A DNA stretch of 64,000 nucleotides. It comes from Mycobacterium pseudokansasii (GTDB lineage Bacteria; Actinomycetota; Actinomycetes; Mycobacteriales; Mycobacteriaceae). Made by a program: the position numbers and the translations under genes. Shown in pieces: positions 1 through 64,000 of the stretch. Each line of letters begins with the position of its first letter. The stretch's first letter is position 1. The notes under the pieces were generated by a model, which made no database searches, was not told the origin of the DNA, and saw only the letters and a list, made by a program, of their open reading frames with translations. The DNA lies in NCBI RefSeq assembly GCF_900566075.1, contig NZ_UPHU01000001.1, positions 2,666,001 through 2,730,000 on the forward strand. The letters run 5' to 3'.

Positions 1-444
1 CACCGACAGCCAGACCATCGTCATGGATGCCAACAGGTGGATGGCCACCGTCCACCACAGCAGCCCGGTGCGCACGGTGATGCCGCCGATCACGGCCTGC
101 ACCACCGTTGAGGCGGGCATCAGCCATGCGTAGACCAGCACTTCGGGACGCCGGCGCGCCCTGGTAACCGCCAGCACGGCCAGCGCCGCGGCGATCACGA
201 CCGCGAAGGTGATCATCCGGTTGCCGAACTCCACCGCCTGGTGGATCCGCGGCACCTCGGCGACCGCTACCGGGGTGAAACTCCCGGGGAAGCACTGCGG
301 CCAGGTCGGACAACCCAGGCCCGACGCCGTGACCCGCACGATCGTGCCGGTGACCGCGATCCCGCCCTGGGTCAAGATGACGGCGGCGGCAATTGCGCGC
401 TGCACCCGCAGGCTCGGGTCGGGGAACAGGTCCACCCATCGCAT
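1..444 (-). CDS. ctaA: Heme A synthase (CtaA/COX15 family), 3' part beyond window
   Basis: Minus-strand reading from 444 to the window edge gives 148 residues of a multi-pass membrane protein. An N-terminal helix (about residues 10-30) is followed by a TASGLGCPTWPQC segment and a histidine-containing RIHQAVEFGNR segment, both typical of CtaA/COX15 heme A synthases, which oxidise heme O to heme A for aa3-type cytochrome oxidase. Further hydrophobic helices follow, including one with VVQAVIGGITVRTG. The gene is cut by the left end of the window, so its C-terminus is unseen. The ATG at 444 is chosen; an in-frame GTG at 465 would add seven residues. In H37Rv the equivalent gene was first labelled an antibiotic transporter, but the motifs here fit heme A synthase. 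About 150 bp separate it from the ABC permease gene, so it probably has its own promoter. Confidence 0.85.
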   Translation of the reverse strand, partial: MRWVDLFPDPSLRVQRAIAAAVILTQGGIAVTGTIVRVTASGLGCPTWPQCFPGSFTPVAVAEVPRIHQAVEFGNRMITFAVVIAAALAVLAVTRARRRPEVLVYAWLMPASTVVQAVIGGITVRTGLLWWTVAIHLLASMTMVWLSV

Positions 445-482
445 CAATGTTCGTCCGACGGCCACCGCCCGATCGTAACGAC

Positions 483-499
483 AACTACATCGCGTAGTA
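483..499. promoter_or_regulatory. Candidate BlaI-like operator upstream of ctaA
   Basis: An inverted repeat, ACTAC-N5-GTAGT at 484-498, lies 20-40 bp upstream of the ctaA start in the otherwise empty 445-595 interval. Read on the minus strand it resembles the TACTACA-spacer-TGTAGTA operators of the mycobacterial repressor BlaI. The motif match is partial and made by eye, so the regulator is an inference. Confidence 0.3.
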
Positions 500-595
500 G
501 AAGCGGGCATCGCGCCGAGGTTGCCGCCATGGCTGTGGTGTTTCGGCCGGGCCAACGACCGCGGCGGCACTATCGGCGGGCGGACCGGGGCCCGA

Positions 596-1375
596 TCAGG
601 TGAAGCGGAACCAGCGGCGCGCCGCCAGCGCCCCCAGCGTTCCCCACGCCGCCAGGACGATCAGCCCGAACCAATCGACCGACAGGATCATCGCCTGCGA
701 CAGCGCCTCGGTGAGCGCGCCGGACGGGGTAAGCCGGGCCGCCCACTTGATGGCCGTCGGGATCATCGTGGTTTCGAGGGTGAGCGCGCCGAACCCGGCG
801 AACACGAACCACATCAGGTTGGCGACCGCGAGCACGATCTCGGCCCGCAACGTGCCGCCCAGCAGCAGCCCCAGCGCGGCGAAGCCCGCGGTGCCCAGCG
901 CGATCACGGCCGCCCCCAAGGCCAGCGCGGCCGGTGCCGGTCGCCAGCCCAGCGCAAAGCCGATGGCGCCCAAGATGATTGCTTGCAGAAACACCACGGC
1001 AACCACGGCCAGTGACTTGCCGGCGATGATTCCCCAGACCGGTAGCGGGGTCGCGCCGAGCCGTTTGAGCGCGCCGTAGCGGCGGTCGAACGCGACCGCG
1101 ATGGCCTGGCCGGTGAACGCGGTGGAGACCACGGCGAGCGCCATGATCACCGGTACGAACGTGGCAGCGCGGTGCTGCCCGAACGAGCCGAGCGGCAGCA
1201 GCGTGAGCCCGACCAGCAGGGTGATCGGGATGAACATGGTCAGCAGCAGCTGCTCGCCGTTGCGCAGCAGCAGTTTGAGTTCCAGCGCGAACTGTGCGGC
1301 CAGCATCCGGGATACGGCATTGGGGCGTGGGTTCGGGGTGAACGTCCCCGGGGGAAACAGCGTGTCGTCGGTCAC
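596..1375 (-). CDS. ABC-2 type transporter permease
   Basis: Encodes 259 residues with a short cytoplasmic N-terminus and about six membrane helices, arranged as in ABC-2/DrrB-type export permeases. A conserved cytoplasmic stretch lies around residues 85-100 (RRYGALKRLGATPLP). The GTG start at 1375 overlaps the stop of the ATPase gene in a GTGA junction, so the two are translationally coupled subunits of one exporter. The order mptB, ATPase, permease matches Rv1459c-Rv1458c-Rv1457c of H37Rv. The substrate is unknown. Coupling to mptB, a lipomannan mannosyltransferase, suggests an envelope component, but this is inference. Confidence 0.85.
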   Translation of the reverse strand: MTDDTLFPPGTFTPNPRPNAVSRMLAAQFALELKLLLRNGEQLLLTMFIPITLLVGLTLLPLGSFGQHRAATFVPVIMALAVVSTAFTGQAIAVAFDRRYGALKRLGATPLPVWGIIAGKSLAVVAVVFLQAIILGAIGFALGWRPAPAALALGAAVIALGTAGFAALGLLLGGTLRAEIVLAVANLMWFVFAGFGALTLETTMIPTAIKWAARLTPSGALTEALSQAMILSVDWFGLIVLAAWGTLGALAARRWFRFT

Positions 1376-2331
1376 GGTCGCAACTTCCTGCCGGTGAGAT
1401 CCAGGAATACGTCCTCGAGGCTGCGTTGTTCGACCCGCATATCGGTGGCCAGCACGTCGATCTGCGCGCACCAGGCGGTGACGGTTGCCAGTACCTGCGG
1501 GTTGACCGGGCCCTCGACGAGGTACTCGCCGGGCGTCAACTCGGAGGCCTGATAGTCCTCCGGCAACGCGGAAGCCAGCAGTGACAGGTCAAGCCGCGGC
1601 GGTGCGGTGAACCGCAACTGGTCTTTGGCGCCGGTGCGTGTCAGCTCGGTCGGGGTCCCCGCGGCCACCGTGACGCCGTGGTCGATGATGACCAGCCGAT
1701 CCGCGAGTTCCTCGGCTTCTTTGAGTTGATGGGTGGTCAGCACGACCGTCACACCGTCGCGGCGCAGGGCGTCGATCAACTCCCACACCACGAGCCGGGC
1801 GTGAGCGTCCATGCCGGCGGTGGGCTCGTCGAGAAAAACCAGCTCGGGACGCCCCACCAGGGCACAGGCCAGGGCAAGTCGCTGCTGCTGCCCTCCGGAG
1901 AGCCGCCGATAGGTGGTCTGGGCAACCTCGGTGAGCCCCAGGGTGTCCAACAGCCACCGCGGATCAATCGGGTCGGCCGCATAGGCGGCGACCAGGTTCA
2001 GCATTTCCCCGGCGCGTGCGGCTGGATATCCGCCGCCGCCCTGCAGCATCACGCCGATGCGGGGGCGCAGCCGCGCGTTGTCGGCGATCGGATCCAGCCC
2101 GAACACCTCGATGGTTCCGGTGTCCGGGCGTACGAAGCCCTCGCACATCTCGACGGTCGTCGTCTTGCCGGCACCGTTGGGGCCCAGCAGCGCCAGTACC
2201 TCGGCGGCCCGCACCTCGAGGTCGAGGCTGGAGACGGCCGTCAGTGATCCGTACCGCTTGGTCACGCCACGTAGCCGGACTACTACGGAGTCTCTGCAGT
2301 CTGTCGGAGACGCATGGGGGGCCGAGCTCAC
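1372..2331 (-). CDS. ABC transporter ATP-binding protein (DrrA-like)
   Basis: A 319-residue ATPase. Walker A is GPNGAGKTT (about residues 49-57), the signature is LSGGQQQR (about 143-150), Walker B is LVFLDEPTAG and the H-loop is TTHQL. The C-terminal 90 residues form the extension common in DrrA-type exporters and end in a SLEDVFLDLTGR motif. The GTG start at 2331 overlaps the mptB stop in GTGA, and its own stop overlaps the permease start in the same way. It energises the downstream permease. Orthologous by position to Rv1458c; the substrate cannot be read from the sequence. Confidence 0.88.
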   Translation of the reverse strand: MSSAPHASPTDCRDSVVVRLRGVTKRYGSLTAVSSLDLEVRAAEVLALLGPNGAGKTTTVEMCEGFVRPDTGTIEVFGLDPIADNARLRPRIGVMLQGGGGYPAARAGEMLNLVAAYAADPIDPRWLLDTLGLTEVAQTTYRRLSGGQQQRLALACALVGRPELVFLDEPTAGMDAHARLVVWELIDALRRDGVTVVLTTHQLKEAEELADRLVIIDHGVTVAAGTPTELTRTGAKDQLRFTAPPRLDLSLLASALPEDYQASELTPGEYLVEGPVNPQVLATVTAWCAQIDVLATDMRVEQRSLEDVFLDLTGRKLRP

Positions 2332-4040
2332 GTGGAGTCAGCGTAGGCGTCCGGCGCCGACGCCGTCTGCCGGGTCACCGAAGTCTCAGCTGCGGGTACC
2401 GGGTCGATGAGCGTGTGTTGTTTCGCTTCGCCGTTCGCCGTCGGCAGTCCTTGCCACGGTAACCGGTGGTAGGTCAGCGCGATCAGGACCAACACGATGA
2501 TCGCGCTGGCCAGGGTGGCATCGATGATCTGGAACAACGCGAAGCGATCCCCGTTGGCCGTCGGCCCGAAGATGCCGACGATGAGCGTGATGACGATGGC
2601 GGCCACCCGAAATCCGGTGCGGGTCGCCCATGCGGCCATCGGAATGATGGCCCAGAGCAGATACCAGGGCTGCACGACGGGGAACAAGAGCACTGTGATG
2701 CCCAGCGCGACTCCGAGGCCGCCGATCGGGTGTAGCCGGCCGCGGAACACCGCCAGCAGCAACCAGCAGACCATCACCATGATGATCAGCACGCCCATGG
2801 CACGCGTCAGCGACAACACCGCGGTGGTGTGATCTCCCAAACGCAGCAGAATGCCCACCTGCCCGGTGCCCAGCGCCAGCAGTGTCGGCGGCGACATCCA
2901 GCTGCGCACCACGTTGGCGGTGCCCAGCGTGTAGACCCAGCCGAAGCCCAGTCCGCTGGCCCATCCGACGACGGCCATCACCGACAGCGAGAGTGCCGCC
3001 ATGCCGCCACCGGCCAGCAGCAGCGCTTTGATCGTGCCGCCGTAGCGGTAAGCCAAGGCCATCGTGATGAAGCCCAGTGCGAGCAGCGAAGGCAGCTTCA
3101 CCTGCGATGACAGCGTGATCAGGATCGATCCGCCGAGCAGCATGGCCAGTGGTTCCCAGTCCGCGCCCGGACGCCACGATGCGGGCATGAGGCGTGTGGC
3201 GCCTGCCAAATCGATGCCACGCAGTGCGACTTCGGCGCCGGTCAGCATCAACCCGAGCATCAGTGCTTCGTTGTGGATGCCGGCAACCAGGTGCATGAAC
3301 AGCAGGGGATTGGCCGCGCCCAGCCACAGCGCGCTGACCTCGGCCACGCCGCAGCGCCGGGCCAGCCGCGGCGTCGCCCACACGATCATCGCCACGCCGA
3401 TCAACACCACCAATCGGTGGCACAGCACGGCGGCGACAATGTTTTCTCCGGTCAGCGCGGAGATGCCGCGACCGATCCACAAGAAGAGCGGACCGTATGG
3501 GGCGGGCGTTTCGCGCCACAGGCTGGGAACCGACAGCGTGAACACGTGGCCCAGGCCCAGGCCGGACGCCGGGCCGACTCGGTAGGGGTCGAGTCCGTCG
3601 CGGGAGATCTGGCTTTGGGCCAGGTATGAGTAGACGTCTTTGCTGTACATCGGTGGGGCGATGAGCAGCGGCAGCATCCACAACAGCAGGGTGCGGTCCA
3701 AATCGCCGCGCGACATCTGCCTCTTCCCCAGCGCGAACCGGCCGAGCATCAGCCAGGCCAGCGCCATCATGACGGCTCCGGTGGTGGTCATCGTCAGCGA
3801 TACGGTCTGGATTCGCGAGGGCAGATTGAGCAGCCGGACCCCGAACGTGGGATCCTGCACAACCGGCCTGGCGCCCGCGCCCAGGGCGCCAATGCCCATC
3901 AGAACCGTGCCGGTGGCGCCGAACAGCCGGGTGCGCGCCAGTGCGGTCAGTTCGGCGGCATTCAGCGGCGAACCCACCGCCTGCTCGTCGCCATGGAGGC
4001 TGGCGATCGACGAGCTCAGCGTGTGCTGGCGGGCTGCCAT
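2328..4040 (-). CDS. mptB: Alpha-(1->6)-mannopyranosyltransferase MptB
   Basis: A 570-residue integral membrane protein with about a dozen hydrophobic segments, typical of GT-C polyprenyl-phosphate-dependent glycosyltransferases. After the second or third helix comes a loop with KDVYSYLAQSQ and GLDPYRVGP, carrying the acidic residues expected near a GT-C active site. In H37Rv this position holds Rv1459c (MptB), which primes the alpha-1,6-mannan core of lipomannan using polyprenyl-phosphomannose. The ATG at 4040 gives the known family length. It is the first gene of a three-gene overlapping operon running away from sufR. The 114 bp to sufR carry a divergent promoter region, with the SufR operator at its sufR end. 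Confidence 0.85.
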   Translation of the reverse strand: MAARQHTLSSSIASLHGDEQAVGSPLNAAELTALARTRLFGATGTVLMGIGALGAGARPVVQDPTFGVRLLNLPSRIQTVSLTMTTTGAVMMALAWLMLGRFALGKRQMSRGDLDRTLLLWMLPLLIAPPMYSKDVYSYLAQSQISRDGLDPYRVGPASGLGLGHVFTLSVPSLWRETPAPYGPLFLWIGRGISALTGENIVAAVLCHRLVVLIGVAMIVWATPRLARRCGVAEVSALWLGAANPLLFMHLVAGIHNEALMLGLMLTGAEVALRGIDLAGATRLMPASWRPGADWEPLAMLLGGSILITLSSQVKLPSLLALGFITMALAYRYGGTIKALLLAGGGMAALSLSVMAVVGWASGLGFGWVYTLGTANVVRSWMSPPTLLALGTGQVGILLRLGDHTTAVLSLTRAMGVLIIMVMVCWLLLAVFRGRLHPIGGLGVALGITVLLFPVVQPWYLLWAIIPMAAWATRTGFRVAAIVITLIVGIFGPTANGDRFALFQIIDATLASAIIVLVLIALTYHRLPWQGLPTANGEAKQHTLIDPVPAAETSVTRQTASAPDAYADST

Positions 4041-4143
4041 CAGAGCAGCCTAGCCCCGGCGACGATACGCGCCGCGTTGCGGCGTGCGAAGCCCACAGCC
4101 TTTGCACAGGCCACCTCGCTGGACAGCTTCCTGGAATTACGTC

Positions 4144-4158
4144 ACACTTGTGTTGTGA
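4144..4158. promoter_or_regulatory. SufR operator ACACT-N5-TGTGA
   Basis: The 15-bp site ACACTTGTGTTGTGA matches the inverted repeat ACACT-N5-TGTGA that I recall as the binding site of mycobacterial SufR upstream of its own operon. Its right arm covers the likely GTG start codon of sufR at 4155-4157, so bound SufR would block transcription entry and, if the message is leaderless, the start site itself. Confidence 0.75.
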
Positions 4159-4889
4159 AAATCCCGGCAGCTACTGCTGCTGTTCCAGCCGCAGTTCCCG
4201 ACGGTCATACCCGTCGCGCCATTGTGCGCTTGCTGCTGGAGTCCGGATCGATCACCGCCAGCGAGATCGGCGATCGGTTGGGGCTGTCGGCCGCCGGCGT
4301 ACGTCGTCATCTTGACGCGCTCATCGAAACGGGTGACGCGGAGTCCGTACCCGCCGCGCCGTGGCAGCAGGCGGGACGCGGACGGCCCGCCAAGCGTTAC
4401 CGGTTGACGGCGGCCGGCCGGGGCAAGCTGGACCACTCATACGACGACTTGGCGTCGGCGGCGATGCGCCAACTGCGCGAGATCGGCGGCGAAGACGCGG
4501 TGCGGACGTTCGCGCGACGACGCATCGACGCGATACTCGCCGACGTCGCCCCGGCGGACGGCCACGCCGACGACGCGGTGGAAGCCGCCGCGGAGCGTAT
4601 CGCCGACGCGTTGACCAAAGCCGGTTACGTCGCCACCACCACCCGGGTGGGTGGGCCGATCCATGGTGTGCAAATCTGCCAGCACCACTGCCCGGTGGCC
4701 CATGTCGCCGAGGAGTTCCCGGAATTGTGCGAAGCCGAGCAGCAGGCCATGGCCGAAGTGCTTGGAACCCACGTGCAGCGGTTGGCGACCATCGTCAACG
4801 GCGACTGCGCCTGTACCACCCACGTGCCTTTAACCCCGGCGCCCAGCCCGCGCCGCGACACTACGAGCATCAAAGGAGCGTCGATATGA
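4155..4889 (+). CDS. sufR: Fe-S dependent transcriptional repressor SufR
   Basis: A 244-residue regulator. The N-terminal winged helix (about 20-90) has RRAIVRLLLESGSITASEI followed by a GLSAAGVRRHLDAL recognition helix. The C-terminal half holds cysteines in ICQHHCPVAH, PELCEAE and DCACTTH, the cluster-ligand region of SufR. It senses cellular Fe-S status and represses the suf operon. The start used is GTG 4155, inside the operator; longer in-frame starts exist upstream but would run through the promoter region. The stop overlaps the sufB ATG (ATGA), so it is the first gene of the suf operon. Equivalent to Rv1460. Confidence 0.88.
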   Translation: MKIPAATAAVPAAVPDGHTRRAIVRLLLESGSITASEIGDRLGLSAAGVRRHLDALIETGDAESVPAAPWQQAGRGRPAKRYRLTAAGRGKLDHSYDDLASAAMRQLREIGGEDAVRTFARRRIDAILADVAPADGHADDAVEAAAERIADALTKAGYVATTTRVGGPIHGVQICQHHCPVAHVAEEFPELCEAEQQAMAEVLGTHVQRLATIVNGDCACTTHVPLTPAPSPRRDTTSIKGASI

Positions 4890-7405
4890 CCCTCGAGGCC
4901 AGCAAGACCGCTGCCGAGCCGCTGACCCAGGCGGAGGCTATTGCTTCGCTGAGCCGCTACGGCTACGGCTGGGTCGACTCCGACATCGCCGGCGCCAGCG
5001 CTCAGCGCGGGCTTTCGGAGGCGGTGGTTCGCGACATCTCCGCGAAGAAGAACGAGCCCGAGTGGATGCTGCAGAACCGGCTGAAGGCGCTGCGCATCTT
5101 CGAGCGCAAGCCGATGCCGCGCTGGGGCTCCAACCTCGAGGGCATCGACTTCGACAACATCAAGTACTTCGTGCGATCGACCGAGAAGCAGGCAGCGAGC
5201 TGGGACGATTTGCCAGAGGACATCAAAAATACATACGACCGTTTAGGAATTCCCGAAGCGGAAAAACAAAGATTAGTTGCTGGAGTAGCGGCTCAGTATG
5301 AAAGCGAAGTAGTGTACCACCAGATCAGAGAGGATTTGGAATCCCAAGGCGTTATTTTCTTAGACACTGATACTGGTTTGCGAGAACATCCCGAAATATT
5401 TAAACAATATTTTGGAACTGTAATTCCTGCTGGCGATAATAAGTTTTCTGCACTCAATACCGCTGTGTGGAGTGGCGGGTCCTTTATTTACGTCCCGCCG
5501 GGTGTCCGCGTCGACATCCCCCTGCAGGCCTACTTTCGGATCAACACCGAGAACATGGGCCAGTTCGAGCGAACGCTGATCATTGCTGACGAGGGCTCCT
5601 ACGTGCACTACGTCGAGGGCTGTGTGCCAGCCGGTGAGCTCATCACGACCGCTGACGGAGACCTGAGGCCCATCGAGTCGATCCGTGTGGGTGACTACGT
5701 CAGTGGCCACGATGGGCGGCCACATCGTGTCACCGCGGTGCAGATGCGCGACCTCAACGGGGAGCTCTACAGCTTCACGCCGATGTCTCCGGCGAACAAG
5801 TTCTCCGTCACCGCGGAACATCCCTTGCTCATCGTTCCCCGCCACGAGGTGCGCGTCATGCGCAACGAGCGCAACGGATGGAAGGCAGAAGTTAACAGCG
5901 CCAAGCTGCGTCGCACCGAGCCGCGGTGGATTGCGGCGAAGGACGTTGCCGAGGGTGACTTCCTGATCTACCCCAAGCCGAAGCCGATCCCACACAAGAC
6001 GGTGCTGCCCCTCGAGTTCGCTCGGCTGGCGGGGTATTACCTGGCGGAAGGCCGTGCATGTCTGACTAATGGCTGTGAGTCACTGATCTTCTCGTTCCAC
6101 AGCGACGAATTCGAGTTCGTCGAGGAGGTTCGTCAAGCGTGCAAGTCGTTGTACGAGAAGTCAGGCTCTGTCCTGATCGAGGAGCACAAGCATTCGGCAC
6201 GCGTCACGGTCTACACGAAGGCGGGCTATGCGGCGATGCGTGACAACGTCGGCATCGGATCGTCGAACAAGAAGCTGTCGGATCTCTTGATGCGTCAAGA
6301 CGAGACGTTCCTCCGCGAGCTCGTCGACGCCTATGTCAACGGGGACGGCAATGTAACGAAGCGCGGCGGCGCCCTCTGGAAGCGCGTGCATACGACTTCC
6401 CGTGTCTGGGCATTCCAATTGCAGTCCATCCTCGCGCGGTTGGGTCATTACGCCACAGTCGAATTGCGTCGTCCTGGCGGTCCAGGAGTTATCCAGGGTC
6501 GTGACATCATGCGCAAGGACATCTACCAGGTCCAGTGGACCGAGGGCGGCCACGGGCCTAAGCAAGCGCGGGATTGCGGTGACTACTTTGCGGTGCCGAT
6601 CAAAAAGCGTCAGGTCCGAGAAGCGCACGAGCGGGTCTACAACCTCGATGTCGAGGAGCCGGACAGCTTCCTCGCCTACGGGTTCGCGGTGCACAACTGC
6701 ACTGCTCCTATTTACAAGTCGGACTCGCTACACTCCGCGGTGGTCGAAATCATCGTGAAACCGCATGCGCGCGTGCGTTATACCACGATCCAGAACTGGT
6801 CGAACAACGTCTACAACCTGGTCACCAAGCGGGCCCGCGCCGAGGCCGGCGCCACCATGGAGTGGGTCGACGGCAACATCGGATCCAAGGTGACCATGAA
6901 GTACCCGGCGGTCTGGATGACCGGGGAGCACGCCAAAGGCGAAGTGCTGTCGGTGGCGTTCGCCGGCGAGGACCAGCACCAGGACACCGGTGCGAAGATG
7001 CTGCATCTGGCGCCCAACACGTCGAGCAACATCGTGTCGAAGTCGGTAGCGCGCGGCGGCGGCCGCACCTCCTACCGGGGCCTCGTCCAGGTAAACAAGG
7101 GGGCGCACGGTTCCAAGTCGAGCGTGAAATGCGATGCGCTGCTGGTCGATACGATCAGCCGTAGCGACACCTACCCCTACGTCGACATCCGCGAGGACGA
7201 CGTCACCATGGGCCATGAGGCCACCGTGTCCAAGGTCAGTGAGAACCAGCTGTTCTACCTGATGAGCCGCGGGATGACCGAGGACGAGGCCATGGCGATG
7301 GTGGTGCGCGGCTTCGTCGAGCCGATTGCCAAGGAACTGCCGATGGAGTATGCGCTGGAGCTCAACCGGCTGATCGAGCTGCAGATGGAGGGCTCCGTAG
7401 GATGA
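4886..7405 (+). CDS. sufB: Fe-S cluster scaffold SufB precursor with intein
   Basis: An 839-residue precursor. The SufB exteins are residues 1-245 and 605-839, interrupted by a 359-residue intein at residues 246-604. The extein contains GGSFIYVPPGV, MGQFERTLIIADEGSYVHYVEG, then CTAPIYKSDSLHSAVVEI and the C-terminal DTYPYVDIREDDVTMGHEA region of SufB, which assembles nascent [4Fe-4S] clusters with SufC and SufD. A good ribosome site (AAGGAG) precedes ATG 4886. The mature protein would be about 480 residues, the usual SufB length. An AT-rich, foreign-looking codon patch occupies about 5218-5490 of the first extein although the protein there stays typical of mycobacterial SufB. Equivalent to Rv1461. 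Confidence 0.95.
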   Translation: MTLEASKTAAEPLTQAEAIASLSRYGYGWVDSDIAGASAQRGLSEAVVRDISAKKNEPEWMLQNRLKALRIFERKPMPRWGSNLEGIDFDNIKYFVRSTEKQAASWDDLPEDIKNTYDRLGIPEAEKQRLVAGVAAQYESEVVYHQIREDLESQGVIFLDTDTGLREHPEIFKQYFGTVIPAGDNKFSALNTAVWSGGSFIYVPPGVRVDIPLQAYFRINTENMGQFERTLIIADEGSYVHYVEGCVPAGELITTADGDLRPIESIRVGDYVSGHDGRPHRVTAVQMRDLNGELYSFTPMSPANKFSVTAEHPLLIVPRHEVRVMRNERNGWKAEVNSAKLRRTEPRWIAAKDVAEGDFLIYPKPKPIPHKTVLPLEFARLAGYYLAEGRACLTNGCESLIFSFHSDEFEFVEEVRQACKSLYEKSGSVLIEEHKHSARVTVYTKAGYAAMRDNVGIGSSNKKLSDLLMRQDETFLRELVDAYVNGDGNVTKRGGALWKRVHTTSRVWAFQLQSILARLGHYATVELRRPGGPGVIQGRDIMRKDIYQVQWTEGGHGPKQARDCGDYFAVPIKKRQVREAHERVYNLDVEEPDSFLAYGFAVHNCTAPIYKSDSLHSAVVEIIVKPHARVRYTTIQNWSNNVYNLVTKRARAEAGATMEWVDGNIGSKVTMKYPAVWMTGEHAKGEVLSVAFAGEDQHQDTGAKMLHLAPNTSSNIVSKSVARGGGRTSYRGLVQVNKGAHGSKSSVKCDALLVDTISRSDTYPYVDIREDDVTMGHEATVSKVSENQLFYLMSRGMTEDEAMAMVVRGFVEPIAKELPMEYALELNRLIELQMEGSVG
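5218..5490 (+). other. AT-rich, atypical-codon patch inside sufB
   Basis: By direct count positions 5221-5460 are 40% G+C (96 of 240 bases), against roughly 65% in the sequence on either side. The patch uses TTA leucine three times and AGA arginine twice, codons very rare in the rest of the window, plus many ATT, GGA and GTA codons. The reading frame is uninterrupted and the encoded protein is ordinary SufB. The edges are abrupt: GC-rich codons resume at GGCGGG near 5473. It ends about 130 bp before the intein. Confidence 0.9.
5621..6697 (+). mobile_element. SufB (Pps1-type) intein with LAGLIDADG endonuclease
   Basis: Codons 246-604 of sufB. It starts at Cys (CVPAGELITTADGDLRPIES, block A) and ends in HN before the Cys of CTAPIYK, the canonical class 1 splice junctions. 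Block B is FSVTAEHPLL. A LAGLIDADG-type endonuclease is indicated by LAGYYLAEG near 6025 and by LVDAYVNGDGN near 6320, each with an acidic residue in the expected place. The terminal blocks are RVYNLDVEEPDSFLAYGFAVHN. The length of 359 residues equals that of the H37Rv SufB intein. All splicing residues look intact, so it should splice and the endonuclease may be active. One line counted at 6121-6180 is 55% G+C, a little below the host. Confidence 0.95.
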
Positions 7406-7412
7406 GAATCGA

Positions 7413-8563
7413 ATGACCGCCACCTTGAACAAGGGCGAGCTGTTCTCGTCCTTCGACGTCGACGCCTTCGAGGTTCCGCACGGCCGCGACGAGCTTTGGC
7501 GGTTCACCCCGCTGAAAAGGTTGCGCGGCCTGCACGACGGCTCCGCGCCAGCCACCGGCAATGCAGAGATCAGCGTCAGCGGCCCGCCGGGTTTCACCGT
7601 GGAGACGGTGCGCCGCGGTGACGAGCGGCTCGGCCAAGGCGGGGTGCCCGCTGACCGCGTTGCAGCTCAAGCCTTTTCGTCGTTCAACTCGGCGACGCTG
7701 GTCACGGTAGGACGTGACACGCAAATTGCCGAGCCGGTGAACATCACCGTCACCGGCCCGGGCGAGGGCGCAACTGCTTACGGACATCTGCAGATCCGCG
7801 TCGAGGAGCTCGGCGAGGCCGTCGTCATCGTCGACCACCGGGGGAGCGGAACTTACGCCGACAACGTCGAATTCGTGGTCGCCGACGCCGCTCGGCTTAC
7901 CGTGGTGTGGATCGCCGACTGGGCCGACGACACCGTTCATCTCAGCGCCCACCACGCCCGGCTTGGCAAGGACGCCGTGCTGCGGCACGTCGCCGTCATG
8001 CTGGGCGGGGAGGTGGTGCGGATGGCGGCCAACGTGCGCTTCGATGCCCCGGGCGGCGATACCGAGCTGCTGGGACTGTACTTCGCCGACGACGGCCAGC
8101 ACCTGGAATCGCGGCTGCTGGTCGACCACGTACACCCGGACTGTAAGTCGAACGTGCTGTACAAGGGTGCGCTGCAAGGAGATCCGGCATCGTCGCTGCC
8201 CGACGCGCACACCGTGTGGGTGGGCGACGTGCTGATCCGCGCCGCGGCCACCGGCACCGATACCTTCGAGGTCAACCGCAACCTGGTGCTCACCGACGGA
8301 GCGCGTGCTGACTCGGTGCCCAATCTCGAAATTGAAACCGGCGAGATCGCCGGCGCCGGGCACGCCAGCGCCACCGGACGTTTCGACGACGAGCAGCTGT
8401 TCTACTTGCGCTCTCGCGGCATTCCGGAAGAGCAGGCCCGCCGCCTGGTGATCCGCGGATTCTTCGGCGAGATCATCTCCAAGATCGCGGTGCCCGAGCT
8501 ACGCGAGCGGTTGACCACAGCCATCGAACACGAACTGGAACTCACGGAAAAGACAACAGCCTG

Positions 8564-8564
<1 letters not shown>
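7413..8564 (+). CDS. sufD: Fe-S cluster assembly protein SufD
   Basis: A 383-residue SufD/SufB-family protein forming the SufBC2D scaffold complex, in which it supports iron entry. The N-terminus (LFSSFDVDAFEVPHGRDELWRFTPL) and the C-terminal segment with TGRFDDEQLFYLRSRGIPEEQARRLVIRGFF, shared with SufB, define the family. The invariant-type histidine occurs near GEIAGAGHASATGRF. ATG 7413 lies seven bases after the sufB stop. Its stop overlaps the sufC ATG by one base (TGATG), indicating coupled translation. Equivalent to Rv1462. Confidence 0.93.
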
Positions 8565-10605
<2,041 letters not shown>

Positions 10606-10607
10606 CG

Positions 10608-11072
10608 TTGCGACTGGAGCAGATGTATCAGGACGTCATCCTGGATCACTACAAGCACCCACAGCACCGCGGGCTGCGGGAACCGTTCGGCGCGCAGGTC
10701 TACCATGTCAACCCCGTCTGCGGCGACGAGGTCATGCTGCGGGTCGCGTTGTCCGACGACGGCACGACGGTCACCGACGTCTCCTACGACGGCCAGGGTT
10801 GTTCGATCTCCCAGGCGTCGACGTCGGTGCTCACCCAGCAGGTGATCGGCCGGAGCGTTCCGGAAGCGTTGCAGATCATCGACGCGTTCACCGAGATGGT
10901 GTCCTCGCGTGGGACGGTGCAAGGTGACGAGGACGTTCTGGGAGACGGAATTGCGTTCGCCGGCGTGGCGAAATACCCCGCACGGGTGAAATGCGCGCTG
11001 CTCGGATGGATGGCTTGCAAAGATGCGCTGGCTCAGGCCAGTCATGCCCTGGAGGAGGTCAGCAATGAGTGA
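10608..11072 (+). CDS. sufU: SufU-type sulfur acceptor/scaffold
   Basis: A 154-residue NifU/IscU-like protein of the SufU branch. The three conserved cysteines lie in NPVCGDEVML, GQGCSISQAS and GWMACKDAL; in SufU they bind zinc and accept persulfide from SufS. The start is TTG at 10608, two bases after the sufS stop, and the frame begins LRLEQMYQDVILDHYKHP as in the family. Its end overlaps the sufT start by eight bases. Equivalent to Rv1465. Confidence 0.92.
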   Translation: MRLEQMYQDVILDHYKHPQHRGLREPFGAQVYHVNPVCGDEVMLRVALSDDGTTVTDVSYDGQGCSISQASTSVLTQQVIGRSVPEALQIIDAFTEMVSSRGTVQGDEDVLGDGIAFAGVAKYPARVKCALLGWMACKDALAQASHALEEVSNE

Positions 11073-11412
11073 AACCGCCGCTCCCAACGAAGAATTGCTC
11101 GCCGATCTCGAGGAGGCGATGCGCGACGTCGTCGACCCGGAGCTGGGGATCAACGTCGTCGACCTGGGCCTGGTCTACGGGCTGGACGTGGCGGACGGTG
11201 ACGAAGGAACCGTCGCGCTGATCGACATGACCTTGACGTCGGCGGCCTGCCCGCTAACCGATGTCATCGAGGATCAGTCGCGCAGCGCACTGGTCGGCAG
11301 CGGTCTGGTCGACGAGATACGGATCAACTGGGTGTGGAACCCGCCGTGGGGTCCGGACAAGATCACCGACGACGGCCGCGAGCAACTGCGCGCGCTCGGC
11401 TTCACCGTCTGA
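11065..11412 (+). CDS. sufT: SufT / MIP18-family (DUF59) Fe-S maturation protein
   Basis: A 115-residue MIP18/DUF59 protein. The core DPELGINVVDLGLVYG (about residues 24-40) and TSAACPLTDVIEDQ, with the conserved cysteine, mark the family that assists Fe-S cluster maturation or transfer. ATG 11065 is chosen because it follows GGAGGAGG; an in-frame start at 11023 would extend far into sufU. It is the last gene of the suf operon: the next gene (fmdA) is convergent, 18 bp away, and no clear hairpin terminator is visible between them. Equivalent to Rv1466. Confidence 0.9.
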   Translation: MSETAAPNEELLADLEEAMRDVVDPELGINVVDLGLVYGLDVADGDEGTVALIDMTLTSAACPLTDVIEDQSRSALVGSGLVDEIRINWVWNPPWGPDKITDDGREQLRALGFTV

Positions 11413-11430
11413 CTTCCAGGGATCAGCCCG

Positions 11431-12690
11431 TCAACCGGCGAAGCTGGCCCGCGGCGCCCCCATGCCGGGGTCGACCCGATGCGGTCCAGATGCCGAGGGT
11501 GTGACCGGAAAGTCAAAGATCGCCGTCGGGATGTACACGGTGGCACACGAATTGGGAATATCGACCACGCCGGACAGGCGTCCCTCGACAGGGGCCGATC
11601 CGAGTAGCAGATAAGCCTGCTCGGGGCTATAGCCGAACTTTGTCAGGTAGTCGATCGCATGGAGGCAGGCGCGCTGGTAGGCGAGATCCGAATCGAGGTA
11701 TTTCTGTTCGCCGTCCAAGGTCACCGACGTTCCCGAGAAGGCGATCCACTCCGAATACTGCGGGGCGGTATTGCCCGGGACAAAGATGGCGTTTTCATAG
11801 ACGCCGTAGGTCTGCATGCCTCCTTTGATCACGTCCACATGGAGGTCGATGAAGCCACCCATTTCGATGGCGCCGCAGAAAGTGATCTCGCCGTCGCCTT
11901 GGGAGAAGTGCAGATCGCCGAACGACAAGTTGGCGCCGGGCACGAATACCGGATAAAACACCCGGGTACCTTTGGTGAGGTTTTTGATGTCCTGGTTGCC
12001 GCCGTTCTCGCGGGGCGGAGCGGTGCGGGCGGCCTCAGCCGCGACGCGGTTGAACTCGTCGCCGGTCAGCGAGCCCAGAATGGCGCCGTCTGGTTCCGGT
12101 GGCAGGGCTAGGGGCGGCACCCGGTTGGGATCCGTCGCGATGAGGGCCCCCTCGCGGCTGTTCCAGGTCGCCAGCAGCGGCGCGGACGGGGCCGTTCCCA
12201 TGAGGCCGGGATGCACGATGCCGGTGTACTTGACACCGGGAATGTGTCGCGAGGTCGCCGTTTGTCCGGCGAAGTCCCAGATGGCCTTGTAGGCGTCGGG
12301 GAATTGATCGGTGAGAAACCCGCCGCCGTTGAGTTTGGCGAATATCCCGGTATATCCCCAGCCCTGTCCGGCAAGCGGGCCCGAGTCCTCCTGCGGGATG
12401 GGACCGAGGTCCAGGATGTCCACGATCAGTAGGTCGCCCGGTTCGGCGCCGTCGACCGCGAACGGTCCGGACAGGCAGTGCACATTCTGCAGGGGAGCGT
12501 TGAGGATGTCCCCGGCCGAATCGTCGTTGTGGATGGCGCCGTCAAACCATTCGCGGCAGTGTGCGCGGAACGTGGCACCGCGCTTGACGGTGACGGCCGG
12601 GGGGATGTCAGGATGCCAACGATTGTGGCCGATTATCTGTTGTTCGTTGAATTTCTTGGCCGAATCCAGCGGGAACAGTAATTCAGGCAT
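11431..12690 (-). CDS. fmdA: Formamidase/acetamidase (FmdA/AmdA family)
   Basis: A 419-residue enzyme of the acetamidase/formamidase family, which hydrolyses short-chain amides to ammonia and the acid. Family features include NRWHPDIPPAVTVKRG near the N-terminus, GPFAVDGAEPGDLLIVDI, TGIVHPGLMGTAPS, the ENGGNQDIKNLTKG segment and GDLHFSQGDGEITFCGAIEMGG, containing residues typical of the metal-dependent active site. The ATG at 12690 (MPELLFPLDS) is preferred; in-frame codons upstream to 12777 lack family similarity. It is divergent from an FmdB-like gene, the usual partner. As I recall, H37Rv has no gene between Rv1466 and Rv1467c, so this pair is an insertion, or a loss in M. tuberculosis. 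Confidence 0.88.
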   Translation of the reverse strand: MPELLFPLDSAKKFNEQQIIGHNRWHPDIPPAVTVKRGATFRAHCREWFDGAIHNDDSAGDILNAPLQNVHCLSGPFAVDGAEPGDLLIVDILDLGPIPQEDSGPLAGQGWGYTGIFAKLNGGGFLTDQFPDAYKAIWDFAGQTATSRHIPGVKYTGIVHPGLMGTAPSAPLLATWNSREGALIATDPNRVPPLALPPEPDGAILGSLTGDEFNRVAAEAARTAPPRENGGNQDIKNLTKGTRVFYPVFVPGANLSFGDLHFSQGDGEITFCGAIEMGGFIDLHVDVIKGGMQTYGVYENAIFVPGNTAPQYSEWIAFSGTSVTLDGEQKYLDSDLAYQRACLHAIDYLTKFGYSPEQAYLLLGSAPVEGRLSGVVDIPNSCATVYIPTAIFDFPVTPSASGPHRVDPGMGAPRASFAG

Positions 12691-12829
12691 GGGGCACACT
12701 CTGCACATGACGACCCTTGCAGCCCAAGATGGCCAGTAACTGTGATGGTGCTGATGATCTTCTGTAAACCGCCCCACGACAACGCAGGCGGCGGCCTAAC
12801 GTCGCCGCCAACGACTTATAGTCGGCGGG

Positions 12830-13117
12830 GTGCCGACCTACCTATTCCGCTGCGCGCAGGGCTGTCCGAAATTCGTCGAGCAGCATCCGATGGCCTCAGT
12901 GCCCGACGGTGCCGACTGTCCGCAGTGCGCTTGCCCGGCCAGAAGGATTCCCGCTGTCCCTATGGTCGGTATCGGTCGCACCGCCGCGATGCAACTCCAT
13001 GACCGCACCCGGGCCACCGCTGACGCACCGCAGGTGGTCAGCGGCCTGCCTCCGGCCCGACGTAGCAGGTCCAACATCACCATGAACCCACTGCACCGCG
13101 CACTGCCGCGGCCATAG
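12830..13117 (+). CDS. FmdB-family zinc-ribbon regulatory protein
   Basis: A 95-residue protein starting PTYLFRC, with paired cysteines at RCAQGCP and DCPQCACPARR. This CX3C...CX2C zinc ribbon is the signature of FmdB proteins, which accompany fmdA and were proposed to regulate it. The GTG start at 12830 sets the family N-terminus exactly. The C-terminal 50 residues are low-complexity and unremarkable. About 140 bp separate it from the divergent fmdA, leaving room for shared promoters. Confidence 0.72.
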   Translation: MPTYLFRCAQGCPKFVEQHPMASVPDGADCPQCACPARRIPAVPMVGIGRTAAMQLHDRTRATADAPQVVSGLPPARRSRSNITMNPLHRALPRP

Positions 13118-13146
13118 CCGCACGCCGGCTTCGATGCCGACGCCCC

Positions 13147-14976
13147 TCAGAAGGCAGCTTCGGGCATGCGCATGATCTCGTCGTCGACGGATTCGATGAC
13201 GGCCCGAACCCCGGACAGCTTGGGCAGCATGTTCTTGGCGAAGAAACCCGAAACCGCGACCTTGCCTCGATAGAACGCCTCGTCGTCCTTGGAAGGTCCG
13301 TTGGCCAATGCCGCATGGGCGACACCGGCTTGCACCAACAGCCGCCAGCCGATGATCAGGTCGCCGACCGCCAGCAGGTATCGCACCGACGCGAGCCCGA
13401 CCTTGTAGATGTCGGTCGGGTGCTGCGCGGCGGACATCAGGTAGGTGGTCAGCGCGCCCGTCATTGCGGTGACCTCGTCGAGCGCGGTTTGCAACAGCGC
13501 GGCTTGTGGTTTCAGCGCTTCGTCGATGTTATCGATGGTCTGTGTTATCTGTGCCGTCACAAACTGCAGCGCCTTGCCGTGGTCGCGCACGATCTTGCGG
13601 AAGAAGAAGTCCAGCGCCTGGATGGCGGTGGTGCCCTCATACAGCGAATCGATCTTCGCGTCGCGGATGTATTGCTCGATGGGATAGTCCGTCAAAAAGC
13701 CCGAACCACCCAGGGTCTGCAACGACTCGGTCAGGACCTCGTAGGCCCGTTCTGAGCCGACCCCTTTGACGACCGGCAGCAGCAGGTCGTCCACGCGGTG
13801 CGCCATGTCTGGGTCGGCGCCCGAAACATGTTGCGCCACAGCGTTGTCCTGGTGCGCGGCGGCATAGAGATACAGTGCCCGCAGGCCCTCGGCGTAGGCC
13901 TTTTGGGTCATCAGGCTGCGGCGAATGTCGGGGTGGCGCATGATCGTGACGCGAGGCGCGGTCTTGTCGGTCATCTGGGTCAGATCCGCGCCCTGCACCC
14001 GTTCTTTGGCGTAGGCGAGCGCATTGAGGTAGCCGGTGGACAGCGTACCCGTGGACTTGACGCCGATGGTCATGCGGGCGTGCTCGATCACGGTGAACAT
14101 CTGCGCGATCCCGTTGTGCACTCCGCCGACCAGGTAGCCGACCGCGGGCACGTCGGTGGCGCCGAAAGTCAACTCGCACGTCGGGGAGGACTTCAGCCCC
14201 ATCTTGTGTTCCAGGCCGGTGACGTAGACGCCGTTGCGGGGGCCGAGTTCACCGGTGTCGGGATCGAAAAGGTAATTGGGCACATAGAACAGGCTCAATC
14301 CTTTGGTCCCCGGGCCGGCGCCCTCCGGCCGGGCCAGCACCAGATGGAAGATGTTCTCGGCCGTGTCGCCCACATCGCCGCCGGAGATGAACCGCTTGAC
14401 GCCCTCGATGTGCCAGGTGCCGTCGGGTTGTTCGACGGCCTTGGTCCGGCCGGCACCCACATCGGAGCCAGCGTCGGGTTCGGTGAGCACCATGGTGGCC
14501 TGCCAGCCGCGTTCGACACCCATCGCCGCCCACTGCCGTTGCTGCTCGTTGCCCTCGACGTACAGGGACTGGGACAGCGTCGGGCCCAGGTTGTAGAAGG
14601 CCGCAGAAGGGTTGGCGCAGTAGATCATTTCGTTGACGGCCCAGACCAGCGGCGCGGGTGCGGGCATGCCGCCGATCTCCTCGGCCAAACCCAGGCGCCA
14701 CCACTCGGCGTCCTTGATCGCTTGCACCGTTTTGACCAACTCGTCGGGCACGCTGATGGAGTGCGTGGCCGGGTCGAAGACGGGCGGGTTGCGGTCGGCG
14801 TAGGCGAAGGTCTCGGCGACCGGGCCTTCGGCCAGGCGGGCCGCTTCGGCCAGGATGGTGCGCACCGTGTCGGCGTCGAGCTCGTTGTAACGCCCGGTGC
14901 CGAGGACGGCGCCCACATCGAGGACCTCGAAGAGGTTGAACTCGAGATCGCGGACGTTGGCGATGTAGTGGCCCAA
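13147..14976 (-). CDS. fadE15: Acyl-CoA dehydrogenase FadE15-like
   Basis: A 609-residue flavoprotein of the long (about 600 aa) bacterial acyl-CoA dehydrogenase type. The N-terminal helical domain begins [35 protein letters not shown] and VKRFISGG mark the FAD and substrate region, and [28 protein letters not shown] the catalytic C-terminal domain, with the glutamate in YEGT. The C-terminal extension is typical of this subfamily. The start is assigned to TTG 14976 because AAGGGA lies six bases upstream and it gives the family N-terminus; GTG 14991 is the alternative. Predicted role: first step of beta-oxidation of an unknown acyl-CoA. Equivalent to Rv1467c. Confidence 0.86.
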
Positions 14977-15099
14977 TGCGGTTCCCTTCACTTCGACGGC
15001 TCGACCCCTGGGCGGGTTTTGATCCGGCCCAGTTTCCCCGAGTGAGGAAAACGTACGCAACCGTAACCAGTGGCACGGTGCGCTGACCTGCCGCTACGG

Positions 15100-16206
15100 T
15101 TAGCCGTTCGCGCCGTTTTGGCCGAACAGCAGCCCGCGCAGGCCGCCGGTGCCGGGCGTGCTGCCGGCGGCTGTGGCATTGCCGCCGTTGCCGCCATTGC
15201 CGATCAGCAGCGCGTTGCCGCCGTTGCCGCCGTTGCCTGGCGGGAATGCCCCGCCGTTGCCGCCGGCCCCGCCGTTGCCGATCAAGCCGGCCTGGCCGCC
15301 GCCCCCGCCGTTGGCATTGCTAAAGCCGTTGCCGCCGGCACCGCCGTTGCCGACGAAGAACCCGCCGCTGCCGCCAGCCCCGCCGGTCGCGGCGGAGAGA
15401 GCCTCCCCGCCGGCGCCGCCGTCGCCGAGCAGGAAGGCCCTGCCGCCGTTGCCGCCGCCGCCGAGGAAGCTACTGCCGCCACCACCGCCGTTTCCGTACA
15501 GCACGCCGCCGTTGCCTCCCGCGCCGCCGGCCCCCGCGCCGTTGGGGCTGATACCGCCGGCGCCGCCATGTCCAAACAGTAAGGCGGAGCCGCCGACACC
15601 GCCCGCACCGCCGCCGCCGCCACTGTTGCCGCCCGCACCGCCGTTGCCGAAGAACAGCCCACCGGTGCCGCCGGCGCCGCCGTTCGCGCCCGCTCCGCCC
15701 ACGCCGCCGGCGCCGCCGAAACCGAGCAGGCCCGCCGAGCCGCCCCGGCCACCGGCCTGGCCAGCCACTCCATCGCCGCCTCTACCGCCGTTGCCGAACA
15801 AGATTCCGCCGTCCGCACCGGCCTTTCCCGGTCCGCCGTCGACCCCGTCACCGATCAGCGGGCGCCCGAGTAGCGCCAGGGCGGGCGCGTTGATCACGTC
15901 GAGCAGCGGCTGCAACGGGTTCGCCGCGGCAGCCTCGGCGCTGGCGTAGGCCTGCGCGCCGCCGAACAGGTTCTGCACGAATTGGTCGTGAAACGCCGCG
16001 GCCTGCGCGCTGAGCGCCTGGTAGTTCAGGCCGTGCTGCTGAAAGAACGCCGCGATGGCGGCCGATACCTCGTCGGCGCCCGCGGCCGCGAAGGCGGTTG
16101 TCTGAGCCGCCGCCGCCGAGTTGGCCTCACCGATGACCGAACCGATCCGCGCCAGATTTCCGGCTGCCCCCGACACGAAATCCGTATTTGCGACGACGAA
16201 TGACAT
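15100..16206 (-). CDS. PE_PGRS family protein (PE_PGRS29-like)
   Basis: A 368-residue protein. A PE domain (about residues 1-95) begins [19 protein letters not shown] and contains the YxxxE-related [22 protein letters not shown] region. A short linker with [17 protein letters not shown] is followed by about 230 residues of GGAGG/GGNGG repeats (PGRS), ending in [17 protein letters not shown] precedes ATG 16206. PE_PGRS proteins are exported by type VII secretion and sit at the cell surface. Its position between fadE15 and ctpD matches Rv1468c. Its presence points to a slow-growing mycobacterium. Confidence 0.9.
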
Positions 16207-16543
16207 CCCGCACCTCCACAGTGAAGCGTCAGCGACGGACAATCTTATCGTGATTTCCGCTCCTGTGATTGCCCATTCACCGAGCAATTTCGACACTAAT
16301 TTTTCTGCGCAGATGAAAATTTCACTCGTCCGCGGAATACCCGCCACGGTGGTAGCCGGGGTCTCGATGATGCCCGGCGGTTCGCTTGCCCACGGCACCG
16401 CCGGTGGGGGCGGCGGAACCGCTTACCTTGTGCCAGTGACCAATTCAATCGCATACCGCAATGCAATCGAGACACTCGGCGATCGCCGGCGTCCCTAGAC
16501 TCGGTTCATCCTGACGAACTCCCCCCTCTGTGAGGCCGCCGGA

Positions 16544-18526
16544 ATGACCTTGACCGCTGTTGAAGCGTGCACCTCCGAGGTTTCTTTCGACCACATTCCC
16601 GTTGCCGTCGCGCGGCCGCTGAGTTGGCGTGCGGCGCTGTGGTCGGTCATGTCGGTTCGCTGGGCCGCGTTCGCGTTGGCCTTGTTTCTTGCGGGGCTCG
16701 CGGCACAGCTGAACGGCGTACCGCGGCCCGTGTGGTGGACGCTGTATCTGGCCTGTTACCTCGCCGGCGGCTGGGGTTCGGCATGGGCTGGGGCACAAGC
16801 GCTTTGGAACAAGGCACTGGACGTAGACCTGCTGATGGTGGTGGCGGCGATCGGAGCGGTCGCAATCGGGCAGATCTTCGACGGTGCCCTGTTGATCGTG
16901 ATCTTTGCGACATCAGGCGCCCTGGACGACGTGGCCACCAAACACACCGCCGATTCGGTCAAGGGGTTACTGGACCTTGCGCCGGAGCAGGCCGTGGTCG
17001 TCGACGGCGACGGTCGCGAGCGACTGGTTGCGGCCGGCGAGCTGGTCGTCGGTGACCGGGTACTGGTGCGGCCGGGCGAGCGCATACCCGCCGACGGCGC
17101 CGTGCTGTCGGGCTGCTCCGAAGTCGACCAATGCTCGATCACCGGCGAGTCCATCCCGATGGCCAAGGGCCGCGGTGACGAGGTGTTCGCGGGTACGGTC
17201 AACGGGTCGGGGGCGTTGCAACTGCTGGTCACCAGGGACCCGTCGCAGACAGTGGTGGCCCGCATCGTCGAGCTGGTCGCCGAGGCGTCGGCCACCAAAG
17301 CCAAAACCCAGTTGTTCATTGAAAAGATCGAGCAGCGGTACTCGGTAGCCATGGTGGTGGCGACCCTCGCACTGATCGTCATCCCATTGATGCTGGGCAC
17401 GCCACTACAACCAGTTCTATTGCGCGCCATGACATTTATGATTGTAGCCTCGCCGTGCGCGGTGGTCCTGGCAACCATGCCGCCGCTGCTTTCGGCGATC
17501 GCGAATGCCGGTCGGCACGGGGTTCTGGTCAAATCGGCTGTGGTCGTGGAACATCTGGCCGACACCAGCATCGTCGCCTTGGACAAGACCGGCACATTGA
17601 CCTGTGGCACACCGCAATTGACCACGGTCGAGCCGCTGCGCCCGGATGTGGTGGGTGTGCGCAAGTTGCTCCAATTAGCTGCTGCTGCGGAGCAATCCAG
17701 TGAACACCCGTTGGGCAGGGCCATCGTCGAGGAAGTTCGCCGGCGCGGTATCACCATCCCCGAGGCCGAGGATTTCCGTGCATCGCCCGGCCGCGGGGTG
17801 CGAGCCACCGTGGGTCGCGATTTCGTCGAGGTCTGCAGTCCGCAGAGCTACCGGGGAGTGCCGCTACCCGAGCTCGCGCCGATCCTCGACGCAGGCGCCA
17901 CGGCCGCCATCGTGATGCTCAACGGCGTCGCAGCCGGCGTGCTGGGACTCACCGACCGGGTGCGCCCCGATGCCGCGGAGTCGGTGGCGTCCTTGACCGC
18001 ACTGACGTCGGCGCCGCCGGTGCTGCTGACCGGGGACAACGGCTGCGCGGCCCGGTGGGCGGCACGGCGCGCCGGGATCAGCGATGTGCGGGCCGCGCTG
18101 CTGCCCGAGCAGAAGGTCGAGGCGGTCCGCGATCTGCAAGCCAGCGGTCACCGGGTTCTGGTCGTCGGCGACGGTGTCAACGATGCTCCCGCCATGGCCG
18201 TGGCCCGCACGTCCGTAGCGATGGGCGCCGGCGCCGACCTGACCTTGCAGACCGCCGACGGCGTCACCGTACGTGACGAACTGCGGGTCATCCCGACGAT
18301 CATCGGGCTCGCCAGACAAGCCCGCCAGGTGGTGACCGTAAACCTGATCATCGCCGGCACCTTCATCAGCGTCCTGGCGTTATGGGATCTGTTGTGGCAC
18401 TTGCCGTTACCGCTGGGTGTAGCCGGTCATGAAGGATCCACGGTGCTGGTCGCCCTCAACGGTATGCGGCTGCTGACCAACCGGTCCTGGCGTGCAGCGG
18501 CATCGATGGGCGCCCCAACGGACTGA
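16544..18526 (+). CDS. ctpD: P1B4-type metal-transporting ATPase CtpD
   Basis: A 660-residue P-type ATPase. It has membrane helices at the N-terminus, actuator motif TGESIP, the SPC metal-binding helix (FMIVASPCAVVLATMPPL), phosphorylation site DKTGTLTCGTP, the HP motif SSEHPLGRAIVEE and hinge GDGVNDAPAMA. The last helix contains AGHEGSTVLVALNG, the HEGS/T signature of P1B4 pumps, which export Fe2+ or Co2+. No N-terminal metal-binding domain is present. In H37Rv ctpD lies next to two thioredoxin genes, as here; metal efflux and thiol redox control are probably linked to Fe-S homeostasis. Equivalent to Rv1469. Confidence 0.93.
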   Translation: MTLTAVEACTSEVSFDHIPVAVARPLSWRAALWSVMSVRWAAFALALFLAGLAAQLNGVPRPVWWTLYLACYLAGGWGSAWAGAQALWNKALDVDLLMVVAAIGAVAIGQIFDGALLIVIFATSGALDDVATKHTADSVKGLLDLAPEQAVVVDGDGRERLVAAGELVVGDRVLVRPGERIPADGAVLSGCSEVDQCSITGESIPMAKGRGDEVFAGTVNGSGALQLLVTRDPSQTVVARIVELVAEASATKAKTQLFIEKIEQRYSVAMVVATLALIVIPLMLGTPLQPVLLRAMTFMIVASPCAVVLATMPPLLSAIANAGRHGVLVKSAVVVEHLADTSIVALDKTGTLTCGTPQLTTVEPLRPDVVGVRKLLQLAAAAEQSSEHPLGRAIVEEVRRRGITIPEAEDFRASPGRGVRATVGRDFVEVCSPQSYRGVPLPELAPILDAGATAAIVMLNGVAAGVLGLTDRVRPDAAESVASLTALTSAPPVLLTGDNGCAARWAARRAGISDVRAALLPEQKVEAVRDLQASGHRVLVVGDGVNDAPAMAVARTSVAMGAGADLTLQTADGVTVRDELRVIPTIIGLARQARQVVTVNLIIAGTFISVLALWDLLWHLPLPLGVAGHEGSTVLVALNGMRLLTNRSWRAAASMGAPTD

Positions 18527-18605
18527 ATCCGCAGCGGTTCCGGCTGTGCACGACGTACGCTCGACGTCGCCGGACCCACCACGCCCGGAGCGGATAAGGG
18601 GACAT

Positions 18606-18962
18606 GTGGCGACTCGAGATCTCACCGCCGAGAACTTCAAATAGACCGTCTACGGCAACGACAACGTGCTCGTCTACCTCTGGGCGCCGTTGTGCGCCCC
18701 GTGTGCGGTGTTGACGCCGACGTATGAGCACTCGTCGGACAAGCATCCCGACATCGTCCACGGCAAGGTTAACTTCGAAACCGAGCAGGAGTTGGTCTCG
18801 ATCGCCGGGGTCAAGCTATTGCCCACGTTGATGGCGTTCAAGAAGGGCAAGCTGGTGTTCAAGCAGGCCGGTGTCGCCAACCCCGCGATCATGGATGATC
18901 TGGTGCGCCAGCTCCGGGCCCACCGGGTCGAGTCGCCGCCACGGCAGCGGGGGCTGCTCTAG
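18606..18962 (+). pseudogene. trxA: Thioredoxin-like gene (Rv1470/trxA-like) with in-frame TAG
   Basis: From GTG 18606 the frame reads VATRDLTAENFK and then TAG at 18642-18644. It continues without break as TVYGNDNVLVYLWAPLCAPC to the stop at 18962. The H37Rv homologue, as I recall it, has glutamine at the TAG position, so a single CAG to TAG change would explain it. A shorter product could start at GTG 18666 but would lack the first beta strand and has no visible ribosome site. The redox motif is CAPC, not the CGPC of classical thioredoxins, and the tryptophan before it is also missing. It is followed by an intact thioredoxin gene, so loss may be tolerated. Confidence 0.75.
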
Positions 18963-19005
18963 ACCACTTGGAACAAAGTCGCCCGCCCGAGGCGTTAGGG
19001 CAGTC

Positions 19006-19335
19006 ATGGCAACCAAAGACCTCACTGCTGCGCAGTTCAACGAAACCGTCAACGACAACGACATGGTGCTCGTCGATTTCTGGGCCTCCTGGTGCGGCCC
19101 GTGTCGCGCCTTCGCGCCCACGTTCCAGGCGTCCTCGGAGAAACACCCCGACGTGGTGTACGCCAAGGTCAACACCGAAGAAGAGCAAGAATTGGCAGCG
19201 GCGGCCCAGGTCCGCTCGATTCCCACGCTGATGGCATTCAAGAACGGCCAACTGCTGTTCAACCAGCCCGGGGCCCTGCCCCCGGCGGCTCTGGAAGACC
19301 TGGTACAACAGCTCAAGGCCTATGAAGTCGCCTAG
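19006..19335 (+). CDS. Thioredoxin (Rv1471-like)
   Basis: A 109-residue thioredoxin with the classical active site DFWASWCGPCRAFAP (Cys pair near residues 32-35) and the cis-proline loop RSIPTLMAF. ATG 19006 (MATKDLTAAQFNE) is chosen since earlier in-frame codons lie inside the preceding gene. It reduces protein disulfides in the cytosol using thioredoxin reductase. The N-terminus repeats the xTxDLTAxxF pattern of the upstream broken copy, so the two arose by duplication. Named trxB1 in H37Rv although it is a thioredoxin, not a reductase. Confidence 0.92.
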   Translation: MATKDLTAAQFNETVNDNDMVLVDFWASWCGPCRAFAPTFQASSEKHPDVVYAKVNTEEEQELAAAAQVRSIPTLMAFKNGQLLFNQPGALPPAALEDLVQQLKAYEVA

Positions 19336-19397
19336 ACCGTCATTGATCCGGCGGCGGTGACAGCCGGGCGCACCGCCGTACGCGATACCGTGCACGA

Positions 19398-20207
19398 GTG
19401 AGTTTGGTCCTGCTGGAATACCCGCGCCCAGATATCGCGCTGATCACCCTCAACCGGCCGGAGCGGATGAACTCCATGGCTTTCGACCTCATGGTGCCGC
19501 TCAAGGAGTCTCTGGAGACGGTTGGCAACGACAATTCGGTACGGGTGGTGGTGCTGACCGGGGCGGGGCGCGGTTTCTCGTCCGGTGCGGATCACAAGTC
19601 GGCGGGTGCGGTGCCGAATGTCGACGGCCTGACCCGGCCGACCTATGCGCTGCGGTCGATGGAGCTGCTCGACGAGGTCATCCTGAAGCTGCGCCGGTTG
19701 CACCAACCGGTGATCGCCGCGGTTAACGGCCCGGCCATCGGCGGGGGGCTGTGCCTGGCGCTGGCCGCGGACATCCGGGTGGCCTCCACGAGCGCTTATT
19801 TCCGGGCCGCCGGCATCAACAACGGGCTGACGGCCAGTGAGCTGGGGCTGAGCTATCTGTTGCCCAGGGCCATCGGATCCTCGCGTGCCTTCGAGATCAT
19901 GCTGACCGGTCGCGACGTCGGCGCCGAGGAAGCCGAGCGCATCGGGCTGGTGTCCTGCAGGGTGCCCGACGGCCAGCTGCTGGACACCTGTTATGCGATC
20001 GCGGCGCGGATGGCGGCGTTCTCCCGGCCGGGAATTGAGTTGACCAAACGTACACTGTGGAGTGGACTAGACGCCGCCAGCCTGGAAGGGCATATGCAGG
20101 CCGAGGGTCTGGGGCAACTTTTCGTCCGGCTGCTCACAGCCAATTTCGAAGAGGCGGTTGCCGCGCGCGCCGAGAAGCGGCCGCCGGTCTTCACCGACGA
20201 CAAGTAG
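19398..20207 (+). CDS. echA12: Enoyl-CoA hydratase/isomerase EchA12
   Basis: A 269-residue crotonase-fold protein. The CoA-binding/oxyanion segments are GRGFSSGADHKSAG (about 57-70) and NGPAIGGGLCLALAADIRVAS (about 108-128). The C-terminal region GRDVGAEEAERIGLVSCRVPDGQLLD is typical of the family. Of the two classical catalytic glutamates, one position is glycine (GGG) and the other may be the Glu of TASELGLSY, so the exact reaction is uncertain. The GTG start at 19398 is used. H37Rv has a longer annotated N-terminus for this gene, but no supporting codons are convincing here. Equivalent to Rv1472. Confidence 0.88.
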   Translation: MSLVLLEYPRPDIALITLNRPERMNSMAFDLMVPLKESLETVGNDNSVRVVVLTGAGRGFSSGADHKSAGAVPNVDGLTRPTYALRSMELLDEVILKLRRLHQPVIAAVNGPAIGGGLCLALAADIRVASTSAYFRAAGINNGLTASELGLSYLLPRAIGSSRAFEIMLTGRDVGAEEAERIGLVSCRVPDGQLLDTCYAIAARMAAFSRPGIELTKRTLWSGLDAASLEGHMQAEGLGQLFVRLLTANFEEAVAARAEKRPPVFTDDK

Positions 20208-20242
20208 CGGCACAACCAAGCACGCCACCAAGGAGAGCGATT

Positions 20243-21871
<1,629 letters not shown>

Positions 21872-21967
21872 GAAATCGCAAGCATTTTCGGCCAAAGCGG
21901 TCCCGATATCGCTGGCCGGTTCTTACCCTGGAAGCCGGGGATCGTGACCATGCGTGGGAGGCAGCCG

Positions 21968-22174
21968 GTGAGAACCCAGCGGAAGTCGAAGAAGACGCGC
22001 GAACAGTTGTTGCACGAGTTGCGCAACGCCTATGAGGGCGGAGCCAGCATCCGCAAATTGGCGGCCAGCGTCGGGCGATCGTACGGATCCGTTCACAGCA
22101 TGTTGCTCGAATCCGGTACCACAATGCGCAGCCGCGGCGGACCAAATCATCGCGCCCGGCCGGCGCGAGCGTAA
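21968..22174 (+). CDS. Small helix-turn-helix protein (Rv1473A-like)
   Basis: A 68-residue basic protein with the core KKTREQLLHELRNAYEGG, a helix-turn-helix AS(I)RKLAASVGRSYGSVHSMLLESG and a basic tail RSRGGPNHRARPARA. GTG 21968 is preferred because GGGAGG lies seven bases upstream; a GTG at 21944 and an ATG at 21950 in the same frame are alternatives. The fold suggests a small DNA-binding protein of the WhiB-neighbour/Lsr2-tail size class, but no target is known. Its stop codon lies inside a dispersed palindromic repeat. Placement after the ABC-F gene matches Rv1473A. Confidence 0.72.
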   Translation: MRTQRKSKKTREQLLHELRNAYEGGASIRKLAASVGRSYGSVHSMLLESGTTMRSRGGPNHRARPARA

Positions 22175-22217
22175 CATCACGGCGAGATTCGGATTTTTCG
22201 CCGTGGCGTTATGCGCA
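22166..22217. repeat. Dispersed palindromic repeat, copy A
   Basis: Left arm GTAACATCACGGCGAGA and right arm TTTCGCCGTGGCGTTA form an imperfect hairpin of about 17 bp per arm. It lies between the convergent small HTH gene and acnR and includes the stop codon of the former. It resembles three other copies in this window and could act as a bidirectional transcription terminator, although no U-tract is evident. Confidence 0.7.
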
Positions 22218-22226
22218 CGGCCCAAA

Positions 22227-22790
22227 TCAGCGGCGGCGCACCGAATTTTCCACCAGGTCCAGTACGGCGGAGAGCCGCTGGGGGTCTTCGCCGGAGGCAA
22301 GCCTGGCCACCAACCCGTCGAGGACCAGATCCAGGTAGCACTGCAACACATCACTGGGAACGTCGTCGCGCACCCGTTTGGCCTGCTTCTGCCGGCGTAG
22401 TCGATCGGTCGTCGCGGCGGCCAGTTCCAGGGAGCGCTCCGCCCAGCCGCGGTTGAATGCCGGGTCATTGCGTAGCTTGCGCGCGATCTCCAGCCGGGTG
22501 GCCAGCCAGTCGAACTGCTCCGGCGCGGCGAGCATGTCACGCATCACCTGGATGAGGCCTTCACGCGACGCGACATCGGCCATCCGCTCAGCGTCCTCGT
22601 GTGCCAGCGCGAAGAACAGCGCGTCCTTGTCCCGGAAGTGGTGAAAGATCGCTCCGCGCGACATACCGATCGCCTGTTCCAGACGCCGGACCGTGGCCTT
22701 GTCGTAGCCATACTCGGCGAAGCAGCGACGTGCGCCGTCGAGGATCTGGCGGCGGCGAGCCGCCAGATGGTCCTCGCTGACTTTTGGCAT
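22227..22790 (-). CDS. acnR: TetR-family regulator AcnR-like
   Basis: A 187-residue TetR protein. The N-terminal HTH (about 10-55) contains RRRQILDGARRCFAEYGYDKATVRRLEQAIGMSRGAIFHHF; the ligand domain is helical, with YLDLVLDGLVARLASGE near the end. It sits 24 bp downstream of acn on the same strand. Homologues in mycobacteria and corynebacteria (AcnR) repress the adjacent aconitase gene, linking TCA flux to iron or citrate. The C-terminal end matches Rv1474c. It is probably co-transcribed with acn, giving autoregulation. Confidence 0.88.
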   Translation of the reverse strand: MPKVSEDHLAARRRQILDGARRCFAEYGYDKATVRRLEQAIGMSRGAIFHHFRDKDALFFALAHEDAERMADVASREGLIQVMRDMLAAPEQFDWLATRLEIARKLRNDPAFNRGWAERSLELAAATTDRLRRQKQAKRVRDDVPSDVLQCYLDLVLDGLVARLASGEDPQRLSAVLDLVENSVRRR

Positions 22791-22814
22791 GACCAGGGCT
22801 GGGGTCGCCTGGCG

Positions 22815-25646
22815 TTAACCCGATTTGAGCATGTTGCGCAGCACGAACTGCAGGATGCCGCCGTTACGGTAGTAGTCGGCCTCCCCGGGTGTGTCGATGC
22901 GTACCACCGCGTCGAACTCAACCGGATCGCCGGACTCCTTGGTGGCTTTGACGTGCACCGTCTTGGGCGTCTTCCCGTCGTTGAGCGCCACGATCCCGGT
23001 GATGTCGAAGACCTCGGTGCCGTCCAGTCCCAGCGAGGAAGCCGACTCTCCTTCGGGGAATTGCAGCGGAATCACCCCCATGCCGATCAGGTTGGAGCGG
23101 TGAATCCGCTCGAACGACTCGGCGATCACGGCCCGCACACCCAGCAGCAACGTGCCCTTGGCCGCCCAGTCCCGGGACGAGCCGGACCCATATTCTTTAC
23201 CGCCGAGCACCACCAGCGGAATATCTTGTGCCGCATAGTTTTGCGCTGCGTCGTAGATGAACGCCTGCGGCCCGCCCTCCTGGGTGAAGTCGCGGGTGTA
23301 ACCTCCGGAAACGACCTCTCCCAATGTGCGAAGTAGCTGGTTCTGAAGCCGGATGTTGGCGAACGTGCCGCGAATCATCACCTCGTGGTTGCCACGCCGA
23401 GAGCCAAAGGAGTTGTAGTCCTTGCGCGCTACGCCATGTTCGTCAAGGTATTGCGCCGCGGGGGTGCCCGGCTTGATGCTTCCGGCGGGGGAGATGTGGT
23501 CGGTGGTCACCGAGTCACCGAGCAGCGCTAGTACCCGGGCACCGCTGATGTCGGCCACCGGCTCCGGCTCGGCCGACATTCCCTCGAAATACGGCGGCTT
23601 GCGGACGTACGTCGAATCTTGGTCCCACTCAAAGGTATTGCCGCTCGGGGTCGGCAGGTTACGCCAGCGCTCGTCACCCTTGAACACGTCGGCGTAGTTC
23701 TTGGTGAACATCTCCTGGTTGATCGCCGACGCGATGGTGTCGGAGACGTCTTGTTGCGACGGCCAGATGTCTTTGAGGTAGATGTCGTTGCCCTCTTTAT
23801 CTGTGCCCAACGGCTGCGAATCGAAGTCGAAGTCCATGGTCCCGGCGAGCGCGTAGGCAACCACCAACGGTGGTGAGGCGAGGTAGTTCATCTTCACATC
23901 GGGGTTGATTCGCCCTTCGAAGTTGCGGTTGCCCGACAGCACGGCGGCCACCGAAAGGTCGTTGTCGTTGATCGCCTTCGAAATCTCCTCGGGCAGCGGG
24001 CCCGAGTTGCCGATACATGTGGTGCACCCGTAGCCGACGAGATAGAAGCCGAGCTTCTCCAGATACGGCCACAGCCCGGCCTTGTCGTAATAGTCGCTGA
24101 CCACTTGGGAGCCCGGCGCCATGGTGGTCTTCACCCACGGCTTGGCGGCCAGCCCCATTTCGACGGCGTTTTTCGCCAGCAGCGCCGCGCCCAGCATCAC
24201 CTCCGGGTTGGAGGTGTTGGTGCACGAGGTGACCGCAGCGATCACCACCGCGCCGTGGTCGAGCACGAATTCGCCGAGTTCGTCGGACTTGACCGTCACC
24301 GGGTTGCTCACCCTGCCCTTGGCGTGTTTGGCGGCCGACTCCACCGGGGTGTGGTCGTCGGCGTGGCCGTTGCTCAGCGCCCCCGGGTCGCTGGCCGGGA
24401 ACGTCTCGTCGACCATCTCGTCGAGCTTCGAGTAGTCCTTCTTGTCTGGGTCGTCACCGACATAGTTCGGAATCTGCTCGCGGAATGTGGATTTGGCGTC
24501 CGACAACGCGATGCGGTCTTGCGGGCGTTTGGGACCCGCAATCGACGGCACCACGTCGGACAGGTCGAGTTCGATGTATTCCGAGTACGCGGGTTCGTGC
24601 TTCGGGTCGTGCCACAAGCCCTGTTCTTTGGCGTAGGCCTCGACCAGCGCCAGCTGCTCCGGGTTGCGGCCGGTGAACCGCAGATAGCTGATGGTCTCCT
24701 CGTCCATCGGGAAAATGGCTGCGGTAGAACCAAATTCGGGGCTCATGTTGCCCAGGGTGGCGCGGTTGGCCAGCGGCACCTCGGCCACACCCGCGCCGTA
24801 GAACTCGACGAACTTACCGACCACGCCGTGCTTGCGCAGCATCTCGGTCACGGTCAGCACGACGTCGGTTGCCGTGACTCCGGGCTGGATCTCACCGGTC
24901 AGCTTGAAGCCGACCACGCGCGGGATCAGCATCGACACCGGCTGACCCAGCATGGCCGCTTCGGCCTCGATCCCACCCACGCCCCAGCCCAGTACACCGA
25001 GGCCGTTGACCATCGTGGTATGCGAGTCGGTGCCCACACAGGTGTCCGGGTATGCGACCCCGTCGCGGTCCATGACCACACTGGCCAGGTATTCGATGTT
25101 GACCTGGTGCACGATGCCGGTGCCCGGCGGCACCACCTTGAAGTCGCGGAAAGCGCCCTGGCCCCAACGCAAGAACTGATAGCGCTCGCCGTTGCGCTGG
25201 TATTCGATCTCCACGTTGCGCTCGAACGCGTCGGCCCGCCCGAACAGGTCGGCGATCACCGAGTGGTCGATCACCAGGTCCGCCGGCGCCAGCGGATTGA
25301 CCTTGTCGGGCTTGCCGCCCAGATCGGCGATGGCCTCCCGCATGGTGGCCAAGTCGACGATGCAGGGCACGCCGGTGAAGTCCTGCATGACGACCCGCGC
25401 CGGCGTGTACTGGATTTCGACGCTGGGCGCGGCTTCGGGGTCCCAGTTCGCGATGGCTTCGATGTGATCCTTGGTGATGTTGCTGCCGTCTTCGTTACGG
25501 AGCAGGTTCTCCGCGAGAACCTTGAGGCTGTAGGGGAGTCTGCTGGTGTTGGGGACGGCGTCGAGGCGATAGATCTGGTAACTCCGGTCGCCGACCTTGA
25601 GTGTGTCGCGGGCTCCGAACGAGTTCACAGACTCTGTGCTGGTCAC
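22815..25646 (-). CDS. acn: Aconitate hydratase A (aconitase)
   Basis: A 943-residue monomeric aconitase of the IRP/AcnA type, interconverting citrate and isocitrate in the TCA cycle. The [4Fe-4S] cysteines occur in [14 protein letters not shown] and [41 protein letters not shown] and the swivel domain [18 protein letters not shown] are also clear. A mycobacterial insert of about 45 acidic residues ([18 protein letters not shown] and following) precedes the cluster domain. GTG 25646 starts the protein. Homologues moonlight as iron-dependent RNA-binding proteins. It depends on the Suf machinery encoded upstream. Equivalent to Rv1475c. Confidence 0.95.
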
Positions 25647-25991
25647 ATCAACTCCCGAGGATTCAGTTCTGCCGCCGGCGGGCCGTGCCGGCGGTGCTTC
25701 ACATGCCCAGCCACTTTAACAGTACGTTTGTCCTGCATTGCGGTTGGTACCCGTGCTCTCCAGTCTTGTCGTGCCGGGCGCGAGTTGAAAAGCCCCTCGC
25801 CGATTGGACTGGCCGTGATACCCACGACGCGGCGGCAGTGTCGCGGGCGCTCCGACGGCTTCGCGTGCGTCGCCAGGGCGGATACATTGCCGGGCGAAAT
25901 TGCCATCCCCACGGGCACACTGAACGCTGCCGACGCATCCGCAACGCGTACGGTTCCTGTAGCACCGCGGGAGGTGTGAGAGGAGCTAGAC
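25647..25991. other. Divergent intergenic region acn / Rv1476-like
   Basis: About 345 bp separate the divergent acn and membrane-protein genes. A possible ribosome site (GAGGAG) precedes the right-hand gene. No RNA gene, repeat or convincing small gene is visible. It should hold the promoters for acn-acnR and for the right-hand operon. Confidence 0.5.
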
Positions 25992-26570
25992 ATGACCGGG
26001 CACGAGACCGCAGGCCAGCTGCCGTTACCCCAGACGATCCCGTTCCTGCCGGCCTACATTCCACAGGACGTCGACATGACGGCGGTCAAGGCAGAAGTCG
26101 CGGCGGTCGGCGTCAGCGCGCCACCGGCGGCCGTGCCGGGATTGCTCGAGGTGGTCAACCACGCGCACGACGAGGGCATCAACCTCAAGATCGTCCTGCT
26201 GGACCACAACCCGCCCAATGACACTCCGTTGCGGGATATCGCGACCGTCGTGGGCGCCGATTACAAGGACGCGACGGTGTTGGTACTCAGTCCCAGCTAC
26301 GTCGGCAGCTACAGCACGCAGTACCCGCGGGTCACCCTGGAGGCGGGGGAGGACCTTTCCAAGACCGGCAACCCGGTGCAGTCCGCGCAGAGTTTCTTGC
26401 ACGAGCTGGACACACCGGAGTTTCCCTGGGCCGGGTTGACCATTTTTTTGCTGATTGCGGTGCTTGCCGCGGCCGTCGGCACCCGGTTCATGCAGCTGCG
26501 CGCTCGGCGGTCAGCAACCTCGGGCAGCAGTGCCGACACGACTTCGGATCAAGCCGGCCAGGGCATCTAG
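25992..26570 (+). CDS. Conserved membrane protein (Rv1476-like)
   Basis: A 192-residue protein. Residues 1-145 are soluble and form a TPM-like alpha/beta stretch (VNHAHDEGINLKIVLLDHNPPNDTPLRDIATVV, DATVLVLSPSYVGSYSTQYPRV). One transmembrane helix follows (about 150-170, WAGLTIFLLIAVLAAAVGT) and a basic cytoplasmic tail. AGGAG stands before ATG 25992. It lies directly upstream of the ripAB-moxR1 set, as Rv1476 does in H37Rv, suggesting an envelope role. The function is unknown. Confidence 0.82.
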   Translation: MTGHETAGQLPLPQTIPFLPAYIPQDVDMTAVKAEVAAVGVSAPPAAVPGLLEVVNHAHDEGINLKIVLLDHNPPNDTPLRDIATVVGADYKDATVLVLSPSYVGSYSTQYPRVTLEAGEDLSKTGNPVQSAQSFLHELDTPEFPWAGLTIFLLIAVLAAAVGTRFMQLRARRSATSGSSADTTSDQAGQGI

Positions 26571-26800
26571 CCAGCATGTGAGCCTCGGCCGAGCATCGTG
26601 CGCCAGCCATGTGGCTGGCCGGTGGCAAACGCTTCACATCACCATTCGGTCACATTAATTGCACGTCCAGGGTGCACTTTGTGACATACGTTTCTTTAGC
26701 GTCAGGTGTGACGTACGGTGCGAATGATGATTGTGATGCCATTAGCGCTTTCGGCGCTGACTGCCGTCCGTCCGGTTTGAGCCATAGGAGACCAGAGTCG
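26571..26800 (+). promoter_or_regulatory. ripA upstream region with repeated GTCACA/TGTGAC boxes
   Basis: The 230-bp gap is comparatively AT-rich. It contains GTCACA at 26649-26654 and its complement TGTGAC at 26680-26685 and 26707-26712. GTCACA is the core I recall for the MtrA response regulator, reported to control ripA. No riboswitch could be recognised in the leader. The assignment is by motif only. Confidence 0.35.
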
Positions 26801-28216
26801 ATGAGACGGACCCGAGTTGGCTCTGCTTCACGATCGGCAGCACGGTTGGTGCGGCCGGCCATTCCGTCGGTCTTGAGTGTGCTCTTGCTGGTATCGACTC
26901 CTGGACTGGCGCCCGCCGCTCCCGGCACTGACCCCATCGCCGCGCTGATCGCGGAGGTCGCCAAGGCCAATCAGCGGCTGGAGGACCTCAGCGCCGCCGT
27001 GGAGATGGAGCAGGAGAGCGTCAACAAAGCGATGGTCGCCGTGGAGACCGCTCGTGACGAGGCCACCGCTGCCGAACATGAGCTCGAGATCAGCCAGCAG
27101 GCCGTCAAGGACGCCAACGCGGCGATCTCCGCAACCCAACACCGATTCGACATCTTCGCCGCGGCCACCTATATGAATGGCCCGTCCGACAGCTACCTGA
27201 CAGCCAAGAGCCCCGACGACATCATTGCCGCGGCGACCGCGACGAGGGCGATGACCGCCAGCGCCCAGACGGTGATGGCCAACTTGCAGCGGGCCCGAAC
27301 CGAACATGTGAACAAGGAATCGGCGGCGCGGCTGGCCAAGCAGAAGGCCGACAAGGCCGCTGCCGACGCCAAGGCCAGCCAGGACGCGGCGGTGGCCGCC
27401 CTTACCGACACCCAGCGCAAGTTCGACGAACAGCGCGAGGAGGTCAATCGCCTGGCCGCAGAGCGAGACGAGGCGCAGGCCAGGCTGCAGGCGGCCAGGC
27501 TGGTCGCCTGGTCCTCGGCCGGCGGGCAGGGCACGCCCGGTGAGATGTGGGACCCGGGCGCAGGACCCGGCGGCGGCCGCCGCTGGGACGGGTGGGATCC
27601 CTCGTTGCCGCAGATTCCCAGCGCCAACATCCCCGGCGACCCGATCGCGGTGGTCAACCAGGTGTTGGGCTACTCGGCGACCTCGGCACAGGTCACCGCC
27701 CAGATGGGACGAAACTTCCTGCAGCAGTTGGGCATCCTCAAGCCCACCGATACCGGGATCACCAACGCGCCGGCGGGTTCGACGCATGCCGGCCGGATTC
27801 CGCGGGTCTACGGACGGCAGGCCAGCGAGTACGTGATCCGTCGGGGCATGTCGCAGATCGGGGTGCCGTATTCCTGGGGCGGTGGAAACGCGGCGGGGCC
27901 GAGTAAAGGCATCGACTCCGGGGCCGGCATTACCGGCTTCGACTGTTCCGGACTGGTCTTGTATTCGTTTGCCGGTGTTGGCATCAAGCTGCCGCACTAC
28001 TCGGGTTCGCAATACAACCTGGGCCGCAAGATCCCGACTTCCCAGATGCGTCGCGGCGACGTCATCTTCTACGGCCCCGGCGGCAGTCAGCACGTGACGA
28101 TCTATCTGGGTGACGGTCAGATGCTCGAGGCGCCCGACATCGGCCTGAAGGTCCGCGTAGCGCCCGTGCGCACCAGCGGCATGACGCCCTTTGTGGTGCG
28201 CTACATCGAGTGGTGA
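26801..28216 (+). CDS. ripA: Peptidoglycan endopeptidase RipA
   Basis: A 471-residue secreted NlpC/P60 hydrolase. A signal peptide (about 1-40: arginines, then IPSVLSVLLLVSTPGLAPAAPG) precedes a long coiled-coil (about 50-235) that blocks the active site in RipA. A glycine/proline-rich linker follows, then the catalytic domain with GRQASEYVIRRGMSQIGVPYSWGGG. The catalytic Cys is in TGFDCSGLVLYSF and the His in GSQHVTIYLGDGQMLEAP. It cleaves D-Glu-mDAP bonds during septum splitting and interacts with resuscitation-promoting factors. AGGAG precedes ATG 26801. Length matches Rv1477. Confidence 0.95.
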   Translation: MRRTRVGSASRSAARLVRPAIPSVLSVLLLVSTPGLAPAAPGTDPIAALIAEVAKANQRLEDLSAAVEMEQESVNKAMVAVETARDEATAAEHELEISQQAVKDANAAISATQHRFDIFAAATYMNGPSDSYLTAKSPDDIIAAATATRAMTASAQTVMANLQRARTEHVNKESAARLAKQKADKAAADAKASQDAAVAALTDTQRKFDEQREEVNRLAAERDEAQARLQAARLVAWSSAGGQGTPGEMWDPGAGPGGGRRWDGWDPSLPQIPSANIPGDPIAVVNQVLGYSATSAQVTAQMGRNFLQQLGILKPTDTGITNAPAGSTHAGRIPRVYGRQASEYVIRRGMSQIGVPYSWGGGNAAGPSKGIDSGAGITGFDCSGLVLYSFAGVGIKLPHYSGSQYNLGRKIPTSQMRRGDVIFYGPGGSQHVTIYLGDGQMLEAPDIGLKVRVAPVRTSGMTPFVVRYIEW

Positions 28217-28226
28217 ACGGGGATTT

Positions 28227-28946
28227 ATGCGGCACAAGCGATTTCGTCTGATCAACCTAGCCTGGATCACCGCGATGGTGACTGGGCTCTTGGTCGCTGT
28301 AGCGGCGCCGGCCGACGCCGATCCCGGTCAGTGGGATCCGACTTTGCCGGCAGCCGCCAGCGCGGGCGCACCCGGAGATGCGCTCGCCGTCGCTAACGCG
28401 TCGCTCCAGGCCACCGCCCAGGCCACCCAGACCACCCTCGACTTGGGGCGACAGTTTCTGGGCGGGCTGGGCATCAACCTCGGCGGCAGTCCTGCCCCCG
28501 GTGCCGCCAACACCAGCCCCAGCCGGATTCCGCGTGCCAACGGCCGGCAGGCCATCGAGTACGTGATCCGCCGGGCCGGATCACAGATGGGGATCCCCTA
28601 TTCCTGGGGCGGCGGCACTTTGGAGGGTCCGAGTAAGGGCGTGGACTCCGGCGCCGGGACCGTCGGCTTCGACTGCTCGGGGTTGATGCGCTACGCCTTC
28701 GCGGGCGTGGGCGTGCTGATCCCGCGGTTTTCCGGTGACCAGTACAACGCGGGCCGCCACATCCCGCCCGGCGAGGCCAGACGCGGCGACCTGATTTTCT
28801 ACGGCCCGGGCGGTAGCCAGCATGTCACCATGTACCTGGGCAACGGTCAGATGCTCGAGGCGTCGAGCCTCGCCGGCAAAGTCACGGTGAGCCCGGTGCG
28901 TAAGGCCGGCATGACACCGTTCGTGACCAGGATCATCGAGTACTGA
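28227..28946 (+). CDS. ripB: Peptidoglycan endopeptidase RipB
   Basis: A 239-residue secreted NlpC/P60 enzyme. A signal peptide (about 1-32, INLAWITAMVTGLLVAVAAPADA) is followed by a short region and a catalytic domain very similar to that of RipA (GFDCSGLMRYAFAGVG, GSQHVTMYLGNGQMLEA). It lacks the RipA coiled-coil and is therefore not self-inhibited in the same way. ATG 28227 lies ten bases after ripA, so the pair is an operon and arose by duplication. Equivalent to Rv1478. Confidence 0.94.
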   Translation: MRHKRFRLINLAWITAMVTGLLVAVAAPADADPGQWDPTLPAAASAGAPGDALAVANASLQATAQATQTTLDLGRQFLGGLGINLGGSPAPGAANTSPSRIPRANGRQAIEYVIRRAGSQMGIPYSWGGGTLEGPSKGVDSGAGTVGFDCSGLMRYAFAGVGVLIPRFSGDQYNAGRHIPPGEARRGDLIFYGPGGSQHVTMYLGNGQMLEASSLAGKVTVSPVRKAGMTPFVTRIIEY

Positions 28947-29155
28947 GCCCGGTGCGACTCCGGCGACTGTCCGGAGCACCTCGTCCACTTCCCCCGGACG
29001 GTTGCGTCCCGCCCGGACGGTCTAGGGTGGCCGGGCAGGAACCGCGGCGTCGACGGAATCCACGGCGCCTGGAATAGTTGAACGCGGGCACGTCGCTGCC
29101 CCGCGGCGTTGGTCGTGTCAGCAGTCGTGTCTGATCGAGCGGTGGAGGGTTGTCG

Positions 29156-30280
29156 ATGACAGCAGCAGGTGGCGGTTACCCGGGTCCGGGCGGGCAATCC
29201 GGCGCGCCGGCCCATGAGGTGTCCGCGGGTGGTCCTGGTGGTTCTGACGGGCTGGCCGCCGAGGTACACACGCTCGAGCGGGCCATCTTCGAGGTCAAGC
29301 GGATCATCGTGGGCCAGGACCAGCTGGTGGAGCGGATGCTGGTCGGTCTGCTCTCCAAGGGCCACGTCCTGCTCGAGGGCGTGCCGGGGGTTGCCAAGAC
29401 GCTGGCTGTGGAAACCTTCGCGCGAGTCGTCGGCGGGACATTCGCCCGGATCCAGTTCACCCCCGACCTGGTGCCCACCGACATCATCGGTACCCGCATC
29501 TACCGGCAGGGCAAGGAGGAATTCGACACCGAGCTCGGGCCGGTGGTGGTCAATTTCCTGCTCGCCGACGAGATCAACCGTGCCCCTGCCAAGGTGCAAT
29601 CGGCGCTGCTGGAGGTGATGCAGGAACGTCACGTCTCCATCGGCGGTAAGACCTTCCCGCTGCCCAACCCGTTCCTGGTGATGGCGACGCAGAACCCGAT
29701 CGAACACGAGGGCGTCTACCCGTTGCCCGAGGCGCAGCGCGACCGCTTCCTGTTCAAGATCAACGTCGGCTACCCCTCGGCTGAGGAAGAGCGCGAGATC
29801 ATCTACCGGATGGGCGTCACCCCGCCGCAGCCAAAGCAGATCCTCAACACCGGCGACCTGGTGCGGCTACAGGGAATCGCGGCCAACAACTTCGTGCACC
29901 ACGCGCTCGTCGACTACGTGGTGCGTGTCGTCTTCGCCACCCGGACACCCGAACAGCTCGGGATGAACGACGTCAAGAGCTGGATCGCCTTCGGCGCGTC
30001 TCCGCGAGCTTCGCTGGGCATCATCGCCGCCGCTCGGTCGCTGGCACTGGTGCGCGGGCGTGATTACGTGATCCCGCAGGATGTCATCGAAGTCATCCCC
30101 GACGTGCTGCGCCACCGGCTCGTGCTCACCTACGACGCGCTGGCCGATGAGATCACCCCGGAGATCATCATCAACCGGGTGCTGCAGACGGTCGCCCTGC
30201 CGCAAGTGAACGCCGTTCCGCAACAAGGCCATTCGGTGCCGCCGGTCATGCAGGCGGCGGCTGCGGCTAGCGGCCGGTGA
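29156..30280 (+). CDS. moxR1: MoxR-family AAA+ ATPase MoxR1
   Basis: A 374-residue AAA+ ATPase with Walker A GVPGVAKT, Walker [16 protein letters not shown], sensor 1 [11 protein letters not shown] and the C-terminal lid with [18 protein letters not shown]. MoxR proteins act as chaperones with VWA-domain partners. Start ATG 29156 follows GGAGG by eight bases; a TTG six bases earlier is also in frame. It overlaps the DUF58 gene (GTGA), which is followed by a VWA protein: the complete MoxR-DUF58-VWA module. Its place after ripAB suggests a link to envelope protein maturation. Equivalent to Rv1479. Confidence 0.94.
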
Positions 30281-31230
30281 CCGAAAGCAAGGCGCCGGCG
30301 GTCGTCCCTCCGCCGTCGTTGCTGCGCGGTGACATCGACGACCCCAAGCTGTCGGCGGCGCTGCGGACCCTGGAGCTGACCGTCAAGCACAAACTCGACG
30401 GTGTCCTGCACGGCGATCACCTCGGCTTGATCCCGGGGCCGGGCACGGAGCCGGGCGAGTCGCGTCTCTACCAGCCCGGCGACGACGTGCGCCGGATAGA
30501 CTGGGCGGTCACCGCCCGAACCACTCACCCCCACGTGCGGCAGATGATCGCCGACCGGGAACTGGAAACCTGGCTGGTGGTGGACCTGTCGGCCAGCCTG
30601 GACTTCGGTACCGCCGTCTGCGAGAAACGTGACCTCGCGGTGGCGGCGGCGGCCGCCATCACCTTCCTCAACAGCGGCGGCGGCAACCGGATCGGCGCAC
30701 TGGTCGCTAACGGCGCCACGATGACTCGGGTGCCGGCCCGTACCGGCCGCCAGCATCAGCACACCATGTTGCGCACCATCGCCACCATGCCCAAGGCTCC
30801 AGCCGGGGTACGCGGCGACCTGGCGGTGGCCATCGATGCGCTTCGCCGCCCGGAACGCCGTCGGGGGATGGCGGTGGTCATCAGCGACTTCCTGGGGCCG
30901 ATCAACTGGATGCGGCCGCTGCGGGCGATCGCGGCCCGCCACGAGGTGCTGGCCATCGAAGTCCTGGATCCGCGCGACGTCGAGCTGCCCGATATCGGCG
31001 ATGTGATCTTGCAGGACGCCGAAAGCGGCGTCACCCGCGAATTCACCATCGACACACAGCTGCAGAACGATTTCGCCAGGGCGGCGGCGGCGCACCGCGC
31101 CGACGTGGCCCGGACCCTCCGCGGTTGCGGCGCACCGGTGCTGACGCTTCGCACCGACCGCGACTGGCTGGCCGACATCGTCCGCTTCGTCGCCTCCCGT
31201 CGACGTGGTGCCATGGCGGGGGCTCAGTGA
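30277..31230 (+). CDS. DUF58 domain protein (MoxR partner)
   Basis: A 317-residue DUF58 protein. The typical [33 protein letters not shown] segment lies at about 60-92, followed by a VWA-like half with [14 protein letters not shown]. Unlike many DUF58 proteins it has no N-terminal membrane helices. The GTG start overlaps the moxR1 stop in GTGA. It probably works with MoxR1 and the membrane VWA protein encoded next. Equivalent to Rv1480; the biochemical activity is unknown. Confidence 0.88.
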
Positions 31231-31264
31231 CACACCTGCTCGCATCTTTTATGACGGGTCTGAT

Positions 31265-32272
31265 ATGACGCTGCCGTTGCTCGGGCCGATGACGCTGTCC
31301 GGCTTCGAACACTCGTGGTTCTTCCTGTTCCTCTTCGTCATCGTCGGTCTGGTGGCGCTGTACATCGTGCTGCAGCTGGCGCGCCAGAAGCGGATGCTGC
31401 GGTTCGCCAACATGGAGTTGCTGGAAAGCGTGGCCCCCAAGCGGCCCTCCCGCTGGCGGCATGTCCCGGCGATCCTGCTGGCGTTGTCGCTGGTGCTGCT
31501 GACGACCGCGATGGCCGGACCGACGCATGATGTCCGGATTCCGCGCAACCGGGCGGTCGTGATGCTGGTGATCGACGTGTCGCAGTCGATGCGCGCGACC
31601 GACGTCGAGCCCAATCGCATGGGGGCTGCGCAGGAGGCCGCCAAGCAGTTCGCCGACGAGCTGACCCCCGGCATCAACCTCGGACTGATCGCGTACGCGG
31701 GCACCGCGACGGTGCTGGTGTCACCGACGACCAACCGGGATGCGACCAAGAACGCGCTGGATAAGCTGCAGTTCGCCGACCGCACCGCGACCGGGGAGGC
31801 CATCTTCACCGCTTTGCAGGCCATCGCCACGGTGGGTGCGGTGATCGGTGGGGGTGACACGCCTCCTCCGGCGCGCATCGTGCTGTTCTCCGACGGCAAG
31901 GAGACGATGCCGACCAATCCGGACAACCCCAAGGGCGCCTATACCGCCGCGCGCACCGCCAAAGACCAGGGCGTGCCGATCTCGACCATCTCCTTCGGCA
32001 CCCCATATGGCTTCGTCGAGATCAACGGCCAGCGTCAACCGGTGCCCGTCGACGACGAGACGATGAAGAAGGTCGCCCAACTCTCCGGCGGAAACGCCTA
32101 CAACGCGGCGACCCTGTCCGAACTGAACGCCGTCTACGCGTCGCTGCAGCAGCAGATCGGCTACGAAACCATCAAAGGTGACGCCAGCACAGGATGGCTG
32201 CGGCTGGGTGCGCTGGTGCTGGCGCTGGCCGGCCTGGCCGCGCTGTTGATCAATCGTCGGCTGCCGACCTAA
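31265..32272 (+). CDS. Membrane-anchored VWA (BatA-like) protein
   Basis: A 335-residue protein with two N-terminal helices (about 17-37 and 60-82), a von Willebrand A domain and a C-terminal helix (about 310-330). The MIDAS motif is [12 protein letters not shown], followed by the [13 protein letters not shown] and LFSDGKETM portions. The arrangement fits BatA-type proteins that pair with MoxR ATPases. ATG 31265 (MTLPLLGPM) is chosen; it is also the H37Rv Rv1481 N-terminus. It closes the ripA to VWA gene run, and a palindromic repeat lies just beyond its stop. Confidence 0.9.
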
Positions 32273-32280
32273 CCTCGCGC

Positions 32281-32333
32281 CGAACGTAACGCCAGGGCGA
32301 AAATCGCGCCGGATTTCGCCGTGGCGTTACAGT
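32281..32333. repeat. Dispersed palindromic repeat, copy B
   Basis: Arms GTAACGCCAGGGCGAAA (left) and TTTCGCCGTGGCGTTAC (right) are almost perfectly complementary around a short loop. It stands ten bases after the VWA gene and at the end of the convergent DUF559-like relic, a position suited to bidirectional termination. Confidence 0.75.
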
Positions 32334-32337
32334 CGGC

Positions 32338-32827
32338 GCGCTCGTGCTCGCGCATCCGGTGGACGACATCCTCGGGGTGGTCTTCAGCTGCCACTTGGAT
32401 CACTTTCCACCGGTAGCACTGCTCCAGCTTGGCGCGGTGCCGGATGTCCTTCGCATATTGACGGCGGTTGGACCGGTGTTCGTCGGCGTCGTGACGCGCA
32501 TGCCGTCGACGACGTCGATTTCATCGTCACCGATGAGTTCTTCCCAGACCTGCATGCCGTTGGCGGGGCGGCGGTTGGTGTCGATGATCGCGGCCGGCCG
32601 GGCCGGATCGATCCACTTGGCGCGATGCGGGACCGCGGCCAAGAAGCCGGCCAGGATGCCCCGGCGGCGGGAGCGCAGCCACAGCGCCTTTGCCCGTAGC
32701 ACTGCCGTCAGCTCGGTGTCGCTCGGTATGCAGACGTCATGATGCAGCGCGATATGCCGGCTGCGCAGCTCATAGAGGGCAACTGGTGCGCGGCGAGGGC
32801 TTCACTTCCCAGGAACGCGTCGGCCAC
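32338..32827 (-). pseudogene. Relic of a DUF559/AbiEi-antitoxin-like gene
   Basis: From GTG 32827 the frame reads VADAFLGSEALAAHQL. The homology then jumps by one base to LYELRSRHIALHHDVCIPSD and LRAKALWLRSRRRGILAGF, so one base is missing near 32780. The text runs to EELIGDDEIDVVDGMRVTTPT and then shifts frame again into EHRSNRRQYAKDI and WKVIQVAAEDHPEDVVHRMREHE, the C-terminal DUF559 segment. The middle of the usual 280-300 residue protein is deleted. Such proteins combine an AbiEi-like N-terminus with a Vsr/DUF559 nuclease-like domain and are common in mycobacteria. Recognition is from memory of the family. It lies on the minus strand between the VWA gene and the fabG1 promoter. Confidence 0.7.
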
Positions 32828-32864
32828 GGCGAAAGTATGCTCGATCACACCCGACACCGGCCGC

Positions 32865-32920
32865 CGAACGTGACGTCACGGCGAGATCTGGCCCCGTTTC
32901 TCGCCGTGGCGTTACGTTCG
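32865..32920. repeat. Dispersed palindromic repeat, copy C
   Basis: CGAACGTGACGTCACGGCGAG on the left pairs with CTCGCCGTGGCGTTACGTTCG on the right, giving arms of about 21 bp with few mismatches. It lies between the divergent relic and fabG1, about 55 bp upstream of the fabG1 start, hence within the mabA-inhA regulatory region. Confidence 0.75.
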
Positions 32921-32939
32921 CGAGATGCGACGAGCCGAT

Positions 32940-34573
<1,634 letters not shown>

Positions 34574-34578
34574 CCCAC

Positions 34579-35622
34579 ATGGAATTTGACGCCGTCCTGC
34601 TGCTGTCCTTCGGTGGGCCGGAGGGGCCCGAGCAGGTGCGGCCGTTCCTGGAGAACGTCACCCGAGGCCGCGGTGTGCCGCCCGAGCGCCTCGATGCGGT
34701 GGCCGAGCACTACCTGCATTTCGGTGGGGTATCACCGATCAACGGCATCAACCGGGCGCTGATGGACCAACTGCGAGCCGAACAGGACCTGCCGGTCTAC
34801 TTCGGCAACCGCAACTGGGAACCCTACGTCGAAGACACCGTGACAGCCATGCGCGACAACGGGATTCGCCGCGCCGCCGTGTTCGCGACATCGGCGTGGA
34901 GCGGCTATTCCAGCTGCGCGCAGTATGCCGAGGACGTTGCCCGGGCCCGCCGGGCGGCCGGCCCGGATGCGCCCGAGCTGGTCAAGCTGCGGCCCTACTT
35001 CGACCATCCGCTGTTCGTCGAGATGTTCGCCGACGCAATTGCGGCGGCCGCCCAGACTGTTCCCGCTCACGCAAGGCTGGTGTTCACCGCGCATTCCATC
35101 CCGATGGCCGCAGACCAGCGCTGTGGTCCCCGCATCTACAGTCGCCAAGTCGCCTATGCCGCAAACCTTGTCGCGGTGGCCGCCGGCTACACCGACTATG
35201 ACCTGGTCTGGCAGTCTCGCTCTGGCCCGCCACAGGTTCCGTGGCTGGAACCCGACGTCGGCGACCACCTCACCGCGCTGGCGAACACCGGTACCACGGC
35301 GGTGATCGTCTGTCCACTCGGTTTTGTCGCCGACCACATCGAGGTGGTCTGGGATCTCGACCACGAATTGCGCTTACAGGCCCAAGATTTGGGCATTTCA
35401 TTCGCCCGGGCAGGAACTCCCAACGCCGATCGGCGGTTTGCCCGGCTGGCTGCGGAGCTGATCGACGAACTTCGATGCGGCCGTACGCCCTCGCGAGTCG
35501 GCGGTCCCGATCCGGTGCCCGGCTGTCTGGCCGGCATCAACGGTGAGCCCTGCCGTCCGCCGCATTGCGTTGCGCGCGAAGTGGAGGTCAGTCCGACCAA
35601 GCCGAATGCAGGATCGCGCTGA
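34579..35622 (+). CDS. hemZ: Ferrochelatase (coproporphyrin type) HemZ/CpfC
   Basis: A 347-residue ferrochelatase. Features: [21 protein letters not shown] at the N-terminus, [13 protein letters not shown] with the conserved histidine, [17 protein letters not shown], and [19 protein letters not shown]. Actinobacterial enzymes insert Fe2+ into coproporphyrin III. Three cysteines near the C-terminus ([20 protein letters not shown]) are the likely [2Fe-2S] ligands known in mycobacterial ferrochelatases. ATG 34579 gives the family N-terminus. Its 3' end overlaps the convergent next gene by 35 bp. Equivalent to Rv1485. Confidence 0.93.
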
Positions 35623-36532
35623 CGGCGGCTATTCGCGCGGAGCGCACCACCGCGGTCAATGGCCGCAGCGCGTCGACGGCGGTCCGCACTTCCGACGACG
35701 ATTGCGCCCTGATCGGTTCGAAACCGGCCGCCACCCGCGGGGGGAAGCGGTCGCTGGCGGAGTCGGGCAATCGGCTGAGGCCGGCGCTGACCGCGATGAT
35801 GGCGTCGACATGCGCGGCGTTCTCCAGCACCCGCAGTGCGCGCGAGGGGGCGTGGTCGGGAATGCGGTGTTGCCGTGTGGATTCCAGCAGTTGCTCCACC
35901 AGGCCGCGCGGGTTGTCGACGCCGGCGGCGCTGGGTCCCATGCCAATGGCGCCCAACGCGTCGGCAGCCGAGCGCACCGCGGCCCGCAGGGCGTATTCGG
36001 CGTCGCCCAGTTCGCAGGGATCCACCACCGGGGTACCGGGCAGCGAGTACACCATCCACGACAGGGCGCACACCTCGGGCACGGCCGCATCGTCGTCGGC
36101 AGTCTGCTCGGTGTCGTGGTAAGAGAACTCGGGGACCAGCCCGATGGATGTGCCGGGGTCATCGGGATTGGTGACGATGATCGCTTCACCCGCGGCCAGC
36201 GCGTCGCGCTCGAATTGTGTTCCGGCGGAAAGCCCGCGCACGTCGCCCGGTACCGGCAACACCACGTTGATCGTCCCGCGTAGCCGACCCGGCGCGCCAG
36301 GCGTCGTCGGCCGCCCTGCGGTGGCACGCAGCGTCTGCAACAGCAACACCGTCCCGGCGCTATCCACGTCCGGCCATGGCAGGCCGGTATGCCCGGCCGC
36401 GACCGCGTCATATGCCGCGACCGATTGTGTTGGCGCCCAGAGAGATAACGCGTCCAGAAGATCGTCGGGCGCGGCCTTTCCGGCGAGCCAGGCATTGGCC
36501 CACATCGAAAGCGTTGCACTGGGACACCACAT
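35588..36532 (-). CDS. Conserved protein of Rv1486c type
   Basis: A 314-residue protein beginning [29 protein letters not shown], without signal peptide or membrane helix. It is rich in alanine and has no motif I can assign to an enzyme class. Compared with my memory of H37Rv Rv1486c (288 aa) it has small insertions, among them around residues 75-80 and 270-285. ATG 36532 is used. The gene is convergent with hemZ (35-bp overlap at the 3' ends) and divergent from the NfeD gene with only 57 bp between starts. Its function is unknown. Confidence 0.82.
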
Positions 36533-36577
36533 GATCTCGCAGTGTAGTTGTTGGGCACGGTTGTCGGGGATCACGCG

Positions 36578-36589
36578 TATTCTGTGCGC
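36578..36589 (+). promoter_or_regulatory. Putative -10 box for a leaderless NfeD message
   Basis: TATTCT at 36578-36583 fits the mycobacterial TANNNT -10 consensus and ends six bases before ATG 36590. No ribosome site is visible, so transcription probably starts at or next to the A of the ATG. Confidence 0.5.
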
Positions 36590-37024
36590 ATGCCCGTCGC
36601 CCTGATCTGGCTGATCGCAGCACTGGCGCTGGCCAGCGCGGAGGCGTTGACCGGCGATATGTTCTTGCTGATGCTCGGCGGCGGTGCCCTGGCAGCATCG
36701 GCCACCAGCTGGTTGCTGGACTGGCCGGTGTGGGCTGACGGCGCGGTGTTTCTCGTCGTGTCGGTGCTGTTGCTGGTGCTGGTGCGGCCCGCGCTGCGGC
36801 GGCGGCTGACCCCCGCCAAAAATGTGCCGATGGGCATCAAGGCGCTCGAGGGCAAGCGTGCGCTGGTGCTGGATCGGGTGGCCCGTGACGAGGGCCAGGT
36901 CAAAATCGACGGCCAGGTGTGGACGGCACGCCCCTTGAACGACGGTGACGTGTTCCAACCAGGTGATTCGGTGACCGTGGTGCACATCGACGGGGCCACC
37001 GCGGTCGTCTTCAAAGACGCGTAG
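36590..37024 (+). CDS. NfeD-family membrane protein
   Basis: A 144-residue NfeD-like protein: two or three N-terminal membrane helices (about 4-70), then a soluble OB-fold domain (about 80-144) with [29 protein letters not shown] and [16 protein letters not shown]. NfeD proteins pair with SPFH/stomatin proteins in membrane microdomains, and such a gene follows 21 bp downstream. No NfeD protease domain is present (short form). Equivalent to Rv1487. Confidence 0.88.
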
Positions 37025-37045
37025 CAACTCGAGAAAGGAATCCCG

Positions 37046-38191
37046 GTGGAAGGTGCCGTTGCCGGCCTGGTGTTTCTGGCCGTCCTGGTGATATTCGCCA
37101 TCATTGTGGTGGCCAAATCGGTTGCGCTGATCCCGCAGGCCGAGGCCGCCGTGATCGAGCGGTTGGGTCGCTACAGCCGCACCGTCAGCGGCCAGTTGAC
37201 GTTGTTGGTGCCGTTCATCGACCGTGTCCGCGCCCGGGTGGACCTGCGTGAGCGGGTGGTGTCGTTCCCGCCGCAGCCCGTCATCACCGAGGACAATCTG
37301 ACCCTCAACATCGACACCGTGGTGTACTTCCAGGTCACGGTTCCCCAGGCCGCGGTCTATGAGATCAGCAACTACATTGTCGGCGTCGAGCAGCTCACCA
37401 CCACCACGCTGCGCAACGTCGTCGGCGGCATGACCCTCGAGCAGACGCTGACCTCCCGCGACATGATTAACGGTCAGTTGCGCGGGGTGCTCGACGAGGC
37501 GACCGGCCGCTGGGGTCTGCGGGTGGCGCGGGTGGAACTGCGCAGCATCGACCCGCCGCCGTCCATTCAGGCGTCCATGGAAAAGCAGATGAAGGCCGAC
37601 CGGGAAAAGCGGGCGATGATCCTGACCGCCGAGGGCACCCGGGAAGCGGCGATCAAGCAGGCAGAGGGACAGAAGCAGGCGCAGATCCTGGCGGCCGAGG
37701 GAGCCAAGCAGGCCGCGATCCTGGCCGCCGAGGCTGACCGGCAGTCCCGGATACTTCGCGCCCAGGGTGAGCGAGCCGCGGCCTACCTGCAGGCACAGGG
37801 ACAGGCCAAGGCCATCGAGAAGACGTTCGCCGCGATCAAAGCCGGCCGGCCGACCCCCGAGATGCTGGCCTACCAGTATCTGCAGACGCTGCCGGAGATG
37901 GCCCGCGGCGACGCCAACAAGGTGTGGGTGGTGCCCAGCGATTTCAGCGCGGCGCTGCAGGGCTTCACCAGGCTGTTGGGCACGCCGGGGGAGGACGGCG
38001 TGTTCCGGTTCGAGCCCTCTGCGGTCGAGGACCTGCCCAAGCATGCCGCCGACGGCGACGACGCCGAAGTTGCCGAGTGGTTCTCCACCCCGACCGACCC
38101 GACTATCGCCCAAGCCGTGGCCAAGGCCGAGGCGATAGCGCGCACACCGGTGGAAAATCCGCTGGCTCCGCCGCCGGAGTTCAGGCGTTAG
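37046..38191 (+). CDS. SPFH/Band 7 (stomatin-like) membrane protein
   Basis: A 381-residue protein with one N-terminal membrane helix (about 4-27) and an SPFH domain (about 28-190: [43 protein letters not shown]). A long charged coiled-coil follows (about 190-270, repeated [12 protein letters not shown] motifs), then a C-terminal region. Stomatin-type scaffold proteins organise membrane domains. A GAAAGGA ribosome site stands before GTG 37046. The NfeD-SPFH pair is a conserved module. Equivalent to Rv1488. Confidence 0.92.
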
Positions 38192-38200
38192 GAGTAGCTG

Positions 38201-38557
38201 ATGGGCATCTTGACCTCACCGAAAACCTATGCGGCGCTGGCGGTGTTTCAGGCCGGCGATGCGGTGGCCTGCGCGATCCCCCTGGCGCCGATCGAGAAGC
38301 TGCTCGACGACCTGGGTGTGCCGGCCGGTGTTCGTCCGGTCCTGCCCGCGGCCAAGGCCGCCGCGGCCGTCGGACTGCTCTCGGCCACCCGCTTTCCCGC
38401 GCTGGCGCGATTGACGACGGCGATGCTGACGGTGTACTTCGTCTTGGCGCTGGGCGCCCATGTTCGGGCACGCGATTTCAGTGTCACCGCGATTCCGGCG
38501 GCCATGTTTCTGGTGCTGTTCGCGGTGATGACGGCCTTGGGGCCGGACCGGGTTTAG
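38201..38557 (+). CDS. DoxX-like small membrane protein
   Basis: A 118-residue protein with about four hydrophobic segments (around 10-28, 50-66, 70-90 and 95-113) and the pattern of DoxX-like proteins. AGGAG precedes ATG 38201, ten bases after the SPFH gene, so it probably belongs to that operon. Its stop codon overlaps the end of the full-length frame of the convergent oxidoreductase gene. The position matches Rv1489. The function is not established. Confidence 0.75.
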
Positions 38558-38646
38558 CCGAGGCGCAACTCGACCAGCGGCAGCGGAGTGTCGGTGTCGG
38601 TGATGGCGGTGCCGAGAGTCTGCTCGAGTGCCGGCTTGAGGTGTCG

Positions 38647-39021
38647 TCAGGCCCGCGGATGGCGGCTGCGGTAGGCGGCCAGGGCGCGGTCGGCGTGCGG
38701 CCGGTCGAGGATGCGCGCGGTGGCGGCAGCGGGGGCGCGGCTGCCGGCGTAGACGCGCACGTGCGGGTTGGCCTCGATGTTGCGGAACCACTGGGCTTTC
38801 CGGCCGAAGCCGGAGGCCACGAGGTAGGTGTGCGGGTCGGGATGATCGACCACCTCGAGCATCACATTGCGCCGGGCGCCGGACTTGCGGCCGATGTGTT
38901 CGAGCATCAGTATCCGCGATCCGAACAGGGCACCGGCGCGTGCGCGATAAATCCAGATGGGCGCGCGCATGAGCGTGCGGGAGCGCAACAGCTGTGCGCC
39001 GGCCCTGGCTAATTGGGCCAT
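38647..39021 (-). CDS. Nitroreductase-family (DUF385/Ddn-like) protein, truncated by in-frame TGA
   Basis: A 124-residue deazaflavin (F420)-type oxidoreductase fold: RAPIWIYRARAGALFGSRILMLEHIGRKSGARR, DHPDPHTYLVASGFGRKAQWFRNIEANPHVRVYAG. The frame stops at TGA 38647-38649 after RSRHPRA. In the same frame, beyond the stop, it continues RHLKPALEQTLGTAI and LPLVELRLG to a TAA at 38554-38556. Full-length relatives read PRAW plus this tail, so a Trp codon TGG has become TGA and about 30 C-terminal residues are lost. GGAGG six bases upstream supports ATG 39021; ATG 39042 overlapping the tetR stop is an alternative. Whether the truncated protein works is uncertain. Confidence 0.75.
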   Translation of the reverse strand: MAQLARAGAQLLRSRTLMRAPIWIYRARAGALFGSRILMLEHIGRKSGARRNVMLEVVDHPDPHTYLVASGFGRKAQWFRNIEANPHVRVYAGSRAPAAATARILDRPHADRALAAYRSRHPRA

Positions 39022-39041
39022 TGTTCGCCTCCATTCCTCCA

Positions 39042-39647
39042 TCAGGTACTGCGTAGTCCGTCGCGGTAGATCGAGAACACCTCCCCGGCCCAGCGCTGCA
39101 TCCCGGTAGCGGCGAGCGGGTCCACACCAAGCACCTCGATCAGCCGTGGTCGCAGGGTGAGCAGCGCCAGGTCGTTGACCAGTAAGAAGGCGGCGCGTAT
39201 CTCGGGATCCGCGCCGGGACTGGCCGTGCCGGCGGCCACCATGGCGTCCAGAGCGGTCTTGCTGAGCCGAAAAAGGCGGGCGAACAACGTCGATCCGGCC
39301 GCACCGCCGGCGAGCAGCATCCGGCTCAGGTAGGCCGGGATCGGCGAGTCGGGCGGCAGGTGGGTTGCCAGGCCATCGAGCAGGCTGGGCACCGCCGATT
39401 GGTCGGGGGTCTGGCCGGTGATTTCGGTCAGCAGTACATCGAAGGTCGCGACGACATGATTGTCGACTGCCTCGATCAGCCCGTCCTTCGAGCCGTAGTG
39501 GCGGATGACCAAGGCCGCAGACACTCCCGCCGCGGTCGCGATGTCGCGCATCGTGACCGCGGCGGGGTCGTGCTCGGCGAACAGTCGCAGCGCCTCGTCA
39601 CGGATTCGTGCTCGCGCCGTCCGGTCATCCGGCTGGGGTAAACGCAC
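39042..39647 (-). CDS. TetR-family transcriptional regulator
   Basis: A 201-residue TetR protein. The HTH (about 10-55) reads ARARIRDEALRLFAEHDPAAVTMRDIATAAGVSAALVIRHYGSKDGL; the helical ligand domain ends WAGEVFSIYRDGLRST. The GTG start at 39647 lies inside one of two matching palindromic sites, implying autorepression. It directly precedes the Ddn-like gene on the same strand, which it most likely controls. The ligand is unknown. Confidence 0.88.
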   Translation of the reverse strand: MRLPQPDDRTARARIRDEALRLFAEHDPAAVTMRDIATAAGVSAALVIRHYGSKDGLIEAVDNHVVATFDVLLTEITGQTPDQSAVPSLLDGLATHLPPDSPIPAYLSRMLLAGGAAGSTLFARLFRLSKTALDAMVAAGTASPGADPEIRAAFLLVNDLALLTLRPRLIEVLGVDPLAATGMQRWAGEVFSIYRDGLRST

Positions 39648-39673
39648 GTTTATGATTGTAAACGGTCGTTTAC
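39638..39673. promoter_or_regulatory. Twin TetR operators GTAAACG-N2-CGTTTAC
   Basis: Site 1, GTAAACGCACGTTTAT at 39638-39653, covers the tetR start codon. Site 2, GTAAACGGTCGTTTAC at 39658-39673, is a perfect 7-bp inverted repeat with a 2-bp spacer. The sites are exactly 20 bp apart, about two helical turns, so two dimers could bind the same DNA face. Confidence 0.75.
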
Positions 39674-39707
39674 ACCCACTGTTGTCGGGGTGCCGCTCGG
39701 CGACCGC

Positions 39708-40178
39708 TCAGGGGCGGGGTGTCGGCGAGGTTTGCGTGGATGGCGGGGGTCCGGGTGGCTGGCCCGGCGGTTGGCCGGGGCCGAAGGGCCCGGCCTGCGG
39801 TGGTGCCGGCGGACGCGGACCACGCGGCACGCCCAACGGCCCAGGTATCGGCCGGAAAGCTCCCGCGACGGGTCCGGGTGGGCCGCCGGGACCGGGAGGA
39901 GGCGGTTGGCCGTGGCTGAATGCTTGCCCCGGCATGTGCATGGGCCCCGATCCCGGGGGAGGTGGCGGTGGCCCGACGCTGATCAGCCAGGCAAACGCGA
40001 TCGCAGCCACGCTGCCGGCTGCGCCCAGGATCAGGCCCGCAACCCCGGCGCCGATCAGGGCGGCCAGCGAGAAGCGGCGGCGCTCACGACCGGGGTCGGC
40101 GACCACCGCCGGCGGGGCCGCGACGGGTGCGGGAGTTGGCACAGGGCCGCTCGCGGCGGTGTTCTCGTCGGAGGTCAT
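39708..40178 (-). CDS. Proline-rich single-pass membrane protein A
   Basis: A 156-residue protein. The N-terminal cytoplasmic part (about 1-38) is rich in Pro and Ala; one membrane helix follows (about 39-68, FSLAALIGAGVAGLILGAAGSVAAIAFAWL). The outer tail of about 85 residues is almost entirely Pro/Gly (PPPPPPGSGPMHMPG, GPRPPAPPQAGPFGPGQPPG). ATG 40178 follows GAGGAG. It is a structural relative of the next gene on this strand and lies beside a two-component system whose sensor has a proline-rich outer loop. No function is known; such tails may span the cell wall. Confidence 0.72.
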   Translation of the reverse strand: MTSDENTAASGPVPTPAPVAAPPAVVADPGRERRRFSLAALIGAGVAGLILGAAGSVAAIAFAWLISVGPPPPPPGSGPMHMPGQAFSHGQPPPPGPGGPPGPVAGAFRPIPGPLGVPRGPRPPAPPQAGPFGPGQPPGQPPGPPPSTQTSPTPRP

Positions 40179-40279
40179 ACGGCTCCTCACGTCGTCGGTT
40201 TCTGTCGGTGTGTTCGGTAATCGCGACGGTAACGGCCGTAGTTGAAGTGGACCTGAAGAAACTCGGGTGCTCGAGCGGT

Positions 40280-40600
40280 TTACTGACCAGGCGGCAACGG
40301 CGGCAACGGCGGCGCCGGTGGTGCTGCCGGTGGCGTAGGGTAGCTGCTCGGCGTAGACGTCGGCGCTGCCGGCGGTGACCGGGGATTACTCACCGGTGGT
40401 GCCGACGACGGCGCGGGCGGATACAGCGGGGCAGGCAGCTCGACGCGGATTTTCCAGGTGACGCCGGTGACCGCGAAGACCGCGAGTGCGCCGATCGCCA
40501 AACCCGCCACCGCGGCCCCGATCACCACGCCGGTGGAATGGCGCCGCCCGGCTGCGGCTCCGGTCGCCGGTGAGGGTGGGTTGGTGTGGTGGGCGGTCAT
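40280..40600 (-). CDS. Proline-rich single-pass membrane protein B
   Basis: A 106-residue protein with the same plan as its neighbour: short cytoplasmic N-terminus (HTNPPSPATGAAAGRRHSTG), one helix (about 24-45, VVIGAAVAGLAIGALAVFAVTGVTW) and a proline-rich outer tail ending PAPPLPPLPPGQ. GGGAG lies upstream of ATG 40600; ATG 40612 is also in frame. The start is only 84 bp from the divergent response regulator gene, so a common control region is likely. The two proline-rich genes look like diverged duplicates. Confidence 0.7.
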   Translation of the reverse strand: MTAHHTNPPSPATGAAAGRRHSTGVVIGAAVAGLAIGALAVFAVTGVTWKIRVELPAPLYPPAPSSAPPVSNPRSPPAAPTSTPSSYPTPPAAPPAPPLPPLPPGQ

Positions 40601-40684
40601 GCTAGCTCCCATGTCGTTGAGTTTGGTTGGGACAAACGTGCGCGCTTCAGATCGATCTCAGCACGGCACGTTAACAATGGAGCC

Positions 40685-41428
40685 ATGACCGATCGTTCGC
40701 GCCCGGACCGCTTCGCAGGTCGTTCGGCGGCGGGGCGCATCGGTCGGTTCAGTGTCGGCGCACCGCGAGTGCTGGTGGTCGAGGATTCCGAGACCATCCG
40801 GGAAATGGTCGGCGAGGCATTGGCCGACGTCGGTTATCACACCGAAACCCGTTGTGACGGTGAAGGTTTGGAGGACGTCCTAGAGGGCCTGCGGCCGGAT
40901 CTGGTGGTGCTCGACGTGATGTTGCCGGGTCGGGACGGCTTCGACCTCATCAACGTCATCCAGGCGTGGGGCGACATCAGCATCGTATTGATCACCGCCC
41001 GCGACGGCCTGACCGACCGGCTGCGCGGTCTTGACGGCGGCGCCGACGACTATGTGGTCAAGCCTTTCGAACTCGCCGAACTGGTGTCACGGGTGGGCGC
41101 GGTGCTGCGGCGGCGGGGTCGGTTACCGCGCGTGGTGCAGGTCGGCGATCTGATGCTCGACGTCGAGGCTGGAGTCGCCGCACGCGATGGCCACCAGCTG
41201 GAACTGACCGCCACCGAGCTTCGGCTGCTCGACTTCCTGGTGCGGCAACGCGGCCGGATTGTCAGCGCCCGTCAGATCCTCAATGCGGTGTGGGGTTACG
41301 ACGCCTACGACACCAATCTGGTCCACGTCCACGTCAGCAGTCTGCGGCGAAAGCTCGAGGCCCATGGCCCACGGACGCTGCACACGGTCCGCGGCATCGG
41401 ATACCGGCTTCAACAACCACGGTCATGA
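40685..41428 (+). CDS. OmpR/PhoB-family response regulator
   Basis: A 247-residue response regulator. The receiver domain (about 27-142) has acidic residues Glu33/Asp34, phospho-acceptor Asp77 (LVVLDVMLPGRDG), Thr104 and Lys126 (ADDYVVKPF). The winged-helix DNA-binding domain (about 150-245) has LELTATELRLLDFLVRQRGRIVSARQILNAVWG and VHVHVSSLRRKLE. A 25-residue basic extension precedes the receiver. ATG 40685 sits four bases after GGAG. It overlaps the histidine kinase gene (ATGA). I could not match it securely to a named M. tuberculosis regulator, so no symbol is given. Confidence 0.92.
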   Translation: MTDRSRPDRFAGRSAAGRIGRFSVGAPRVLVVEDSETIREMVGEALADVGYHTETRCDGEGLEDVLEGLRPDLVVLDVMLPGRDGFDLINVIQAWGDISIVLITARDGLTDRLRGLDGGADDYVVKPFELAELVSRVGAVLRRRGRLPRVVQVGDLMLDVEAGVAARDGHQLELTATELRLLDFLVRQRGRIVSARQILNAVWGYDAYDTNLVHVHVSSLRRKLEAHGPRTLHTVRGIGYRLQQPRS

Positions 41429-42930
41429 CGGCTACCCCGACGGGACCTGCGGTCGATCCCGCCACGCCGACGCCGTCGTTGCAGCGCCGGGTGGTGCTGC
41501 TGGTGGTGGCCCTGCTGGCGGGGCTGCTGGTGGTGCTGGGTGTCACTGTCGACGTCAGCCTCGGGCTGCAGGCTCGGCGAAATCTGCACGATCGGCTCAT
41601 GGCGGCCACCTCGCGCGCCGATGCGCTGGTGGCCGCGCACACGTCACCCGAGTTGCTTGCCGCCCAGCTCAACGGGGGTAGCGTGCGGGCCCTGTTGGTG
41701 ACCGCCGACGGCAGCGCCTACGGTGATCGCAGCATCAGCCCCGCGACCACCGCAGGCCCGGTCGTCCCGGCGCCGCCGGGGTATCCGCCGCCCCTGCCAC
41801 CGGGCCCGCATCCGCCGCCTCCCGGCCCCCCGCCGCCTCCTCCGATGGGGCCCCCGCCCGGCCTGCCACCGGACGCCACTGCAACGGCGGTGGTGCACCC
41901 GTTGCCGGACGGTTCCCGGCTGATCCTGGTTGCCGACACCACCCAGACCACTCAGGTGACCCGCCAGCTGCGTCAGCTGATGATCACGGCCGGTCTGGGA
42001 ACCCTGGCGGTGGCGGCGCTGCTGCTGGTCGTGGTCAGCCGGGCTGCGCTGCGGCCATTGGACCGACTCGCTGCGCTCGCCCAGGACATCACCAGCGGTG
42101 ACCGTGGCCGTCGACTGTGCCCGGATCGCACCGATACCGAACTCGGCCGGGCCGCAAGCGCTTTCGACGGGATGTTGGACGCATTGGAAGCTTCTGAGCT
42201 GCGGGCCCGCCAAGCCGCGGAATCTGCGCAGCGAGCCGAAAGCGCGACCCGGCAATTTCTCGTCGACGCCGCTCATGAACTGCGCACCCCGATCGCCGGA
42301 ATCCAGGCCGCCGCTGAACAACTGGCCACCAGCGCCAGCCAGCACGAGGCGGATTCCGTGGCGCGCGGTCAGTACCGCCGCGCCAGCCTGTTGCTGTCGG
42401 ACGCCCGCCGGGCCGGTCGGCTGGTCGCCGACATGCTGGATCTGAGCCGTATCGACGCCGGACTATCGCTGGATGTGCACGACACCGACTTGGGTGCCAT
42501 CGTCGACGCCGAAGTGCACCGGGCCGCCATGCTGGCGCCGAACCTCACGATGAGCCGGACGGGGCTCAGGTCGCTGACCATCGCGGCGGACCCGACGCGG
42601 GTGGCGCAGATACTGTCCAACCTGCTTGACAATGCTCGCAGATATACCCCGGCGGGCGGGTCCGTCACCGTCGAGCTGGGTGGCGGCGGCGGGAGGGCCG
42701 AGGTCACCGTCACCGACACCGGCCCCGGCATCCCCGACGACGAGCGCTACCGCATCTTCGAACGCCTGGTGCGCCTGGACGCTGCACGCGCCCGAGACCA
42801 CGGTGGCGCCGGGTTGGGCCTGCCGATCGCGCGGGCGCTGGCTCGGGCACACGGCGGGGACCTGGTGTGCCTGGGACATGATGGTGGCGCGCAATTCCGG
42901 CTCACGCTGCCTGCGGTCGCCGGCCGTTAG
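41425..42930 (+). CDS. Sensor histidine kinase with polyproline extracellular loop
   Basis: A 501-residue kinase. TM1 is about 22-44 and TM2 about 186-205. The extracellular loop between them carries a proline-dominated run at about 112-149 (PPGYPPPLPPGPHPPPPG and following). HAMP is about 206-258. The dimerisation domain has phospho-acceptor His284 (DAAHELRTPIAG). The ATPase domain has the N-box Asn403 (NLLDNARRYTP), DTGPGIPD and GGAGLGLPIARAL. ATG 41425 overlaps the regulator stop by four bases. The sensed signal is unknown. The polyproline loop resembles the tails of the two divergent membrane proteins, suggesting an envelope-related stimulus. Confidence 0.92.
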   Translation: MTATPTGPAVDPATPTPSLQRRVVLLVVALLAGLLVVLGVTVDVSLGLQARRNLHDRLMAATSRADALVAAHTSPELLAAQLNGGSVRALLVTADGSAYGDRSISPATTAGPVVPAPPGYPPPLPPGPHPPPPGPPPPPPMGPPPGLPPDATATAVVHPLPDGSRLILVADTTQTTQVTRQLRQLMITAGLGTLAVAALLLVVVSRAALRPLDRLAALAQDITSGDRGRRLCPDRTDTELGRAASAFDGMLDALEASELRARQAAESAQRAESATRQFLVDAAHELRTPIAGIQAAAEQLATSASQHEADSVARGQYRRASLLLSDARRAGRLVADMLDLSRIDAGLSLDVHDTDLGAIVDAEVHRAAMLAPNLTMSRTGLRSLTIAADPTRVAQILSNLLDNARRYTPAGGSVTVELGGGGGRAEVTVTDTGPGIPDDERYRIFERLVRLDAARARDHGGAGLGLPIARALARAHGGDLVCLGHDGGAQFRLTLPAVAGR

Positions 42931-43339
42931 ACGCGCCGGGGACGTCGGCCGGCGTTATCAGGGCGGCGATTTGGTTCGGTACTGAGGACCATTTCGCCTG
43001 CGCAGCGCGCTCATCGCGGGAGAGCCCGCTGCTGTCCAGACGTGGTTGCTGGGAAAGTCGTGCCACACCAGTTCCTGCGGGGCCCGGTGGTCTTTTTTCG
43101 TTAGCGATATCCCGAGTGATATCGCTTGGCCGACACTGCCATCGGATGCGTAACGAGATCGCCGCAACCCGCATCTGGACGGTCGGTGGAATGCCTCTAC
43201 TGTGACGATCTGCGGTTGAGACGGAATCCCGGTGGCATGCGGCGCCTCGGTGGTGGTTACGGTCTTGCCAGTACCGCACAACCAGACTTTGCATTCGGCG
43301 TCGGCGCGAAACCGATTAGCACACAGGCATTCTGGATCG
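42931..43339. other. 410-bp intergenic region with a perfect 9-bp palindrome
   Basis: No gene could be supported here; the open frames have no recognisable motifs or ribosome sites. The notable element is AGCGATATC-N6-GATATCGCT at 43103-43126, a perfect 9-bp inverted repeat just after TTTTTTCG. It could be a regulator site or part of a terminator for the kinase and arsC transcripts, which converge on this region. Confidence 0.5.
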
Positions 43340-43756
43340 TCATCCGGTTGTGGGTGCCGGCAGTAGTTCGGCGATCAGTTCACCGACATGTGCGATGATG
43401 TCGTCGCGGATCGCCCGCACGACGTCGAGGGGCTGGCCTGCGGGGTCGTCGAGTTTCCAGTCGCGGTAGGACACCCCGGGGAAGTACGGGCACGCGTCGC
43501 CGCAGCCCATGGTGATCACCACATCGCTGGTCTGCACGGCCGCAGGGGTGAGCACCTTCGGGATCGCCGAGGTCAGGTCGATCCCCAGTTCGGCCATCGC
43601 CGCCACGGCGACCGGGTTGACCCGGTCGGCGGGTTCGGTTCCGGCCGAACGGACTTCGATGCGGCCCTCGGACAGCCGGGTCAACAGGGCGGCGGCCATC
43701 TGGGAGCGGCCGGCGTTGTGCACGCAGACGAACAACACGCTGGGCGTGTCGGTCAT
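43340..43756 (-). CDS. arsC: Arsenate reductase (low-molecular-weight phosphatase type) ArsC
   Basis: A 138-residue enzyme of the LMW-phosphatase fold. The P-loop is CVHNAGRS with Cys11; the redox cysteines are Cys85 and Cys89 (TMGCGDACPYFPG), and DWKLDDPAGQPLDVVR follows. Two extra cysteines in this loop fit thioredoxin- or mycothiol-coupled reductases that turn As(V) into As(III) for export. The ATG overlaps the stop of the ACR3 gene (ATGA). It is the last gene of arsR-acr3-arsC. Confidence 0.92.
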   Translation of the reverse strand: MTDTPSVLFVCVHNAGRSQMAAALLTRLSEGRIEVRSAGTEPADRVNPVAVAAMAELGIDLTSAIPKVLTPAAVQTSDVVITMGCGDACPYFPGVSYRDWKLDDPAGQPLDVVRAIRDDIIAHVGELIAELLPAPTTG

Positions 43757-44832
43757 GAGGGCAAGCTTTCCATCGGATGGGTCGGGGTCGGCGGTGACGG
43801 GAAGAGCCGCGGCCGCAGCGCCAATGAGACGTACACCAGGGCGACGAGCACGGGCACTTCGATCAGCGGTCCGACCACCCCGGCCAGCGCCTCACCGGAG
43901 GAGGCACCGAAGGTGGCGATCGCCACGGCGATGGCGAGTTCAAAGTTGTTGCCGGCGGCAGTAAATGCCTGCGTGGTAGTGCGGGCATAGCCCAGCCGCA
44001 ACGCCAGTCCCAGCGCGTAGCCCCCGGCCCACATGACGGCGAAGTAGGCCAGCAGGGGCAGCGCGATACGGGCGACGTCCCATGGCCGGGTGGTGATCTG
44101 ATCACCTTGCAGGGCAAAGAGAATCACGATCGTGAACAAGAGTCCGTACAGAGCCCAGGGTCCGAGTCGGGGCAGCAGCCGGTTCTCATACCACTGCCGT
44201 CCCCTGGCGCGTTCTCCGAGCCGACGGGTCAGGTATCCGGCGGCCAGGGGGATACCGAGGAAGATGAGCACGGATTTGGCGATCTGCCACGCCGAGATCT
44301 CGATGCCGGTTTGCGGCAGGCCGAGCCAGCCGGGCAACACCGAAAGGTAGAACCACCCCAGCGCGGCGAACATGACGACCTGGAACATCGAGTTCAGTGC
44401 GACCAGGACGGCGGCGGCTTCGCGGTCACCGCAGGCCAGGTCGTTCCAGACGATGACCATGGCGATACAGCGGGCCAGCCCGACGATGATCAACCCGGTC
44501 CGGTAGTGCGGCAGGTCCGGCAGCAGCAGCCAGGCCAGGGCGAACATGACCGCCGGGCCGGCCACCCAGTTCAGCAGCAGTGAACCGATCAGCAGGCGGC
44601 GGTCGGCGGTGACGGCGTCGAGCCGGTCGTAGCGGACCTTGGCCAGCACCGGATACATCATGATCAGCAGGCCGGCGGCGATGGGCAGCGAGATCCCATC
44701 GACTTGCACAGCGCTGAGCAGCCCGCCCAGGCCGGGGATCAGCCGGCCCAGTGCCAGCCCGGCGGCCATCGCCAACCCAATCCACAGCGGCAGGAATCGA
44801 TCCAGCGTGGAAAGCCGGGCTGTACCGGTCAC
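43753..44832 (-). CDS. arsB: Arsenite exporter ACR3
   Basis: A 359-residue ACR3/bile-acid transporter family protein with ten predicted helices. Family signatures are GLARCIAMVIVWNDLACGDRE, containing the essential cysteine of ACR3, and TTTQAFTAAGNNFELAIAVAIATFG. It exports arsenite (and perhaps antimonite) using the proton motive force. The GTG start overlaps arsR (GTGA) and the stop overlaps arsC. In H37Rv the homologue (Rv2643) is fused to or paired with ArsC elsewhere in the genome; here the two are separate. Confidence 0.93.
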   Translation of the reverse strand: MTGTARLSTLDRFLPLWIGLAMAAGLALGRLIPGLGGLLSAVQVDGISLPIAAGLLIMMYPVLAKVRYDRLDAVTADRRLLIGSLLLNWVAGPAVMFALAWLLLPDLPHYRTGLIIVGLARCIAMVIVWNDLACGDREAAAVLVALNSMFQVVMFAALGWFYLSVLPGWLGLPQTGIEISAWQIAKSVLIFLGIPLAAGYLTRRLGERARGRQWYENRLLPRLGPWALYGLLFTIVILFALQGDQITTRPWDVARIALPLLAYFAVMWAGGYALGLALRLGYARTTTQAFTAAGNNFELAIAVAIATFGASSGEALAGVVGPLIEVPVLVALVYVSLALRPRLFPSPPTPTHPMESLPS

Positions 44833-45218
44833 CGGGCTGCCGCCGCTGCGGTCGCGGGGACACCGGATAGCAGCGCCGAGAGCTCGGTGAGCGCCTCGGG
44901 CACCACGGCGTAGTAGACCCAGCTGCCGCGGCGCTGCGAGGTCAACAGCCCGGCTTCGCGCAGCACCTTGAGGTGATGGGAGATGGTCGGTTGACCAACC
45001 CCGAGCGCGTCAAGGCCATCGGTGATGTCGCACACGCAGGCCTGCCCGCCGGCGTGGCTGGCCACCGCCGAGAGCAGGCGCAGCCGTACCGGATCGGAGA
45101 GGGCCTTGAACCGGGCCGCCATTACCGCTGCCGCCGGGGCGTTCAGCGGTTCGGTCACCAATGGGCTGACCTCGCAGCACGGGTCGCCCATGCCCGACGG
45201 CTTCAGTTGATTCGACAT
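44829..45218 (-). CDS. arsR: ArsR/SmtB-family repressor (arsenic operon)
   Basis: A 129-residue winged-helix metalloregulator. FKALSDPVRLRLLSAVASHAGG is followed by Cys61-Val-Cys63-Asp in helix alpha-3 (ACVCDITDG), the As(III)-sensing motif. The recognition region is VGQPTISHHLKVLREAGLL and the wing RRGSWVYYAVV. The extra pair Cys14-Cys15 near the N-terminus may add a third ligand. It is first in the overlapping operon arsR-acr3-arsC, with an inverted repeat operator four bases upstream of its start. Confidence 0.92.
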   Translation of the reverse strand: MSNQLKPSGMGDPCCEVSPLVTEPLNAPAAAVMAARFKALSDPVRLRLLSAVASHAGGQACVCDITDGLDALGVGQPTISHHLKVLREAGLLTSQRRGSWVYYAVVPEALTELSALLSGVPATAAAAAR

Positions 45219-45221
45219 GCA

Positions 45222-45241
45222 TCGATATTGACAGTTATCGA
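45222..45241. promoter_or_regulatory. ArsR operator (TCGATA-N8-TATCGA)
   Basis: A perfect 6-bp inverted repeat, TCGATA at 45222-45227 and TATCGA at 45236-45241, separated by eight bases. It lies immediately upstream of the arsR start and probably overlaps the promoter, as expected for autorepression. Confidence 0.65.
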
Positions 45242-45269
45242 AGCCAGGTGCAACCCGGCAGCTGGGGTG

Positions 45270-45719
45270 TCAGCAGCACGACGTCGCCGCGGCCTCGGCG
45301 CCGCAGCACGTAGTGTCCTCGTCGCCGGGGCGAGCGGGGCTGGTGCCGAAGGTTTCGGAGTCGGCCAACACGGTGTAGACCTCCCAGCGTTCCCCGCCGG
45401 GGCCGGTGACCCAGACCTTGTCCTGGGTGGCAAAACAACAGGTGGTTCCCATCTCCTCCTCGGTGAACATGCCGGCCTCGGTCAGCCTGGCGATTTCGGC
45501 ATGCACTGTGGCGCTGGAGTCGACCTCCACGCCGAGATGGTTCAGGCTGCCGCCGGAGCCGGGGTTTTCCAGCAGCACCAGTTTCAGCGGCGGATCGGCG
45601 ATCGCAAAGTTGGCGTAGCCGGGCTTGATCTTGGCCGGTTGCGCACCAAATAGGTTGGAGTAGAACGTGATAGCGCTTTGCAGGTCATCGACGTTGAGGG
45701 CCAGTTGCACACGAGACAT
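45270..45719 (-). CDS. cadI: Glyoxalase-fold protein CadI/ArsI-like
   Basis: A 149-residue vicinal oxygen chelate protein starting MSRVQLALNVDDLQSAITFYSNLFG. It has His61 (LNHLGVEV), GGERWEVYTVLAD and the vicinal pair Cys94-Cys95 (GTTCCFATQDK). The pair is the thiol site of ArsI C-As lyases, which demethylate trivalent organoarsenicals; the closest M. tuberculosis protein I recall is cadmium-induced CadI (Rv2641). The C-terminus adds two further CC motifs (TTCCGAEA, TSCC), unusual for the family. GGAGG lies nine bases before ATG 45719. It is divergent from the second arsR gene and shares its operator region. Confidence 0.86.
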   Translation of the reverse strand: MSRVQLALNVDDLQSAITFYSNLFGAQPAKIKPGYANFAIADPPLKLVLLENPGSGGSLNHLGVEVDSSATVHAEIARLTEAGMFTEEEMGTTCCFATQDKVWVTGPGGERWEVYTVLADSETFGTSPARPGDEDTTCCGAEAAATSCC

Positions 45720-45742
45720 CGGAAACAACCTCCAATCTGTTA

Positions 45743-45796
45743 GACATATATCGAACTAGTGCCGATGCCCATGATGCCATCTTTTTGATATATGTC
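45743..45796. promoter_or_regulatory. Paired inverted GACATATATC operators between cadI and arsR2
   Basis: GACATATATC at 45743-45752 and its exact reverse complement GATATATGTC at 45787-45796 lie 44 bp apart between the divergent genes, in an AT-rich stretch. Each is placed near one start, so one regulator, probably the adjacent ArsR-type protein, could control both directions. Confidence 0.6.
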
Positions 45797-45819
45797 AAGG
45801 TATCTGGCATGGTGGAATT

Positions 45820-46179
45820 ATGCCTAAAGCGTTGCCCGTGATCGATATCTCTCAACCGGTGTGCTGCGCTCCAGTGGCCGCGGGGCCGATGAGCGACGAC
45901 GACGCCCTCGAGGTGGCACTGCGGCTTAAGGCCTTGGCCGATCCGGCCCGGGTCAAGATCATGTCGTATCTGCTCAGCTCCAGCGCAGGCGAGCAGACCA
46001 GCGGCGAGTTGGCCGCGGCCCTCAGCCTGTCCGACGGCACGGTCAGCCATCACCTGGCCCAGTTGCGCAATGCGGGCCTGGTCGTCTCCGACCGTCGCGG
46101 TATGTACGTCTTCCACCGCGCCCACCCGCAGGGCCTGCAGGCACTGTGCGCGGTTCTGGACCCGCGCTGCTGTAGCTGA
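45820..46179 (+). CDS. Second ArsR/SmtB-family regulator (Rv2640c-like)
   Basis: A 119-residue winged-helix repressor: LRLKALADPARVKIMSYLLSSSAGEQTSGELAAALSLSDGTVSHHLAQLRNAGLVVSDRRG. Unlike the other ArsR here, alpha-3 has no cysteine pair (EQTSGELA). Instead it has Cys15-Cys16 at the N-terminus and Cys117-Cys118 at the end, a CC pair at each end that could form an inter-subunit metal site. It closely matches my memory of H37Rv Rv2640c, which also neighbours cadI. Likely inducer: cadmium, lead or arsenite. Divergent from cadI. Confidence 0.87.
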   Translation: MPKALPVIDISQPVCCAPVAAGPMSDDDALEVALRLKALADPARVKIMSYLLSSSAGEQTSGELAAALSLSDGTVSHHLAQLRNAGLVVSDRRGMYVFHRAHPQGLQALCAVLDPRCCS

Positions 46180-46194
46180 ACCGGTAACAGCGCG

Positions 46195-46595
46195 AACGTC
46201 GCGCTTCGAGCCAGGGGTGCACCAGCTCGGCGACCGAAAATGTGGCTGGTGGCGAGCATCCAGGATTGGGATCGTTGGGCGCCCACCGCGGATGTGGATG
46301 GCGACCGCCACCGCGGTGCAGTCATTCTGCAGGAGGTGAGACCGGGCCACCGGAATCACCGCATTGGCTGGCGGCCAGAAACGCCACCTTGCTCTCGCTG
46401 ACATCCGTGACCTGCCCGCACTTCATTCCAAACTTGCACAGCTGCTGGCCAATTCGCAGATTCGTTGCCACGCGGGGGAACGGCAACGACGCGGTGATAG
46501 CCGAGTTCTGTTCGCCGGTGCAAACGACGGCTGCCGGTGTGGACCGGGTGCGGGCTACCCGGGTGCCCATTGGCGTGTCGCGATGGGCGACATCA
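46195..46595 (-). pseudogene. Relic of a trypsin-like serine protease C-terminal half
   Basis: On the minus strand one frame reads LRIGQQLCKFGMKCGQVTDV, SESKVAFLAASQCGDSGGPV and then stops at 46322. CGDSGGPV is the active-serine motif of S1 (chymotrypsin-fold) proteases, and the preceding CKFG...CG pattern matches secreted mycobacterial members such as the Rv1815 type. Beyond the stop, other frames continue DCTAVAVAIHIRGG and then DPNPGCSPPATFSVAELVHPWLE, which resemble the end of such proteins. At least two frameshifts have occurred. The His/Asp half is absent; a PE_PGRS relic lies upstream instead. Limits are approximate. Confidence 0.55.
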
Positions 46596-46601
46596 GCCGG
46601 A

Positions 46602-47248
<647 letters not shown>

Positions 47249-47492
47249 CTGGAGCTACCTCAGCGCTGACACCGGCGAGGACCCAGCGGGTCGTCGATCG
47301 CGGGCGTGGTCGACGACACCCACGGTTGCCTTGCGTCCAGGTGATTCCTGATTTGCAGAGCACGCGGCGACTGCGTCCACGACCATCTGGTTGACGCCAC
47401 CAATGCTGGGGCGCGGGTATTCGGAGAAGGTGATTCAGGTATGAGATGCGCTGGTTACAGCGCGATAGGGACGCTCTGATGCAGTCGCCGGT

Positions 47493-48260
47493 TCAGTGGG
47501 TGACAGCCGGCTCGCGCACGGGCTCGTCGTTGTAGTGGGGCATGCTGCGGCGGTGCTGGCGCCGATAGTGGCGCGCCTCGAAGATCAGTCCGGCCATACC
47601 CAGCGCGGCCGTGCACACCGACACCAAGACCAGCAGCGGGTTGCCGTCCCCGGCGAGCGCATTGCCCAAAATCACCACCGCGGCAGTGCCGGGGAGTAGA
47701 CCGGCCAGCGTGGACAGCGCGTACGGCGCCACCCGCACGGCCGATGCGCCGGCGCCGTAGTTCAGCGCCGCGAACGGTACCGCCGGAATCAACCGCAACG
47801 ACAATATCGCCAGCCAGCCCCGCTCCCGCAGCCGCGCGTCGAGCCGGTCGACCGCCCGGTGGCGCACCAGGCGGTTAAGCCGCCATCCGGCTGCGCGCAC
47901 CAGCAGCATCGAGATGACCGCGCTGGCTGTGCTGGCGGTGATCGCGATCAATATGCCCCACGCCGGACCGAATAACAGGCCGGCGGCCACGGTGAATGCG
48001 GTGCGCGGGAATGGCGGCACCGTGACGACGATGTGCACGAGCAGAAACGCCAGCGGGAACCACGGGCCCACCGATGTTGCCCAGTCCCGCATCTGCACCG
48101 CTGTGGGGAGCGGAACCAGTAGCGCCACCGCGACCAATGCTGTGATTCCCACCACGGTGCTCACCATCCGCGGTAACGACACCTGACGCGCGGCCGTACC
48201 GAGCGCGATCGCGATACCGCGCACCGTATCGGTGGTTTTGCAGATGGCCGAGGCCGTCAC
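47493..48260 (-). CDS. VTT-domain (TVP38/DedA-like) membrane protein
   Basis: A 255-residue protein with about six hydrophobic segments. The VTT/SNARE-associated Golgi domain is marked by TVPPFPRTAFTVAAGLLFGPAWGILIAITAS, RERGWLAILSLRLIPAVPFAALNYGAG and STLAGLLPGTAAVVILGNAL. This class includes lipid scramblase- and flippase-like proteins. GTG 48260 (TASAICKTTDTVRG) is chosen from resemblance to Rv1491c; an in-frame ATG at 48353 would add 31 residues without family support. Divergent from mutA. Confidence 0.82.
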   Translation of the reverse strand: MTASAICKTTDTVRGIAIALGTAARQVSLPRMVSTVVGITALVAVALLVPLPTAVQMRDWATSVGPWFPLAFLLVHIVVTVPPFPRTAFTVAAGLLFGPAWGILIAITASTASAVISMLLVRAAGWRLNRLVRHRAVDRLDARLRERGWLAILSLRLIPAVPFAALNYGAGASAVRVAPYALSTLAGLLPGTAAVVILGNALAGDGNPLLVLVSVCTAALGMAGLIFEARHYRRQHRRSMPHYNDEPVREPAVTH

Positions 48261-48429
48261 GCTGTCCAAGGGTACGGGGTGAACATGAATATCTCGTTTC
48301 CCCTGGCTGGCGTTTCTTGTCACACTCCGGCCTCGGTCGCCAGACCTCGTCACCTATGCGGCGGCCGCAATCAACTAGCCTTATTAGTTAGTGGCGGTCC
48401 TGAAGCAACCAGAAACAAAGTTGTCAGTT

Positions 48430-48449
48430 GCTGCATAAAGCTGCATAAA
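48430..48449 (+). repeat. Tandem 10-bp repeat just upstream of mutA
   Basis: GCTGCATAAA occurs twice head to tail at 48430-48439 and 48440-48449, followed by TAGGAG, the mutA ribosome site region. It could be a regulator site or a duplicated -10 element. Confidence 0.55.
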
Positions 48450-48461
48450 TAGGAGCAGTCG

Positions 48462-50327
48462 GTGTCCATTGATGTACCCGGGCTCGCCGGCCTAGAACAG
48501 GTTCGCGAGCGTTGGCGCGCTGCGGTCGCCGCTGTGCTGTCCAAGACCACTCGCCGTGACCCGGCAGAACTCGGGGACCACCCCGAGCAGCTGCTGGAGA
48601 CCCCGACCTATGACGGGTTCGCGATCCGGGCCCTCTATACCGCATTCGACGAGCTGCCCGAGCCCTCCCTGCCCGGCCAGTGGCCCTACGTGCGCGGCGG
48701 CGACGCGCTGCGTGACGTCAATTCCGGCTGGAAGGTCGCCGAGGCATTTCCGCCCCCACGTGCGACCACGTCCGATGATGCCAACGCCGCCCTCCTGGCC
48801 GCGCTCGGCGAGGGGGTGAGCGCGCTGCTGATCAGGGCGGGCGCCGGCGGTGTGGCACCGCAGCAGCTCGGCAAACTGCTTGCCGGCGTGTACCTACACC
48901 TGGCGCCGGTGATCCTGGATGCGGGGGCCGACTACCCGGCGGCCTGCGATGCCATGCTTACGCTGGTCGCAGAGCTGGACGCCGACCAGCGCGCCACTGT
49001 GTCGGTCGACTTGGGCGGCGACCCGCTGACAGCCTGTTTCAGTGATCGTTCCGCAGCGACGGTCGAGGACATTGTCGCGGTCGCCGCGCGGGTCGCGGGC
49101 GATCGGGGTGTGCGGGCCATCACCGTCGACGGACCGGCCTTTCACAACCTGGGCGCCACCGCGGCCTGGGAACTCGCCGGCACCATCGCCGCGGGGGTGG
49201 CCTATCTCCGGCTGCTCAGCGAATCGGGGATTCCGGTCGGTGACGCACTGCGGCAGATCAGCCTGCGGCTGGCCGCTGACGACGACCAGTTCATGACGCT
49301 GGCCAAGATGCGGGCCACCCGCCACTTGTGGGCCCGCGTCGCCGACGTCGCCGGAGACCCGGACGGCGGCGCGGTCACCGTGCACGCCGAGACGTCGCTG
49401 CCGATGATGACCCAGCGCGACCCGTGGGTGAACATGCTGCGCTGCACCCTGGCAGCCTTCGGCGCGGGTGTCGGCGGCGCCGACACGGTGCTGGTGCAGC
49501 CGTTCGATGTGGCCATTCCCGGCGGCTTTCCCGGCACCCCGAACAGCTTCGCGCGCCGCATCGCCCGCAATACTCAGCTGTTGCTGCTGGAGGAATCACA
49601 TGTGGGCCGGGTGCTGGATCCGGCCGGGGGGTCGTGGTTCGTCGAGGATCTCACCGAACAACTGGCCCAGCAGGCCTGGCGGCATTTCCAGTCCATCGAG
49701 GCGCACGGCGGTTTCGTCGCCGCCCATGACTATCTGGCCGGCCAGATCGCCGAGCCTGCCGCCCGCCGCACTAACGACATTGCGCATCGCCGCCTCGCGA
49801 TCACCGGCGTCAACGAATTTGCGAATCTCGAGGAACCCCCGCTGCCACAAGCTGATTCGCTGGGTAACGGCAGAAAACTGGTCCGCTATGCCGCCGGGTT
49901 CGAAGCATTGCGCGACCGCTCGGATGGTTTCCTGGCCCGCACCGGCTCACGACCGCAAGCGCTGTTGCTGCCGCTGGGTCCGCTGGCCGAGCACAACATC
50001 CGCACGACGTTCGCGGCGAACCTGTTGGCTTCCGGTGGCATCGAGGCGCTCAACCCCGGAACGGTGGATGCGGCCGGTGTGGCAAAGGTTGTGTCGGAGG
50101 CGGGGTCGCCGACGGTGGCGGTGATCTGCGGTACCGACAAGCGTTACCGGGACGAGGCCGCCGAGGTGGCACAGGCCGCGAGGAACGCCGGGATAACGCG
50201 CGTCTACCTGGCCGGACCGGAAACAGCGCTGGGAGACTCGGCGGGCCCTCGGCCCGATGAGTTCTTGACCGCGAAAATCAATGCGCTGGAAGCTTTGTCG
50301 AATCTCCTCACTCGGTTGGGAGCCTAG
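48462..50327 (+). CDS. mutA: Methylmalonyl-CoA mutase small (beta) subunit MutA
   Basis: A 621-residue subunit homologous to MutB over its TIM-barrel part ([58 protein letters not shown]). It lacks the DxHxxG cobalamin motif in the C-terminal domain, as expected for the non-catalytic subunit. With MutB it interconverts methylmalonyl-CoA and succinyl-CoA, disposing of propionyl-CoA from cholesterol and odd-chain lipids and supplying methyl-branched lipid precursors. GTG 48462 follows AGGAG. MutB starts six bases after its stop. Equivalent to Rv1492. Confidence 0.94.
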
Positions 50328-50332
50328 CCACG

Positions 50333-52585
50333 ATGACGACGACCGCACCTGTTGTCGGCAGTTTCGCCGATGTTCCGCTGCACGGCGATCGCGCCGTGGC
50401 GCCGGCCACGGAAATGGGAGTGGAAGAGCTGGTCGCCGCGGCCGCCGCCGCCCATTCCTACCAGCCCGACCAGCTGCACTGGCACACGCCGGAAGGCATT
50501 GACGTCAAACCGGTCTACACCGCCGCCGATCGCCGTGCCGCCGCTGCCGAGGGTTACCCGTTGCACAGCTTTCCCGGCGAGCCGCCCTTCGTGCGCGGCC
50601 CCTACCCGACGATGTATGTCAACCAGCCGTGGACCATTCGGCAATACGCCGGCTTCTCCACCGCCGCCGACTCCAATGCGTTCTACCGCCGTAACCTGGC
50701 CGCCGGCCAGAAGGGCCTGTCGGTGGCCTTCGACCTGGCCACCCACCGCGGCTACGACTCCGATCATCCACGAGTGCAGGGCGATGTCGGAATGGCGGGC
50801 GTAGCAATCGATTCCATCCTCGACATGCGGCAGTTGTTCGACGGGATCGACCTGTCGGCGGTCAGCGTGTCGATGACGATGAACGGCGCGGTGCTGCCCA
50901 TCCTGGCGTTATATGTGGTCGCGGCCGAGGAGCAGGGCGTGCCGCCGGAGAAGCTGGCCGGCACCATCCAGAACGACATTCTCAAAGAATTCATGGTCCG
51001 CAACACCTACATCTATCCGCCCAAGCCGTCCATGCGGATCATCTCCGACATCTTCGCCTACACCAGCGCGAAAATGCCAAAGTTCAACTCCATCTCGATT
51101 TCCGGCTACCACATCCAGGAGGCCGGTGCCACAGCCGCTTTGGAGCTTGCCTACACCCTGGCCGACGGTGTCGACTACATCAAGGCCGGCCTGGACGCCG
51201 GCTTGGACATCGACACGTTCGCCCCCCGACTGTCCTTCTTCTGGGGAATCGGGATGAACTTCTTCATGGAGGTGGCCAAGCTGCGCGCCGGCCGCCTGCT
51301 GTGGAGTGAGCTGGTGGCCAAATTCGAGCCTCAAAGCGCCAAATCGCTGTCGCTGCGCACCCATTCGCAGACCTCGGGCTGGTCGCTCACGGCACAGGAC
51401 GTGTTCAACAACGTGGCCCGCACCTGCATCGAGGCGATGGCCGCAACCCAGGGCCACACTCAGTCGTTGCACACCAACGCCCTCGACGAGGCGTTAGCGC
51501 TGCCCACCGACTTCTCGGCACGCATCGCCAGAAACACCCAGCTGCTGCTGCAGCAGGAATCGGGCACCACCCGGCCCATAGATCCCTGGGGCGGTTCCTA
51601 TTACGTCGAGTGGTTGACCCATCAGCTCGCCCAGCGGGCAAGGGCCCACATCGAGGAGGTCGCCGAGCACGGTGGCATGGCGGCGGCCATCAGCGACGGG
51701 ATTCCCAAACTGCGCATCGAGGAAGCGGCCGCCCGCACCCAGGCCCGCATCGATTCCGGCCAGCAGCCGGTGATCGGGGTGAACAAGTACCGGGTCGACG
51801 AGGAGCAACAGATCGAGGTGCTCAAGGTCGACAACACCCGGGTGCGCGCCGAACAGCTGGCCAAATTGCGGGAGCTGCGGGCCGGCCGCGACCAGGCGGC
51901 GGTCGACGCCGCGCTGGGCGAACTGACCCGCGCCGCGGCGGCTCATGGCCGCGCCGGGGAAGACGGGCTGGGCAATAATCTGCTGGCGTTGGCCATCAAT
52001 GCAGCTCGCGCCAAGGCCACCGTCGGCGAGATCTCCGACGCGCTGGAAAAGGTATACGGGCGTCACCAGGCCGAGGTCCGTACCATCGCCGGCGTCTACC
52101 GTGACGAGGTCGGAAAGGCCCCTAATATCGCTGCCGCAACCGAGCTAGTAGAGAAATTCGCCGAGGCCGACGGTCGCCGGCCTCGGATCCTGGTGGCCAA
52201 GATGGGCCAGGACGGCCACGACCGCGGTCAGAAGGTGATTGCCACCGCATTCGCCGACATCGGGTTCGACGTCGACGTCGGATCGCTGTTCTCCACGCCG
52301 GAGGAGGTCGCCCGCCAGGCGGCCGATAACGATGTCCACGTGATCGGTGTGTCCTCGCTGGCCGCCGGGCATCTCACACTGGTGCCCGCGCTGCGCGATG
52401 CGCTGGCCACGGTGGGTCGGCCCGACATCATGATCGTGGTCGGCGGTGTCATCCCGCCCGGTGACTTCGACGAGCTCTACGCCGCCGGGGCGACTGCCAT
52501 CTACCCGCCCGGGACGGTGATCGCCGACGCCGCCATCGGCCTGCTGCAGAAGTTGGCCGAGCGTCTGGGATACGACCTGGACTAG
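50333..52585 (+). CDS. mutB: Methylmalonyl-CoA mutase large (alpha) subunit MutB
   Basis: A 750-residue catalytic subunit. The substrate barrel is at about 40-420 ([42 protein letters not shown]). The C-terminal cobalamin-binding domain has [22 protein letters not shown] (the DxHxxG axial-ligand motif) and [18 protein letters not shown]. It needs adenosylcobalamin. The MeaB chaperone gene follows after about 112 bp; H37Rv has mazEF4 between these genes, which is absent here. Equivalent to Rv1493. Confidence 0.96.
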
Positions 52586-52605
52586 TGGCCGGCCAAATCC
52601 TTCCC

Positions 52606-52676
52606 GCGACCGTAACGCTGTGGCAAATTTCGAGACCACCGTGGGCGTGCTTACTCGCCGTGCCGTTACGTTCGGC
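52606..52676. repeat. Dispersed palindromic repeat, copy D (diverged)
   Basis: CGTAACGCTGTGGCAAATTT and, 30 bp further, CTCGCCGTGCCGTTACGTTCG recall the arms of the other three copies but pair less well and have a longer loop. It fills most of the gap between mutB and meaB. Confidence 0.5.
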
Positions 52677-52697
52677 GCCTGCGACGAGGCATCCCCG

Positions 52698-53669
52698 ATG
52701 ACCACCGAACAACTCGCGGAGGCCATCCGACGCGGCGACCGCGCCGCACTGCCACGGGCCATCACCCTGCTGGAGTCCACCCGCAAAGACCACCGGGAGC
52801 AGGCGCAACAGCTGCTGCTGGCCTTGCTGCCGGATTCCGGCAAGGCGCATCGCGTCGGCATCACCGGCGTTCCCGGCGTGGGCAAGTCGACCGTCATCGA
52901 GGCGCTCGGGATGCACCTGATCCAGCAGGGGCACAAGGTGGCGGTGCTGGCGGTCGACCCGTCATCGACGCGCACCGGCGGCTCGATCCTGGGCGACAAG
53001 ACGCGGATGGCGCGACTGGCCATGCACCCGGACGCCTACATCCGGCCCTCGCCCACCTCCGGGACCTTAGGCGGTGTAGCAAAGGCCACCAGGGAAACGG
53101 TCGTGCTGTTGGAAGCCGCCGGTTTCGACGTGATCCTGATCGAAACGGTCGGCGTCGGCCAGTCCGAGGTCGCGGTCGCCAACATGGTCGACACCTTCGT
53201 CCTGCTGACCCTGGCGCGTGCCGGCGACCAGTTGCAGGGCATCAAAAAGGGTGTGCTGGAGCTCGCCGACATTGTGGTGGTGAACAAGGCCGACGGCGAA
53301 CACCTGCGCGATGCGCGGATCGCTGCCCGGGAGCTGTCCGGGGCGATGAGATTGATCCATCCTCGTGAAACACTATGGCTGCCACCGGTTCTCACAATGA
53401 GCGCAGTCGAGGGCGCCGGATTGACCGAATTGTGGGACACCATCGAGCGTCATCGCCGGGTGCTCACCGAGGCTGGAGAGTTCGACGCCCGGCGGCGCGA
53501 GCAGCAGGTCGACTGGACGTGGCGACTGGTCCGCGACGCGGTACTGGACCGGGTGCTGTCGCACCCGGAGGTGCGTAAGATCCGCTCGGATGTGGAGTGC
53601 CAGGTCCGAGCCGGCGAGTTGACCCCGGCGTTGGCGGCCCAGCAAATACTCCAGGCGGCATCGTCCTAA
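52698..53669 (+). CDS. meaB: Methylmalonyl-CoA mutase chaperone GTPase MeaB
   Basis: A 323-residue G3E-family GTPase of the MeaB/ArgK group. P-loop GVPGVGKST (about 57-65), VDPSSTRTGGSILGDKTRM, TSGTLGGVAKATRE, IETVGVGQSE (switch/Walker B) and NKAD (base recognition) are all present. MeaB guards methylmalonyl-CoA mutase against inactivation and gates cobalamin loading. ATG 52698 is used; the N-terminus differs from the H37Rv Rv1496 protein. Earlier in-frame codons lie in the repeat. Its place downstream of mutAB fits the role. Confidence 0.93.
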   Translation: MTTEQLAEAIRRGDRAALPRAITLLESTRKDHREQAQQLLLALLPDSGKAHRVGITGVPGVGKSTVIEALGMHLIQQGHKVAVLAVDPSSTRTGGSILGDKTRMARLAMHPDAYIRPSPTSGTLGGVAKATRETVVLLEAAGFDVILIETVGVGQSEVAVANMVDTFVLLTLARAGDQLQGIKKGVLELADIVVVNKADGEHLRDARIAARELSGAMRLIHPRETLWLPPVLTMSAVEGAGLTELWDTIERHRRVLTEAGEFDARRREQQVDWTWRLVRDAVLDRVLSHPEVRKIRSDVECQVRAGELTPALAAQQILQAASS

Positions 53670-53733
53670 CGGAACGGTAAATATAATTCGGGTTTGACAC
53701 TGGCCTCTGTGAAATCCAAGTAAATTCAAAGGT

Positions 53734-55023
53734 GTGACGGTAGACATCGGAGTCAATCGACGCGCGGTTCCTTTCCGCGATGACCCTGACGCAGGTCATC
53801 GGCTGTCCGGCGCGGCGGACTCCCACTTCGCATGCGTCGTTCGTTTCTTTTCGAGCATGTTTCCCGCCCGTCGGACCGGCGGCGGGGCGCTGACGGTGTA
53901 TCTGGACGGGCAACCCGTCGTCGACGTCTGGAAAGGGTGGGCCGACCGGCGCGGCGAGGTGCCGTGGTCGGCTGACAGCGCGCCGATGGTGTTCTCGGCA
54001 ACCAAAGGCATGGCCGCCACGGTCATCCACCGGCTGGCCGATCGGGGGCTGATCGACTACGACGCCCCGGTCGCCGAGTATTGGCCGGAATTCGCGGCCA
54101 ACGGCAAGGCGAAACTCACGGTCCGCGACGTGATGAGGCACCATGCCGGTCTGTCAGGTCTGCGCGGCGCCACCATGGACGATTTGATGGATCACGTCGT
54201 GATGGAAGAGCGGCTGGCAGCTGCGGCTCCCGGCCGCCTGCTGGGCAAATCGGCATATCACGCGTTGACCTTCGGCTGGCTGATGTCCGGGCTCGCCAGG
54301 GCCGTCACCGGAAAGAGCATGCGCATCCTGTTCCGCGAGGAACTCGCGGAGCCACTCGACACCGACGGCTTTCACCTGGGTCGTCCGCCGGCCGGATCAC
54401 CCACCCGCGCAGCCGAGATCATCATGCCGCAGGATGTCGCCGCCAACCCGGTGCTGACCTACGCGATGCACAAGATCGCCAACCAGTTCTCCGGCGGATT
54501 CCGCTCAATGTACTTCCCGGGCGTCCTGGCCGCCGTCCAGGGCGACATCCCGATGCTGGACGCCGAGATCCCCGCCGCCAACGGGGTGGTGACGGCGCGG
54601 GCGCTGGCCAAGATGTACGGTGCGATCGCCAACGGCGGCGAGATCGACGGCACCCGGTTCTTGTCGCGCGAGCTGGTCGCGGGGCTGACCGGTGAACGGC
54701 GGCTTCGGCCGGATCGGAATCTGTTCGTGCCGATGGCCTTCCACCTGGGCTATCACAGTTTCCCGATCGGCAATCTGATGCCGGGGTTCGGGCATGTCGG
54801 CATGGGCGGCTCGGTCGGTTGGACCGACCCGGCGACCGGGGTGGCGTTCGCCTTGGTGCACAACCGGTTGCTGACCCCGCTGGTGGCGACCGACCACGCC
54901 GGTTTCGTCGCCGTCTACGCCCTGATCCGGCAGGCTGCGGAGAAGGCGCGCAAGCACGGCTACCAGCCGGTGACGGGATTCGGCGCGCCGTATTCCCCCG
55001 AGCCGGGAGCTGTCGCAGGCTAG
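53734..55023 (+). CDS. lipL: Beta-lactamase-fold esterase/lipase LipL
   Basis: A 429-residue serine hydrolase of the beta-lactamase/esterase VIII family. The nucleophile motif SATKGMA (SxxK) is at about residues 87-93, the YxN-type tyrosine probably in EYWPEF or SAYHALTFGW, and a GxG-type motif, HVGMGGSVGWTDP, lies near residue 355. No signal peptide is visible. The H37Rv homologue Rv1497 is a lipolytic enzyme. The GTG start at 53734 gives the known N-terminus (TVDIGVNRRAVPF). The dodecin gene is convergent, four bases beyond the stop. Confidence 0.87.
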   Translation: MTVDIGVNRRAVPFRDDPDAGHRLSGAADSHFACVVRFFSSMFPARRTGGGALTVYLDGQPVVDVWKGWADRRGEVPWSADSAPMVFSATKGMAATVIHRLADRGLIDYDAPVAEYWPEFAANGKAKLTVRDVMRHHAGLSGLRGATMDDLMDHVVMEERLAAAAPGRLLGKSAYHALTFGWLMSGLARAVTGKSMRILFREELAEPLDTDGFHLGRPPAGSPTRAAEIIMPQDVAANPVLTYAMHKIANQFSGGFRSMYFPGVLAAVQGDIPMLDAEIPAANGVVTARALAKMYGAIANGGEIDGTRFLSRELVAGLTGERRLRPDRNLFVPMAFHLGYHSFPIGNLMPGFGHVGMGGSVGWTDPATGVAFALVHNRLLTPLVATDHAGFVAVYALIRQAAEKARKHGYQPVTGFGAPYSPEPGAVAG

Positions 55024-55026
55024 TAG

Positions 55027-55239
55027 CTACGAATCTTCCAGGCGGAAGCCAACTTTCATAGTCACCTGAAAGTGGCCGACGGCGCCGTCGACCAGGTGGC
55101 CGCGCACCGACTCGACCTCGAACCAGTCCAGGCTGCGCATGGTCTGCGCCGCTCGATCGAGGCCGTTGCGGATCGCGGCGTCGATTCCATCGGGTGAACT
55201 CCCGACGATCTCGATAACGCGGTAGGTGTGATTGCTCAT
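55027..55239 (-). CDS. Dodecin (flavin-binding)
   Basis: A 70-residue dodecin. HTYRVIEIVGSSPDGIDAAIRNGLDRAAQTMRSLDWFEV contains the flavin-stacking tryptophan, and GHFQVTMKVGFRLED is the last strand. Dodecins form dodecamers that store riboflavin or FMN. AAGGGGA precedes ATG 55239. Equivalent to Rv1498A. H37Rv also has a methyltransferase gene (Rv1498c) at this place, which I do not find here. Confidence 0.9.
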   Translation of the reverse strand: MSNHTYRVIEIVGSSPDGIDAAIRNGLDRAAQTMRSLDWFEVESVRGHLVDGAVGHFQVTMKVGFRLEDS

Positions 55240-55385
55240 CGCGTCCCCTTGTGTTCGGTGGTTGACGGCGCCTCTAAAGGCCTTGGAGGCCCGGAAGGCC
55301 CGACCCATCATCTTGCTGCACTGCCGGCCGGGTGAGGTACCGACGCGCCTGCCCGCTGATGAGAACGCTGGAACTCGGCTGGTGA

Positions 55386-57290
55386 TTACGGATTGACGCG
55401 CATTTCGTAGAAGCGCAGTCGTGCGGTGGGGTCGTGCTGACCCAAGGATCGGGTTCGGCCGACACCGATTGTGTGGGAGTGGATCTTGAGGTTGGTGGCA
55501 GTGACCGAATCCGGCGTGTTGACCAGAAATGGCTCGGCGGCATTGCCGGCGGTGAGGCGGTAGCTGACCCCGTCGAGGACCACCGTGAAAGTGGTCAGCG
55601 GAATGAGCGATCCCATGAAGAGCCTGTCGACGATGGTCCGGTCCAAGTCGATGCCCACCAAGACCGCCGTATGGGGGCGGGTCGGTGCGGGCACTGTGAC
55701 CGAATTACCATCGCGCACAACGACTTCCGAGATCGGAACGAGCGGTCCGCAGCGGGGTTGACTGCGTGCCAGCAGCTCCCAGTGGTTTTCGGCGCCGCGT
55801 ACGCCAAAGTCGCACAGCAGCGAACGTGAATACAGCGGGTTTTCCTGCACGTCGAGGCGGTCGTTGATGCCGGTGGCGGGCGAGGTCGGGGACTGTCGCG
55901 ACACCACGAATTGTGGCCCGTCTCCCAGGGTTTCGCTGTTCAGTCTGTCCAGCGCGGGTGTATAGGCCGAGTAGGTCTGGAAAACGGGTGCGGGGCGCCA
56001 GTCGAAGTCATACGCCCATACGACCGAAGTCTCGTCGGGGTCTACATGGACTGCCGCGGACCCGATGGTCTTGACGAAGCGTTCGGGAATGCCGTAATGC
56101 CGGCGCTGGCGCGCTTTGCTGTCTCGGATGTGCGCCGCCGCGCGACCGGGGAAGGCGAGCGTGGCCAGGCGATCCATGGCGCGCACGGGAGCCTGTAGCA
56201 CCGCAACGGGCCGCTGTTCGATCACCAACGTCCCGGCGAGGAACACGACGAGGATCAGCACCGCGGCGATTTCGAACCGACGCCGAACAATTCCGTAGAG
56301 CGGGGTGATGGCCACCGTGATAATCATCAGGCCCAGCAGCGCGGAAAAGTGATTGGTGTCGTAGCGTCCGAACGCGCTCTTGGCGATCAGCACCGATGTG
56401 ACGGCGACGAGCACCGCGTAGCTGCGTGGGATCAGCCGGCCGCCGCGCACCAGCATTGCGCAAACCACCACGAGCCATGCAACGGTGAGCAGCACCGCGC
56501 CGACGGCATCGAGTGGGACGGGTACGGCCTGCCCCTCGATGTAGCCGGAGACGATCTGGCCGCTGTAACGAAGCCAGACCGGCAGGTTCCCCAGTCGCTG
56601 ACCCGCCAGCAGCCACCAGATCGGGATGGACACCGCGAAAGCGGTCACCGTTACGCAGTGGCGCCCCAGAGCTCTCCAGTCCCGCAGGATCGACGCCGCC
56701 AGCGCGATAATCGCGATGACCGGTCCGGTGTTGAACTTCACCAGCAGCTCAAAGCCGCCGACCGCGGCCAGCGCGACGGACGTGATGAACACCGTCGACC
56801 GCTTCAGGTCATCGTGCAAGAGCAGCGGGCCGGCCCACGCGAACGCGGCCAAAACGACCACCTCGGGGTACATGGAACCCAGCAGGATCGCGGTGATGCC
56901 GGTCGTCACGAACGCGCCGACCAGCGACGTCGTCGCCGGGTAGCGCCGACTCAGGGCCGCCGCGATGCCGAGGAACAGCGCGGCGATGACGCCAACCTGG
57001 TAGAGCGTCGCGAGCACCGCCTGCTGGGTCGAGTAGTAGGCGGTGTTCTGCAGGAATGCCAGCGGGCCGTAGGTGAAAACAATCTCGGGACCCCACGCGA
57101 GGTGGTGAATCCGGGCCAGCGCGACCGCGGCCTCCCAGGAGGGATCGACCCCGATGTCGGCGTCGACCGACGACTGCGGCCAAAACAGGACGGCGGTGAC
57201 CAGTGCGGCGAGGCACCGTTGCCAACGAGCCGACCCCCAACCGGCCGTCGAATACCACGTCTTTACGCGGCCGGCGCGCGTTGCCACCAT
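55386..57290 (-). CDS. Large multi-pass membrane protein (glycan-cluster paralogue 1)
   Basis: A 634-residue protein with about ten to twelve helices in residues 25-370 and a large C-terminal extracytoplasmic domain (about 380-634). Conserved pieces shared with the gene at 62721 are SVDADIGVDPSWEAAVALARIHHLAWGPEIVFTYGPLAF, LVKFNTGP, IWWLLAGQR and AFGRYDTNHF. The topology and acidic residues in the first outer loop recall GT-C glycosyltransferases, but no diagnostic motif is certain. It follows the GtrA gene by 17 bp, so the two are probably an operon acting on a lipid-linked sugar. The function is inferred only from context. Confidence 0.8.
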   Translation of the reverse strand: MVATRAGRVKTWYSTAGWGSARWQRCLAALVTAVLFWPQSSVDADIGVDPSWEAAVALARIHHLAWGPEIVFTYGPLAFLQNTAYYSTQQAVLATLYQVGVIAALFLGIAAALSRRYPATTSLVGAFVTTGITAILLGSMYPEVVVLAAFAWAGPLLLHDDLKRSTVFITSVALAAVGGFELLVKFNTGPVIAIIALAASILRDWRALGRHCVTVTAFAVSIPIWWLLAGQRLGNLPVWLRYSGQIVSGYIEGQAVPVPLDAVGAVLLTVAWLVVVCAMLVRGGRLIPRSYAVLVAVTSVLIAKSAFGRYDTNHFSALLGLMIITVAITPLYGIVRRRFEIAAVLILVVFLAGTLVIEQRPVAVLQAPVRAMDRLATLAFPGRAAAHIRDSKARQRRHYGIPERFVKTIGSAAVHVDPDETSVVWAYDFDWRPAPVFQTYSAYTPALDRLNSETLGDGPQFVVSRQSPTSPATGINDRLDVQENPLYSRSLLCDFGVRGAENHWELLARSQPRCGPLVPISEVVVRDGNSVTVPAPTRPHTAVLVGIDLDRTIVDRLFMGSLIPLTTFTVVLDGVSYRLTAGNAAEPFLVNTPDSVTATNLKIHSHTIGVGRTRSLGQHDPTARLRFYEMRVNP

Positions 57291-57307
57291 TCCTGCAAGC
57301 TATCGAT

Positions 57308-57796
57308 TCAGGTGCGGATTTCGCGGAACAGCCATCGATCTAGGATCAGATAGCGACCGATCCACACGAGGCCGAAGCCGAGCATTTGAACCAGGAACAC
57401 CACGATGCCGTGGACGGTTGTGGTGTGACCGGCCATTGCGTTATCGACCAGGTAGGTGAAGTACGTGGCCAGTCCGACTGCCAGCATCACCGCCGTCCAG
57501 AACACCAGCACCTGGTGATGGAGGTTCATGGCGGACTTCTTGCCCGACGCCACGCGCCAGACAAAGTGCTTGTTGGCGAAGAAGTTGGGAACCGTGGCGA
57601 TGGCTGCTGCCAGCAGCGAAGCGATGGTGTAGCTGTTCAGCCACGGACCCAAGACCTGGATGAGACCTTGCCCGATGGGCAGAAAGACCAGCGCTACGGC
57701 CGTGTAGCGCAACTTCTTGCGCGCTTCGTCGGTATAGCGCGCTTCGCCGGTATAGGAGGTGTTGGTGTGCGCGACCAAGCCCCCGGCGAGCTCCAT
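57308..57796 (-). CDS. GtrA-family membrane protein
   Basis: A 162-residue protein with four helices (about 30-48, 57-75, 95-115 and 125-150) and the GtrA pattern, including ASLLAAAIATVPNFFANKHFVW, the NFxxxKxxVW signature. GtrA proteins are thought to flip polyprenyl-phosphate sugars or assist glycosyltransferases. It lies in an operon with the large membrane protein and divergent from the nucleotide-sugar enzymes, supporting a role in moving an activated sugar across the membrane. ATG 57796 is used. Confidence 0.85.
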   Translation of the reverse strand: MELAGGLVAHTNTSYTGEARYTDEARKKLRYTAVALVFLPIGQGLIQVLGPWLNSYTIASLLAAAIATVPNFFANKHFVWRVASGKKSAMNLHHQVLVFWTAVMLAVGLATYFTYLVDNAMAGHTTTVHGIVVFLVQMLGFGLVWIGRYLILDRWLFREIRT

Positions 57797-58087
57797 GGTG
57801 GACCAAGGTACTAGGGCTCGCGTCGCCTCGGGACAGAACCAGAGAATCGGAGCGCCGGAACTTTGTCATTCAAAAGACAAGCTCGGCGCCTACGTGAAAT
57901 GCTGTGGCGAAAGGCTGCCGCCGTCAACGGAGCCGCGGGGGATCGGCCTTTTGGTTCGTGCGAAATGCCGCGGGGTCGGGCGTTGATCTCGTAGGCTCCA
58001 ACACCATCTATACAGGCGACGATTGGTTTTGTTATGGTCCAGCACCCTGGACCAGACCGGGAACAGGAAGGGGAGGCGACGGTTCAC

Positions 58088-59347
58088 GTGACGACTCAAC
58101 CCGCTGAGCGTATTTGCATTGTCGGTGGCGCCGGGCATGTCGGACTACCGTTGGCGCTGGTGTTGGCGGATGAGGGCTTCACCGTCGACATCTTGGACAC
58201 CAACGCCGAGGCGTTGCGGACCATCATGGCCGGACGGATGCCCTTCATCGAAAACGGTGCCGAGGATCTGCTCAAGCGGCTGTTGCCGACCGGGCGGATC
58301 AGCGCGAGCACCGATTCATGGGTGGTCAGGAATTCCGACATCGTGATCTGCGTCGTCGGCACACCGGTCGATGAATACCTGACGCCGCAGGCGCACACGT
58401 TCTTTCGCATCATCGACGAGATCAGCCCCTACTTCCAGGACGGGCAGACGCTCATCCTGCGAAGCACGGTCTACCCGGGACTGAGTCAGCGTGTCCAGGA
58501 TATGTTCGCCGAGCGTGGGATCGGCGTTCACGTCACCTTCTGTCCCGAGCGGATCGCGCAGGGACATTCGATCCGGGAGTTGCGGATCATTCCGCAGGTC
58601 ATCAGTGGGTTCGACGCCGAGGGTCGGCGGGTGGTGCGCGAGCTCTTCTCGCGAATCACCACCGAGATCATCGAGGTAGAGCCGCAGGAAGCCGAGCTGG
58701 CCAAACTGTTCTGCAACAGCTACCGCTATATCCAGTTCGCGGTTGCCAACCAGTTCTATCTGCTCAGCCGCGAAGCCGGGCTCGATTTCGACCGCGTCCA
58801 CCATGCGGCCACGTACAAGAATTTTCGGGTCGACAGCCTGCCCCGGGCCGGGCTGGCGGCCGGCCCGTGCCTGCTGAAGGACACCATGCAGCTCGCGGCA
58901 TTCAGCAACAACAATTTCATGCTCGGGCACGCGGCCATGCTCATCAACGAGGGTCAGCCGCAGTTCATCGTCAACATGCTCAAGCGCCGGGTTAACCTGC
59001 GCGACAAGACCGTTGGCATCCTGGGTATGACGTTCAAGGCCGATTGCGACGACACCCGCGACTCGCTCAGCTTCAAACTGCGGCATCTGCTGATGCTGGA
59101 AGCCAAGGAAGTACTGCTGCACGATCCGTTCTTGGAGGGCAAGGACTACTACCCCCTGGACACCGTGGTGGATCGTGCGGACGTCATCGTGGTCGGCGTT
59201 CCCCACTCGGCCTACCGAGGCCTTTCGGTACCGCGTGGCAAGATCGTCGAGGATGTCTGGGGATGCCTCGATGTGAGTGAGCTTGACACGCAAGCGCTCA
59301 ATGGAGCCCAGTTGGCTACCTTGGGACCGGAAGCGGTGGCCCGGTGA
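58088..59347 (+). CDS. Nucleotide-sugar (UDP-hexose/HexNAc) dehydrogenase
   Basis: A 419-residue UDP-glucose/GDP-mannose dehydrogenase-family enzyme. The N-terminal Rossmann motif is ICIVGGAGHVGLPLALVLADEGF. The central domain has ELAKLFCNSYRYIQFAVANQFY, catalytic Cys in LAAGPCLLKDT, and C-terminal GMTFKADCDDTRDSLSFKL. The family oxidises a UDP-sugar 6-OH to a uronic acid; similarity around NSYRYIQFA leans towards the WecC (ManNAc) branch, but the substrate is unproven. GTG 58088 is chosen; ATG 58034 in the same frame would add 18 unconserved residues. Its stop overlaps the epimerase GTG (GTGA). Confidence 0.85.
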   Translation: MTTQPAERICIVGGAGHVGLPLALVLADEGFTVDILDTNAEALRTIMAGRMPFIENGAEDLLKRLLPTGRISASTDSWVVRNSDIVICVVGTPVDEYLTPQAHTFFRIIDEISPYFQDGQTLILRSTVYPGLSQRVQDMFAERGIGVHVTFCPERIAQGHSIRELRIIPQVISGFDAEGRRVVRELFSRITTEIIEVEPQEAELAKLFCNSYRYIQFAVANQFYLLSREAGLDFDRVHHAATYKNFRVDSLPRAGLAAGPCLLKDTMQLAAFSNNNFMLGHAAMLINEGQPQFIVNMLKRRVNLRDKTVGILGMTFKADCDDTRDSLSFKLRHLLMLEAKEVLLHDPFLEGKDYYPLDTVVDRADVIVVGVPHSAYRGLSVPRGKIVEDVWGCLDVSELDTQALNGAQLATLGPEAVAR

Positions 59348-60363
59348 GGATCCTGGTAACCGGCAGTGCCGGATTCATCAACGGCTATGTCGTCGAAGAG
59401 CTGCTGCGCGCCGGCCACGATGTCGTCGGGATCGACAATTACTCGAAATACGGGCCGGTCAGGAAAAGCTACGACGACCACCCTCGGTACCACTTCGTCG
59501 AGGGTGACGTCAAAGACGTCGACCTGATGTTCCGGCTGGTCGAAGGCTGCGATCAGATGGTGGCCAGCGCGGCCCGCATCGGTGGTATCACCTATTTCCA
59601 CGAGTACGCCTACGACCTGCTGGCCGAAAATGAGCGAATTGCGGCCGCCCACTTCGACACTGCAATCTATGCGTATCGCAAGGGCTGGCTCAAGAAGATC
59701 AACGTGATCAGTTCGTCGATGGTGTTCGAGAACGCCACCGTCTTCCCGACGCCGGAAAAGCACATCACCGAATGCCCGCCTCCGACAAGCACTTACGGGT
59801 TCCAGAAGCTAGCCTGTGAGTATTTCGCGCATGGCGCTTACGAGCAGTATGGACTGCCGTACACCATCATCCGCCCGTTCAACTGTGTCGGCACCGGCGA
59901 GCAGCGCGCGCTGGGTGGGCATGAAATCCCCAGCGGGAACGTCAAACTCGCGATGAGTCATGTGGTGCCGGATCTGATTCAGAAGGTGGCCAAAGACCAG
60001 GACCCGCTGCACATTCTCGGCGACGGTACCCAGATACGGCACTACACCTACGGTGGTGACCTGGCGCGCGGCATCCGCATCTGCATGGAGCACCCGGCCG
60101 CGCTCAACGGCGACTTCAACCTGTCCACGCCCGAGGCCACCACGGTGCTGGAACTGGCCGAGGTGATCTGGCGCAAAATGCGGCCCGACACTCCGTTTCG
60201 CTACGAAAGCGATCCGCCGTTCGAGCATGACGTGCAGCTGCGCTCGCCCGACGTCCACAAGGCATCGGAGGTACTCGGCTTCGAGGCGACAACTACCCTG
60301 GACGCCATGCTCGACGAGGTCATACCCTGGGTTGTCGACGCCGTCAAGGCGGGGACCATCTGA
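59344..60363 (+). CDS. NAD-dependent sugar epimerase/dehydratase (extended SDR)
   Basis: A 339-residue extended SDR. The cofactor motif is TGSAGFINGYV, where the third glycine of GxxGxxG is replaced by Asn with Gly next to it. The active site has Ser in ISSSMVFE and YGFQK (YxxxK). RPFNCVGTGEQRALGG and DGTQIRHYTYGGDLARGI are typical of UDP-sugar epimerases and dehydratases. The GTG start overlaps the dehydrogenase gene, so both act on one nucleotide sugar, for example oxidation then epimerisation. The exact product is unknown. Confidence 0.87.
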   Translation: MRILVTGSAGFINGYVVEELLRAGHDVVGIDNYSKYGPVRKSYDDHPRYHFVEGDVKDVDLMFRLVEGCDQMVASAARIGGITYFHEYAYDLLAENERIAAAHFDTAIYAYRKGWLKKINVISSSMVFENATVFPTPEKHITECPPPTSTYGFQKLACEYFAHGAYEQYGLPYTIIRPFNCVGTGEQRALGGHEIPSGNVKLAMSHVVPDLIQKVAKDQDPLHILGDGTQIRHYTYGGDLARGIRICMEHPAALNGDFNLSTPEATTVLELAEVIWRKMRPDTPFRYESDPPFEHDVQLRSPDVHKASEVLGFEATTTLDAMLDEVIPWVVDAVKAGTI

Positions 60364-60392
60364 CGTGTGTGGGTTGTATCCGCTAGGACGCC

Positions 60393-61883
60393 ATGCGTAT
60401 CGCGGGTGAGCCCGATCTTCAACAGCTCTACCATAACCGGTTCGGCCATGCCCGGGAAGCGCGATCGGCCATCTGGGGCGTGCTGGTCCGCGACTTCTTC
60501 CAGGCATGGATCAGGCGCAGCGACACGGTGCTGGACTTGGGTTGTGGTTACGGCGAATTCCTCAACCAGGTGAGTGCCGCCCGCCGGATCGGCGTCGATC
60601 TGAACCCCGACAGTGCCGGCATGCTCGAGGCCGGCGTCGAGTTCCACCACGGTAGCGCAGACGATCTGAGCTTCCTCGAAGATGACTCGGTGGATGTGGT
60701 CTTCACCAGCAACCTGCTCGAGCATCTGCCGAGCAAGGTCGAAGTCGAACGCACCATCGCCGAGGCCCGCCGGGTGCTGAAACCGGGTGGGCACTTCATC
60801 GCCATGGGGCCCAATATTCGCTTCGTCGGCGGCGACTACTGGGACTTCTGGGATCACACCGTGCCGATCAGCGACCGCTCGCTGATCGAGCTGCTGGAAT
60901 CCAACCAGCTCAAGATCGTCGATACCTATGACCGGTTCCTGCCGTACACGTCGAGGTCGCCGTGGCCGCAGGCGCCGCCCTTGGTGCGACTGTACCTGCA
61001 CTCCAAGATCATGTGGCCGGTCTTCGGTAAGCAGTTCGTGATCCGCGCCCGCAAGGCCCGGGCAGCGGCCGGAAGCGAGCGGCTGGTGAGCGTGGTCATC
61101 CCGGTCTACAACGAGGGCGAGAACATTCAGATCTGCGTCCGCAGACTCGCCCAGGCGCTCGCGGACATGCCTCATGAACTGTTGGTCTGCTATGACTTCG
61201 ACGAGGACACGACGCTGCCGGCGCTGGCGGCCATGCCCGACAAGCCGGCCACCGTCCGACTGGTCCGCAACTCCATCGGCAAGGGCGTGGCCAATGCGCT
61301 GATCGCCGGCTTTGCCGCGGCCCGGGGTGATGTCGTGGTCACCAGCATGGCCGACCTGTCCGATCCGCCGTCGGCAATTCCGTTGATGGCAGCCAAGATT
61401 CGCGACGAGGCGGCCGACATCGTCAGCGGGTCCCGGTACATGCCCGGCGGCTCCCAAACCGGGGGACCGCGGATGAAGACCCTGATGTCACGCACGGCCG
61501 GGCTGAGCTTGCATTACCTGGGCCGGGTGCCGACGCATGATGCCACCACCAACTTCCGCGCTTACAGCCGCCGTTTCCTCGACGATGTCCCGGTGGAGAG
61601 TCTGCGGGGGTTCGAAGTGGGGCTGGAACTCACGACGAAGGCGCACCTGTTGGGCTATCGGGTCGACGAGGTACCCAGCAGCTGGGAGGACCGCACCGCC
61701 GGCACCAGCAAGTTCGACTTGGCGGGTTGGCTGCCGGCGTATCTGCACTGGTACGGGCTGGCCATGCGGCGGCCGATGTTGCGCTGGACGGGCGGTGGGC
61801 TGGCAGCGATCGCAGCCGCACAGCTTGTGCGCCGTCATCGACTGGGCGACTCTGACGAGAGCTCAGCGCGAAAGGCCCCGTAG
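60393..61883 (+). CDS. Methyltransferase-glycosyltransferase fusion protein
   Basis: A 496-residue two-domain protein. Residues 1-215 are a class I SAM-dependent methyltransferase (motif I VLDLGCGYGEF at 46-56, FTSNLLEHLP, RRVLKPGGHFIAMGP). Residues 230-455 are a GT2-type glycosyltransferase (SVVIPVYNEGENIQ, VTSMADLSDPPSAIPLMA, VSGSRYMPGGSQTGG). A C-terminal hydrophobic segment (WTGGGLAAIAAAQLV) may anchor it. The GT2 half resembles polyprenyl-phosphate sugar synthases of the DPM1 type. The fusion suggests that a transferred sugar or its acceptor is also methylated. It begins 30 bp after the epimerase gene. Confidence 0.85.
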   Translation: MRIAGEPDLQQLYHNRFGHAREARSAIWGVLVRDFFQAWIRRSDTVLDLGCGYGEFLNQVSAARRIGVDLNPDSAGMLEAGVEFHHGSADDLSFLEDDSVDVVFTSNLLEHLPSKVEVERTIAEARRVLKPGGHFIAMGPNIRFVGGDYWDFWDHTVPISDRSLIELLESNQLKIVDTYDRFLPYTSRSPWPQAPPLVRLYLHSKIMWPVFGKQFVIRARKARAAAGSERLVSVVIPVYNEGENIQICVRRLAQALADMPHELLVCYDFDEDTTLPALAAMPDKPATVRLVRNSIGKGVANALIAGFAAARGDVVVTSMADLSDPPSAIPLMAAKIRDEAADIVSGSRYMPGGSQTGGPRMKTLMSRTAGLSLHYLGRVPTHDATTNFRAYSRRFLDDVPVESLRGFEVGLELTTKAHLLGYRVDEVPSSWEDRTAGTSKFDLAGWLPAYLHWYGLAMRRPMLRWTGGGLAAIAAAQLVRRHRLGDSDESSARKAP

Positions 61884-62036
61884 CTGAAGTGAATTGGAGC
61901 TAACCCAGAGGCGTGCTAACGGCGCCACCTACCGCCGTGTCATGCCAGTAATGGCTCGTTTTTTCCAGCTAAATGGTCAATTGTTTTGGCAGAAAGTGGC
62001 CATATACCTACTTGGCTCCGTCTACACTTCATCTGC
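61884..62036 (+). promoter_or_regulatory. Upstream region of lipoprotein gene with putative leaderless -10 box
   Basis: This 150-bp stretch is comparatively AT-rich (TTTTTTCCAGCTAAATGG, TTGTTTTGGC). TACACT at 62023-62028 fits a -10 box eight bases before ATG 62037, with no ribosome site between, so the lipoprotein message may be leaderless. Confidence 0.45.
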
Positions 62037-62480
62037 ATGAAGCCCCTTGCAGTGGTTGCCGGTGCGCTACTGCTTTCAGCGTGCGGGGGAGGTACGAACA
62101 CCACAGCCTCGACGGTGACCATCACGCAAACTGTCACGGTACAGGCCACCGCCCCGCAAACGGCGGGTGATCTCAAGCCGCCGCCACCTGCGGGTTCCAA
62201 GACCGTCATTGACCCCTTCGGCACATATACCGGTGTGATCGACAGGGACGGCACCTATCTGGTCGGAATGGACATCATGCCGGGGATGTATCGCACAGCC
62301 GGTGGGACGATATGTAATTGGGCGCGGCTGCGTAGCCTTGATACCAACGACGTCATCGATAGCTGGAAGGGCAGCGGTCCGCAGCGAATCCAGATCCAGG
62401 AGAGTGACACCGCGTTCTTGACGCAAAACTGCGGTACCTGGCAGATGGTGCATGTCCCGAGCGTCACGGGACTCGGGTGA
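62037..62480 (+). CDS. Putative lipoprotein
   Basis: A 147-residue secreted lipoprotein. The signal peptide KPLAVVAGALLLSAC ends in a lipobox (LSAC, lipidated Cys near residue 16). A Thr-rich stalk (TTASTVTITQTVTVQATAP) is followed by a globular domain with DGTYLVGMDIMPGMYRTAGG, CNWARLRSLDTNDVIDSWKG and FLTQNCGTWQMV, whose two cysteines could form a disulfide. Similar domains occur in several mycobacterial lipoproteins, but I know no function. It may or may not belong to the adjoining glycan genes. Confidence 0.83.
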   Translation: MKPLAVVAGALLLSACGGGTNTTASTVTITQTVTVQATAPQTAGDLKPPPPAGSKTVIDPFGTYTGVIDRDGTYLVGMDIMPGMYRTAGGTICNWARLRSLDTNDVIDSWKGSGPQRIQIQESDTAFLTQNCGTWQMVHVPSVTGLG

Positions 62481-62551
62481 CGATCCATTCCAGGGTGAGC
62501 GGGTCGCGCTGTGCCTCAACCAGTTGGGTATGTGCCTATGGCCGTTGATGC

Positions 62552-62568
62552 GGCCCGCGAGGCGGGCC
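62552..62568. terminator. Small GC hairpin after the lipoprotein gene
   Basis: GGCCCGC-GAG-GCGGGCC is a perfect 7-bp hairpin with a 3-base loop, 72 bp beyond the lipoprotein stop in the otherwise empty 240-bp gap before the next gene. There is no U-tract, so its role as a terminator is tentative. Confidence 0.35.
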
Positions 62569-62720
62569 TCACAAACTCTGATGAGAAGTGTGCTGGAAGC
62601 TCGCCGCACAACTCGGAGACGAGCTGCCCGGAGCGAAGCGACGAACTCCTTGGAGATCGTCGCCCCGGTCGACCCAAAGCGCAAATTCTTCTGGATTCAT
62701 TGTCGGTGTGCCGCAGTCGG

Positions 62721-64000
62721 GTGAGCAGGGCCTCGGGACGAGTCGGAACATGGTTCTCGACGACGACATGGGGCTCCGCCTTGTGGCAGCGAGCTCTGGT
62801 GGCTGTCATCGCTGCTGTCATCTTCTGGCCACAACCATCGGTCGACCCTAGCGTTGGGCTCGATCCGTCGTGGCAGGCTGGGCTCGCTCTGGCCCGAATT
62901 GACCATATTGCGTGGGGTCGCGAATTGGTATTCACGTACGGGCCCCTGGGCTTCCTGCGAACCAGCGCCTATTACTCATTCGAGCAGTCACTGCTCGCCA
63001 CGATCTGCCAGGTAATCATCATCGCCGCACTGTTCCTCGGCATCGCGGCAGCCCTGCGCCTGCGCCACTCTCCGCTGACATCGCTCGTCGGCGCGTTCGT
63101 GCTGACCGGCATCCTCACCGTCCTGCACCTCGGCCACGGTTTGGCTTTCAGAGGTTTTTCCTCCCTGGAAATGATGTATCCCGAGCTGGCCGTTCTCGCG
63201 GCGTTCGTGTGGGCGAGCGTGCCCCTATTGCAGCGCGAGCCCAAGCGATCGACGGTGTTCACGACCTGCGCCGTGCTCGGTGCCGTCGCAGGGTTTCAGC
63301 TGTTGATGAAATTCAACACCGGCCTCGCGATCATGGTTATCGCGTTGGCGACGTCGGTGCTGCTCGGTTGGAAAGCTGTCGGCCGGCATTGCGCAACGGT
63401 AGCCGCATTCGCGGTGTCCACCCTCATTTGGTGGGTGCTCGCCGGCCAACGACCGGGAGACCTTCCGTCATGGCTTCGGGGCAGCGCCGCGATTGCATCG
63501 GGTTACACCGACGGGATGGCGACCGCGCCGCTCCCGCAGTGGGCCTTGCCTTCAGTCGTATTGAGCCTCGCCTGGATGGGTGGGCTCTGCGTGATGTTCG
63601 TACGGGGAGGCCACGAGATACCGCGCCGCTACCTGGTGCTCGTTGTCCTCGCGTCGCTGATCGCCGGAAAGGCCGCGTTCGGACGTTTCGAACCGTGGCA
63701 CTTCGCCATTCTGGTCGGCGTGATAGTTGTTGCGCTGGCCATCACGCCCTGGCCCAGGGCTCGCCGTCGTACGTTGGTGGTGATTGCCCTGGCAGTCGCT
63801 TTGGTTGTTGTGGTCGACCTTGGGGGGATCCCCGCTCTGTCCGATCGCGGTGTGTTGGCCATGCAGGCACCGGTGCAAGCGGTGGACCGCATTGTCACGT
63901 TCGCCTCGCCCGGTCATGTGCAGCAAAAAATCGAACAAGCCAAGGCACGCCAGCGCGCACTTTATGGCATCCCGGACCGCTTCATCAAGACGATCGGCTC
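62721..64000 (+). CDS. Large multi-pass membrane protein (glycan-cluster paralogue 2), runs off window
   Basis: An open frame of more than 426 residues from GTG 62721 (SRASGRVGTWFSTTTWGSALWQ) to the window end without a stop. It aligns along its whole length with the protein at 55386-57290: SVDPSVGLDPSWQAGLALARIDHIAWG, ELVFTYGPLGFL, LLMKFNTGLA, IWWVLAGQR, AFGRFEPWHF, and RQRALYGIPDRFIKTIGS at the edge. It therefore has the same multi-helix N-terminal part and should have the same outer domain. GTG 62706 in frame is an alternative start. The function is unknown; probably cell-surface glycan assembly by context. Confidence 0.8.
   Translation, partial: MSRASGRVGTWFSTTTWGSALWQRALVAVIAAVIFWPQPSVDPSVGLDPSWQAGLALARIDHIAWGRELVFTYGPLGFLRTSAYYSFEQSLLATICQVIIIAALFLGIAAALRLRHSPLTSLVGAFVLTGILTVLHLGHGLAFRGFSSLEMMYPELAVLAAFVWASVPLLQREPKRSTVFTTCAVLGAVAGFQLLMKFNTGLAIMVIALATSVLLGWKAVGRHCATVAAFAVSTLIWWVLAGQRPGDLPSWLRGSAAIASGYTDGMATAPLPQWALPSVVLSLAWMGGLCVMFVRGGHEIPRRYLVLVVLASLIAGKAAFGRFEPWHFAILVGVIVVALAITPWPRARRRTLVVIALAVALVVVVDLGGIPALSDRGVLAMQAPVQAVDRIVTFASPGHVQQKIEQAKARQRALYGIPDRFIKTIG

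Follow-up and report, generated by a model that had tools for sequence, protein, structure and literature searches.

An AT-rich, synonymous tract in mycobacterial sufB that may be an old alternative allele of single origin

The sufB gene in the 64-kb window (the whole stretch of DNA analysed, from a genome of 6.4 Mb that its sufB relatives place in the mycobacterial genus) contains a sharply bounded AT-rich tract. With about even confidence, we read the tract as an alternative version of a 97-codon sufB segment, an old allele that originated once within mycobacteria through a conversion-like event and was then shaped by descent and overwriting. Among the open-licence papers listed in literature searches, none refers in its title or abstract opening to such a tract in this gene of mycobacteria.

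Results

The tract differs at silent positions and encodes an ordinary SufB

The sufB gene, which encodes the Fe-S cluster assembly scaffold, runs on the forward strand from the ATG at 4886 to 7405, as delimited by its open reading frame and the extein/intein boundaries; it carries an in-frame intein, and its extein comprises 480 amino acids. The initial annotation had described an AT-rich island inside this gene, and the island is real: positions 5221 to 5460 have a G+C content of 0.400, the minimum among the 240-bp stretches of the 64-kb window and six standard deviations below their mean (0.659, sd 0.043). The second-lowest non-overlapping 240-bp stretch, at 45621 to 45860, has a G+C content of 0.487. 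GC3 is 0.32 over codons 112-192, compared to 0.90 upstream and 0.86 downstream, and our codon count matched the three TTA (codons 120, 130 and 159) and two AGA (codons 129 and 148) noted before. Sharp edges had been claimed as well, and a change-point fit bore this out: for this genome alone the best-fitting tract comprises codons 114-201 (5225 to 5488), with an AT3 of 0.67 within and 0.11 beyond it and a gain of 55.4 log units. With the edges typical of the 15 genes in which we found such a tract (hereafter carriers), it covers extein codons 105-201, at 5198 to 5488 of the forward strand. The low G+C content is carried by silent positions and the protein is ordinary, a typical SufB as had been stated: the 188 residues around the patch are 81-96% identical in the 132 other genomes of the genus with an unsplit, almost full-length best match (144 of 148 genomes matched, and ten matches split by an intein and one cut by a contig end were excluded).

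The tract occurs in a minority of mycobacterial sufB genes

We compared 165 sufB genes, consisting of 143 of the 144 protein-matching genomes (148 drawn), 19 extra genes picked from the stronger patch matches in a draw of 396, and three picked for intein a (see below); because the 19 were selected by patch match, the sample is enriched in carriers. An AT-rich tract with similar edges is present in 15 of the 165. The GC3 over codons 105-201 is 0.36-0.54 in 15 of 162 genes, 0.63-0.80 in 18 and at least 0.82 in 129, and it is 0.81-0.89 in the remaining three, those selected for intein a. Across mycobacterial sufB the dip is thus not the rule. Using the patch as a blastn query, 80 of 148 genus genomes matched (E ≤ 0.001), many at 67-74% identity, which is also roughly the DNA identity between the patch and ordinary alleles. 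A degenerate 30-base signature at codons 143-152 (5312 to 5341, forward strand), which includes the AGA codon for R148, picked out 16 of 392 genus genomes, namely the 15 carriers and an eroded relative (G026), and an extra search for further close relatives gave only genus genomes already covered. The patch exists with and without an intein in the same gene: among the 15 carriers, intein a is present in seven, eight lack any sufB intein, and site b or c is occupied in none.

Shared codons point to one origin

The best-fit tract edges across the 15 carriers fall at codons 97-115 and 191-212. Carriers agree in codon at a fraction of 0.594 of positions, whereas the in-tract codon usage of each genome predicts 0.395 (the excess holds in 105 of 105 pairs), and six codons (I122 ATT, V131 GTT, A132 GCT, V134 GTA, R148 AGA and G164 GGT) are identical in all 15. 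Carriers therefore share codons far beyond what codon usage accounts for, which argues for a single origin of the tract. The ratio of codon differences between carriers to those between carriers and non-carriers, calculated from ten carriers (one per close cluster) and six non-carriers, is 0.54-0.87 within codons 101-200 and reaches 0.93 and 1.25 in the adjoining two bins, so the shared identity ends at the tract edges and no flanks have hitch-hiked with it. A recent burst in which long pieces spread is made less likely by the lack of shared flanks.

Carriers are not set apart by their residues: the majority residue differs between 14 carriers and the non-carriers at only 3 of 97 positions. 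Cyanobacteria and low-GC bacteria had been considered as donors, and this result makes cyanobacterial or Firmicute donors unlikely. The suggestion of a recent transfer fared no better, because 15 scattered species carry the tract and carriers differ from each other more in the tract (mean codon difference 0.41) than in the flanks (0.27). What stands of the proposed gene-conversion tract is that an ancient one is possible; a recent one is unsupported.

Remnants and tract-free sisters suggest repeated loss

An rpoB tree built from 27 genomes (30 searched, 29 matched, 27 loci used) places the carriers in scattered positions among tract-free relatives, many deep nodes being weak (support 31-56), and distances in the patch correlate with rpoB distances with a Spearman coefficient of 0.52, compared to 0.67 for the flanks. 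Two genomes, G113 and G216, have the ordinary allele though they are sisters of carrier G045 (support 100). In G239, sister of carrier G378 (support 73), diagnostic codons are left only at 105 and 129-132; G105 has 10 of 28 diagnostic codons left, eight of them within 179-201; and G075, G115, G390, G026, G319, G186 and G060 have 25-36% left. The rpoB of G319 is broken over several frames in a one-contig assembly, perhaps through sequencing errors, and its sufB reading needs care. Together, the remnants and the tract-free sisters of carriers suggest that the tract was formerly more widespread and has since been overwritten or worn away, often piecemeal.

Descent of the patch is not clean, since a star tree fits it as well as the rpoB tree does (-697.6 and -696.8, respectively), whereas the flanks strongly favour the rpoB tree. 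In the sister pairs G000/G091, G340/G188 and G023/G064 the patch difference is two to three times the flank difference, an excess that is not seen in the trio G074/G219/G091; between G000 and G091 the two halves of the patch differ by 0.42 and 0.54, compared to 0.11 for rpoB. The scatter of carriers, and pairs such as G000/G091 that are far apart in the patch and near in rpoB, would suit a lateral spread after the species had split, from an unseen AT-rich source (for example, a phage-borne sufB) whose copies are now ameliorating in each host. We regard such a spread as improbable, because no common flanks lie beside the tract and because its similar edges would demand similar breakpoints every time.

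The 5' end of rpoB has an AT3-rich tract of its own in the ten top-scoring of the 27 genomes (L308, L310, L307 and others, carriers and non-carriers among them), which starts at codons 2-6, ends at codons 42-100 and has an AT3 of 0.34-0.51, compared to 0.06-0.11 overall; the frame was read from stop to stop, and a few upstream codons may be non-coding.

No outside donor in the collections searched

Within the collections searched, there is no outside donor for the tract. The best long match of the patch DNA outside the genus, among 396 phylum genomes at E ≤ 1e-15, is 70% identical over 253 bases; among the matches listed, none outside the genus exceeds 72% identity, and the one at 72% spans 155 bases. 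The low-GC donor that the initial annotation had envisaged has no close counterpart outside the genus among the matches listed. Phages and plasmids reach at most 68% among the matches listed (20 of 39 plasmid records, the other 19 lying in the 60-80% band), and where an annotated gene lies beneath such a match it is sufB or an Fe-S assembly gene. The 30-base signature has no exact match in viral contigs, the N-extein protein found nothing close in phages and viral contigs, and none of the 20 phage records with a protein match at E ≤ 1e-10 bears the label mycobacteriophage. The low phage and plasmid identities and the lack of an exact signature match in viral contigs count against lateral spread; on the other side, seven contigs in the viral catalogue IMG/VR encode sufB relatives.

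One of the seven contigs, L340, carries at 3 to 1328 a low-GC, actinobacterial-type sufB (locus GC 0.39) whose 5' side is lost at the contig end and whose GC3 is 0.34 in the first 624 bases; other AT-rich sequence follows the gene. Three further contigs, L337-L339, have sufB genes with a GC3 of 0.73. We rejected L340 as the donor, given that its patch residues are 82% identical and that its DNA identity to carriers averages 0.69, compared to 0.83 among carriers. L340 is evidence only for the existence of an AT-rich sufB of actinobacterial type on a contig that the catalogue classes as viral.

Composition of the tract is better modelled as steady than as fading on two of three trees

A two-state GC3 model was fitted to 14 carriers, excluding G328, which has a small genome and a low flank GC3. 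With both the rpoB tree and the patch tree, the modelled equilibrium GC3 of the tract is about 0.45, compared to 0.84-0.90 in the flanks. Fixing the tract equilibrium at 0.89 is 33 (rpoB tree) and 21 (patch tree) log units worse than a steady state, and 23 and 10 log units worse, respectively, with rate variation among sites. On a star tree, fading from a root GC3 of 0.15 and a steady state differ by 0.4 log units. A fading relic is therefore disfavoured on the rpoB and patch trees, but not on the star tree, where its equally good fit speaks for lateral spread. If inheritance was tree-like, the model indicates that the AT-richness of the tract has been maintained, a preference that a star-like history removes. 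Since a foreign tract should fade, a preference for a steady state counts against a conversion origin; in the reading of an old alternative allele, the AT-rich state would not have decayed at the pace of the flanks, for which the star tree again gives no preference. A triplet count yielded 10 AT-to-GC and 7 GC-to-AT changes in the tract and 13 and 17 in the flanks; recombination between the three genomes confounds these values.

A steady state near 0.45, together with synonymous change that is faster than in the flanks in several pairs, would be expected if a GC-favouring force (codon selection or biased conversion) were absent here in some lineages and mutation alone set a GC3 of about 45%. 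This explanation is very improbable in our view, as it leaves the sharp and similar edges, the one origin and the tract-free relatives unexplained. The advantage of a steady state over fading on two trees would also agree with selection at the nucleotide level, which would keep the tract AT-rich, for instance, because the recoded target and its diverged flanks resist homing at site b or because the DNA or RNA has a function; we consider such selection unlikely. Consistent with it, 30 near-invariant tract sites were observed in the 14 carriers, compared to 16.6 ± 3.7 in simulations, but rate variation is no stronger in the tract (alpha about 0.8-1.1) than in the flanks (about 0.5), and the excess may for this reason be ordinary and is not counted as function.

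A modest RNA candidate

Selection on the RNA itself had been put forward for the island, and the most that speaks for it is a modest predicted hairpin. Folding of the whole tract is hardly better than in non-carriers: relative to codon shuffles, the mean z for the whole tract is -0.89 in the 15 carriers and -0.56 in 45 sampled non-carriers. The possible local hairpin, a 10-pair stem with a bulge, lies at 5318 to 5380 of the forward strand (codons 145-165), and the region of codons 144-165 has a mean z of -1.40, the best of 14 windows. Its ten outer pairs are unchanged in 13-15 of the 15 carriers. Non-carriers, however, fold this region to a similar energy (mean -19.4 in 150 non-carriers; -13.7 to -20.5 in carriers). 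Compensatory changes were seen at 5 of 62 predicted pairs, with a covariation term of -1.21. The hairpin of codons 144-165 is thus the best RNA candidate, at modest strength and as a predicted structure, and the weak folding and similar energies speak against selection for an RNA function. An inverted repeat surrounds codons 145-164, its stem built of the carriers' AT-ending codons. The tract has no Rfam match, and no overlapping frame is open in the 15 carriers, with 2-11 stops in the +1 and +2 frames and 1-6 in the three reverse frames. A promoter scan gave one weak sigma-70-like match at 5412 to 5440, no more than in shuffled sequences.

Inteins do not account for the origin of the tract

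We designate the intein sites of sufB a, b and c, a naming of our own that is separate from that in the literature. SufB inteins sit at different sites in different mycobacteria, according to PMC8891592, and the intein of M. leprae is named SufB-b in PMC5050341. Intein a of this genome (359 amino acids, 5621 to 6697, forward strand, GC 0.61, GC3 0.78) is outside the AT-rich tract, and its site, after codon 245, is occupied in 12 of 392 genomes (protein search, E ≤ 1e-60). Site b, between extein codons 139 and 140 (5302 to 5303), is within the tract and empty here, and holds an intein of 372-378 amino acids in 13 of 165 genes. Site c, between codons 198 and 199 (5479 to 5480), is three codons from the tract end and likewise empty, and is occupied by inteins of 385-386 amino acids in 2 of 165 genes, those of the 3.3-Mb genomes G075 and G115. 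A 2001 paper in NAR reportedly concerns the endonuclease of the mycobacterial pps1 (sufB) intein.

The present case resembles intein homing accompanied by exon co-conversion: two intein sites fall at the tract, and some b hosts have only pieces of it. We rejected co-conversion with intein a or b as the origin of the tract, because the flanks are not common to the hosts and eight of the 15 carriers are intein-free. The 13 b hosts, set against 40 of the 136 others, have no common exon flanks (ratio 1.06 for codons 120-159), and codons 202-245, between the tract and intein a, are GC-rich and not shared. Over almost all of the gene, carriers with intein a resemble one another more than they resemble other carriers (ratios 0.53-1.05), as kinship predicts. 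The measured inteins are themselves GC-rich (GC 0.55-0.70), so the AT-ending codons were not brought by inteins.

Homing at site b also bears on selection for a recoded target. Intein b is present in none of the 15 carriers and in 13 of the 150 other genes, a difference that is not significant (p = 0.61). Among hosts of intein a, b is present in 0 of 7 with the full tract and in 3 of 4 without it (p = 0.024), a subset picked after the fact; G235, which has inteins a and b and no tract, is outside this test and brings the tract-free a hosts to 4 of 5. The two-intein (a and b) sufB genes are L244, L345, L346 and L344 in G105, G391, G167 and G235, respectively. Over 24 bases across site b, an assumed target length, carriers have 4.2 mismatches to the nearest b host, compared to 1.4 in 136 others, which would favour resistance to b. 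A general immunity to homing is contradicted by the c junction, at which carriers are nearer to the c hosts (4.6 mismatches) than others are (7.2), and AT3 has no maximum at the intein sites, which counts against nucleotide-level selection. G186 has none of 13 diagnostic codons in 129-163 and keeps some on either side, a pattern that erasure of the middle by homing at b would produce. Against erasure at b, the b hosts G029 and G105 still hold tract codons near the site (137 in G029; 130 and 155 in G105).

Discussion

Taken as an old alternative allele, the tract would go back to a single gene-conversion-like event, in which an AT-rich copy encoding the same protein replaced the segment, and would then have been passed on mainly by descent. 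It would often have been overwritten, in whole or in part, through recombination with the ordinary GC-rich allele, in some cases perhaps by homing of intein b. A DNA divergence of about 30% separates it from ordinary alleles and may protect it against small-scale conversion; shielding by this divergence, homing pressure or a lost GC bias may underlie its persistence.

Intragenic mosaic alleles, of which penicillin-binding-protein mosaics and phage/host psbA (PMC3900582) are examples, resemble the sufB tract: one bounded stretch within a conserved gene belongs to a different allele class, its edges are sharp, its origin is single and recombinants arose later. Unlike these, the sufB tract is shared by many species and leaves the encoded protein unchanged; it is strongly AT-rich against a GC-rich genus background, the collections searched gave no donor, and the models on two trees favour a steady state over fading. 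Synonymous constraint elements and structured coding RNAs likewise combine an unusual synonymous composition with an unchanged protein, but the tract has no convincing conserved fold to place it among them.

More speculatively, the two synonymous versions of the segment might constitute a trans-species polymorphism in which intein homing at sites inside the segment keeps selecting for a diverged target, amounting to an arms race over silent codons. Only the GC-rich version has been observed with intein b; we nonetheless hold this idea to be decidedly unlikely.

A local patch of low G+C content is not necessarily a recent transfer. If the tract is old and maintained, it would represent a sharply bounded and purely synonymous allele class that has outlived species splits in a GC-rich genus, and would bear on the lifetime of foreign-looking composition, on how mycobacteria uphold their high GC3 and on how selfish inteins shape silent variation.
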